Source: Pseudomonadota bacterium (GTDB lineage: Bacteria; Pseudomonadota; Alphaproteobacteria; Puniceispirillales; Marisalimonadaceae). From it: 34,235 bases of DNA. Positions 1 to 34,235 of the stretch are shown here, one piece after another. The stretch is taken from the NCBI GenBank assembly GCA_027625145.1, contig JAQBXK010000021.1, positions 1-34,235 of the forward strand, written 5' to 3'. A program made the translations under genes and the position numbers. Position 1 is the stretch's first letter. The number at the start of each line of letters is the position of its first letter. The notes below the pieces were generated by a model, which saw nothing but the letters and a program-made list of their open reading frames with translations, searched no databases and was not told the DNA's origin.

Positions 1-29
1 AATAATAATAATAAAATAATTTAAAATAA

Positions 30-2279
30 ATGAATAATTTTTATAATCAAAAAACTTTTACGGATTTAAATGATCCACAAAAAGAAGCCGTCAAAACATT
101 AGAAGGGCCATTATTAGTTCTATCTGGTGCAGGAACTGGGAAAACAAGAGTTTTAACCGCAAGGTTAGCTAACTTATTGTACAGTGGTGTAACCAATCCA
201 TGGAATATACTTGCTGTAACTTTTACAAACAAAGCAGCTAAAGAAATGAAATTAAGGTTAGAGACATTAATAGGACCTTCAGCTAATTCTGTTTGGTTAG
301 GAACATTTCATTCAATTGCTGCAAAAATTTTAAGGCAAAACTCAGAAATAGTTGGATTGACTTCTAATTACACGATTATTACACCTGATGATCAAGTAAG
401 ACTTCTTAAGCAAATTATGGTTGATGAAAACATTGATATTAAAAAATTCACTCCAAAAGCAATGTCAGGCTTAATAGGTGGTTGGAAGGATAAAGGTTAC
501 AAACCAGAAAATGTTGATAACATAAATAACGATTTTTTTGCTAATGGCAAAGCTGTAAATATATATAGAATCTATCAATCACGCCTAAAAACATTAAATT
601 CTGCTGATTTTGGAGATTTGTTAATGCATAATTTAACAATTTTTCAAAATAACCCTGATATTTTAAATAGCTATCATAATAAAATTTTATATTTATTAGT
701 GGACGAATACCAGGACACAAATACTACACAGTATTTGTGGCTAAGATTACTAGCAGAAAAAAGTAAAAATATTTGTTGTGTTGGAGATGATGACCAATCT
801 ATTTATGGTTGGCGAGGGGCTCAGGTTGGTAATATATTAAGGTTTGAAAAAGATTATCCTTCTGCCAAAACAATAAAATTAGAAGAAAATTACAGATCTA
901 CTGGTAAAATCCTCTCAGCAGCTAATAGTGTTATATCAAATAACAAAGAAAGATTAGGAAAAGAGCTAAGAACCTCGGCTGCTGATGGAGAAAAAATAGA
1001 ATTAATAGCAGTTTGGGATGGAATTGAAGAAGCAAGAAGAATTGGATATGAAATTGAAAATTTGTCTAATGTTGGGATCAGGCATGATCAAATGGCTGTA
1101 TTAGTTAGAGCAGGACATCAAACTAGATATTTTGAAGAAAGATTTATTGAAATTGGAATTCCATATAAAGTAGTTGGTGCAAAATTCTATGAAAGGTTAG
1201 AAATTAGAGATGCACTTGCTTACTTAAGAGTTATTCAACAGCCAAATGATGATTTAGCTCTTGAGAGAATTATAAATACACCTAAGAGAGGGATAGGTAC
1301 AAGTACAACTAATATGATACATGGATATGCAAGAAAAAATGAAATCTCTTTTTTTTCTGCAACAGAAGTATTATTAAGCACAGATGAGTTTAGGCCAAAT
1401 GTAAAAAAAACATTACAAAACTTAATAAATCAATTTTATCATTGGGCAAAAGAAGAAAAGGTGATTTCACAAACTGAATTAGCAATGAAGGTTTTTGAAG
1501 AATCTGGATATATAGAATACTGGCAAAATGATAAATCAATTGATAGTGAAGGTAGACTAGAAAATATAAAAGAATTAATCAATGCTATGAGTGGATTTAA
1601 AAATCTCGGAGGTTTCTTAGAACATATATCACTAGTAATGGACGGTGATACTGAAGCTGAAGCAGGAGAAGTTTCATTGATGACATTACACGCTGCTAAA
1701 GGTCTTGAGTTTGATGCAGTGTTTTTACCAGGATGGGAAGAGGGCTTGTTTCCAAGTCAAAGATCAATTGATGAATTAGGCTTAACTGGTTTAGAGGAAG
1801 AAAGAAGATTAGCATACGTTGGTATAACTAGAGCAAGAAAAAAATTATTTATTTCATACACCGCCAATAGACAAATTCATGGTTTATGGCAAGGATCAAT
1901 TCCTTCAAGATTTATATCGGAACTTCCTAAAGGAGATTTAAATGAAAATATTGAAGGTAATCTAGGTGCAGCAGCTTCTAGTCATCGACAATTTGAATTT
2001 AATGAAATATCTAATCAAAATAATAATTATGGGCCTGGTTTTTTTCGAGCTAAAAAAAATAAAATTAATACATTAAATCAGTATAATTCTTCAAAGAGAG
2101 ATAATCAAAATAAAATAACATCATCTTTTGCTACTCAGTTTAAACACAGTCAGCGGGTTTTTCATCAAAAGTTTGGAATGGGTACTATAATTTCTGTTGA
2201 CGGAGATAAATTAGATATAGCCTTTGATAAAGCAGGTGAAAAGAGAGTTATATCGAGTTATATAAAACTTTTAGAATAA
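30..2279 (+). CDS. uvrD: UvrD/PcrA-type superfamily 1 DNA helicase
   Basis: ATP-dependent 3'-5' DNA helicase of the UvrD/Rep/PcrA family, acting in nucleotide excision repair, mismatch repair and clearing of stalled replication or transcription. Visible motifs in order: Q-motif region LNDPQKEAV (13-21), Walker A GAGTGKT (33-39), motif II DEYQDTN (225-231), motif III GDDDQSIYGWRGA (252-264), motif IV ENYRST (286-291), motif V MTLHAAKGLEFD (551-562) and motif VI VGITRAR (597-603). The last ~45 residues (FHQKFGMGTI and onward) resemble the Tudor-like tail of UvrD/PcrA that contacts RNA polymerase. At 749 residues the length is normal. The linker at ~640-700 is Asn/Lys-rich and poorly conserved in type. 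The ATG is the first in frame; no clear ribosome-binding site is visible, and only 29 nt lie upstream. Whether it is best called uvrD or pcrA cannot be settled here. Confidence 0.93.
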   Translation: MNNFYNQKTFTDLNDPQKEAVKTLEGPLLVLSGAGTGKTRVLTARLANLLYSGVTNPWNILAVTFTNKAAKEMKLRLETLIGPSANSVWLGTFHSIAAKILRQNSEIVGLTSNYTIITPDDQVRLLKQIMVDENIDIKKFTPKAMSGLIGGWKDKGYKPENVDNINNDFFANGKAVNIYRIYQSRLKTLNSADFGDLLMHNLTIFQNNPDILNSYHNKILYLLVDEYQDTNTTQYLWLRLLAEKSKNICCVGDDDQSIYGWRGAQVGNILRFEKDYPSAKTIKLEENYRSTGKILSAANSVISNNKERLGKELRTSAADGEKIELIAVWDGIEEARRIGYEIENLSNVGIRHDQMAVLVRAGHQTRYFEERFIEIGIPYKVVGAKFYERLEIRDALAYLRVIQQPNDDLALERIINTPKRGIGTSTTNMIHGYARKNEISFFSATEVLLSTDEFRPNVKKTLQNLINQFYHWAKEEKVISQTELAMKVFEESGYIEYWQNDKSIDSEGRLENIKELINAMSGFKNLGGFLEHISLVMDGDTEAEAGEVSLMTLHAAKGLEFDAVFLPGWEEGLFPSQRSIDELGLTGLEEERRLAYVGITRARKKLFISYTANRQIHGLWQGSIPSRFISELPKGDLNENIEGNLGAAASSHRQFEFNEISNQNNNYGPGFFRAKKNKINTLNQYNSSKRDNQNKITSSFATQFKHSQRVFHQKFGMGTIISVDGDKLDIAFDKAGEKRVISSYIKLLE

Positions 2280-2293
2280 AAAAAGGTTAGAAT

Positions 2294-3289
2294 ATGAAAT
2301 TATGGTCAATAGGGATTTTAATAGAGGATACATTTAAAAATTTATATAGTGATTACTTTGAAGATTTTGATGGATACTTATCTTCGAGTTTATATAGTCA
2401 AGAAGATAATCCTCAAGATATTTTTTCATATCTGCCCTCAAAATACTTATCTAATAAAAATAATTATTTGGGAGAATATCATTTAAATCAATTTTGGGTT
2501 TTAGAAGTTATATTTGATAAAAAGCCTATAATAGAAATAATTAAAATTAAATTAAATTTATTGTCAGAGCAGTTAAATATTAAAAAATATAAAGCTGAAA
2601 ATGATACTTTAAATGATACATTTGATTATAATATTATAAAGTTAACAAAAATCATTAATAAAAATTGGCTTGAGGAAAATAGAAAATCTTTTCCTATTAT
2701 AAATATTGATAAATTTTGTATTTATGGAACTCATATATCAAAAAAGTATCCATCATATAAAGTTCCTATAAAAATAAACGCGTCAATTGCATTTGGAACT
2801 GGATCACACGCAACAACAAAAAGCTGTTTAAAAGAACTAATGCATTTATCAAGATTTTATAAGCCAAAAAAAATTTTAGACTACGGTTGTGGCACTGGGA
2901 TCCTAGGAATAGCTGCCAAAAAAATATTTAAAAAAAGTGAAATTTATTTTGCTGACATAGATAAAAACGCAATTATGCTAGCAAAAGAAAATTTAAAACT
3001 AAATAATATTATATCAAATAAAGTTTATCAAACTAATAGTCATTTTTATAAAGAATATATAAAATTTAATAGTTATGATTTAGTCATCGCTAATATTTTA
3101 TATTCGCCCCTTTATAAATTGGCTCCTGTTTTTAAAAAAATTTTAAAACATAAAGCCAAAATTATTCTTTCAGGATTATTAAAACATCAAATACCATATA
3201 TAATAAATAGATATAAAATATTTGGCTTTGTAGTAGAAAAAAAAATAAGTATTGATGGATGGGGAGCTATAACTATGGTTCAAAAATAA
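2294..3289 (+). CDS. prmA: Ribosomal protein L11 methyltransferase PrmA
   Basis: Cytoplasmic SAM-dependent methyltransferase that methylates ribosomal protein L11. Seen in the sequence: AFGTGSHATT (166-175), the family motif just before the SAM fold; the SAM-binding loop LDYGCGTG (195-202); an acidic end of strand beta-2 (ADID, 220-223); and the active-site motif NILYSPL (267-273), matching the NI-L-x-PL pattern of PrmA. The first ~150 residues form the less conserved N-terminal domain that recognises L11. At 331 residues it is slightly longer than the ~295 of E. coli, the extra length being in the N-terminal part. AAGG sits 8 nt before the ATG. It lies 14 nt after the helicase gene and 30 nt before the aminopeptidase gene on the same strand, suggesting co-transcription without obvious functional linkage. 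Confidence 0.93.
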   Translation: MKLWSIGILIEDTFKNLYSDYFEDFDGYLSSSLYSQEDNPQDIFSYLPSKYLSNKNNYLGEYHLNQFWVLEVIFDKKPIIEIIKIKLNLLSEQLNIKKYKAENDTLNDTFDYNIIKLTKIINKNWLEENRKSFPIINIDKFCIYGTHISKKYPSYKVPIKINASIAFGTGSHATTKSCLKELMHLSRFYKPKKILDYGCGTGILGIAAKKIFKKSEIYFADIDKNAIMLAKENLKLNNIISNKVYQTNSHFYKEYIKFNSYDLVIANILYSPLYKLAPVFKKILKHKAKIILSGLLKHQIPYIINRYKIFGFVVEKKISIDGWGAITMVQK

Positions 3290-3319
3290 TAAAAATTTAT
3301 AAAAAAGGATAATAATATA

Positions 3320-5098
3320 TTGAAGAACAGGTTAAAATTACTTCAAAATGAAATGATAAAAAATCAAATAGATTGTTATTTAGTACCAAGAGTAGATATG
3401 TTTTCAGGAGAAGAAGTTCCTCAAAATGAAGAACGTTTAAAATATATTTCAGGGTTTTCTGGTTCTGCAGGTTTTGGAATAATATCTTCTAATCCTGATA
3501 TAAAATCTGCAATATTTAGTGATGGACGATATAAACTTCAAATCAAAAAAGAAATTAATCAAAAAGATTTTGATGCTTTTGAAGGCAATGTAAAAGAAAT
3601 TGGAATATTCTTAAAAAACAATCAAGATAAATTTGAAAACATTGGAATTGATCCCTGTTTATTAACTTTAAAACAATATTTCAGTTTAAAAAAAAGCCTA
3701 GAAAAAACAAAAATAAATATCAAATTTATACAATCTAATCTTATAGATGAAATATGGTATGATAAACCTGTTTTTCAGGTAGAGGATATATTTACTCTTC
3801 CAATTAAAAAAACAGGTAAATCAAGACAAAAAAAAATACAAGATTTAGCTCAAAAAATAGATTCTTTAGGAGGAGATTATTTTATTTTATTTCGACCTAC
3901 AGGAAATGCATGGTTATTAAATATACGTGGTAGAGACCTCGATCATACACCTGTTTCTAGATCCTTTAGTGTTGTTTCAAATCAAGGAAATATAAAGATA
4001 TTTACAAATAATATGTCTTTTAATACTATTTTTAAAAACGTTCCTAGCATCGAAATATATGATTTTAATGAATTCTCACCCTTTATTAAATCTATTAAAA
4101 ATAAAGTATTTCTTATCGATGAAGACGTTCTTCCAATAAAAATATATAATCACTTAAAAAATAATAAATTAAAAACAAAAATAATAGAATGTCCTGTTGA
4201 AAAAGCTAAATCTATAAAAAACTTTCAAGAATTAAATGGTATGAAAACAGCTCATCTCAAGGATGGATTGGCCATCATTAAGTTACTATATTGGTTTGAA
4301 CAAAATGTTAATTCAAAAAAACTTAATGAAATATCTGTAGCTAGAAAATTATTTGAATTTCGTTCTCTAGAAAAAACATTTGTATGCGAAAGTTTTTCTA
4401 CAATATCAGGATTTGCTGAGAATGGTGCAGTTATTCATTATAAGGCAAATGAAATTACTAATAAAATAATTGATAAAGACGGTTTATATTTATTAGACAC
4501 AGGTGGTCACTATTTAGAAGGCACTACAGACACAACTCGTACTTTACTTGTTGGGAAATCTAGTAATGATATGATTGAAGATTACACATTAGTTCTTAAA
4601 GGGCATATTGCTATTTCACAAGCCGTGTTTCCTGAAGGAACTAGAGGAAGAGAATTAGATACACTTGCAAGGGCTTCATTATGGCTGAGAGGCAAAGACT
4701 ATGCTCATGGAACGGGACATGGAGTAGGTTGTTTTTTAGGTGTTCATGAAGGGCCAATATCTATTTCAAAACACAGTGATTGTATAATAGAAAAAGGAAT
4801 GGTTATTTCAAATGAACCTGGTTATTATCGGAAGGGTAAATATGGCATTAGGATAGAAAATTTAGAAATAGTTTCTAAAAGACATTTCAAGAATAATAAT
4901 AAAAAATTTTTATGTTTTGAAAATATTACTAGAGTGCCAATTGAAACAACTTTAATCAATCAAGCTATGTTAACTCAATCCGAAATTAATTGGATTAATG
5001 ATTATCATTATAAAGTATATAGTGATTTATCAAAATTAATCAGTAATAGTGACACAATTTTATTAGATTTTTTAAAATTAAAAACTAAAAAAATTTAA
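3320..5098 (+). CDS. pepP: Xaa-Pro aminopeptidase (aminopeptidase P, M24B)
   Basis: Metallo-peptidase that removes an N-terminal residue preceding proline. The 592-residue length matches the long, three-domain aminopeptidase P form (two creatinase-like N-terminal domains plus a pita-bread catalytic domain) rather than the ~440-residue short form. All five metal ligands of the M24 fold are visible: D393 (LLDTGG), D404 (GTTDTTRT), H467 (HGTGHGVG), E499 (NEPGYY) and E513 (IRIENLE). The start is a TTG with AAGGA at 3305-3309, 10 nt upstream; the first in-frame ATG is at codon 12 and would cut into the conserved N-terminal helix. There is no signal peptide, so the product is cytosolic. It converges with ligA, 9 nt between the stop codons. 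The pepP symbol is given by family only. Confidence 0.9.
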   Translation: MKNRLKLLQNEMIKNQIDCYLVPRVDMFSGEEVPQNEERLKYISGFSGSAGFGIISSNPDIKSAIFSDGRYKLQIKKEINQKDFDAFEGNVKEIGIFLKNNQDKFENIGIDPCLLTLKQYFSLKKSLEKTKINIKFIQSNLIDEIWYDKPVFQVEDIFTLPIKKTGKSRQKKIQDLAQKIDSLGGDYFILFRPTGNAWLLNIRGRDLDHTPVSRSFSVVSNQGNIKIFTNNMSFNTIFKNVPSIEIYDFNEFSPFIKSIKNKVFLIDEDVLPIKIYNHLKNNKLKTKIIECPVEKAKSIKNFQELNGMKTAHLKDGLAIIKLLYWFEQNVNSKKLNEISVARKLFEFRSLEKTFVCESFSTISGFAENGAVIHYKANEITNKIIDKDGLYLLDTGGHYLEGTTDTTRTLLVGKSSNDMIEDYTLVLKGHIAISQAVFPEGTRGRELDTLARASLWLRGKDYAHGTGHGVGCFLGVHEGPISISKHSDCIIEKGMVISNEPGYYRKGKYGIRIENLEIVSKRHFKNNNKKFLCFENITRVPIETTLINQAMLTQSEINWINDYHYKVYSDLSKLISNSDTILLDFLKLKTKKI

Positions 5099-5103
5099 TC
5101 ATA

Positions 5104-5131
5104 AGTATTAATTTTTTTTTAAATTAATACT
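5104..5131. terminator. Inverted repeat at convergent pepP/ligA junction
   Basis: AGTATTAATTT (5104-5114) is followed by six T and then its exact reverse complement AAATTAATACT (5121-5131). This gives an 11-bp A/T-rich stem with a six-base loop. It lies exactly where the pepP and ligA genes meet and covers the last codons of ligA. The stem has little G/C and no uninterrupted U-tract follows directly on either strand, so termination activity is a suggestion from placement only. Confidence 0.4.
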
Positions 5132-7156
5132 ATTTAACCATTCTTCTTCATTCATAGTTTTAATTTTAAGTTCATAAGCTTTTTTTGCCTTAGAACCTGA
5201 GTCTGCACCTATTATAACTATATCAGTATTTTTAGAAACAGAACTGCTAACTTTAGCTCCTAAATTCTGTAGTTTATTTTTAGCTTCGTCACGACTCATC
5301 GTATTTAAAGAGCCAGTTAATACAACATTTTTTCCTGAGTAGGGAGATTGCATAGACTTATAATGTACATCTAGAATTTGAACTTCTTTTAATAGTTCAT
5401 CTAGAGTTTTTAAATTTATCTCATTATTAAAATAATTTATTAAGTCATTTGCACTACTATCGCCAATTTGATCAATAGAAATTAAAGTTTGGTAAGCATC
5501 AGACGTATTATCTTTTGATTTTTTCATTTCCGAACAAAAATAATCATAATTATTATAATGATATGATAATAATCTTGCGTTTGTTTCTCCAATTTGTCTA
5601 ATTCCTAGTGCATAAATTAATTTATCAAGAGTAATAATTCTTCTAGATTCAATCGATTTTAAAAGCTTTGAAATTGACAATTCACCAAATCTTTCTTTAT
5701 CTTTTAAAAAATCTTTGTAATTTAAGATTTTAAAAATATCACTAAAGTTATTTATTATTTGTTGATTATAAAAAAAAATTATTTGTTTTTCACCAAATCC
5801 AGCTATATCAAATGCATTTTTGGATACAAAATGTTTAAATTTTTCGATTGCTTGAGATGGACAATTTACGCCTGACGTACATCTTCTTATAGCTTCGTTT
5901 ATGTTTTTGTATGTTCTATTATTGCATGATGGACAGAATTCAGAAGGGATATATTTTTTAGTTGTAATTGGTCTCTTCTCTTTAATTACTTTTACAATTT
6001 GAGGAATAACATCACCAGCTCTTTGAATTTGAACAGTATCTCCAATACGGATATCTTTCCTAAAAATTTCATCTTCATTGTGAAGAGTTACATTTGATAT
6101 GTAAACACCTCCTACTTTAGTTTTTTGTAATTTACCAACGGGTGTAAGTGCTCCCGTTCTTCCTACTTGTATTTCTATATCCATTAAAATAGATTCAGCT
6201 ATTTCTGGAGGAAATTTATGTGCAATTGCCCATCTTGGAGCTCTTGCCTGAAACCCAAGACGATCTTGATAGTCTTTTTTATTTATTTTATATACTAAAC
6301 CGTCAATCTCATAATTCAAAGAATCTCTCTTTTTTAATACCATATTATAGAATTCTTTAATTTGTAGAATATTATCTACTTTAGTAATCTCTTCATTTAT
6401 AATAAATCCCCATTTTTTCAATTTTTTTAAAAGATTATATTGTGTATCAAATGTAAATTTTGGAGAAGCTTCACCAATTGTGTATGCATAAAAATTTAAC
6501 TTTCGATCTTTTAATATATTTATATTTTTTTGCCTAATTGATCCAGCTGCGGCATTTCTAGGGTTTGCAAACTGAGGTTTCCCTATATCAATTTGTATTT
6601 TATTAAGTTCTGTAAAGCTTTGTTTATTCATAAAAATTTCACCACGAATCTCAATTAATTCTGGAAATTCTTTTTTTAATTTAAGCGGGATATCTATAAT
6701 AGTTTTTATATTGCTAGTTACAATTTCACCATTGTTACCATCACCTCTAGTTACCGCATTAATTAGTATTCCATTTTGGTATGTTAATGAAATAGATAAT
6801 CCATCTATTTTAGGTTCACATACTAATTCTAATAATGAATTGTCATTTATAGATAAAAATTTTTTAGACCTTTTTATAAATTCTTTTATGTCATTAATAG
6901 AAAATCCATTATTTAAAGATAGCATAGGCTTGAGATGAGAATATTTTTTAAATTGATTAGAAGGAAGATAACCAACTTTATCTCTTTTTAAAAAATTTAA
7001 TTCAAAATTTTCTTCAATTAATTTATCATAATCAGAACATAGTCTATCATACTCATAATCGCTAATTTCAGGATTGTCTTCTCCATGATATTTTTTATCA
7101 TGATACTCAATTTCATTTAATATTTGTTGTATCTTATACTTAATATCAGTTTTCAT
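5108..7156 (-). CDS. ligA: NAD+-dependent DNA ligase LigA
   Basis: Seals nicks in double-stranded DNA during replication and repair, using NAD+ to adenylate its active-site lysine. The lysine is K116 in CEPKIDG (113-119). The domain order is normal: Ia and adenylation domain (1 to ~320, with EIDGLVYK at 283-290), OB fold (~325-400, including GDVIPQI), a four-cysteine zinc finger (C408, C411, C426, C432), a helix-hairpin-helix region (~450-590) and a C-terminal BRCT domain (~605-680, from YSGKNVVLTGSL). The 682-residue length is typical. It overlaps recN by 4 nt (ATGA at 7153-7156), so translation of the two is probably coupled. It is the last gene of the minus-strand block. Confidence 0.97.
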   Translation of the reverse strand: MKTDIKYKIQQILNEIEYHDKKYHGEDNPEISDYEYDRLCSDYDKLIEENFELNFLKRDKVGYLPSNQFKKYSHLKPMLSLNNGFSINDIKEFIKRSKKFLSINDNSLLELVCEPKIDGLSISLTYQNGILINAVTRGDGNNGEIVTSNIKTIIDIPLKLKKEFPELIEIRGEIFMNKQSFTELNKIQIDIGKPQFANPRNAAAGSIRQKNINILKDRKLNFYAYTIGEASPKFTFDTQYNLLKKLKKWGFIINEEITKVDNILQIKEFYNMVLKKRDSLNYEIDGLVYKINKKDYQDRLGFQARAPRWAIAHKFPPEIAESILMDIEIQVGRTGALTPVGKLQKTKVGGVYISNVTLHNEDEIFRKDIRIGDTVQIQRAGDVIPQIVKVIKEKRPITTKKYIPSEFCPSCNNRTYKNINEAIRRCTSGVNCPSQAIEKFKHFVSKNAFDIAGFGEKQIIFFYNQQIINNFSDIFKILNYKDFLKDKERFGELSISKLLKSIESRRIITLDKLIYALGIRQIGETNARLLSYHYNNYDYFCSEMKKSKDNTSDAYQTLISIDQIGDSSANDLINYFNNEINLKTLDELLKEVQILDVHYKSMQSPYSGKNVVLTGSLNTMSRDEAKNKLQNLGAKVSSSVSKNTDIVIIGADSGSKAKKAYELKIKTMNEEEWLNSINLKKN

Positions 7157-8823
7157 GAAGAGCTATCATTAACTAGTTGATATGCAGCCTCTCTTGCTTC
7201 TGGTGTTACTATGTTCCCAGATAGCATTCTTGCTATTTCTTCTATTCTATCATTACCTAATAATTCTGAGACCTTGCTGTATGTAACTCCATCAGTAGTA
7301 TTTTTTTCTATCAAATAATGATGATCTCCTTTTGAAGATACTTGCGGAGAGTGTGTAACAATTATAGTTTGATAGGCTTTCCCAAGTTTTGCTAACCGTA
7401 TTCCAACTGCATTAGCAACGGAACCACCAATTCCAGAGTCTATTTCATCAAATAATAATGTTCTATTATGAATATTTGTTTCAAGCACACATTTAATCGC
7501 AAGAAGAAATCTAGAGAGCTCACCGCCAGAGGCTATTTTATTTATTGGTTGCATACTGATACCTACGTTTGTGCATGCAGTAAAAATTACCTTGTCAATT
7601 CCTTTGTTTGAAAAATCATCATTGTTAAGATCTTTAACTTCTATATTGAATTTAGCGTTTTCTAATTTTAAGTAAGGTAACTCTTTATTGATTTCCTTTG
7701 ATAAAAGAGTTGCTTCTTTTTTTCTACTTTCTGAAAGTAAATTACTTGCATTTATATATTTTAATTTAGCTTCTTGATATTCTTGTTGTAAATTATCTAT
7801 AAAAGATTTGTTGTTATCAATTTTATCAAGGTCCTTTTGTAAAGTTAGCTTAATAGAGTTAAGTTCTTCAATTTCACAGTTATGTTTTCTAGCTTGTGTT
7901 CTTAATTCGTGAAGACGATCATCTAAATTTTCTAAACTTTCGGGTACATAAGTAGATTGAAATATTTCATTATTAATAATATTTTTTAATTCTTCTAGTT
8001 CTACAGATGATTTTTTAATTATCTCTAATCCTTCTAATAATTTACTGCTTGATACTATCTGGATACTATCTAATATTTTAAATATTCTGTTTGCAAGATC
8101 TTCTAAACCATTGTCTTGCTCAATTATATCCTTGATTTCATTGATAGAAATAATTATTTTTTCTTGGTTTAAAATAATATTTCTTTTTTTATTAATTTGT
8201 TCTTCTTCTCCTGTTTCTGGTTTAATTAAATTCAGTTGTTCTAATGAATCTCTTAACCAAAGTTGATTATCCAAGTTTTTATTATATTCTATTTCAGATT
8301 CATGTATTTTTTTTTTTAAATTATTTTGGTCTTCAAATGTTTTTTTCGTATTTAATAATAAGTTATCATGTTTTGCAAAAGCATCTAGTAAAGTAAGGTG
8401 AGTATTTGTATTTAAAAGCCCTCGATCTTCAAATTGACCTTGCACCTCAATAATTTGATCGGTTATTTCTACTAGGGCACTTCTCGATATAAGAATATCA
8501 TTTACTAAACATTTAGATTTACCATCTTTTCTAATATCTCTTCTTATTATTAATTCAGAATCATAATTAATATCGTATTTTTTAAGTATTTTAAATATTG
8601 AATGAGATTGAGGGAAATCAAAGATTGCTGTTACAGAAGCTTGGCTTTCACCTGTTCTTATTAAACTAAAGTCCGATCTGTTTCCTAAAACTAAACCAAG
8701 GCTATCAAGTAATATTGATTTTCCAGTTCCTGTTTCTCCAGTTAATACTGATAGACCAGGCTTAAACTCAATATTTAAAGCTTCTATTAATACAATATTT
8801 TTAATTCTTAATTCACGTAGCAT
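7153..8823 (-). CDS. recN: DNA repair ATPase RecN
   Basis: SMC-like ATPase that acts early in double-strand-break repair by recombination. Seen: Walker A GETGTGKS (29-36), the RecN-type segment VQGQFEDRGLL (128-138), a long charged coiled-coil stretch (~155-385), the ABC signature SGGELSR (432-438), Walker B with D-loop LLFDEIDSGIGG (456-467) and the H-loop region VTHSPQV (489-495). The 556-residue length is normal for RecN. It is 8 nt downstream of bamD and overlaps ligA by 4 nt, the arrangement bamD-recN-ligA commonly seen in alphaproteobacteria. No LexA-like operator is evident upstream, since the gene is embedded in the run from lpxC or bamD, so damage induction cannot be inferred. Confidence 0.96.
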   Translation of the reverse strand: MLRELRIKNIVLIEALNIEFKPGLSVLTGETGTGKSILLDSLGLVLGNRSDFSLIRTGESQASVTAIFDFPQSHSIFKILKKYDINYDSELIIRRDIRKDGKSKCLVNDILISRSALVEITDQIIEVQGQFEDRGLLNTNTHLTLLDAFAKHDNLLLNTKKTFEDQNNLKKKIHESEIEYNKNLDNQLWLRDSLEQLNLIKPETGEEEQINKKRNIILNQEKIIISINEIKDIIEQDNGLEDLANRIFKILDSIQIVSSSKLLEGLEIIKKSSVELEELKNIINNEIFQSTYVPESLENLDDRLHELRTQARKHNCEIEELNSIKLTLQKDLDKIDNNKSFIDNLQQEYQEAKLKYINASNLLSESRKKEATLLSKEINKELPYLKLENAKFNIEVKDLNNDDFSNKGIDKVIFTACTNVGISMQPINKIASGGELSRFLLAIKCVLETNIHNRTLLFDEIDSGIGGSVANAVGIRLAKLGKAYQTIIVTHSPQVSSKGDHHYLIEKNTTDGVTYSKVSELLGNDRIEEIARMLSGNIVTPEAREAAYQLVNDSSS

Positions 8824-8831
8824 GTTTAATT

Positions 8832-9641
8832 TTAATCAAAAATTGTTTTTACATATTCTTTTATTGAAACAATAATCCCTTTTTCTTTATCATTTTTATT
8901 TGAATTAAATAAATTTATACTTAGTTTTTTCCATTTACTATCAGAAAAATTATAGATTAATAATGCTTGGCTTTTTTTTGCTTCTGTTTCTAATCCAATC
9001 ATAAGGAAAGCCTCACATAGCCTATATAATGTTTCAGGAATAAGGTTGCTGTTTTTATAATTTTCAATGATACTTTTAAATCGCTTAATTGCTGCTCCAG
9101 GTGCATTATTATGTAGATAAAAAACTCCAATTGATAACTCATTTAATGCAAGTTTATTTTCAATAAATTGAATTTTTAGTGTGCTATCTTTAGCGTATTT
9201 ACCTCTTGGATATTTTATTAAAATAGTTTTAAAACTGTTCAATGCCTGTAATGTTATACTAGGATCTCTTCCTTCATTTGTAATTTTAATATAATAGCAC
9301 ATAGCTAAAAGGTAATGAGCGTATTCATTATACTCATTAACAGGGTTTAATTCAATAAAACTATTTAGTCTTATAATTGCTTTTTCTATTTCATTATTTT
9401 CATATAAAGAGTATGCAGCCATTATTTCAGCATGAGAACTTAATTTAGAATAAGGATAATTTTCTATTAATTTATCAAGTTCAATAGTAGATTTGGCGTG
9501 GTTACCTTTTGATGACAAGGAGATTGCTTCTTTATATATTTCTATGTCTGTTTTATCACTTATTTTTTTAGTATCAGTTTGACTACAGTTGAATAGGAGT
9601 AAACTAATAAATATACAAGATATTTTCTTTTTAGATTTCAT
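8832..9641 (-). CDS. bamD: Outer-membrane assembly lipoprotein BamD
   Basis: Essential lipoprotein of the BAM complex, which folds beta-barrel proteins into the outer membrane; older name ComL. Seen: an N-terminal Lys-rich start and hydrophobic stretch (residues 7-18) ending in LFNC, placing the lipidated cysteine at residue 19. TPR-like helices follow, with motifs such as YPYSK, AHYLLAMCYY and YPRGKYAKDS, the last typical of BamD. At 269 residues it is slightly longer than E. coli BamD (245). The lipobox is unusual, with Phe at -2 and Asn at -1 rather than small residues. It lies between lpxC and recN, the usual alphaproteobacterial place. The 103 nt upstream are free of genes and may hold its own promoter, though I see no clear one. 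Confidence 0.88.
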   Translation of the reverse strand: MKSKKKISCIFISLLLFNCSQTDTKKISDKTDIEIYKEAISLSSKGNHAKSTIELDKLIENYPYSKLSSHAEIMAAYSLYENNEIEKAIIRLNSFIELNPVNEYNEYAHYLLAMCYYIKITNEGRDPSITLQALNSFKTILIKYPRGKYAKDSTLKIQFIENKLALNELSIGVFYLHNNAPGAAIKRFKSIIENYKNSNLIPETLYRLCEAFLMIGLETEAKKSQALLIYNFSDSKWKKLSINLFNSNKNDKEKGIIVSIKEYVKTIFD

Positions 9642-9706
9642 AGTTTTAATATGTCCCTTAATAACTAATTTTACAATGTACTATTTATTATTTTAAAGAG
9701 ATTTTG

Positions 9707-9728
9707 TATATAAAAACAATTTTATATA
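9707..9728. repeat. Short A/T inverted repeat between bamD and lpxC
   Basis: TATATAAAA (9707-9715) and TTTTATATA (9720-9728) form 9-bp arms around a four-base loop, 17 nt past the lpxC stop. The stem is entirely A/T, so it may be chance in this genome; it could be a weak transcript end for lpxC. Confidence 0.25.
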
Positions 9729-9744
9729 ACTAGTTTAACCAGAG

Positions 9745-10713
9745 TTAAGCTGCATTAGTTTTTTTTATATTATCATTATGATTTTCTAATAAACTATAGT
9801 AATTATCTGTTTTATTAAAACCATATTTAGTTCTTATTTCATAGTTAGAAGGATCTTCTAGTATTTTTTTTATAAATTTATGATTTAATTTATGTCCAGG
9901 CGCATAACATTCTATATTTCCAAGTAATGGCATGCCAATTAAGTAAAAGTCACCTAGGCAATCTAAAACCTTGTGTTTAATAAATTCGTTATCAAACCGC
10001 AACCCTGATTTGTTAAGAATTTTATATTTATCTACAACAATAGCATTATTTAAATTACCACCTATTGCTAGTCCTGTAGTTCTCATTTTATTAATATCTT
10101 CAGCTAATGCAAATGTTCGCGATCTCGAAATTTCATTAATAAAATTAAATGTAGAATGTTTATATAAAAACTTATCATTTCCTATAATTGTATTTGGATA
10201 ATTTATCTCAATATTAATTGACAATTCCTCTGCAGGAGTAATTGATATATACCTATTATTATCATAAACACTGACCTTTTTAACTAATTTTAAAAATTTC
10301 TTACCTAAATCTTGTTCTATAGTTCCAGATTCAATTATTCTTTTTGTGTATTCATGTGAGCTTCCATCCATAGCAGGCAATTCAGCTGAGTTTATTTTTA
10401 TTTTTGCATTATCTATGCATAGTCCAAGTAAGGAAGCCATTAAATGTTCAATTGTAGAAACTGAAATACCAAATTTATTTGTAATTTTAGAACATAATGA
10501 TGATTCATCAATATTCTTAATAGAGGCTTCAATTATATTTTTATTTTTAATATCAACTCTTTCAAAGACAATCCCTGTATTTATTTCCGCAGGCTCAATT
10601 GACATTGTCACTGCTTTTCCATTATGTATGCCTACGCCAGAAAAAATGACTTTATTTTTTAAAGTAGTTTGATTTATATTTTCTGTATTCACAGTATTAT
10701 TTATAAAATTCAT
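9745..10713 (-). CDS. lpxC: UDP-3-O-acyl-N-acetylglucosamine deacetylase LpxC
   Basis: Zinc-dependent deacetylase that catalyses the committed step of lipid A synthesis in the cytoplasm. Numbered from the ATG, the catalytic Glu and first zinc His are E89 and H90 (STIEHLMA), the other zinc ligands are H247 and D251 (IKHKVLDCLGD), and the general acid His is H274 (PGHKLNH). The two-domain alpha/beta fold and the N-terminal VIFSGVGIHNG motif are typical. I chose the ATG at 10713, because AAAGG lies 8 nt upstream; an in-frame GTG at 10722 would overlap that site. The product is 322 residues, slightly longer than E. coli LpxC. It sits directly downstream of ftsZ, as in many proteobacteria, linking outer-membrane lipid supply with division. 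Confidence 0.96.
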   Translation of the reverse strand: MNFINNTVNTENINQTTLKNKVIFSGVGIHNGKAVTMSIEPAEINTGIVFERVDIKNKNIIEASIKNIDESSLCSKITNKFGISVSTIEHLMASLLGLCIDNAKIKINSAELPAMDGSSHEYTKRIIESGTIEQDLGKKFLKLVKKVSVYDNNRYISITPAEELSINIEINYPNTIIGNDKFLYKHSTFNFINEISRSRTFALAEDINKMRTTGLAIGGNLNNAIVVDKYKILNKSGLRFDNEFIKHKVLDCLGDFYLIGMPLLGNIECYAPGHKLNHKFIKKILEDPSNYEIRTKYGFNKTDNYYSLLENHNDNIKKTNAA

Positions 10714-10721
10714 ATTAAGCA

Positions 10722-10726
10722 CCTTT
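10722..10726 (-). promoter_or_regulatory. lpxC ribosome-binding site
   Basis: AAAGG on the minus strand, 8 nt before the ATG at 10713. It decides for that ATG over the GTG at 10722, with which it would overlap. Confidence 0.6.
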
Positions 10727-10755
10727 AATTACTTACATAAACTTTTATATAATTT

Positions 10756-10775
10756 TGTGATAAATACAAATCACA
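10756..10775. repeat. Inverted repeat upstream of lpxC
   Basis: TGTGAT (10756-10761) and ATCACA (10770-10775) are exact reverse complements separated by 8 nt, in the 101-nt ftsZ-lpxC gap, 43 nt before the lpxC start. It could be a protein-binding site or a small RNA hairpin. The half-sites resemble CRP/FNR-family half-sites, but TGTGA and TCACA are 10 nt apart instead of the usual 6, so I do not assign it. Confidence 0.3.
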
Positions 10776-10814
10776 TATAGTTACTAAATATTTCAGTTTT
10801 AATTAGATTTTAAA

Positions 10815-12392
10815 TTAGTTAGCCTGTCTCCTAAGAAAAGCAGGTATTTCTAATATATTTTTATCTATATCATTTATATTTTGTTCTATATCAATTAAAT
10901 CAATTTGATTTTCGAAAAAATCTTTTTTTTCATCTATAAAATCATTTTTTTCTGCTATGAAATTTTCACTTATTAAAGTTTTATTTTCAATTGTTTTTTT
11001 AGGCTCTGTATTTTTATTTTGAAAATCTAATTCATTTTTTCTGTCTTCTTTTTTAAAAAATGTTGAAATACGGCCAATAATGTTATGTTGTTTATTATTA
11101 GTAAAGTTATTATTAGGCTTTTTATCTATTATTCTTTCTAATTCATCATTATTTAAAGTAGATATTAAATCGTTGATATTATTTTCTTCATCAGCTTTTT
11201 TTTGAAAATTTTGATTAACATTTTTTTCTTCTTTTAAATTATTAATTTGTGTTTCCAAATCAATTTGTTCAACCTTTTTTTCTGTTAATATATTAATATC
11301 ATCTGAATTATTTATTGTATTTATATTGGGCATTATTTTATTTTTATTTGAATTATCAGTGTCTGGGTTTAATAAAAATTCATCTAAATTTATATCACTT
11401 TCCTCTTCATATGTTTTGTCAATACTATTATCAATTCCAGTTGCTACAATAGAAACTTTGATAATGCCTTCTAATTTTTCGTCAATTGATGAACCAAATA
11501 TAATATTTGCATTTTCATCTACCTCATTTCTAATTTTACTAGCAGCTTCATCAACTTCAAATAATGACATATCTGGACCACCTTTTATATTTAATAATAT
11601 AGATTTAGCTCCTTTAATATTACTGTCTTCAAGCAAAGGGTTGTTAAGTGCGGCTTCTGCTGCTTTTTGAGCTCTGCCTTCACCAGAACTTTCACCTGTG
11701 CCCATCATGGCTTTTCCCATGTTCCCCATAACAGTTTTGATATCAGCAAAATCTAAGTTTATCATTCCAGGATTAGTTATAAGGTCAGTTATTCCACAAA
11801 CTCCTTGATAAAGAATGTCATCAGCTAATTTAAAAGCTTCTGAGAATGTAGTTTTTTCATTCGCAATCTTAAATAAATTTTGATTAGGAATTATTATTAA
11901 AGTATCTACATTATCTTTTAATTCTTTTAGGCCATTTTCAGCAACTTGCATTCTCTTTTTTCCTTCAAAATCAAATGGCTTTGTTACTACTGCTATGGTT
12001 AAAATCCCTTTATCTTTTGCTGCTTTTGCAATTACAGGAGCCGCACCGGAACCAGTTCCTCCTCCCATTCCAGTTGCAATGAAAAGCATATTTATGTCAC
12101 CAAGTTCAGAAATTATTTCATCTATTGATTCTTCAGCTGCTTTTTTCCCAGTTTCAGCATTTGATCCAGCTCCTAGTCCTGATGTTAAGATCTTGCCAAG
12201 CTGAATTTGTCTTTTAGTTAAACTATGAGATAATGCTTGTCCATCTGTATTTGCTACAATAAATTCAATATTTTCTACCTTTGAATTAATCATAGTATTT
12301 ACAGCATTGCCTCCAGCGCCACCTATTCCAATAACTGTTATTCTTGGCTTTGTATTATTTATATTATTAGGTATTGTAATATTAAGTGTCAT
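10815..12392 (-). CDS. ftsZ: Cell division GTPase FtsZ
   Basis: Tubulin-like GTPase that polymerises into the Z-ring at midcell. Seen: nucleotide-binding loop [11 protein letters not shown] (22-32), tubulin signature [12 protein letters not shown] (108-119), and T7 loop NLDFADIK (212-219) with the catalytic acids D214 and D217. The globular core ends near residue 320. The linker from ~322 to 513 is about 190 residues, rich in Asn, Asp, Glu and Lys and probably disordered; this is much longer than in E. coli, but long linkers are known in alphaproteobacteria. The final peptide [12 protein letters not shown] is the alphaproteobacterial form of the tail that binds FtsA and other partners. The AAGGAG site (12399-12404) is 6 nt before the ATG, stronger than those of most neighbours, fitting the high FtsZ level needed. 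It is 44 nt downstream of ftsA. Confidence 0.99.
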
Positions 12393-12398
12393 TTTATT

Positions 12399-12404
12399 CT
12401 CCTT
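12399..12404 (-). promoter_or_regulatory. Strong ftsZ ribosome-binding site
   Basis: AAGGAG on the minus strand, 6 nt before the ftsZ ATG. It is one of the best matches to the anti-Shine-Dalgarno in the window, whereas most overlapping mur genes have weak or no sites. Confidence 0.7.
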
Positions 12405-12436
12405 AGTTGATATAAAAGTTTATTATTATTTTTTTA

Positions 12437-13693
12437 TTATAAATTTTCATTGAACCAATTACCTATTTTCCCAAAATATCTATGAAGTCCAAAATTATTT
12501 TTTTCGTATTCGGGAGTTTTTTCAATTTCCAAACTTTTAATTAATAGACCTGCTAAACAAGAAAACGATGGGTTTTGAGCTATTTCCGGCAAGCCTATCA
12601 AACCTATTGGTCTACCTATTCTAACATTGCACTTAAAATAATTTTCAGCTAGTTCTTTGATTTTGTTAAGGTTTGCTCCTCCACCAGTAAGCACTATTTT
12701 ATTTATGTAACTCGGATTTAAATTAAAATGATTAAGTCTGTTATGAATGATTTCAAAAATCTCTTCTATTCTTGGCTTTATAATAGCTATTAAAAGAGCT
12801 CTTGGTATTTGTTGGTTAATCACTTCACCATCTTCTGAAATTATTTGAATTTGTAAGTTTGTAAATTCATCTAATTCATTAGCTTGGGCTGATCCATGAA
12901 GTATTTTAATCTTTTCAGCATCTGCGGCTTTTGTTCCCAATCCTCTTACAATATCACTTGTTATATGAACTCCTCCAATAGGGATTGAATCAGAAAAAAT
13001 AATTTTATTTCTAATAAACACTCCAATGCTTGTTATGTTTTCACCTAGATCAATAATTATAGCGCCATCATCACGTTCATTTTTAATCATTGTTGCAATT
13101 CCAGATGCTTCTGGTGTGATTATAAATTTATCAACTATTAAATGACATAATTTAATTGAACTTGTTATATTTTGAATTACAGCTTTATTTCCTAATATAT
13201 TTGATATGTCGACAGTTAATGTCTTTGTATGCATACCTATTGGATTTTCAACAATATTATTTGAATCAATCATATATTTAATTGCAGATGATGATAATAG
13301 TGAATAGTTTTCATTTAAAATTTTGTGATTAATTTTTAATATTTTTTCCAAATGCTGTTTTTCTACAGAGTTATTCTCAATTGGTATTGTTTTACGTGTA
13401 ATTTTTGTTAAAGGATTTCCTCCTGACAAACTGCAAACAACTGTTTCTATAGCGAACCCTGCCATCGTCTCTGCTGCTTCAACTGCGCGCGCAATCGAAT
13501 TTGCCAGTTCTTGCATGTTTGTCACTAATCCATTGCTAATTCCAAATGAAGCTTGTTGTCCAAAGCCTAAAACTTGAACTTGAACATCGTTGTTATTGAA
13601 TTTTTTTCCAATTAAACAAGAAATTTTACTATTACCTACATCAAGCACAGTAAAAATATGGTTTGTTTTTTTAATTGGATTAAGCAATGTCAT
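12437..13693 (-). CDS. ftsA: Cell division protein FtsA
   Basis: Actin-like ATPase that tethers FtsZ to the inner membrane and recruits later division proteins. Seen: phosphate-1 loop DVGNSKISC (18-26), phosphate-2 motif DLGENITSIG (215-224), adenosine motif TGGGAN (335-340), and the inserted 1C domain between them (~80-165). The final segment, from HRYFGKIGNWF to the end, looks like the amphipathic membrane-targeting helix. At 418 residues the length is normal. It is 15 nt downstream of ftsQ and 44 nt upstream of ftsZ, the classic ftsQ-ftsA-ftsZ order. Confidence 0.97.
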   Translation of the reverse strand: MTLLNPIKKTNHIFTVLDVGNSKISCLIGKKFNNNDVQVQVLGFGQQASFGISNGLVTNMQELANSIARAVEAAETMAGFAIETVVCSLSGGNPLTKITRKTIPIENNSVEKQHLEKILKINHKILNENYSLLSSSAIKYMIDSNNIVENPIGMHTKTLTVDISNILGNKAVIQNITSSIKLCHLIVDKFIITPEASGIATMIKNERDDGAIIIDLGENITSIGVFIRNKIIFSDSIPIGGVHITSDIVRGLGTKAADAEKIKILHGSAQANELDEFTNLQIQIISEDGEVINQQIPRALLIAIIKPRIEEIFEIIHNRLNHFNLNPSYINKIVLTGGGANLNKIKELAENYFKCNVRIGRPIGLIGLPEIAQNPSFSCLAGLLIKSLEIEKTPEYEKNNFGLHRYFGKIGNWFNENL

Positions 13694-13708
13694 ATTAGCT
13701 TTTTCTGT

Positions 13709-14527
13709 TTAATTTGTTTTTTTTAAATTAATTATACCAAATATTTTATTATGATTTCTTAAATCTATTTCAGTTAATCCAAGATCTAATATTTGATATT
13801 TCTTGTGCAAAAAATTAATTGTGTTCCATGCTTTGTTTAGATTAAATTTCGGGAGCAATATTGTTACACCTTGCTTAAGATGAATGTCCCAACGCCTATT
13901 ATTTACGTAACTTATAGACCATACATTTTTGTATAAATCTTGTTGTTGTTTTAAAATGGTAATAATTGAAAAAGCTTTTATATTAGCATTTTCTCCAGTT
14001 ATAATAGGAAGTTTATTTTTAAAATCATGTGTGTTTGCAATTGAAATAATGCTACCATCTTCAGTTATTAGTTTGTTCCCTAATTTTGTTTGTAGGATTG
14101 CCAAAGGTTTTTTTTCTTTAATTTTAATTTCAATTGTATTTGGAAGACTACGTTTAATTTGAACATTTTCGATCCATTCATTTAAAAGTAAATTATTATA
14201 AACTTCATTCAAATTTATATTAAAAATAGATTGGCCTTTTATAAGTTTAGCAGTGTCTACTATCTCTTTTTCTTTTAAATTATACTTACCTATTATATAG
14301 ATTTTTTTTAAAGAAAACCCATGTTTAATTAACATTGTATTTGTTCGTTTTAATAAATCATTATATTCAAAAATATTTAGTAATGTTTTTTCTAAAGTAA
14401 AAATAACTAATATAGATATTAGAGTTATAATTAAGACTATTAGCAGATTATTTTTTTTCGGTTTTGTAATGTTTCTATTTACTAAATTATTAGATTCCAC
14501 ATTATTTTTATAAATTGAGCTTAGCAT
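13709..14527 (-). CDS. ftsQ: Cell division protein FtsQ
   Basis: Bitopic inner-membrane protein of the divisome that links FtsL/FtsB with the early cytoplasmic proteins. A basic N-terminal tail precedes a single membrane segment (~27-46). Next is a POTRA domain (~72-140, from KKIYIIGKYNLKEKEI to VQIKRSLPNTIEIKIKEK), followed by the FtsQ beta domain with the segment ITEDGSIIS. The order and the 272-residue length fit FtsQ; sequence conservation in this family is low, so position between ddl and ftsA is important support. Its start overlaps the end of ddl by 7 nt. Confidence 0.93.
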   Translation of the reverse strand: MLSSIYKNNVESNNLVNRNITKPKKNNLLIVLIITLISILVIFTLEKTLLNIFEYNDLLKRTNTMLIKHGFSLKKIYIIGKYNLKEKEIVDTAKLIKGQSIFNINLNEVYNNLLLNEWIENVQIKRSLPNTIEIKIKEKKPLAILQTKLGNKLITEDGSIISIANTHDFKNKLPIITGENANIKAFSIITILKQQQDLYKNVWSISYVNNRRWDIHLKQGVTILLPKFNLNKAWNTINFLHKKYQILDLGLTEIDLRNHNKIFGIINLKKTN

Positions 14528-15456
14528 TCGTATTTTGCCTCCTCAATTAATATTTTAACCATTTTGGTCATATTTATTTTACAAAATGCAGCTTGTTCTG
14601 GCGCAAGCGAAGTTTTTGTCATGCCTGGTTGTGTGTTTATTTCTAGCATAAATAGCTCATCATTAATCGGATCATACCGAAAGTCACTTCTGGAAATTCC
14701 ATTACATCCAATTACTTGATGAGCTTTTAAAGCCCAATCCATTACTTTTTGTGAAGTTAGATTTGGTATTTCTGCAGGTAATTGATGGAAGGATCCACCA
14801 TTATCATATTTTGCATTATAATTATAAAAATGATTCTCTTTACCAGTTTCTATTTCTGTTACACATAAAGGTTTTTCCTTTAAAACTGTTACAGTTAATT
14901 CTCTGGTTCCAACGAAAGTTTCAGCCATTAAATTAGTATTAATTGGCCATTGTTTTTTTGATGGAGCTCTACTATTATTTTTTATTATTAAAACGCCAAC
15001 TGAACTTCCTCCATTTACTGGTTTTATAACGTATGGACCATTATAGTTTTTCACAGATAAAAAATTTCCTTCTTCTAACTCTAATGTTTTTGGAAAACAA
15101 ATAGGATTGCTTGTGTTTTCTGTAACTTTTGTAATTAATTTCTTAAAGTGAATCTTATGCATGGCTATTGCAGATGTAAAAACTCCAGAATGAGTGTAAG
15201 GTATTTTTAAAATATTTAATAATCCTTGGATATTTCCATCTTCACCTAAATATCCGTGTAAAGCGTTAAAGCAAACATCAGGTTTTAAAGAAATAAGTTT
15301 ATTAATAATTGATGGGTTAAAGTCTAATTCTGTTACTTTAAATCCATTTTCTTTAAGTGCATTTGAACATGCTTCTCCTGATTTCAAAGAAATTTCTCTT
15401 TCAGAACCAATTCCACCCATCAATATTACAACGTGCATACCAGGTTTGATTTTCAT
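14521..15456 (-). CDS. ddl: D-alanine--D-alanine ligase
   Basis: ATP-grasp enzyme that joins two D-alanines for the end of the peptidoglycan stem peptide; cytoplasmic. Seen: GGIGSEREISLKSG near residues 14-27 (N-terminal substrate motif), ALHGYLGEDG, the ATP-grasp segment YVIKPVNGGSSVGV, and the metal-binding end DFRYDP followed by MLEINTQPGMT. The length of 311 residues is normal for DdlB-type enzymes. It overlaps murB by 4 nt (ATGA) and ftsQ by 7 nt. Confidence 0.97.
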   Translation of the reverse strand: MKIKPGMHVVILMGGIGSEREISLKSGEACSNALKENGFKVTELDFNPSIINKLISLKPDVCFNALHGYLGEDGNIQGLLNILKIPYTHSGVFTSAIAMHKIHFKKLITKVTENTSNPICFPKTLELEEGNFLSVKNYNGPYVIKPVNGGSSVGVLIIKNNSRAPSKKQWPINTNLMAETFVGTRELTVTVLKEKPLCVTEIETGKENHFYNYNAKYDNGGSFHQLPAEIPNLTSQKVMDWALKAHQVIGCNGISRSDFRYDPINDELFMLEINTQPGMTKTSLAPEQAAFCKINMTKMVKILIEEAKYEC

Positions 15457-16346
15457 TTTATCCCAACCTTTCTAATTTCCCAATTGAGCATGATGCCAGA
15501 AGATTCCAGTACTTTTTTTCTTATTAACTCACCTAATTTCTCAATTTCAGAAGCCGAAGATTTTTTTGTATTAATAATAAAATTACAATGCTTTTCTGAT
15601 ACCTTGGCATCACCTAATTTTAATCCTCTACATCCAGCCTTATCTATTAACTTCCATGCTTTATAATTAGACGTATTCATAAAGGTGCTTCCTCCGGTTT
15701 TTACGCCGGTTGGCTGAGCCTTCTTTCTTAATTGAATAATGTCTTTCATTCTATTTTGGATTTTATTTTTAATTCCTTTTGAGGTTTTTAATCTTGCTGA
15801 ATAAAAAAACCATTCATCACCTACATCTATGCTTCTATATTTCATTCCTAATTCTTCTGATGTAAATATCCTGATTATTCCAGAATTATTAATGGCTTTC
15901 ACATCTATTAATATTTTTTTAAATTCCGAACCAAATGCTCCAGAGTTCATTCTTATTCCGCCTCCAATAGTTCCAGGTATACCTACTAAAAATTCAAGTC
16001 CCGTTCTTTCATGTTCTCGAGCGAATCTCGCTACATTAATGTCGAGTGATCCCGCCTCAGCTGTAATGATTCCATTGATATCTATCGACAATTTATTAAG
16101 GTTTTTGGTTGATATACTTGCACCAGGTATCCCATTATCTCTGATTAAAATATTTGATCCCGCTCCAATAACAAAAATTTTTAATTGAGGGGGTTTATCT
16201 TTTATAAAACTTATAGCTCTATCTATATTATCAGGCAGAAATAGCATTTCTGTGCTTCCTCCAACACCAAACCATGTAAATGAAGACAAATTTTCATTTA
16301 ACTTTAAATAGTTTCTGTATGAGCTTTTTAATTTATCTATATTCAT
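15453..16346 (-). CDS. murB: UDP-N-acetylenolpyruvoylglucosamine reductase MurB
   Basis: FAD enzyme that reduces UDP-GlcNAc-enolpyruvate with NADPH to UDP-MurNAc. Seen: GVGG (27-30), FAD-binding GAGSN (61-65) and GIPGTIGGG (122-130), KYRSID (169-174) with the substrate-binding arginine R171, the proton-donor serine S220 in TGGSTF, and the catalytic glutamate E290 in NWEIR. The short 297-residue form lacks the extra tail region of E. coli MurB and fits the type IIa enzyme usual in alphaproteobacteria. The start overlaps the murC end by 14 nt. Confidence 0.97.
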   Translation of the reverse strand: MNIDKLKSSYRNYLKLNENLSSFTWFGVGGSTEMLFLPDNIDRAISFIKDKPPQLKIFVIGAGSNILIRDNGIPGASISTKNLNKLSIDINGIITAEAGSLDINVARFAREHERTGLEFLVGIPGTIGGGIRMNSGAFGSEFKKILIDVKAINNSGIIRIFTSEELGMKYRSIDVGDEWFFYSARLKTSKGIKNKIQNRMKDIIQLRKKAQPTGVKTGGSTFMNTSNYKAWKLIDKAGCRGLKLGDAKVSEKHCNFIINTKKSSASEIEKLGELIRKKVLESSGIMLNWEIRKVGIK

Positions 16347-17742
16347 TTTTTAAATCGTATTCTAAGTTATTTGCAATTTTTGTAATTGTGCCAGCACCTA
16401 AACATATAATTAGGTCACCAGGGATTAAGTTATCTTTAATTATATTTGCTAATTTGTTTGAATCTTTCACGTAACTAACTTTTTTATGACCATATTTGGT
16501 TAGATTTTCTGCTAAATTAATACTTTCAAAGTTTTTTATAACTTTCTCGCCCGCGGCATAAACGTCTAGAAGTAAAACTTGATCAGCATCGTTAAAGCAG
16601 CTACAAAATTCTTCGAATAAATCTCTTAATCTACTGTATCGATGTGGTTGGAAAATACTGATTATTTTATTTTTAGGAGCGATTAATCTTGCTGCACTTA
16701 AAGCTGCACTTATTTCGACTGGGTGGTGTCCATAATCATCAATAATTAAAGACCCGTTATAATATCCAACTTTTTCAAATCTTCTTTCAACACCACTAAA
16801 TGTTTTTAATGAATTTTGTATACTCTCAATTGGTATATTTAGTTCCAAGCCAATACTTATTGCAGCGAGAGCATTTTGGATATTATGAAGTCCAATCATA
16901 GAAAATTCTATATTATAAACTTGAGTATTAGTATTTAGTCTTTTTGAGATATTTAGATCAAAATTCATACAATTATTTTTATACATAATGTTAGTAGCTC
17001 TTACATCTGCATTTGTTGATAATCCGAATGTAATAATTTTTTTGTTTTCTAATTTAGATATTAATTTTTGAACACGAGGATGATCGATACATAAGCATAT
17101 AAAGCCATAGAAAGGTATTGAAGATACAAAATTAAAAAAAGCATGTTCTAAATTTTTTTCATTACCATGATGATCAAGATGTTCAAGATCAATATTTGTT
17201 ACGACAGCTACTGTTGGGTTTAATTTAGCAAAACTTCCATCACTTTCATCGGCTTCAACTATCATCCATTCTCCACCACCTAATTTAGCATTACTTCCTA
17301 ATGATGAGATAATTCCACCATTGATTATTGTTGGATCCATACCATTTTGTTCTATAATTCTAGAAATCAATGAAGTTGTTGTCGTTTTCCCATGAGTTCC
17401 AGCTACAGCTATTGATTGCTTTAAACGCATTAATTCTCCAAGCATTTCTGCTCTATGTACAATTGGCAAAAACATTTTTTTAGCAGCAATTAATTCTGCA
17501 TTAGTATTGGTTATAGCTGTTGAAATAACTATTATTTTTGCATTAGTAATATTTGAAGATTTTTGCCCTATAAAGATTGTGACACCAATTTTTTTTAATC
17601 TATTGGTGTTATCACTAATCTTTATGTCGCTTCCTTGTACCAAATACCCTGACTGGAAAAGTATTTCAGCAATTCCACTCATACCAATCCCACCTATACC
17701 TATGAAATGAATAACACCTAATTTTTGAGGTAGATGGCTCAT
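16333..17742 (-). CDS. murC: UDP-N-acetylmuramate--L-alanine ligase MurC
   Basis: First of the four Mur amino-acid ligases, adding L-alanine to UDP-MurNAc with ATP. Seen: N-terminal Rossmann motif GIGGIGMSG (15-23), P-loop GTHGKTTTT (115-123), the carbamylated-lysine region HLDHHG, and the C-terminal DDYGHHPVEISAAL segment typical of MurC. Length of 469 residues is normal. AAAGG lies 9 nt before the ATG, inside the end of murG, with which it overlaps by 4 nt. Confidence 0.98.
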   Translation of the reverse strand: MSHLPQKLGVIHFIGIGGIGMSGIAEILFQSGYLVQGSDIKISDNTNRLKKIGVTIFIGQKSSNITNAKIIVISTAITNTNAELIAAKKMFLPIVHRAEMLGELMRLKQSIAVAGTHGKTTTTSLISRIIEQNGMDPTIINGGIISSLGSNAKLGGGEWMIVEADESDGSFAKLNPTVAVVTNIDLEHLDHHGNEKNLEHAFFNFVSSIPFYGFICLCIDHPRVQKLISKLENKKIITFGLSTNADVRATNIMYKNNCMNFDLNISKRLNTNTQVYNIEFSMIGLHNIQNALAAISIGLELNIPIESIQNSLKTFSGVERRFEKVGYYNGSLIIDDYGHHPVEISAALSAARLIAPKNKIISIFQPHRYSRLRDLFEEFCSCFNDADQVLLLDVYAAGEKVIKNFESINLAENLTKYGHKKVSYVKDSNKLANIIKDNLIPGDLIICLGAGTITKIANNLEYDLKNEYR

Positions 17743-18926
17743 TGTTTCATACCTTTTTGGGGATACTGATTAATAAGTCTGGAAATAATATTTATAACAA
17801 AATCAATAGAAGAATTATTTTTTAATAGGGTTAAATTATTTATAGATATATTTTTTATATTTAAATTTGCTTCTTTAAGTTTTTTTGGATTTATCATTAA
17901 ATTTTTAATTAAAATAATAAATTCTTTAGAGCTAAATGTGTTTTGATCTAAAAGCCAACCACCCTTAATGCTTGCAATAAATGCAGCATTCTCTTTTTGA
18001 TGATTATCTAATGCTGTAGGCAAGGGAATTAATATTGATGGAATATGTGTGGCTATTATTTCTGCTACGCTAGAGCCACCTGATCTTGCTATTATCAAAT
18101 GTGTTTTTTTAAATTTTATAAAAACATCATTAAAAAAAGAGCTTACTTCAGCTTTAATTTTATTTTTAATATAAAGTTTTTTTACCTTTGAAATATCATA
18201 ATCTTTTACTTGATGGAAGACTAGTAGTCTTTTTTTATATTTAACAGGAAGAGTGCATAACAAATTAGCCATTTCTTCAGAAAGAAAGCTTGCCCCAAGG
18301 CTCCCCCCCATAATTAAAATACAAAATTGATTTTTGTAATTTGGAGCTACATATTCTGATTTTCCAATTATATTGAATTCTTTTCTAACAAAATTTCCAG
18401 TGAATACTGAATTATATCTTTTTTCATTCAACTTTGTATCTTTGAAAGATAAAGCTAATATATTTGAAAAATTAGAAAGAAATTTATTTGCTCTTCCTAA
18501 AATAGCGTTTTGTTCATGAATTATTGTAGGTATTCCTAGTATTTTACCAATTATCACAGGAACTACAGATGGATATCCTCCAAACCCCATTATTAAATTT
18601 GGCCTTTTATATATAAACAATTTTAACAGTTTTATAGTACTAATTAAGAATTTGAAAAATGAGATTAACTTTTTTAGTAAATTTTTATTACTAGGGCTTG
18701 TTAAATCTTGAACAATTAATTGATAATTAGAATTTTTATCTTTAAAATTAATTTTACTTTTTTTAAAAAAATTTTTAAAAAATATCTCTCCTCTATTATC
18801 AGTAATGACAATTAATTTTAAATCTATTATTTTTTCAATCAAAGATAGAGCAGGAAAAATATGTCCACCTGTTCCTCCTGCCGCAACAACCATTGTATTA
18901 TTAAAAATTTGATCAATTTTATTCAT
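17739..18926 (-). CDS. murG: Lipid II synthase glycosyltransferase MurG
   Basis: Peripheral inner-membrane GT28 enzyme that moves GlcNAc from UDP-GlcNAc onto lipid I to give lipid II. Seen: GGTGGHIFPAL (17-27), GFGGYPS in the N-domain, the second glycine loop MGGSLGASF in the C-domain, ARSGGSSVAE, and the donor-binding PLPTALDNHQKENA. The 395 residues are somewhat more than the ~355 of E. coli, with extra Lys/Asn-rich stretches near 45-75. The start overlaps ftsW by 8 nt; an ATG at codon 12 is an alternative start, but the first ATG keeps the overlapping arrangement of the cluster. Confidence 0.97.
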   Translation of the reverse strand: MNKIDQIFNNTMVVAAGGTGGHIFPALSLIEKIIDLKLIVITDNRGEIFFKNFFKKSKINFKDKNSNYQLIVQDLTSPSNKNLLKKLISFFKFLISTIKLLKLFIYKRPNLIMGFGGYPSVVPVIIGKILGIPTIIHEQNAILGRANKFLSNFSNILALSFKDTKLNEKRYNSVFTGNFVRKEFNIIGKSEYVAPNYKNQFCILIMGGSLGASFLSEEMANLLCTLPVKYKKRLLVFHQVKDYDISKVKKLYIKNKIKAEVSSFFNDVFIKFKKTHLIIARSGGSSVAEIIATHIPSILIPLPTALDNHQKENAAFIASIKGGWLLDQNTFSSKEFIILIKNLMINPKKLKEANLNIKNISINNLTLLKNNSSIDFVINIISRLINQYPQKGMKQ

Positions 18927-20061
18927 TATTTGACTTTAAGTAAATTTGTTTTTTGATAGGATTCAGTGAGATATTTTTTCTTGTTAGAGATAGTAAAATA
19001 CCTGCTATTATTGCTGAAGAGATCATTGAAGAACCTCCATACGACAAAAATGGTAGTGTCATACCTTTTGTAGGTATTAAATTTGTATTGCTTGCCATAT
19101 GAATTAAAGTTTGAATTCCAAATTGAAAAGTTAATCCGCTTACAGCAATTATAAAAAAGAGATTTTTATTAATGAAAGATAATTTAAATGCTCTATAAAC
19201 AATTAAACTATAAATTAGTATAATTATTAAACATATTAAAATACCGTATTCTTCTGCTGCTACAGCAAAAACAAAATCAGAGTTAGCATCAGGCAGAAAT
19301 TTTTTATAAAAACCTTCTCCTGGACCGGTGCCCCAAAAACCTCCAGACTCAAATGATTGTAGAGATTTTGAAACTTGATATGTTGTTCCTTCAAGAAATC
19401 CATCAATTCTAATTTTTACATGATCAAAATTATGATAAGTCATAATTAAAAAAAGAGGGACAGCGAATGTTAAACAAATTATTATAATTAGAGGTATGCC
19501 TGTAATGAACAATTGAAAACACCATGTTAAAATTATTACTATTGTCATACCTACATCTGGTTGAATTAATAATAATGAAGATATTAAAATTAATGAAACA
19601 ATAGACCATGCCCATCCTGGAAAATTTTTTCCTTCAATCCATAATGTTAAAAACCAAGCATTAACAATAACATAAAATGGCTTACATAATTCACTAGGTT
19701 GAAAGCTAAATCCAGAAAAATATATCCATCTTTGTGCGCCTTTAATTTCATTTCCATTAATTAAAATAACTAACATTAAAAAAATTGTGATTATTAACCC
19801 AATAATGCTAATTGCTTTTGTTTGCTTTTGATTAAGTAATGAAAATATAAAAATTATTGGCAAGCTGATAATTACAAATAAAATGTGTTTTATAGTGAAA
19901 TAATGAGAAAATATATTAAAGCTTTGAGCTAGATGTTGACTTGATGCCATAACTAAAAAAATACCAATTATTATTAAAATACTAAATAAAGTTAGTAAAA
20001 ATCTATCAATGGTCCACCACCAGAGTGCAATAATCGATCTATCTGAACGTGATATCAACAT
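18919..20061 (-). CDS. ftsW: Septal peptidoglycan glycosyltransferase FtsW
   Basis: SEDS-family integral membrane polymerase that builds septal glycan from lipid II together with FtsI. The sequence is mostly hydrophobic, with about ten membrane segments. The SEDS hallmarks are the FQPSELCKPF segment, the large periplasmic loop containing SLQSFESGGFWGTGPGEG, and the C-terminal TKGMTLPFLSYGGSSM. Its position between murD and murG identifies it as FtsW, not RodA. Length of 380 residues is normal. Its ATG overlaps the murD stop by 7 nt. Confidence 0.97.
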   Translation of the reverse strand: MLISRSDRSIIALWWWTIDRFLLTLFSILIIIGIFLVMASSQHLAQSFNIFSHYFTIKHILFVIISLPIIFIFSLLNQKQTKAISIIGLIITIFLMLVILINGNEIKGAQRWIYFSGFSFQPSELCKPFYVIVNAWFLTLWIEGKNFPGWAWSIVSLILISSLLLIQPDVGMTIVIILTWCFQLFITGIPLIIIICLTFAVPLFLIMTYHNFDHVKIRIDGFLEGTTYQVSKSLQSFESGGFWGTGPGEGFYKKFLPDANSDFVFAVAAEEYGILICLIIILIYSLIVYRAFKLSFINKNLFFIIAVSGLTFQFGIQTLIHMASNTNLIPTKGMTLPFLSYGGSSMISSAIIAGILLSLTRKNISLNPIKKQIYLKSNNE

Positions 20062-21383
20062 ACTAGATTACCTTTTTGGGAATATAGATTGACTGCTTTT
20101 TTAAAGTGATCACCTCTTTCTTCAAAGTTTTTAAATTGATCAAAGCTAGCAGCTGCAGGTGATAATAATATGATTATGTGTTTTAATTCTGAATTTTGAC
20201 TTTTATGTATAGCAAGTTTAGTGGCATTTTCTAATGTTTCGCAATAAATTACTGGAATGTGTTTGTTGAGAGCTAAAATTTGTTTTGAAAAAAACTCAGA
20301 AGATTCTCCAAATAGAAAAATCTTAAGAACATTTTTTAAACAATTCGAAGCTTTACCAATTCCATCACTTTTAGGTCTTCCTCCAGCTATCCAGAAAATA
20401 TTTTTAAATGAGCTTAAAGCTGCTGCGGTGGCTTCTCCATTAGTTGCTTTGCTGTCATTGATTATTCTAATTTTATCTGAAAAGAATATTTGCTCTAGTC
20501 TATGCGGCAGTCCTTTGAAAGTATTTATTGCTTGTTTTATTTGTTCTTCATTTAATTTCATAGTTTGAGCTAGTGCAATTGCGATTGCAGCATTTATATG
20601 ATTATGTTTTCCAGATAAATAAATACTATTTTGAACAAAATTTTTCCCAATTGATCGGTTAACTTTTATTAACTTTGATTTAGGTATTTCTTGTGTATTA
20701 ATTATTTTCTTCAGAAATGGATCATCATTACTTATGATTAATTTAGAATATTGATTTAAAAAACTTATAATTTTTAATTTACTTTTTATATAATTATGGA
20801 AATCTTCATGATAATCTATATGATCAGGTGTTATATTAATTATAGCTGCAGCATGTAATGACAGTTTAGATGCTCCATCTAATTGATAGCTGGATAGTTC
20901 AAGTATAATGACGCCGTTTTTCCCTGGATCAATAATTTCACATGCTGGTAAACCAAAATTACCACCAATTACACTATTAATTTTATTAAAAGTTAAAATA
21001 TGATTTAACAAGGCAACAGTGGTAGATTTGCCGTTCGTTCCTGTAACACCAATAATCTTTGCACTTGGTCTTGTTAGAAAAAATAAGTCAATTTCATTGA
21101 GTATATTTACATTATTTTTTTTTGCTATTTTGATAGCTTCATGAGTTTTTGTAGAATTTATAGGTATACCAGGTGAAACAAATAAAGTATCAATTTTTTC
21201 CCAATCCCAATCTTTGTAATTTAGCCATGTTGTTTTTTTAGGTACTAAAGATTTATTTTTTTTATCATCGAAGACAAAGACATTTGCATTAGACTTAACT
21301 AATACGTTAGCTGCTGCATTTCCTGATAGCCCTAATCCTAGAACCCCAACATATTTATCATTAAAATAACTTATATTTTTCAA
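20055..21383 (-). CDS. murD: UDP-MurNAc-L-Ala--D-glutamate ligase MurD
   Basis: Adds D-glutamate to UDP-MurNAc-L-alanine. Seen: N-terminal GLGLSG, ATP P-loop GTNGKST (115-121 from the chosen start), NDSKATNGEA and the C-terminal LLSPAAASFDQFKNFEERG motif typical of MurD. An in-frame TTG exists at 21416, but I prefer the TTG at 21383. An AGG (21391-21393) lies 7 nt before it, the gene then starts 4 nt after the mraY stop, and the N-terminus has the usual short lead of ~11 residues before the VLGLG strand. The longer start would overlap mraY by 29 nt. Length is 442 residues from this start. Confidence 0.96.
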   Translation of the reverse strand: MKNISYFNDKYVGVLGLGLSGNAAANVLVKSNANVFVFDDKKNKSLVPKKTTWLNYKDWDWEKIDTLFVSPGIPINSTKTHEAIKIAKKNNVNILNEIDLFFLTRPSAKIIGVTGTNGKSTTVALLNHILTFNKINSVIGGNFGLPACEIIDPGKNGVIILELSSYQLDGASKLSLHAAAIINITPDHIDYHEDFHNYIKSKLKIISFLNQYSKLIISNDDPFLKKIINTQEIPKSKLIKVNRSIGKNFVQNSIYLSGKHNHINAAIAIALAQTMKLNEEQIKQAINTFKGLPHRLEQIFFSDKIRIINDSKATNGEATAAALSSFKNIFWIAGGRPKSDGIGKASNCLKNVLKIFLFGESSEFFSKQILALNKHIPVIYCETLENATKLAIHKSQNSELKHIIILLSPAAASFDQFKNFEERGDHFKKAVNLYSQKGNLVC

Positions 21384-21387
21384 TTTT

Positions 21388-22476
21388 TTACCTAAGTTTA
21401 AGAGTAGATAATCCAATAAGAGCCAGAATAACTGCGATTATCCAAAATCTAACGACTATTGTTGATTCAGCCCAACCTTTTTGTTCAAAATGATGATGTA
21501 ATGGAGCCATTCTAAAAACACGTTTACCTGTAAGCTTAAAGGATAAAACTTGAACAATCACTGATACAGCTTCAAGCACAAATAAGCCTCCAATTATAAT
21601 TAATACTAATTCGTGTCGTGCAGCGACAGCTGTTACCCCAATAACGCCCCCAAGTGACAAAGACCCTGTATCTCCCATAAAAACCATTGCTGGAGGTGCG
21701 TTAAACCATAAAAAACCTAATCCAGCTCCAATTATAGCTCCTAATAAAACAGCTATTTCACCTAATCCAGGGATATAGCTAATTTGTAGATAAGATGAGA
21801 AATTAATGTGACCGGTTAAGTATACTATAATTCCAAAAGAGGCAGCGGCTATCATAACAGGAACTATTGCAAGTCCATCAAGACCATCCGTAAGATTAAC
21901 AGCGTTTGATGATCCAACTATAACTATTATAACAAAAGGAATATAAAATATTCCTAAAAAGAAAACGCTTTCTTTAAGAAAGGGAATGGAAAGGTAATTG
22001 TGCAAATCAACAGGAGTGTTTTCTTTTAAAATTAAAGCTGCACAAAAAGCTATAATAATTTGTGGAATAAGTTTTTGGTAACTCTTTAGACCATTAGATG
22101 ACATTTTAGATACCTTTAGCCAATCATCTAAAAGGCCTATCAATCCATATGTGATAGCGACACTAATCACAATCCATATATATAAATTATTTAATTTTGC
22201 CCATAAAATTGTTGAAGTTGTAAATGCCAGCAATATTAACAAACCTCCCATAGTAGGAGTTCCAGTTTTCAATATAATATGATTTTTTGGGCCATCGCCT
22301 CTAATAGGTTGACCATGTTTTTGCATTGCTTTTAAAAAATTAATAATCTTTGATCCAAAAACAAAACTTATTATTAAAGCTGTTAGTAGGGAACCAATTG
22401 ATCTAAATGTTATATATTTAAATAAATTTAAAGGTTGAAAGTAATCAGTATAATTTAAGAAAAAATCAGGCAGCAT
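21388..22476 (-). CDS. mraY: Phospho-MurNAc-pentapeptide transferase MraY
   Basis: Integral membrane enzyme that moves phospho-MurNAc-pentapeptide to undecaprenyl phosphate, making lipid I. About ten membrane segments are seen. Family motifs are GLLDDWLK with the catalytic Asp pair, NAVNLTDGLDGLA, MGDTGSLSLGG and APLHHHFEQKGW. I chose the ATG at 22476 because a strong AGGAGAG lies 5 nt upstream (22482-22488); the open frame continues upstream to 22512 inside murF. From this start the protein has 362 residues, close to E. coli MraY (360). It overlaps murF by 11 nt. Confidence 0.97.
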   Translation of the reverse strand: MLPDFFLNYTDYFQPLNLFKYITFRSIGSLLTALIISFVFGSKIINFLKAMQKHGQPIRGDGPKNHIILKTGTPTMGGLLILLAFTTSTILWAKLNNLYIWIVISVAITYGLIGLLDDWLKVSKMSSNGLKSYQKLIPQIIIAFCAALILKENTPVDLHNYLSIPFLKESVFFLGIFYIPFVIIVIVGSSNAVNLTDGLDGLAIVPVMIAAASFGIIVYLTGHINFSSYLQISYIPGLGEIAVLLGAIIGAGLGFLWFNAPPAMVFMGDTGSLSLGGVIGVTAVAARHELVLIIIGGLFVLEAVSVIVQVLSFKLTGKRVFRMAPLHHHFEQKGWAESTIVVRFWIIAVILALIGLSTLKLR

Positions 22477-23905
22477 TATTACTCTCCTGATAGTTATATT
22501 CATTTTTAACAAAATTAACTAATTTCCAAAGACCTGTTCCATTTGAACCTTTCACAAGAATATTTTGCTTAGGTTTTAAAATTTTTGGTAAATCTTTTAA
22601 TAATTGCTCAATGTCATGATAAGATATAATTTTTTTATTTAAATTCAATTCTATAGCAATTTTTAAAGTTTCAGACCCAAGTGTAATTAAAATATCTGGA
22701 TTAATTTTTTTAATTATAGGAATTAAGTTTGCATGTAATTTTGCTGCATCTTTCCCAAGCTCTAGCATATCAGAAATAATAATAACAGTTTCATAGTCTT
22801 GTAAGGATGATTTTGATTTATAGAAACTTAAAAGAGCAGCCCCCATTGCAGCAGGGCTTGCATTATAACTATCATCAATTAGAAACGATTTATTTTTACA
22901 TTCAAAATTTATTGTTATTATTTCACCTCTTCCTGGTAAAGGTTTCATTTCACTAATTATCTTCATTCCAATTGATATATCTAAATTTAATTCATTCAAA
23001 ATAGAGATAGCTGCTAATGCATTTATCGCTTGAATAGAATTCAGATATTTTAAATGCCAATTTTTAATATTATTAAAAGATACGATAGACCCGTTTTTTT
23101 TATCTTCAATTTTTATAATTTTAGTCTTAGAATTATCCTTAAATCCAAAAAAATGAATCTTAGTTTTTGCTTTTTTTGCTTTTTTAAATAATAAATTAGA
23201 CCATTTATTATCAGCATTCAAAATAACTGAAGATGGATCTTTTAATCCTAAAAAAATCTCACTTTTGGCCTCAGCAATTTCTTTTTCATTTTTAAAATTA
23301 GCTATATGCGAGTTTGAAACATTTGTAATTAAGACAATATTTGGTAGAACTATTTTTGTTAATTCTTCTATTTCACCTATGTGGTTCATACCCAATTCTA
23401 ATACACAATATTTTTTTGTTGCAGGTAATCTAGATAAGGTTAAACAAACACCAATTAAATTATTATTATTGCCTTGGCTATAATGAGTTTCACCATATTT
23501 TTTTAGAATTGTTGAAGTTATATAACGGGTACTGGTTTTCCCAGTACTTCCTGTGATAGCAATAGTTTTACCTTTAAATCTTTTTCTCGCAAATTGTGCC
23601 ATTTTGATTAATGCTTTTTTTGTATCATTGACATATAATGCGTTATACTTTTTAGCTAATTTTAAATCTGAAGCAATAACTCCTACGGCTCCATTTTTTA
23701 TTGCAGATTCAATGAAATTGTGACCATCAAATTTATTCCCTTTTATAGGAATAAATAAATCACCTTTTTTAATAGTTTTATCGTTAATGCTAACGCCTAA
23801 TATTTCTGTTTTCTCTTTCACTAAAAAATTATCAGTGGGATCAGTCGCGCTGATTGCCTTAATTAATTCTTTTTTTGTCCATAAAGGTATCAATTTAATG
23901 TCCAT
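22466..23905 (-). CDS. murF: UDP-MurNAc-tripeptide--D-Ala-D-Ala ligase MurF
   Basis: Adds the D-Ala-D-Ala dipeptide to complete UDP-MurNAc-pentapeptide. Seen: N-terminal substrate region with GDLFIPIKG (48-56), ATP P-loop GSTGKTST (119-126), LELGMNHIGEIEELT, and the C-terminal DDSYNASPAAM and KGSNGTGLW motifs specific to MurF. Length of 479 residues is normal. The start overlaps the murE end by 11 nt; the end overlaps mraY by 11 nt. Confidence 0.97.
   Translation of the reverse strand: MDIKLIPLWTKKELIKAISATDPTDNFLVKEKTEILGVSINDKTIKKGDLFIPIKGNKFDGHNFIESAIKNGAVGVIASDLKLAKKYNALYVNDTKKALIKMAQFARKRFKGKTIAITGSTGKTSTRYITSTILKKYGETHYSQGNNNNLIGVCLTLSRLPATKKYCVLELGMNHIGEIEELTKIVLPNIVLITNVSNSHIANFKNEKEIAEAKSEIFLGLKDPSSVILNADNKWSNLLFKKAKKAKTKIHFFGFKDNSKTKIIKIEDKKNGSIVSFNNIKNWHLKYLNSIQAINALAAISILNELNLDISIGMKIISEMKPLPGRGEIITINFECKNKSFLIDDSYNASPAAMGAALLSFYKSKSSLQDYETVIIISDMLELGKDAAKLHANLIPIIKKINPDILITLGSETLKIAIELNLNKKIISYHDIEQLLKDLPKILKPKQNILVKGSNGTGLWKLVNFVKNEYNYQESNNAA
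22482..22488 (-). promoter_or_regulatory. mraY ribosome-binding site
   Basis: AGGAGAG on the minus strand, 5 nt before the ATG at 22476 and inside the end of murF. It fixes the mraY start, since upstream in-frame ATGs lack such a site. Confidence 0.7.
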
Positions 23906-25391
23906 GGTTGATAAGATTTTTAATTGTTTCTTTTACTACATTATAATCATTGAAAGGAAGGCTTTGATTACCAATCACTTGAAATGATTCATGGCCCTTA
24001 CCAGCTATAAGTAATAAGTCATTTTTCTTTAATTCAGATATAGCGTATTTTATAGCATTATTTCTGTCAGGAATTTCAATAGCATTTGGACAACCTAATA
24101 AGATTTCTTTTCTAATGTCTGAAGAAAGTTCATTTCTTGGGTTGTCATCAGTAACAATTACTTGATTAGATTGTTGTTGAGCAATATTGCCCATTATTTT
24201 TCTCTTTAATTTATCTCTATCGCCTCCGCATCCAAAAAGAGTAATTATTCTTCCTTTTGTGTTTTGTCTTAATGCACTTAAAGTAGAAGATAATGCTTCT
24301 GGTGTATGAGCATAATCAATAATTATTGATGCATCTTTTGGATGCCCTGAAACTATTTGCATTCTCCCAGGAGCAGGTTGAAGATCACTTAAAGATTTAA
24401 AAACAAAATTAGGATCCATTCCTAAAGCTATACATATAGTAGCAGAAGCTATGACATTATATGCTTGAAAATCACCAATCATACCAATAGGAGATGAATA
24501 AATAACGTTATTATATTTTATTTTTAAATCTATAGAATTATTATTTTGAGTTATTGATTTTATTACAATGTCTGCTTTTTTATTTTTCCCAAAAGTTAAG
24601 ATAAACAAGGGCAATTTTATTAATTGTTCATATAATAACATTCCATGAGGATCATCAATGTTAATTGCTACGGCAGAATTTTTTTTTAAAATATCTGTAA
24701 AAAGTCTTTTTTTCGCAGAAAAATAATTTTCTTCTGTTTTATGATAGTCTATATGGTCATGTGATAGATTTGTAAAAACAGCTCCTGAAAAATTAACTCC
24801 GTCTAATCTACATTGATCAATACCATGTGAAGAAGCTTCAAGAGCAACGTGAGATATATCTTTAGCCATGTCGTTTAATTGTTTATATAATATTGAAGGT
24901 TCAAATGTGGTTAGTTTGTTTTTAGAGTGTTCACTTTGATTCAACATTGTATTTTTGGGCATTCTTGTACCAAGTGTTCCCATCGAAACAGCCTTCCAAC
25001 CTGCTTGATCCCATATTTGACGACAAAACTCAACTACAGAAGTTTTGCCATTGGTTCCGGTAACGCCAATTATTTGTTGAGGTTGATTTTTGTAATAAGA
25101 AGCAGACAAGAGAGCATAAATATGTCTTGAGCAACCTTTTTTTATCGTAATAATATCTTCTTCATTTAATTTCTCTGAAATGATTAAAGCTGAGCCATTT
25201 TTTTTAGCTTCCTTAATAAAGTTAGAGCCATCGTATTTAAGACCTTTTATAGCAACAAAAATAAATCCAGGTTTAACCTCTTTACTATTAGAGGTAACAC
25301 CTGATACCTTTAATAATAATTTATTTTCAAAATTATTTAATTTTGATTTAAGAGAAGGATTTGTTGAAACCAAGTCTTTGAAGAGCATCAT
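23895..25391 (-). CDS. murE: UDP-MurNAc-tripeptide ligase MurE (meso-DAP type)
   Basis: Adds the third stem residue. The motif DNPR (residues 416-419 from the chosen start) is the known marker for meso-diaminopimelate addition, so the wall is of the Gram-negative DAP type. Other motifs: P-loop GTNGKTS (112-118), EASSHGIDQCR, HDHIDYH and IDYAHTPEAL. Three starts are possible: ATG at 25403, 25391 and 25388. AGGAG lies directly against the first with no spacing and 12 nt before the second, so I chose 25391; it also places the gene 1 nt after the ftsI stop instead of overlapping it. From this start the length is 498 residues, normal for MurE. Confidence 0.96.
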   Translation of the reverse strand: MMLFKDLVSTNPSLKSKLNNFENKLLLKVSGVTSNSKEVKPGFIFVAIKGLKYDGSNFIKEAKKNGSALIISEKLNEEDIITIKKGCSRHIYALLSASYYKNQPQQIIGVTGTNGKTSVVEFCRQIWDQAGWKAVSMGTLGTRMPKNTMLNQSEHSKNKLTTFEPSILYKQLNDMAKDISHVALEASSHGIDQCRLDGVNFSGAVFTNLSHDHIDYHKTEENYFSAKKRLFTDILKKNSAVAINIDDPHGMLLYEQLIKLPLFILTFGKNKKADIVIKSITQNNNSIDLKIKYNNVIYSSPIGMIGDFQAYNVIASATICIALGMDPNFVFKSLSDLQPAPGRMQIVSGHPKDASIIIDYAHTPEALSSTLSALRQNTKGRIITLFGCGGDRDKLKRKIMGNIAQQQSNQVIVTDDNPRNELSSDIRKEILLGCPNAIEIPDRNNAIKYAISELKKNDLLLIAGKGHESFQVIGNQSLPFNDYNVVKETIKNLINHGH

Positions 25392-25392
25392 T

Positions 25393-27042
25393 TTATAATT
25401 CATCTCCTCTTATTTTATATTTTAATAATTGATTAGTAAAAGCTAAGGTCTTATCAGTTTGAGGATTTATTCCAAGAATTGGAGCAATTCTAGTTACTAA
25501 TTTACTTATAACAGGAGCCGCAATCCAGCCAGCAGTACTGCGATGTGAAAACTTTTGCCCATTAGGATTATCTATCATTACTGTTATTACAAACTTGGGC
25601 TCATTAATTGGAAAGCCTCCAGTAAACGATACAATATTTTTGTTTTTAAAATATCCACCTGATTTTTTTACTTTATCAGCTGTTCCAGTTTTTCCACCAA
25701 CTAAGTAGCCTGGTGCTTCAGCTTTTTTCCCTGTCCCATATCGATTACTGACAACTAATCTCATTATATTTTTCATTTCAGTAGATGTGTTATTAGAAAA
25801 AATACGTTTTTTCTTAATGTTTTTTAATGAATTTTTTATTAAAGTTGGGCTCACCTTCAATCCACCATTTATGATTGATGCAGTGGCTGCTGAAAGATGA
25901 ACTGGGGTAATTGAAATTCCATGACCATAAGAAATAGTCATTGTAGATATTTTTTTTTTATCAGTTATTATTTGAGGCTTGCCGATTTCAGGAATTTCAA
26001 GTTTTATAGTATCAAAAAGACCTAATTTTTTTAAAAATTTAAGCTGTATATCTGGCCCAATTTTTTCAGCTATCAAAGCAGAGCCTATATTGCTTGAATG
26101 AACTATTATTTCAGGTATATTGATAGCCAATTTTAAGGCATGGTCGTCATTTATAATTCTTGAAGATATTTTTAGAGGCTTTGATACATCAAATAAATCA
26201 GTTTCTTTAATTAATTTACTTTCATAAGCAATTGCAGCAGTTATCAATTTTAAAGTTGATCCAAGTTCATATGTGCCCTTAGAGGCTCTATTAAAGAGCT
26301 GCTCATCAGACGATTTTCTATAATTATTTGCATTGTAATCAGGAAAAGATGCAAGAGCATAAATTTCTCCAGAATTTACATTCATAATTACACCTGCTCC
26401 ACCTTCAGCTTCAAATTTACTGATTTGTTCAGAAAGGACAGTTTTTAAAATATGCTGAACTCCTGCATGAATTGATAAATTAACATCTTGGCCATTTAAT
26501 AATTTGTTATCAAATGATTTTTCAATCCCTGCAGTTCCTTTGCCATCTATATCAGTGTTGCCGAGAATATGAGATGCCAAGCTATTCCCTGGGTAAACTC
26601 GTTTATTCTTTTTTTCTATTACAATTCCTTCAATTCCAGCTTTTAGAACATCAACATGATCTTTAGGGGTTATCTCTCTAATTAAATTGATTTGGTTTTT
26701 TGTAGTATTTATTTTTTTTAATAAAATAGTTTCATTAATTGATGGAAAAATAATTTTGAGCTTTGAAATGGTTTCTTTTTTATTTAAGATATTTTGAGGA
26801 TTAATACTTAAACTTGAAATATCAATTGTTGTAGCTAAAAGATTTTTATTCCTATCAAAAATATCTCCGCGAGCTACATTTTTTTTTATATATGATGAGG
26901 TGTCATTGTTCTTTATCACCTTTGTAGCTTCATCATATTTGTTAATATTAGCCAAGCTAACCGTTCTATAACCTATAGTGAAAAATGATGCCATTAAAAT
27001 AAATCCGCAAACGAACAGCTTGCCTTTTCTTATATTGGGCAT
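25393..27042 (-). CDS. ftsI: Septal transpeptidase FtsI (PBP3)
   Basis: Class B penicillin-binding protein that cross-links septal peptidoglycan as the partner of FtsW. Seen: a short cytoplasmic tail, one membrane segment (~8-27), the PBP dimerisation domain with RGDIFDRN (58-65), and the transpeptidase domain. Its three motifs are intact: STLK (262-265, catalytic S262), SSN (316-318) and KTG (451-453). Length of 549 residues is normal. No clear ribosome-binding site precedes the ATG; it follows ftsL by 41 nt. Confidence 0.97.
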   Translation of the reverse strand: MPNIRKGKLFVCGFILMASFFTIGYRTVSLANINKYDEATKVIKNNDTSSYIKKNVARGDIFDRNKNLLATTIDISSLSINPQNILNKKETISKLKIIFPSINETILLKKINTTKNQINLIREITPKDHVDVLKAGIEGIVIEKKNKRVYPGNSLASHILGNTDIDGKGTAGIEKSFDNKLLNGQDVNLSIHAGVQHILKTVLSEQISKFEAEGGAGVIMNVNSGEIYALASFPDYNANNYRKSSDEQLFNRASKGTYELGSTLKLITAAIAYESKLIKETDLFDVSKPLKISSRIINDDHALKLAINIPEIIVHSSNIGSALIAEKIGPDIQLKFLKKLGLFDTIKLEIPEIGKPQIITDKKKISTMTISYGHGISITPVHLSAATASIINGGLKVSPTLIKNSLKNIKKKRIFSNNTSTEMKNIMRLVVSNRYGTGKKAEAPGYLVGGKTGTADKVKKSGGYFKNKNIVSFTGGFPINEPKFVITVMIDNPNGQKFSHRSTAGWIAAPVISKLVTRIAPILGINPQTDKTLAFTNQLLKYKIRGDEL

Positions 27043-27083
27043 TTGAATTTTATTGTTTTGATAGGAAATAATATTAAGAATTT

Positions 27084-27389
27084 TTATAATAATTCTCCAT
27101 TATTTATTATATTTTGAGTGCTAACTAAATCTTCTATATTCCAAATATCTATTGGAAGAATTGGCCTCATGTTTAATTTTTCTATTGCTAGTTTTTCTAT
27201 TCTATCTGGCCTTTTTAGATAGTTTAATTCAGCTCTAAGAATATTTATATCTGACTTTGTTAACATTATATCTTGATTAATTTTAGCAAGCTCTACTTCT
27301 CTTTTTAAAATAAAATATTTTATTTGATACAAAGAAATTGCAATAAAAATTATAAAAAATACAAACGAAAACGATGGATATCTTATCAT
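27084..27389 (-). CDS. ftsL: Cell division protein FtsL
   Basis: Small bitopic divisome protein that pairs with FtsB and FtsQ and activates FtsWI. A membrane segment (~6-24) is followed by a heptad-like coiled coil (~28-60, LKREVELAKINQDIM and onward) and a conserved-looking end with RPDRIEKLAIEKLNMRP. The 101 residues and the position between rsmH and ftsI identify it, since FtsL sequences diverge strongly. Its ATG overlaps the rsmH stop by 4 nt. Confidence 0.9.
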   Translation of the reverse strand: MIRYPSFSFVFFIIFIAISLYQIKYFILKREVELAKINQDIMLTKSDINILRAELNYLKRPDRIEKLAIEKLNMRPILPIDIWNIEDLVSTQNIINNGELL

Positions 27390-28339
27390 GAAATTTCTCC
27401 ATATAAAGATGGAGAAAAAGTTCTAGCTGCAATACGCAACTTAGCTGATCTAGATCTTTTATTTTTTAAAATTTCTTCTTCTGACGGAAGTATAGGTTTT
27501 TTTGTAATTATTTTTAAACTATGTGCTGAAGAAATTAAGTCAGGCAAATAACGAGATGTAGGACTATTTTTTGAACACTTTAAAAAAAATTTTTTAATTA
27601 TTCTATCTTCAATAGAATGAAAAGATACTACAGCTAATATACCATTTGGTTTTAAAATTTTTTCAGCAGCTATTAACCCATGCTCTAATTCAGAAATTTC
27701 GTCATTTAAATACATTCTTATAGCTTGGAAAGTTTTAGTAGCAGGATGAATTTTATGATTAATTTTAGGAACACAATTTCTTACGATTGACGCTAATTGT
27801 GCAGTATTTGTTATAGATTGTGCGGATCTTTCTCTGACAATATTTTTAGCAATTCTTCTTGAAAAAACTTCATCACCAAGTTCATAGATAATGTTTGCAA
27901 GGGTATCTTCTTCAACCTGATTAATGAACTCTTCTGCAGTTGCTCCTTTTTTTGACATTCTCATATCTAAAGGACCGTCTAATCTAAAAGAAAAACCTCT
28001 GTTTCCTTGATCTAATTGAGGGCTGGAAACACCTAAATCAAAAGTTATTCCAGCTACTGTTTCTATTTCTAGCATTTTAACAAATTTAACAATTTCAGAA
28101 AAATTGCCATTGATAAAAAAAAATCTGTTCTTAAAATCTTTCTTTAATTGAGCAGCTATAATTTCTGCTTCGGGGTCTCTGTCTATTGCAAGAACTTTAC
28201 AATTATTTTTTTTTAAAATTGCTTTGCTATAACCTCCTAACCCAAAAGTTGCGTCAATATAAAATTCACCATCTTCAATTAATAAAGCATTTAAAGTTTC
28301 TTCTAATAAGACTGGAATATGTAAACTTTCGTTATTCAT
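27386..28339 (-). CDS. rsmH: 16S rRNA (cytosine-1402-N4) methyltransferase RsmH
   Basis: SAM-dependent enzyme that methylates C1402 in the ribosomal P site; older name MraW. Seen: HIPVLLEE near the start, SAM loop DATFGLGGYS, AIDRDPEA, FDLGVSSPQLDQGNRGFSFR, DGPLDMRM and VSFHSIEDRIIK, all hallmarks of the family. I chose the ATG at 28339, with a weak AAAAG 9 nt upstream. The in-frame ATG at 28348 would add three residues and directly follows that site. It overlaps mraZ by about 8 nt and ftsL by 4 nt. Confidence 0.97.
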   Translation of the reverse strand: MNNESLHIPVLLEETLNALLIEDGEFYIDATFGLGGYSKAILKKNNCKVLAIDRDPEAEIIAAQLKKDFKNRFFFINGNFSEIVKFVKMLEIETVAGITFDLGVSSPQLDQGNRGFSFRLDGPLDMRMSKKGATAEEFINQVEEDTLANIIYELGDEVFSRRIAKNIVRERSAQSITNTAQLASIVRNCVPKINHKIHPATKTFQAIRMYLNDEISELEHGLIAAEKILKPNGILAVVSFHSIEDRIIKKFFLKCSKNSPTSRYLPDLISSAHSLKIITKKPILPSEEEILKNKRSRSAKLRIAARTFSPSLYGEIS

Positions 28340-28802
28340 TACTAACATCTTTTAAAAGGTTGCTTTTACTTAAAATTAATTTTGGAGGACCTTTTTCTTT
28401 TAGTATTTGCTGTGAATAATCATATTGAATTTGATATTCAGAAGGTGACCAAATATAAAAAGATTCTCCTATTCCCATGAAAACAGCTTTATCTGTTAAA
28501 CCAGAAAAATCCATTAATGTTTCTGGAATAATAACTCTGCCACCACTATCAAATTTCATTTCAAAGGCGTCTGCCATCATCATTCTTAAAACTGCAGCTT
28601 CATCAGACAAAGCGTTTAGCTGATCTATTGCATCAATATACTGTTGCATTCGATTAGCGGTGGTTCCTTCAATGCATTTAAATTGAAGGCTTTTAAACAA
28701 AATTAATGGACTACTTTCTTTTTCAAGATTGAGTCTATATGAAGCAGGAATGGATACTCGACATTTTAGATCAATTTTATTATGTGAGGTTGATAAAAAC
28801 AT
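28332..28802 (-). CDS. mraZ: Transcriptional regulator MraZ
   Basis: AbrB-like DNA-binding protein that controls its own operon, the dcw cluster. It has the two MraZ repeats: D11-xxx-R15 followed by VSIPASYR, and D85-SGG-R89 followed by VIIPE. In the first motif the usual glycine before Arg is a cysteine (DLKCR). I chose the ATG at 28802, giving MFLST, the typical MraZ start, and 156 residues; an in-frame TTG at 28835 would add 11 untypical residues. It is the first protein gene of the cluster. Four phased ATGGG repeats lie 110-144 nt upstream and are the likely operator. Confidence 0.94.
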   Translation of the reverse strand: MFLSTSHNKIDLKCRVSIPASYRLNLEKESSPLILFKSLQFKCIEGTTANRMQQYIDAIDQLNALSDEAAVLRMMMADAFEMKFDSGGRVIIPETLMDFSGLTDKAVFMGIGESFYIWSPSEYQIQYDYSQQILKEKGPPKLILSKSNLLKDVSNE

Positions 28803-28904
28803 AATTCTAATAAGATCCTTAGTAAATTTTAACAAGCACTTATGAAATTGGTCATGTTAATTAAAAAATAATTTCTCTATTATGCTCCAAATAACTAAAT
28901 ACAT

Positions 28905-28941
28905 ATTATAATGGGATATCATGGGTTTTTATGGGAGTCAA
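28905..28941 (-). promoter_or_regulatory. Candidate dcw (mraZ) promoter
   Basis: On the minus strand, TATAAT (28905-28910) is a perfect -10 hexamer about 100 nt before the mraZ start. A TTGACT (28936-28941) lies upstream, but 25 nt away, too far for a normal spacer; with 17-nt spacing TTGACT would pair with the poor TATCCC (28913-28918). The exact pair is uncertain, yet both elements lie within the ATGGG repeat array, so a repressor on the repeats would block either one. Confidence 0.5.
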
Positions 28942-28945
28942 TGGG
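28911..28945 (+). promoter_or_regulatory. MraZ operator: four ATGGG repeats, 10-bp period
   Basis: ATGGG occurs at 28911, 28921, 28931 and 28941, each separated by exactly 5 nt. MraZ is known to bind TGGGN direct repeats with 5-nt spacers upstream of its own gene, so the array matches the established operator pattern, here with four copies. The period is about one helix turn, which puts all sites on one face of the DNA. On the mraZ coding strand the repeats read CCCAT. They overlap the candidate promoter, which fits repression by MraZ of mraZ and the whole downstream cluster. Confidence 0.85.
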
Positions 28946-28979
28946 AAAATATATGTTATTTATGGAAAATTTATTAAAT

Positions 28980-28996
28980 TATCATTATAAATGATA
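28980..28996 (-). terminator. Possible weak rnpB terminator hairpin
   Basis: TATCATT (28980-28986) and AATGATA (28990-28996) form a 7-bp stem with a three-base loop, about 20 nt past the 3' end of the RNase P RNA. The stem is A/T-rich and only a broken U-rich stretch follows, so it may serve as an end or processing signal, or be chance. Confidence 0.3.
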
Positions 28997-29013
28997 TTTT
29001 GTTTTTTTACAGA

Positions 29014-29369
29014 AATTATCAGAGAGTCTATAAGCCGGGTTTTGTATCTAAAATTTTGATAGTAGTTATTCATCTTGAAAGTTTATTGCTAAACTTTTCT
29101 AGCGACCTACCCAAGAAACTTTGCAGAAATACAAAATATGTTTCTTCTATTTGGTCTTGCTCTAAGTGGGGTTTACCATGCCATTTCTATCACTAGAAAT
29201 GCGGTGCGCTCTTACCACACCATTTCACCCTTACCAAAAAAATGGCGGTATATTTTCTGTGGCACTTTCCCTAGGGTTACCCCCGCTGGATGTTATCCAG
29301 CACTTTATTTCTGTAGAGCCCGGACTTTCCTCTGTAATGAAACAGCAACTACTCAACTCTCTGATATTT
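29014..29369 (-). ncRNA. rnpB: RNase P RNA (type A-like, M1 RNA)
   Basis: Catalytic RNA of RNase P, which trims the 5' ends of tRNA precursors. The conserved 5' core is the complement of 29316-29332 (GAGGAAAGTCCGGGCTC). The GAGCAAGACCAAATAG core lies at 29147-29162, and the 3' core ACAAAACCCGGCTTAT is the complement of 29030-29045. Helix P1 is clear: ATCAGAGAGT at the 5' end pairs exactly with ACTCTCTGAT at 29018-29027. A P-helix with GTAAGAGCGCACC and the GGGTAGG core are also present. About 355 nt, a normal size. The ends are set from P1 and may be off by a few bases. It is transcribed towards mraZ and away from uup on the same strand. Confidence 0.96.
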
Positions 29370-29372
29370 TAA

Positions 29373-29401
29373 TAAATAAGTTTACTATGTAATTTGGTCA
29401 A
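29373..29401 (-). promoter_or_regulatory. Candidate rnpB promoter
   Basis: TTGACC (29396-29401), a 17-nt spacer and TATTTA (29373-29378) lie just before the RNA. A start 7-8 nt past the -10 falls at the first bases of P1, in agreement with the RNA 5' end. The -35 is good and the -10 is weak in consensus. Confidence 0.5.
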
Positions 29402-29424
29402 GGGTTAAATAGTTATAATTAAAA

Positions 29425-31257
29425 TTATTTAAAATTATTAATTTCATCTTGCAATAACTGTAGATCAAGCCAATCATTCTCTGCTTTAGAAAGTTGTTCT
29501 TTTAAAAGAGATATCTCATTAATAATTAGATTAAATTTATTTCTATCTTCATCATATAGATTATTATTATTTAAAATATGTTCTGATTTAGCTAATTTTA
29601 ATTCTAAATTTTCAATCTTTTTTGGTAATGATTTTAAATCAAAATCTTCTTTAAAACTTAATTTTATTTTTGATTTATTTTGATTTATTTGATTGCTTTT
29701 CTTTAAGACCTTGTTTTGATCTTTTAATTTTAAAAACTTTAGTTTTGAGAATCCATATTTAACATAATAGTCAGAAAAATTACCTGAATGATTCAAAATT
29801 TTATTGTCATTTTCAAAAACTATAAGTTTATTTATAGTTGCATCTAAGAAATATCTATCATGACTAACAATTAAAACTGTTCCATCATAATTTTTAATAT
29901 TATCCTTAAGCAGATTCAAAGTTTCAAAATCAAGATCATTTGTGGGTTCGTCTAAAATTAAAAAATTATGCTCGTTTAAAAATAATTTTGATAATAACAG
30001 CCTTACTTTTTCACCACCTGACAAAGTGGAATTACTTTGCATTGATTTTTTTTCATCAAATAAAAATTTTTTAAGATAAGATAATACATGTAATTTATGG
30101 CCCTGAAACTCAACATGATCGCCGCTTGGTGTTAAGGTTTTCCATGGTGTGCTGTCTAAATCCAAGGTTTCTTTATTTTGATCGAAATATTTAATATTTA
30201 GTCTTTCACCAATTTTAATTGTTCCTGATGTTGGTTGATAGATTCCTTGAAAAAGTTTTATTAAAGTAGTTTTCCCACTTCCATTTGCTCCTATAACTCC
30301 AATTCTATCAAGACGTTTAATTTTGTAATTAAAATCTTTAATAATTTCTTTGTTCACATCTTTTTTATCGCCATTTTTATTAAATTTAAAGCTCAAATTT
30401 AATGCTTCAATGACATTTGATCCTGTTTCACTTGTTTTGTTTAAAGAAATATCAATTGAGTTTTTGCTATCTATTTTTAAATTAGAATAATCTTCATTAA
30501 GTTTATCTAATTCTCTTACTCTTCCCATATTCCGTTTTCTTCTTGCTGATATTCCTTCTATTGACCATTTAGTTTCAATTTTAATTTTTTGTTTAAGTTT
30601 ATGTGCTTGATTTTTTTCAATTTCTATAAGTTCTTCAGACCATTCAAAAAAACCTTCGTATTGGCCATCACGTTTTCTTAATTTACCGTGGTTTAACCAA
30701 AAAGTTTTAGTACCAATTTTTTTAAGAAATTCTTGATCATGACTTATAACGATCATAGTAGTTCTAATATTTATTAGCTTTTGCTCTAACCATCCAATTG
30801 TAGGTAAGTCAATATGATTGGTTGGTTCATCTAAAAGAATTATATCTGGTTCTTGAAGTAAAGCTTTTGCTATAAAAATTTTTCTAAGTTCTCCTCCAGA
30901 TATTGTTTTTGAAAGATCTACATTTTGTATATTTAATTCTTCTATTATTTCGCCAATTTTAGAAATATTTGGATGCTCAATATCTTGAGAGATAAATTCT
31001 GAAAGATTATGAATAGTTGGTATTCTTGGATTTTGATCAAGGTATTCAATCTTTAGATTAGGTGATTTCCAAATATTTCCCTTATCGTTTTCATGTGTAC
31101 CTTTAATTGTTTTTAATAGAGTGCTTTTCCCCGATCCATTCTCTCCGACTAATATTATACGATCGAATCTATGGATTGCAAAATCAACTTTATTAATGAG
31201 CAACTTATTTGATTGAGAAATCACAAGGTCTTGGACAGTTATTAGAGGAATAGACAT
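29425..31257 (-). CDS. uup: ABC-F family ATPase Uup
   Basis: Soluble ATPase with two ABC domains and no membrane part; ABC-F proteins act on ribosomes, and Uup also affects DNA stability. Seen in order: Walker A GENGSGKST, signature ISGGELRKI, Walker B ILLDEPTNHID; then a charged linker (ETKWSIEGISARRKR); then Walker A GANGSGKTT, signature LSGGEKVRL and Walker B LILDEPTNDLD. A C-terminal coiled coil of about 75 residues (ENLELKLAKSEHILNN and onward) marks it as Uup rather than Ettas. I chose the ATG at 31257, with AAGG 5 nt upstream; the open frame extends 12 codons further into djlA. From this start it has 610 residues. Confidence 0.92.
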   Translation of the reverse strand: MSIPLITVQDLVISQSNKLLINKVDFAIHRFDRIILVGENGSGKSTLLKTIKGTHENDKGNIWKSPNLKIEYLDQNPRIPTIHNLSEFISQDIEHPNISKIGEIIEELNIQNVDLSKTISGGELRKIFIAKALLQEPDIILLDEPTNHIDLPTIGWLEQKLINIRTTMIVISHDQEFLKKIGTKTFWLNHGKLRKRDGQYEGFFEWSEELIEIEKNQAHKLKQKIKIETKWSIEGISARRKRNMGRVRELDKLNEDYSNLKIDSKNSIDISLNKTSETGSNVIEALNLSFKFNKNGDKKDVNKEIIKDFNYKIKRLDRIGVIGANGSGKTTLIKLFQGIYQPTSGTIKIGERLNIKYFDQNKETLDLDSTPWKTLTPSGDHVEFQGHKLHVLSYLKKFLFDEKKSMQSNSTLSGGEKVRLLLSKLFLNEHNFLILDEPTNDLDFETLNLLKDNIKNYDGTVLIVSHDRYFLDATINKLIVFENDNKILNHSGNFSDYYVKYGFSKLKFLKLKDQNKVLKKSNQINQNKSKIKLSFKEDFDLKSLPKKIENLELKLAKSEHILNNNNLYDEDRNKFNLIINEISLLKEQLSKAENDWLDLQLLQDEINNFK

Positions 31258-31259
31258 AT

Positions 31260-31985
31260 TTACCTTATTTTTTTTTGTTGGATAATATCCCAAGCATTAT
31301 TTATTTCTTGAAGCCTAGAAGTACTTTTTTGAATAAAGTCTTCTGGCAATCCTTTGGAAACAAGGTTGTCAGGATGATGGTTTATAGCTAATATCTTCCA
31401 TTTTTTTTTAATTTCTTCCAATGGAGTGAATTTTGTAACTCCTAAAACTTGATAGGGATTAATTGTCTTATATATGTTTGAAGAATAAATTCTATCAAAA
31501 TGATCATCAGTAAATCCAAAAATAGTGCTAACTTTTTTTAGATAAATTAATTCTGATGAAGATATTATTCCATCTGCTTTAGCAATAAAGAATAATAAGT
31601 TTAACAACTCTTCTAAAACTGGAGACTTAGCTTCTAATAAACTTGCTATCTGTTTCGCATAAATATCAAACCCATCAATTGTTTTTTTTGCTTGATCCCA
31701 TAACCTTCCTACATTTTTAATTTCATTATTTGGAAAATTTACTTTTTTCTTGAATGCAATTATTTCATCTTTCGTAACTTTGCCATCAGCTTTTGCCATC
31801 TTAGCTGAAAGAACTATAACTCCAATTGTAAAGCCTATTTGTTTAACAGCTATTTCTTCAGGTAATTGATCTTTAGATGGAACTTTATCTATAGCATGTC
31901 CTGCAACGGCTCCAATAAGGCCTCCTATAGGGCCGGCGAACGCAAAACCTGATGCGCTTCCAATAATTTTTCCCCATATACTCAT
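31260..31985 (-). CDS. djlA: DjlA-like membrane J-domain co-chaperone
   Basis: Inner-membrane DnaJ-type co-chaperone that stimulates DnaK. The N-terminus IWGKIIGSASGFAFAG and following glycines (GGLIGAVAGHAIDK) resemble the Gly-rich membrane anchor of E. coli DjlA. A TerB-like helical domain follows (~45-150, with AKMAKADGKVTKDEI and FIAKADGIISSSEL, two matching acidic motifs). The J-domain ends the protein (~180-241, PYQVLGV and the HPD motif in NHHPDN). I chose the ATG at 31985, giving 241 residues; an in-frame ATG at 32021 would add 12 untypical residues. No good ribosome-binding site is seen for any start. It is upstream of uup by 2 nt and divergent from the tusA-like gene. Confidence 0.88.
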   Translation of the reverse strand: MSIWGKIIGSASGFAFAGPIGGLIGAVAGHAIDKVPSKDQLPEEIAVKQIGFTIGVIVLSAKMAKADGKVTKDEIIAFKKKVNFPNNEIKNVGRLWDQAKKTIDGFDIYAKQIASLLEAKSPVLEELLNLLFFIAKADGIISSSELIYLKKVSTIFGFTDDHFDRIYSSNIYKTINPYQVLGVTKFTPLEEIKKKWKILAINHHPDNLVSKGLPEDFIQKSTSRLQEINNAWDIIQQKKIR

Positions 31986-32045
31986 GATTTGTTTATTACA
32001 GTTTCGCATGATTACATTCAAGTAAAATAAAAATGGAATACTTCT

Positions 32046-32074
32046 TTGAATAAGTTTAAAACTAATTATAGATT
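32046..32074 (+). promoter_or_regulatory. Candidate promoter for the tusA-plsC run
   Basis: TTGAAT (32046-32051), a 17-nt spacer and TAGATT (32069-32074) lie about 20 nt before the TTG start of the first gene, in the 107-nt divergent gap. Both hexamers are partial matches. Confidence 0.4.
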
Positions 32075-32092
32075 TTTTTTAAGGAGATTTAG

Positions 32093-32314
32093 TTGATTCC
32101 AGAGCATGATTTTACTGGATTAAAGTGCCCTTTGCCAGTATTAAAGGCAAAAAGGGAGTTAAAAAATTTAAAAAAAGGTGACCAAATCATTTTCATTTCA
32201 GACGACCCTGCTAGTCCCATAGATTTTTCTCATTTTTGTAAAAATCAAGGTTATGATATATCAATTAAGTCTTCATTATCTGGATTACATTACTTTACTT
32301 TATTAAAAACTTAA
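32093..32314 (+). CDS. TusA-family sulfur-carrier protein
   Basis: Small sulfurtransferase-type protein of the TusA/SirA family. The active-site motif CPLP at 12-15 (GLKCPLPVLKAK) carries the cysteine that forms a persulfide, and the 73 residues with a beta-alpha-beta-alpha-beta pattern are the full family length. The start is TTG, fixed by AAGGAG (32081-32086) 6 nt upstream; no ATG is possible before the conserved motif. No other sulfur-relay gene (tusBCDE, iscS) is nearby, so its acceptor is unknown: tRNA thiolation and cofactor sulfur transfer are both possible. It leads a four-gene plus-strand run. Confidence 0.88.
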   Translation: MIPEHDFTGLKCPLPVLKAKRELKNLKKGDQIIFISDDPASPIDFSHFCKNQGYDISIKSSLSGLHYFTLLKT

Positions 32315-32337
32315 CACGTATTTTGGTTACTTTTATT

Positions 32338-33075
32338 ATGAATTTTTTTAGATCTTTAATGTTTAATGTTCAATTTTATATAGGTACTAGTGTTTTAGTT
32401 ACTGTATGTTTACCATGTCTACTTTTTCCTAGATCATTTGTATTATTTGTAAACAGAATATGGTGCCTTATAATGATTAAAGGAATGAAATGGTGGCTTA
32501 ATTTAGATGTAAAAGTTATAGGTAATTTGCCTCCAAAAGATAAAGTTGTTATTTATGCTATTAAGCACCAATCAGCTTGGGAAACTGTTTTTTGTACTGA
32601 TTTGTTTGCTATGCCTTCAATAGTTTTAAAAAAAGCATTAATTTTTTTGCCTATTATAGGGTTATATTTTTTAAGATCTGGAGCTATTCCTATAACAAGA
32701 AATCAAGGAATTAATGCGTTAAAAAAAATGGCAAAAAAAGCTAAATTAGCTGTAAAAAAAAATAGGTCTATGATGATTTTTCCTCAAGGAACTAGAGTGA
32801 ATCCAGGTGTTACAACCGCTAAAAAACCATATTTACCTGGCGTATTTTTTCTTTATTCTCAAAGTAATATTCCAGTTATTCCTGTTGCGCACAATGCAGG
32901 GTTATTTTGGCCAAAAAACAGTTTTATGAAATATGCAGATAGTGTTTCATCTAAAGCTATCACATTGGTAATTCTTCCAGAAATACCTCCTGGATTAAAA
33001 AAAAAAGAATTCATGGAAAGATTAGAAAGCGATATTGAGAACAAATGTAATGAATTAATAAATATGGAAAAATAA
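32338..33075 (+). CDS. plsC: 1-acyl-sn-glycerol-3-phosphate acyltransferase
   Basis: Membrane enzyme that acylates lysophosphatidic acid to phosphatidic acid. Seen: an N-terminal hydrophobic segment (~8-30); motif I as KHQSAWE, an H-x4-E variant (H77, E82) of the usual H-x4-D; motif II around RSGAIPITR; motif III FPQGTR (148-153), with Gln in place of the usual Glu; and motif IV IPVIPVAHNAG. Such variants are, to my knowledge, found in proteobacterial PlsC proteins, so activity is still likely. I prefer the ATG at 32338 (245 residues) over an in-frame TTG at 32323, as neither has a good ribosome-binding site. It is 23 nt after the tusA-like gene and 2 nt before the DUF2237 gene. Confidence 0.87.
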   Translation: MNFFRSLMFNVQFYIGTSVLVTVCLPCLLFPRSFVLFVNRIWCLIMIKGMKWWLNLDVKVIGNLPPKDKVVIYAIKHQSAWETVFCTDLFAMPSIVLKKALIFLPIIGLYFLRSGAIPITRNQGINALKKMAKKAKLAVKKNRSMMIFPQGTRVNPGVTTAKKPYLPGVFFLYSQSNIPVIPVAHNAGLFWPKNSFMKYADSVSSKAITLVILPEIPPGLKKKEFMERLESDIENKCNELINMEK

Positions 33076-33077
33076 TT

Positions 33078-33485
33078 ATGGATGGGTTTAGCTCTGGTGG
33101 AGGGAATAACAAGCAATTAAATGTATTAGGCGGCATTCTTGAACCTTGTAATTACGATCTTCATAATGATAAAAATATTGTCACTGGTTTTTATAGAGAT
33201 AATTGTTGTAACACTGGGTATGATGATTATGGCCTTCACACCGTGTGTTGTTCTATAACAGAAAATTTTTTAATATATTCAAAATCAGTCGGTAATGACT
33301 TAAGTACTCCTATTCCAGAATATAATTTCTTTGGATTAAGTGAAGGTGTTTCTTGGTGTTTATGTGCAGCACGTTGGAAAGAAGCATATAAAGCAGGAAA
33401 AGCTCCTAAGGTGTTTCTTAAATCAACGAATATAGCCACGTTATCTTTAGTTGAATTAGATCATTTAAAAGAATACGCTGTATAG
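33078..33485 (+). CDS. DUF2237 family protein
   Basis: Function unknown. The sequence matches my memory of the DUF2237 family: NVLGG-x-LEPC near residues 15-23, GFYRDNCCNTG (37-47), GLHTVCC, GNDLSTPIPEYNF and SWCLCAARWKEA. Seven cysteines, several in pairs, are conserved family features and could bind metal or be redox-active, but nothing here shows which. At 135 residues it is full-length. There is no signal peptide or membrane segment, so it is cytoplasmic. It starts 2 nt after the plsC stop, so translation is probably coupled. Confidence 0.85.
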   Translation: MDGFSSGGGNNKQLNVLGGILEPCNYDLHNDKNIVTGFYRDNCCNTGYDDYGLHTVCCSITENFLIYSKSVGNDLSTPIPEYNFFGLSEGVSWCLCAARWKEAYKAGKAPKVFLKSTNIATLSLVELDHLKEYAV

Positions 33486-33497
33486 TATATTCAAATT

Positions 33498-33502
33498 AGG
33501 AG
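33498..33502 (+). promoter_or_regulatory. Strong ribosome-binding site of the 62-aa gene
   Basis: AGGAG, 7 nt before the ATG at 33510. This optimal site supports the short frame as a real gene. Confidence 0.65.
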
Positions 33503-33509
33503 ATTTAGT

Positions 33510-33698
33510 ATGTACTTAGATCAAAAGGTTACAATTTTCTGTACTGATAGAGATACAAAAAGTGAAGGAAAAATAATAAGAATGAATAATTTAGGAATAG
33601 ATGTTGAAATATCTGGTGCAATTATAAAATTTAAAAAAACAAAACAAAATCTATACGTCGGATCAATGGCGGGTTTAGAGTTTACAATAAAGACATAG
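33510..33698 (+). CDS. Small conserved-looking protein, unknown function
   Basis: I do not recognise this 62-residue protein with certainty. It has an optimal ribosome-binding site, the same orientation as the preceding gene 24 nt upstream, and ends 8 nt before the convergent bactofilin stop. The sequence alternates short beta-prone stretches (QKVTIFCT, GIDVEI, AIIKFKK, GLEFTIK) with basic residues, suggesting a small beta-barrel such as an SH3-like, Sm-like or PilZ-like fold. It is basic, has one cysteine (C11) and no membrane segment or signal peptide. The Gly-rich end YVGSMAGLEF looks like a structural motif. It could be a nucleic-acid- or ligand-binding module; this is inference only. Confidence 0.75.
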   Translation: MYLDQKVTIFCTDRDTKSEGKIIRMNNLGIDVEISGAIIKFKKTKQNLYVGSMAGLEFTIKT

Positions 33699-33706
33699 TT
33701 TACAAA

Positions 33707-34117
33707 TTAATCAGCTACTTTTTTCTTAATTTCCACTACTTTATCTAATTCTTCAGTAGCTTGTTTAAGGCCTGCTACATTGATAATACCACCTTCAAAT
33801 ACTGCAATTTGTTTGTAAATGATTTCACCAGATAAATTTCCATTTTCCATTATAACGATACTATCTGAATTAATTTTACCACTCACATTGCCACTTACAA
33901 TTAATTCATTTGATTTTATATTTCCTTCAACTTTACCATTTTCATCTACTATAATTTGATCAGCTGAAAGTTCTCCTATAAAATGATTTCTTATAAGAAT
34001 TGAACCTGATGTATTGTATTTACCTTCAAAAACTCCATCACCAGATAGTTGGGAACAATTTTCAAGGTTTTTAACTTTATCCCGAAGTGGGGATGATATA
34101 CGGCTGATTTTGATCAT
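33707..34117 (-). CDS. Bactofilin (polymer-forming cytoskeletal protein)
   Basis: Self-assembling beta-helical cytoskeletal protein. The core (~25-115) shows the repeating short-strand pattern of bactofilins with Gly, Asn and Val/Ile at regular steps: SGDGVFEGKYNTSGSILI, VDENGKVEGNIKSNELIV, SGNVSGKINSDSIVI and ENGNLSGEIIYKQIAV. Short charged tails at both ends match the family. Bactofilins bind membranes and organise wall enzymes at defined places, and polar or stalk roles are known in Caulobacter; the role here is unknown. AGGAG lies 7 nt before the ATG. No M23 peptidase gene, a common bactofilin partner, is seen in the window. At 136 residues the length is normal. Confidence 0.88.
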   Translation of the reverse strand: MIKISRISSPLRDKVKNLENCSQLSGDGVFEGKYNTSGSILIRNHFIGELSADQIIVDENGKVEGNIKSNELIVSGNVSGKINSDSIVIMENGNLSGEIIYKQIAVFEGGIINVAGLKQATEELDKVVEIKKKVAD

Positions 34118-34139
34118 TATAAAACTCCTCTATAACATT

Positions 34140-34145
34140 ATTATA
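34140..34145 (-). promoter_or_regulatory. Candidate -10 element of the bactofilin gene
   Basis: A perfect TATAAT on the minus strand, 23 nt before the bactofilin start. No convincing -35 at 16-18 nt is seen; TTGAAG lies 20 nt further upstream. The remaining ~90 nt to the window end are very A/T-rich and show nothing else I can name. Confidence 0.3.
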
Positions 34146-34235
34146 ATCCTCTTCCATTACCATATCTTCAATGAAAAAATTTAAGTGATTGAAAAATATA
34201 TATTTTTTTAAATATAAAAATAGATTATATTTTTA

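Follow-up and report, generated by a model that had tools for sequence, protein, structure and literature searches.

The question raised by this locus is how MraZ acts on the promoter of its own gene in an alphaproteobacterium, and whether it does so in the arrangement known from other bacteria. MraZ is encoded at the head of the cell-division operon and is conserved widely, yet its mechanism has been worked out in few species. In this study the window, which is the whole stretch of 34,235 nucleotides that was analysed, carries mraZ as the first gene of the dcw cluster, directly before mraW, in the following setting:

25393-27042, minus strand: ftsI, penicillin-binding protein (PF00905, PF03717)
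27084-27389, minus strand: short protein in the ftsL position, with a DivIC match below cut-off
27386-28348, minus strand: mraW (rsmH), overlapping the end of mraZ (PF01795)
28332-28802, minus strand: mraZ, 156 aa (MFLST...), with two PF02381 stretches (63.7 bits against a cut-off of 23) and a fold match to solved MraZ
29015-29364, minus strand: rnpB, the RNase P RNA, upstream of the promoter and in the same direction (RF00010, 319 bits)

Further upstream lie a two-ATPase ABC-F-like gene (29425-31293) and, upstream of that, a gene for a protein with TerB and C-terminal DnaJ domains (31260-32021) that appears to be DjlA-like. RNase P RNA was also found within the fetched mraZ flank, upstream and in the same direction, in 12 of the 20 loci of the order that were searched (L004, L009, L031, L032, L033, L047, L049, L055, L080, L096, L100 and L102).

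The first-pass annotation had described four ATGGG copies at 10-bp steps about 110 nt before mraZ, overlapping a TATAAT, and all of this was borne out. The copies lie on the plus strand at 28911-28915, 28921-28925, 28931-28935 and 28941-28945 in exact 10-bp steps, the four TGGG cores spanning 28912-28945; the nearest is 108 nt from the mraZ ATG (28802), and a TATAAT at 28907-28912 on the plus strand overlaps the first ATGGG. The pattern TGGG-N6-TGGG-N6-TGGG, with up to one mismatch allowed, matched twice in the window, at overlapping positions and without a mismatch, but never in 100 shuffles, and with no mismatch allowed those two were the only matches in the whole 2.27-Mb genome (reversed control, 0). 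Because mraZ sits on the minus strand the boxes are antisense to it. Read on the coding strand the array is CCCATTGACTCCCATAAAAACCCATGATATCCCAT, which in the direction of mraZ gives the order CCCAT, TGACT, CCCAT, AAAAA, CCCAT, GATAT, CCCAT, TATAAT, and the four boxes can be named accordingly:

28941-28945, minus strand: putative MraZ box A, CCCAT; CCCAT in 40/41 loci of the family
28931-28935, minus strand: putative MraZ box B, CCCAT; within the family this is the box that varies, non-CCCA (e.g. ACCAT) in 20/41 loci
28921-28925, minus strand: putative MraZ box C, CCCAT, followed by GnTAT; CCCAT in 40/41 family loci
28911-28915, minus strand: putative MraZ box D, CCCAT; the predicted -10 hexamer ends in its CCC

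The alignment of upstream regions from relatives, which the first-pass annotation had proposed as a check, showed that both the repeat and its period are conserved across the order and the class. Within the order mraZ is present in 100 of 136 genomes, the window's own included, and all 100 upstream regions were examined; L001 and L002 were left out as copies of the window. The class sample of 119 loci from 117 genomes (G216 and G515 each contribute two) is not random, being made up of the 30 best Pfam scorers minus L120, which belongs to the order, the 30 best matches of a second search, and 60 loci hand-picked among the matches listed, mostly one per family. Likewise non-random are the 71 loci from other classes of the phylum (the 30 best, 40 picked among the matches listed, and Escherichia coli MG1655), and the 80 named Rhodobacteraceae loci are the 80 top-ranking of 350 relatives from a single genome scan. 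A five-slot, 10-bp register with three or more exact CCCA boxes was found in 95/100 order loci and 90/119 class loci, the remaining 29 class loci falling short; ten dinucleotide shuffles of each of the 370 upstream regions gave at least three boxes, on either strand, in 3/3700. Three of the five order loci that were missed lie on contigs that end within 105 nt (L050, L053, L067), and the others are L031, in which the array is degenerate, and L094. Rhodobacteraceae arrays are degenerate, with three exact CCCA boxes in just 5/80 loci; a looser pattern found the array full in 61, partial in 10 and absent in 9.

The array also goes with the gene. When 38 alphaproteobacterial genomes were searched for CCCA-N6-CCCATGNTATCCCA with at most one mismatch, it was present in 17 of 21 that carry mraZ and in one of 17 that do not, many of the latter being small genomes, and the reversed control matched in 0/38. 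Given this conservation, the co-occurrence with mraZ and the likeness to known boxes, the array is very probably an MraZ operator, and the earlier suggestion of an autoregulatory operator gains from these comparisons as well as from a solved MraZ structure whose title names four boxes. The repeats might instead bind another cell-division regulator, such as an NtrX- or CenR-like response regulator, as both CenR and NtrX are described as binding upstream of mraZ in Rhodobacter sphaeroides (PMC9275681, PMC7240162). However the NtrX site, given as GCA-N9-TGC in PMC7240162, is unlike the array repeat. The latter agrees with known MraZ boxes when read on the other strand, and its occurrence tracks mraZ, so that this explanation is highly improbable.

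If the array is an operator, its relation to the promoter becomes the central issue. The elements that we propose, together with a competing hexamer, are these:

28936-28941, minus strand: candidate -35, TTGACT, occupying the A-B spacer and sharing one base with A
28913-28921, minus strand: candidate extended -10, TGATATCCC, with the hexamer TATCCC at 28918-28913, 17 bp from the -35
28906, minus strand: predicted transcription start (A), give or take several nucleotides, 12 nt after the first -10 base; leader about 104 nt
28905-28910, minus strand: TATAAT after box D, a possible alternative -10; 25 bp from TTGACT

The class consensus, TcCCaTTGAC.CCCATa..aTCCCATG.TATCCCATaa, has conserved first and third spacers and a much less conserved second one, and we infer that the two conserved spacers are the sites of the -35 and the extended -10, 17-18 bp apart. 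A TTG[AT][CT] with the CCCA of box C at +16/17 was found in 94/97 order loci (those with at least 150 nt upstream), 78/119 class loci, 45/80 Rhodobacteraceae and 1/71 loci from other classes, against 5/970, 8/1190, 8/800 and 15/710 in the respective mononucleotide shuffles. TTGAC is kept even where box A is lost (L100, L101, L106). Among the loci anchored in this way, the TG is present in 94/94 of the order and TATCCC in 91/94, bearing in mind that the choice of anchor favours CCC; TATCCC is found in 62/78 anchored class loci, and CATCCC in 41/45 anchored Rhodobacteraceae. Position -7 is C in 94/94, 74/78 and 44/45 loci of the order, class and Rhodobacteraceae, a count that anchoring also favours and that is not independent of box D.

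Judged by the E. coli rule, TATCCC makes a poor -10. A standard scan for -35/-10 pairs returned three promoter-like sites, not more than expected from shuffles (mean 2.5), and TTGACT/TATCCC could not be among them, since the scan requires a T in the sixth position. For four alphaproteobacterial species, the share of sigma-70 promoters without T at -7 is stated to exceed 60%, and a -10 of this kind is proposed to need CarD (PMC8407463). The genome encodes a CarD-like protein of 174 aa, and with TTGACT-17-TATCCC the locus has, at the sequence level, the features of a CarD-helped alphaproteobacterial sigma-70 promoter.

It is possible, though unlikely, that MraZ binds the array while transcription starts elsewhere, either from the TATAAT that follows box D or as read-through of rnpB transcripts, in which case MraZ would serve as a roadblock or an upstream modulator. 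Since ATTATAAT is palindromic, a TATAAT does stand on the coding strand as well, at 28910-28905; rnpB lies just upstream, and a scan of the interval between it and mraZ gave no terminator; and in E. coli, Burkholderia cenocepacia and Staphylococcus aureus the repeats or G-tracts come after the -10. In spite of this, the TATAAT is not conserved in the family and is wrongly spaced, whereas what most loci of the order retain is TTGAC and TGnTATCCC at 17-18 bp. The earlier description of an operator laid over a promoter holds for the array as the proposed operator; the TATAAT that it took as the promoter element is set aside, and the inversion of the strand had been overlooked.

Several relatives (L006-L031) have common leader motifs such as AATTAAAAGTTTGGACCTTATGC between the promoter and mraZ, and in two genera of the same family (L032-L043) the predicted leader is just about 30-35 nt.

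The strand of the boxes was compared among groups by counting [AG]TGG boxes, at least three in a 10-bp register, in the last 450 nt before mraZ (420 for the named Rhodobacteraceae). In the order 86 loci were antisense, none sense and 14 without a call (n=100); the class gave 93, 2 and 24 (n=119), and the Rhodobacteraceae 9, 0 and 71 (n=80). Other classes of the phylum gave 47 sense, no antisense and 24 without a call (n=71). Dinucleotide shuffles gave calls in 4/1000, 2/1190, 4/800 and 0/710, respectively. Of these class loci with a sense call, L157 is a miscall, as it has the antisense core. L301 (genome G144) is an alphaproteobacterial mraZ with seemingly sense-strand GTGG boxes; several genomes of its family (f13) have no MraZ match, and L301 is possibly a transferred copy. 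The core of the box and its period are common to the Alphaproteobacteria and to E. coli and B. cenocepacia, and it is strand and position that differ. Operators of this kind are known, and the inverted, promoter-fused layout seen across the class would be a variant of them. No description of MraZ boxes in an alphaproteobacterium, nor of this inverted layout, was found in the open literature; Eraso 2014 and Conlan 2005, which may describe such boxes, were outside its scope.

We consider that MraZ autoregulates through an array interleaved with the -35 and -10 and does so by occluding RNA polymerase, and we give this reading a probability of roughly 85%. Four CCCAT boxes one helical turn apart would lie on a single face of the DNA, a spacing with which one MraZ ring could hold several of them. 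Boxes and promoter would alternate, box A being followed by the TTGAC -35, box B, a spacer, box C, TGnTAT and box D, with box D providing the CCC of the TATCCC -10. Bound MraZ would then cover both elements and exclude RNA polymerase, which may itself be helped by CarD at a -10 lacking T at -7, leading to negative autoregulation of mraZ and the downstream division and cell-wall genes. What the sequences themselves show is the repeats, with their conservation, strand, register to TTGAC and TGnTAT and link to mraZ; that MraZ binds them, that TTGAC/TATCCC acts as the promoter, that the genes are repressed and that CarD assists are inferred steps in this scheme.

The same runs could also be read as nucleic acid structure. 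In this explanation a G-quadruplex formed by the GGG runs of the template strand, as proposed for S. aureus mraZ, would control the operon; a quadruplex downstream of the S. aureus mraZ promoter is described in PMC11796246, and four G3 runs with 7-nt loops fit the array of the window and 61/119 class loci. An intramolecular quadruplex needs four runs, however, so that arrays with three, of which there are many, would depend on a run from elsewhere. Just 24/97 order loci and 1/80 Rhodobacteraceae have four CCC in exact 10-bp register, while the period and the core of the box extend far wider, and four G-runs with short loops are not conserved across these two groups. As a conserved function the G-quadruplex was rejected, and as an explanation of this locus it has very little probability.

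A broader form of the occlusion reading can be put forward at about even odds. Here the inverted, promoter-interleaved operator would be common to the Alphaproteobacteria, the CCC of the -10 would itself be an MraZ box, repression would be by occlusion, with RNA polymerase and CarD on one side and the MraZ ring on the other competing for the same bases, and in the Rhodobacteraceae two rings would meet by looping. If the CCC at -9 to -7 doubles as an MraZ box, neither promoter strength nor repressor affinity would be free to evolve without the other. It would follow that the strand of the operator and its position relative to the promoter switched between classes while the core and period of the box stayed constant; that box D is the reason for a -10 without T at -7, linking dcw expression to CarD; and that the layout permits a clean test of occlusion against roadblock by a ring-shaped repressor.

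The protein itself was of interest with respect to box recognition. Six MraZ models match the window protein, all below the NCBIfam cut-offs (for the equivalogs TIGR00242 and NF001477, 67.9 against 98.35 and 114.6 against 162), so that it is a divergent member, filed by its Pfam score, fold and synteny. Its predicted structure (mean pLDDT 86.9) has the double AbrB-like fold and matches 1n0e, 1n0f, 9qlg, 9r4j and 9sz7 at Z 16.4-17.0 over 136-137 residues. The closest solved folds are the MraZ of Mycoplasma pneumoniae and M. genitalium, and two of the M. genitalium entries are titled as promoter-DNA complexes; a paper for 9sz7 and 9r4j was not found in the open literature.

The first-pass annotation was correct in noting that, in the first motif, Cys replaces Gly ahead of the Arg; the second motif keeps Gly. 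Across 41 loci of the family the residue in the first motif is Cys in 25, Ser in 3, Phe in 1 and Gly in 12, and Gly is found in most loci overall; it is Asp in L105 and L117, and Asn in the solved mycoplasmal MraZ. Box B is degenerate in 20 of the 25 Cys loci and is CCCA in all 16 Gly, Ser or Phe loci. On a tree of the family, the state of box B and the Cys label need three changes each and their association follows clades. In the window and its sister, Cys goes together with four intact boxes; in L028, where Phe occurs within the Cys clade, box B is intact, an isolated coincidence. CCCA[TA] boxes are used by all residue groups. The further suggestion that the Cys alters the choice of box was abandoned, as the association is clade-bound and the CCCA boxes are the same in relatives that have Gly, Ser or Phe.

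For the Rhodobacteraceae a mapped start site is available. In R. sphaeroides the dcw transcript starts 268 nt before mraZ, as determined by dRNA-seq and 5' RACE (5/10 clones), and upstream pieces of 188 and 67 nt are reported to have had no promoter activity (PMC5089854); the same account quotes start sites for Caulobacter and Sinorhizobium meliloti. In the 71 of 80 loci with a full or partial array the -10-like element begins between -254 and -321, mostly at -265 to -285, and the starts predicted about 12 nt past it agree with -268 within the variation in leader length, an argument that rests on relatives because R. sphaeroides is absent from the 80-locus set. The text of PMC5089854 does not contain 'TGGG', 'repeat' or 'operator', so MraZ boxes are not described in it. 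The mraZ leaders of L136-L142 (the UpsM region) closely resemble one another beyond the array, a GC-rich inverted repeat before mraZ included. L239, from a record named Nocardioides marinus DP1N28-1, has a Rhodobacteraceae-type mraZ (70% to the probe) and promoter array, and the record is probably a contamination or a mislabelled genome.

Eleven of the 80 Rhodobacteraceae loci have three exact TGGG boxes in the sense orientation, in separate clusters farther upstream than the promoter array. Among the 79 loci (within L166-L245) whose upstream region covers 1100 nt or more there were 126 sense TGGGA-N5-TGGG pairs more than 335 nt before mraZ, with at least one in 66/79, compared with 0.6 expected from shuffles and one antisense pair. 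They fall in two zones, at about -400 to -500 and -600 to -750, with the consensus TGGGAAaTCATGGGa. A stricter pattern gave 16 matches in 8 of 12 Rhodobacteraceae genomes (control, 1), most of them at mraZ by their coordinates and some elsewhere (e.g. G735 C3, G733 C10 and G732 C22). The pair was found in 0/100 order loci, the window included, and in a few other class loci (L151, L160, L278, L296). Our guess is that the opposite-facing arrays loop the DNA between them: lying some 170-450 bp upstream of the array at the promoter, one or two such clusters of box pairs would allow a pair of MraZ rings to come together.

Set beside known systems, the locus combines familiar parts in a different order. 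The E. coli operator reportedly consists of TGGGN repeats with 5-nt spacers at the mraZ promoter. In MG1655 such repeats do precede mraZ, three boxes being visible, but they are on the coding strand and start after the -10, the first of them 43 nt before the ATG, whereas those of the window are antisense and lie over the predicted -35 and -10. As the E. coli 5' UTR is 38 nt (PMC5089854), boxes from -43 lie across the start site. B. cenocepacia, as described in PMC7761207, likewise has four repeats with a 10-nt period (7 + 3), and its MraZ shifts the fragment in EMSA, but as in E. coli the repeats come after the -10 and overlap the start site. In the Rhodobacteraceae the mapped start of the UpsM leader coincides with the region of the inverted array in relatives; that leader, according to PMC5089854, has 268 nt and a terminator, compared with a predicted leader of about 104 nt in the window. 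The Mollicutes differ in their boxes, AAAGTG[T/G] as quoted in PMC8475190, and have Asn where the window protein has Cys. In spite of this the M. genitalium MraZ (9sz7, 9r4j) shares the fold of the window protein at 23% identity, and the title of 9sz7, which refers to a "4 box promoter", suggests that MraZ on four boxes has already been seen in a structure.
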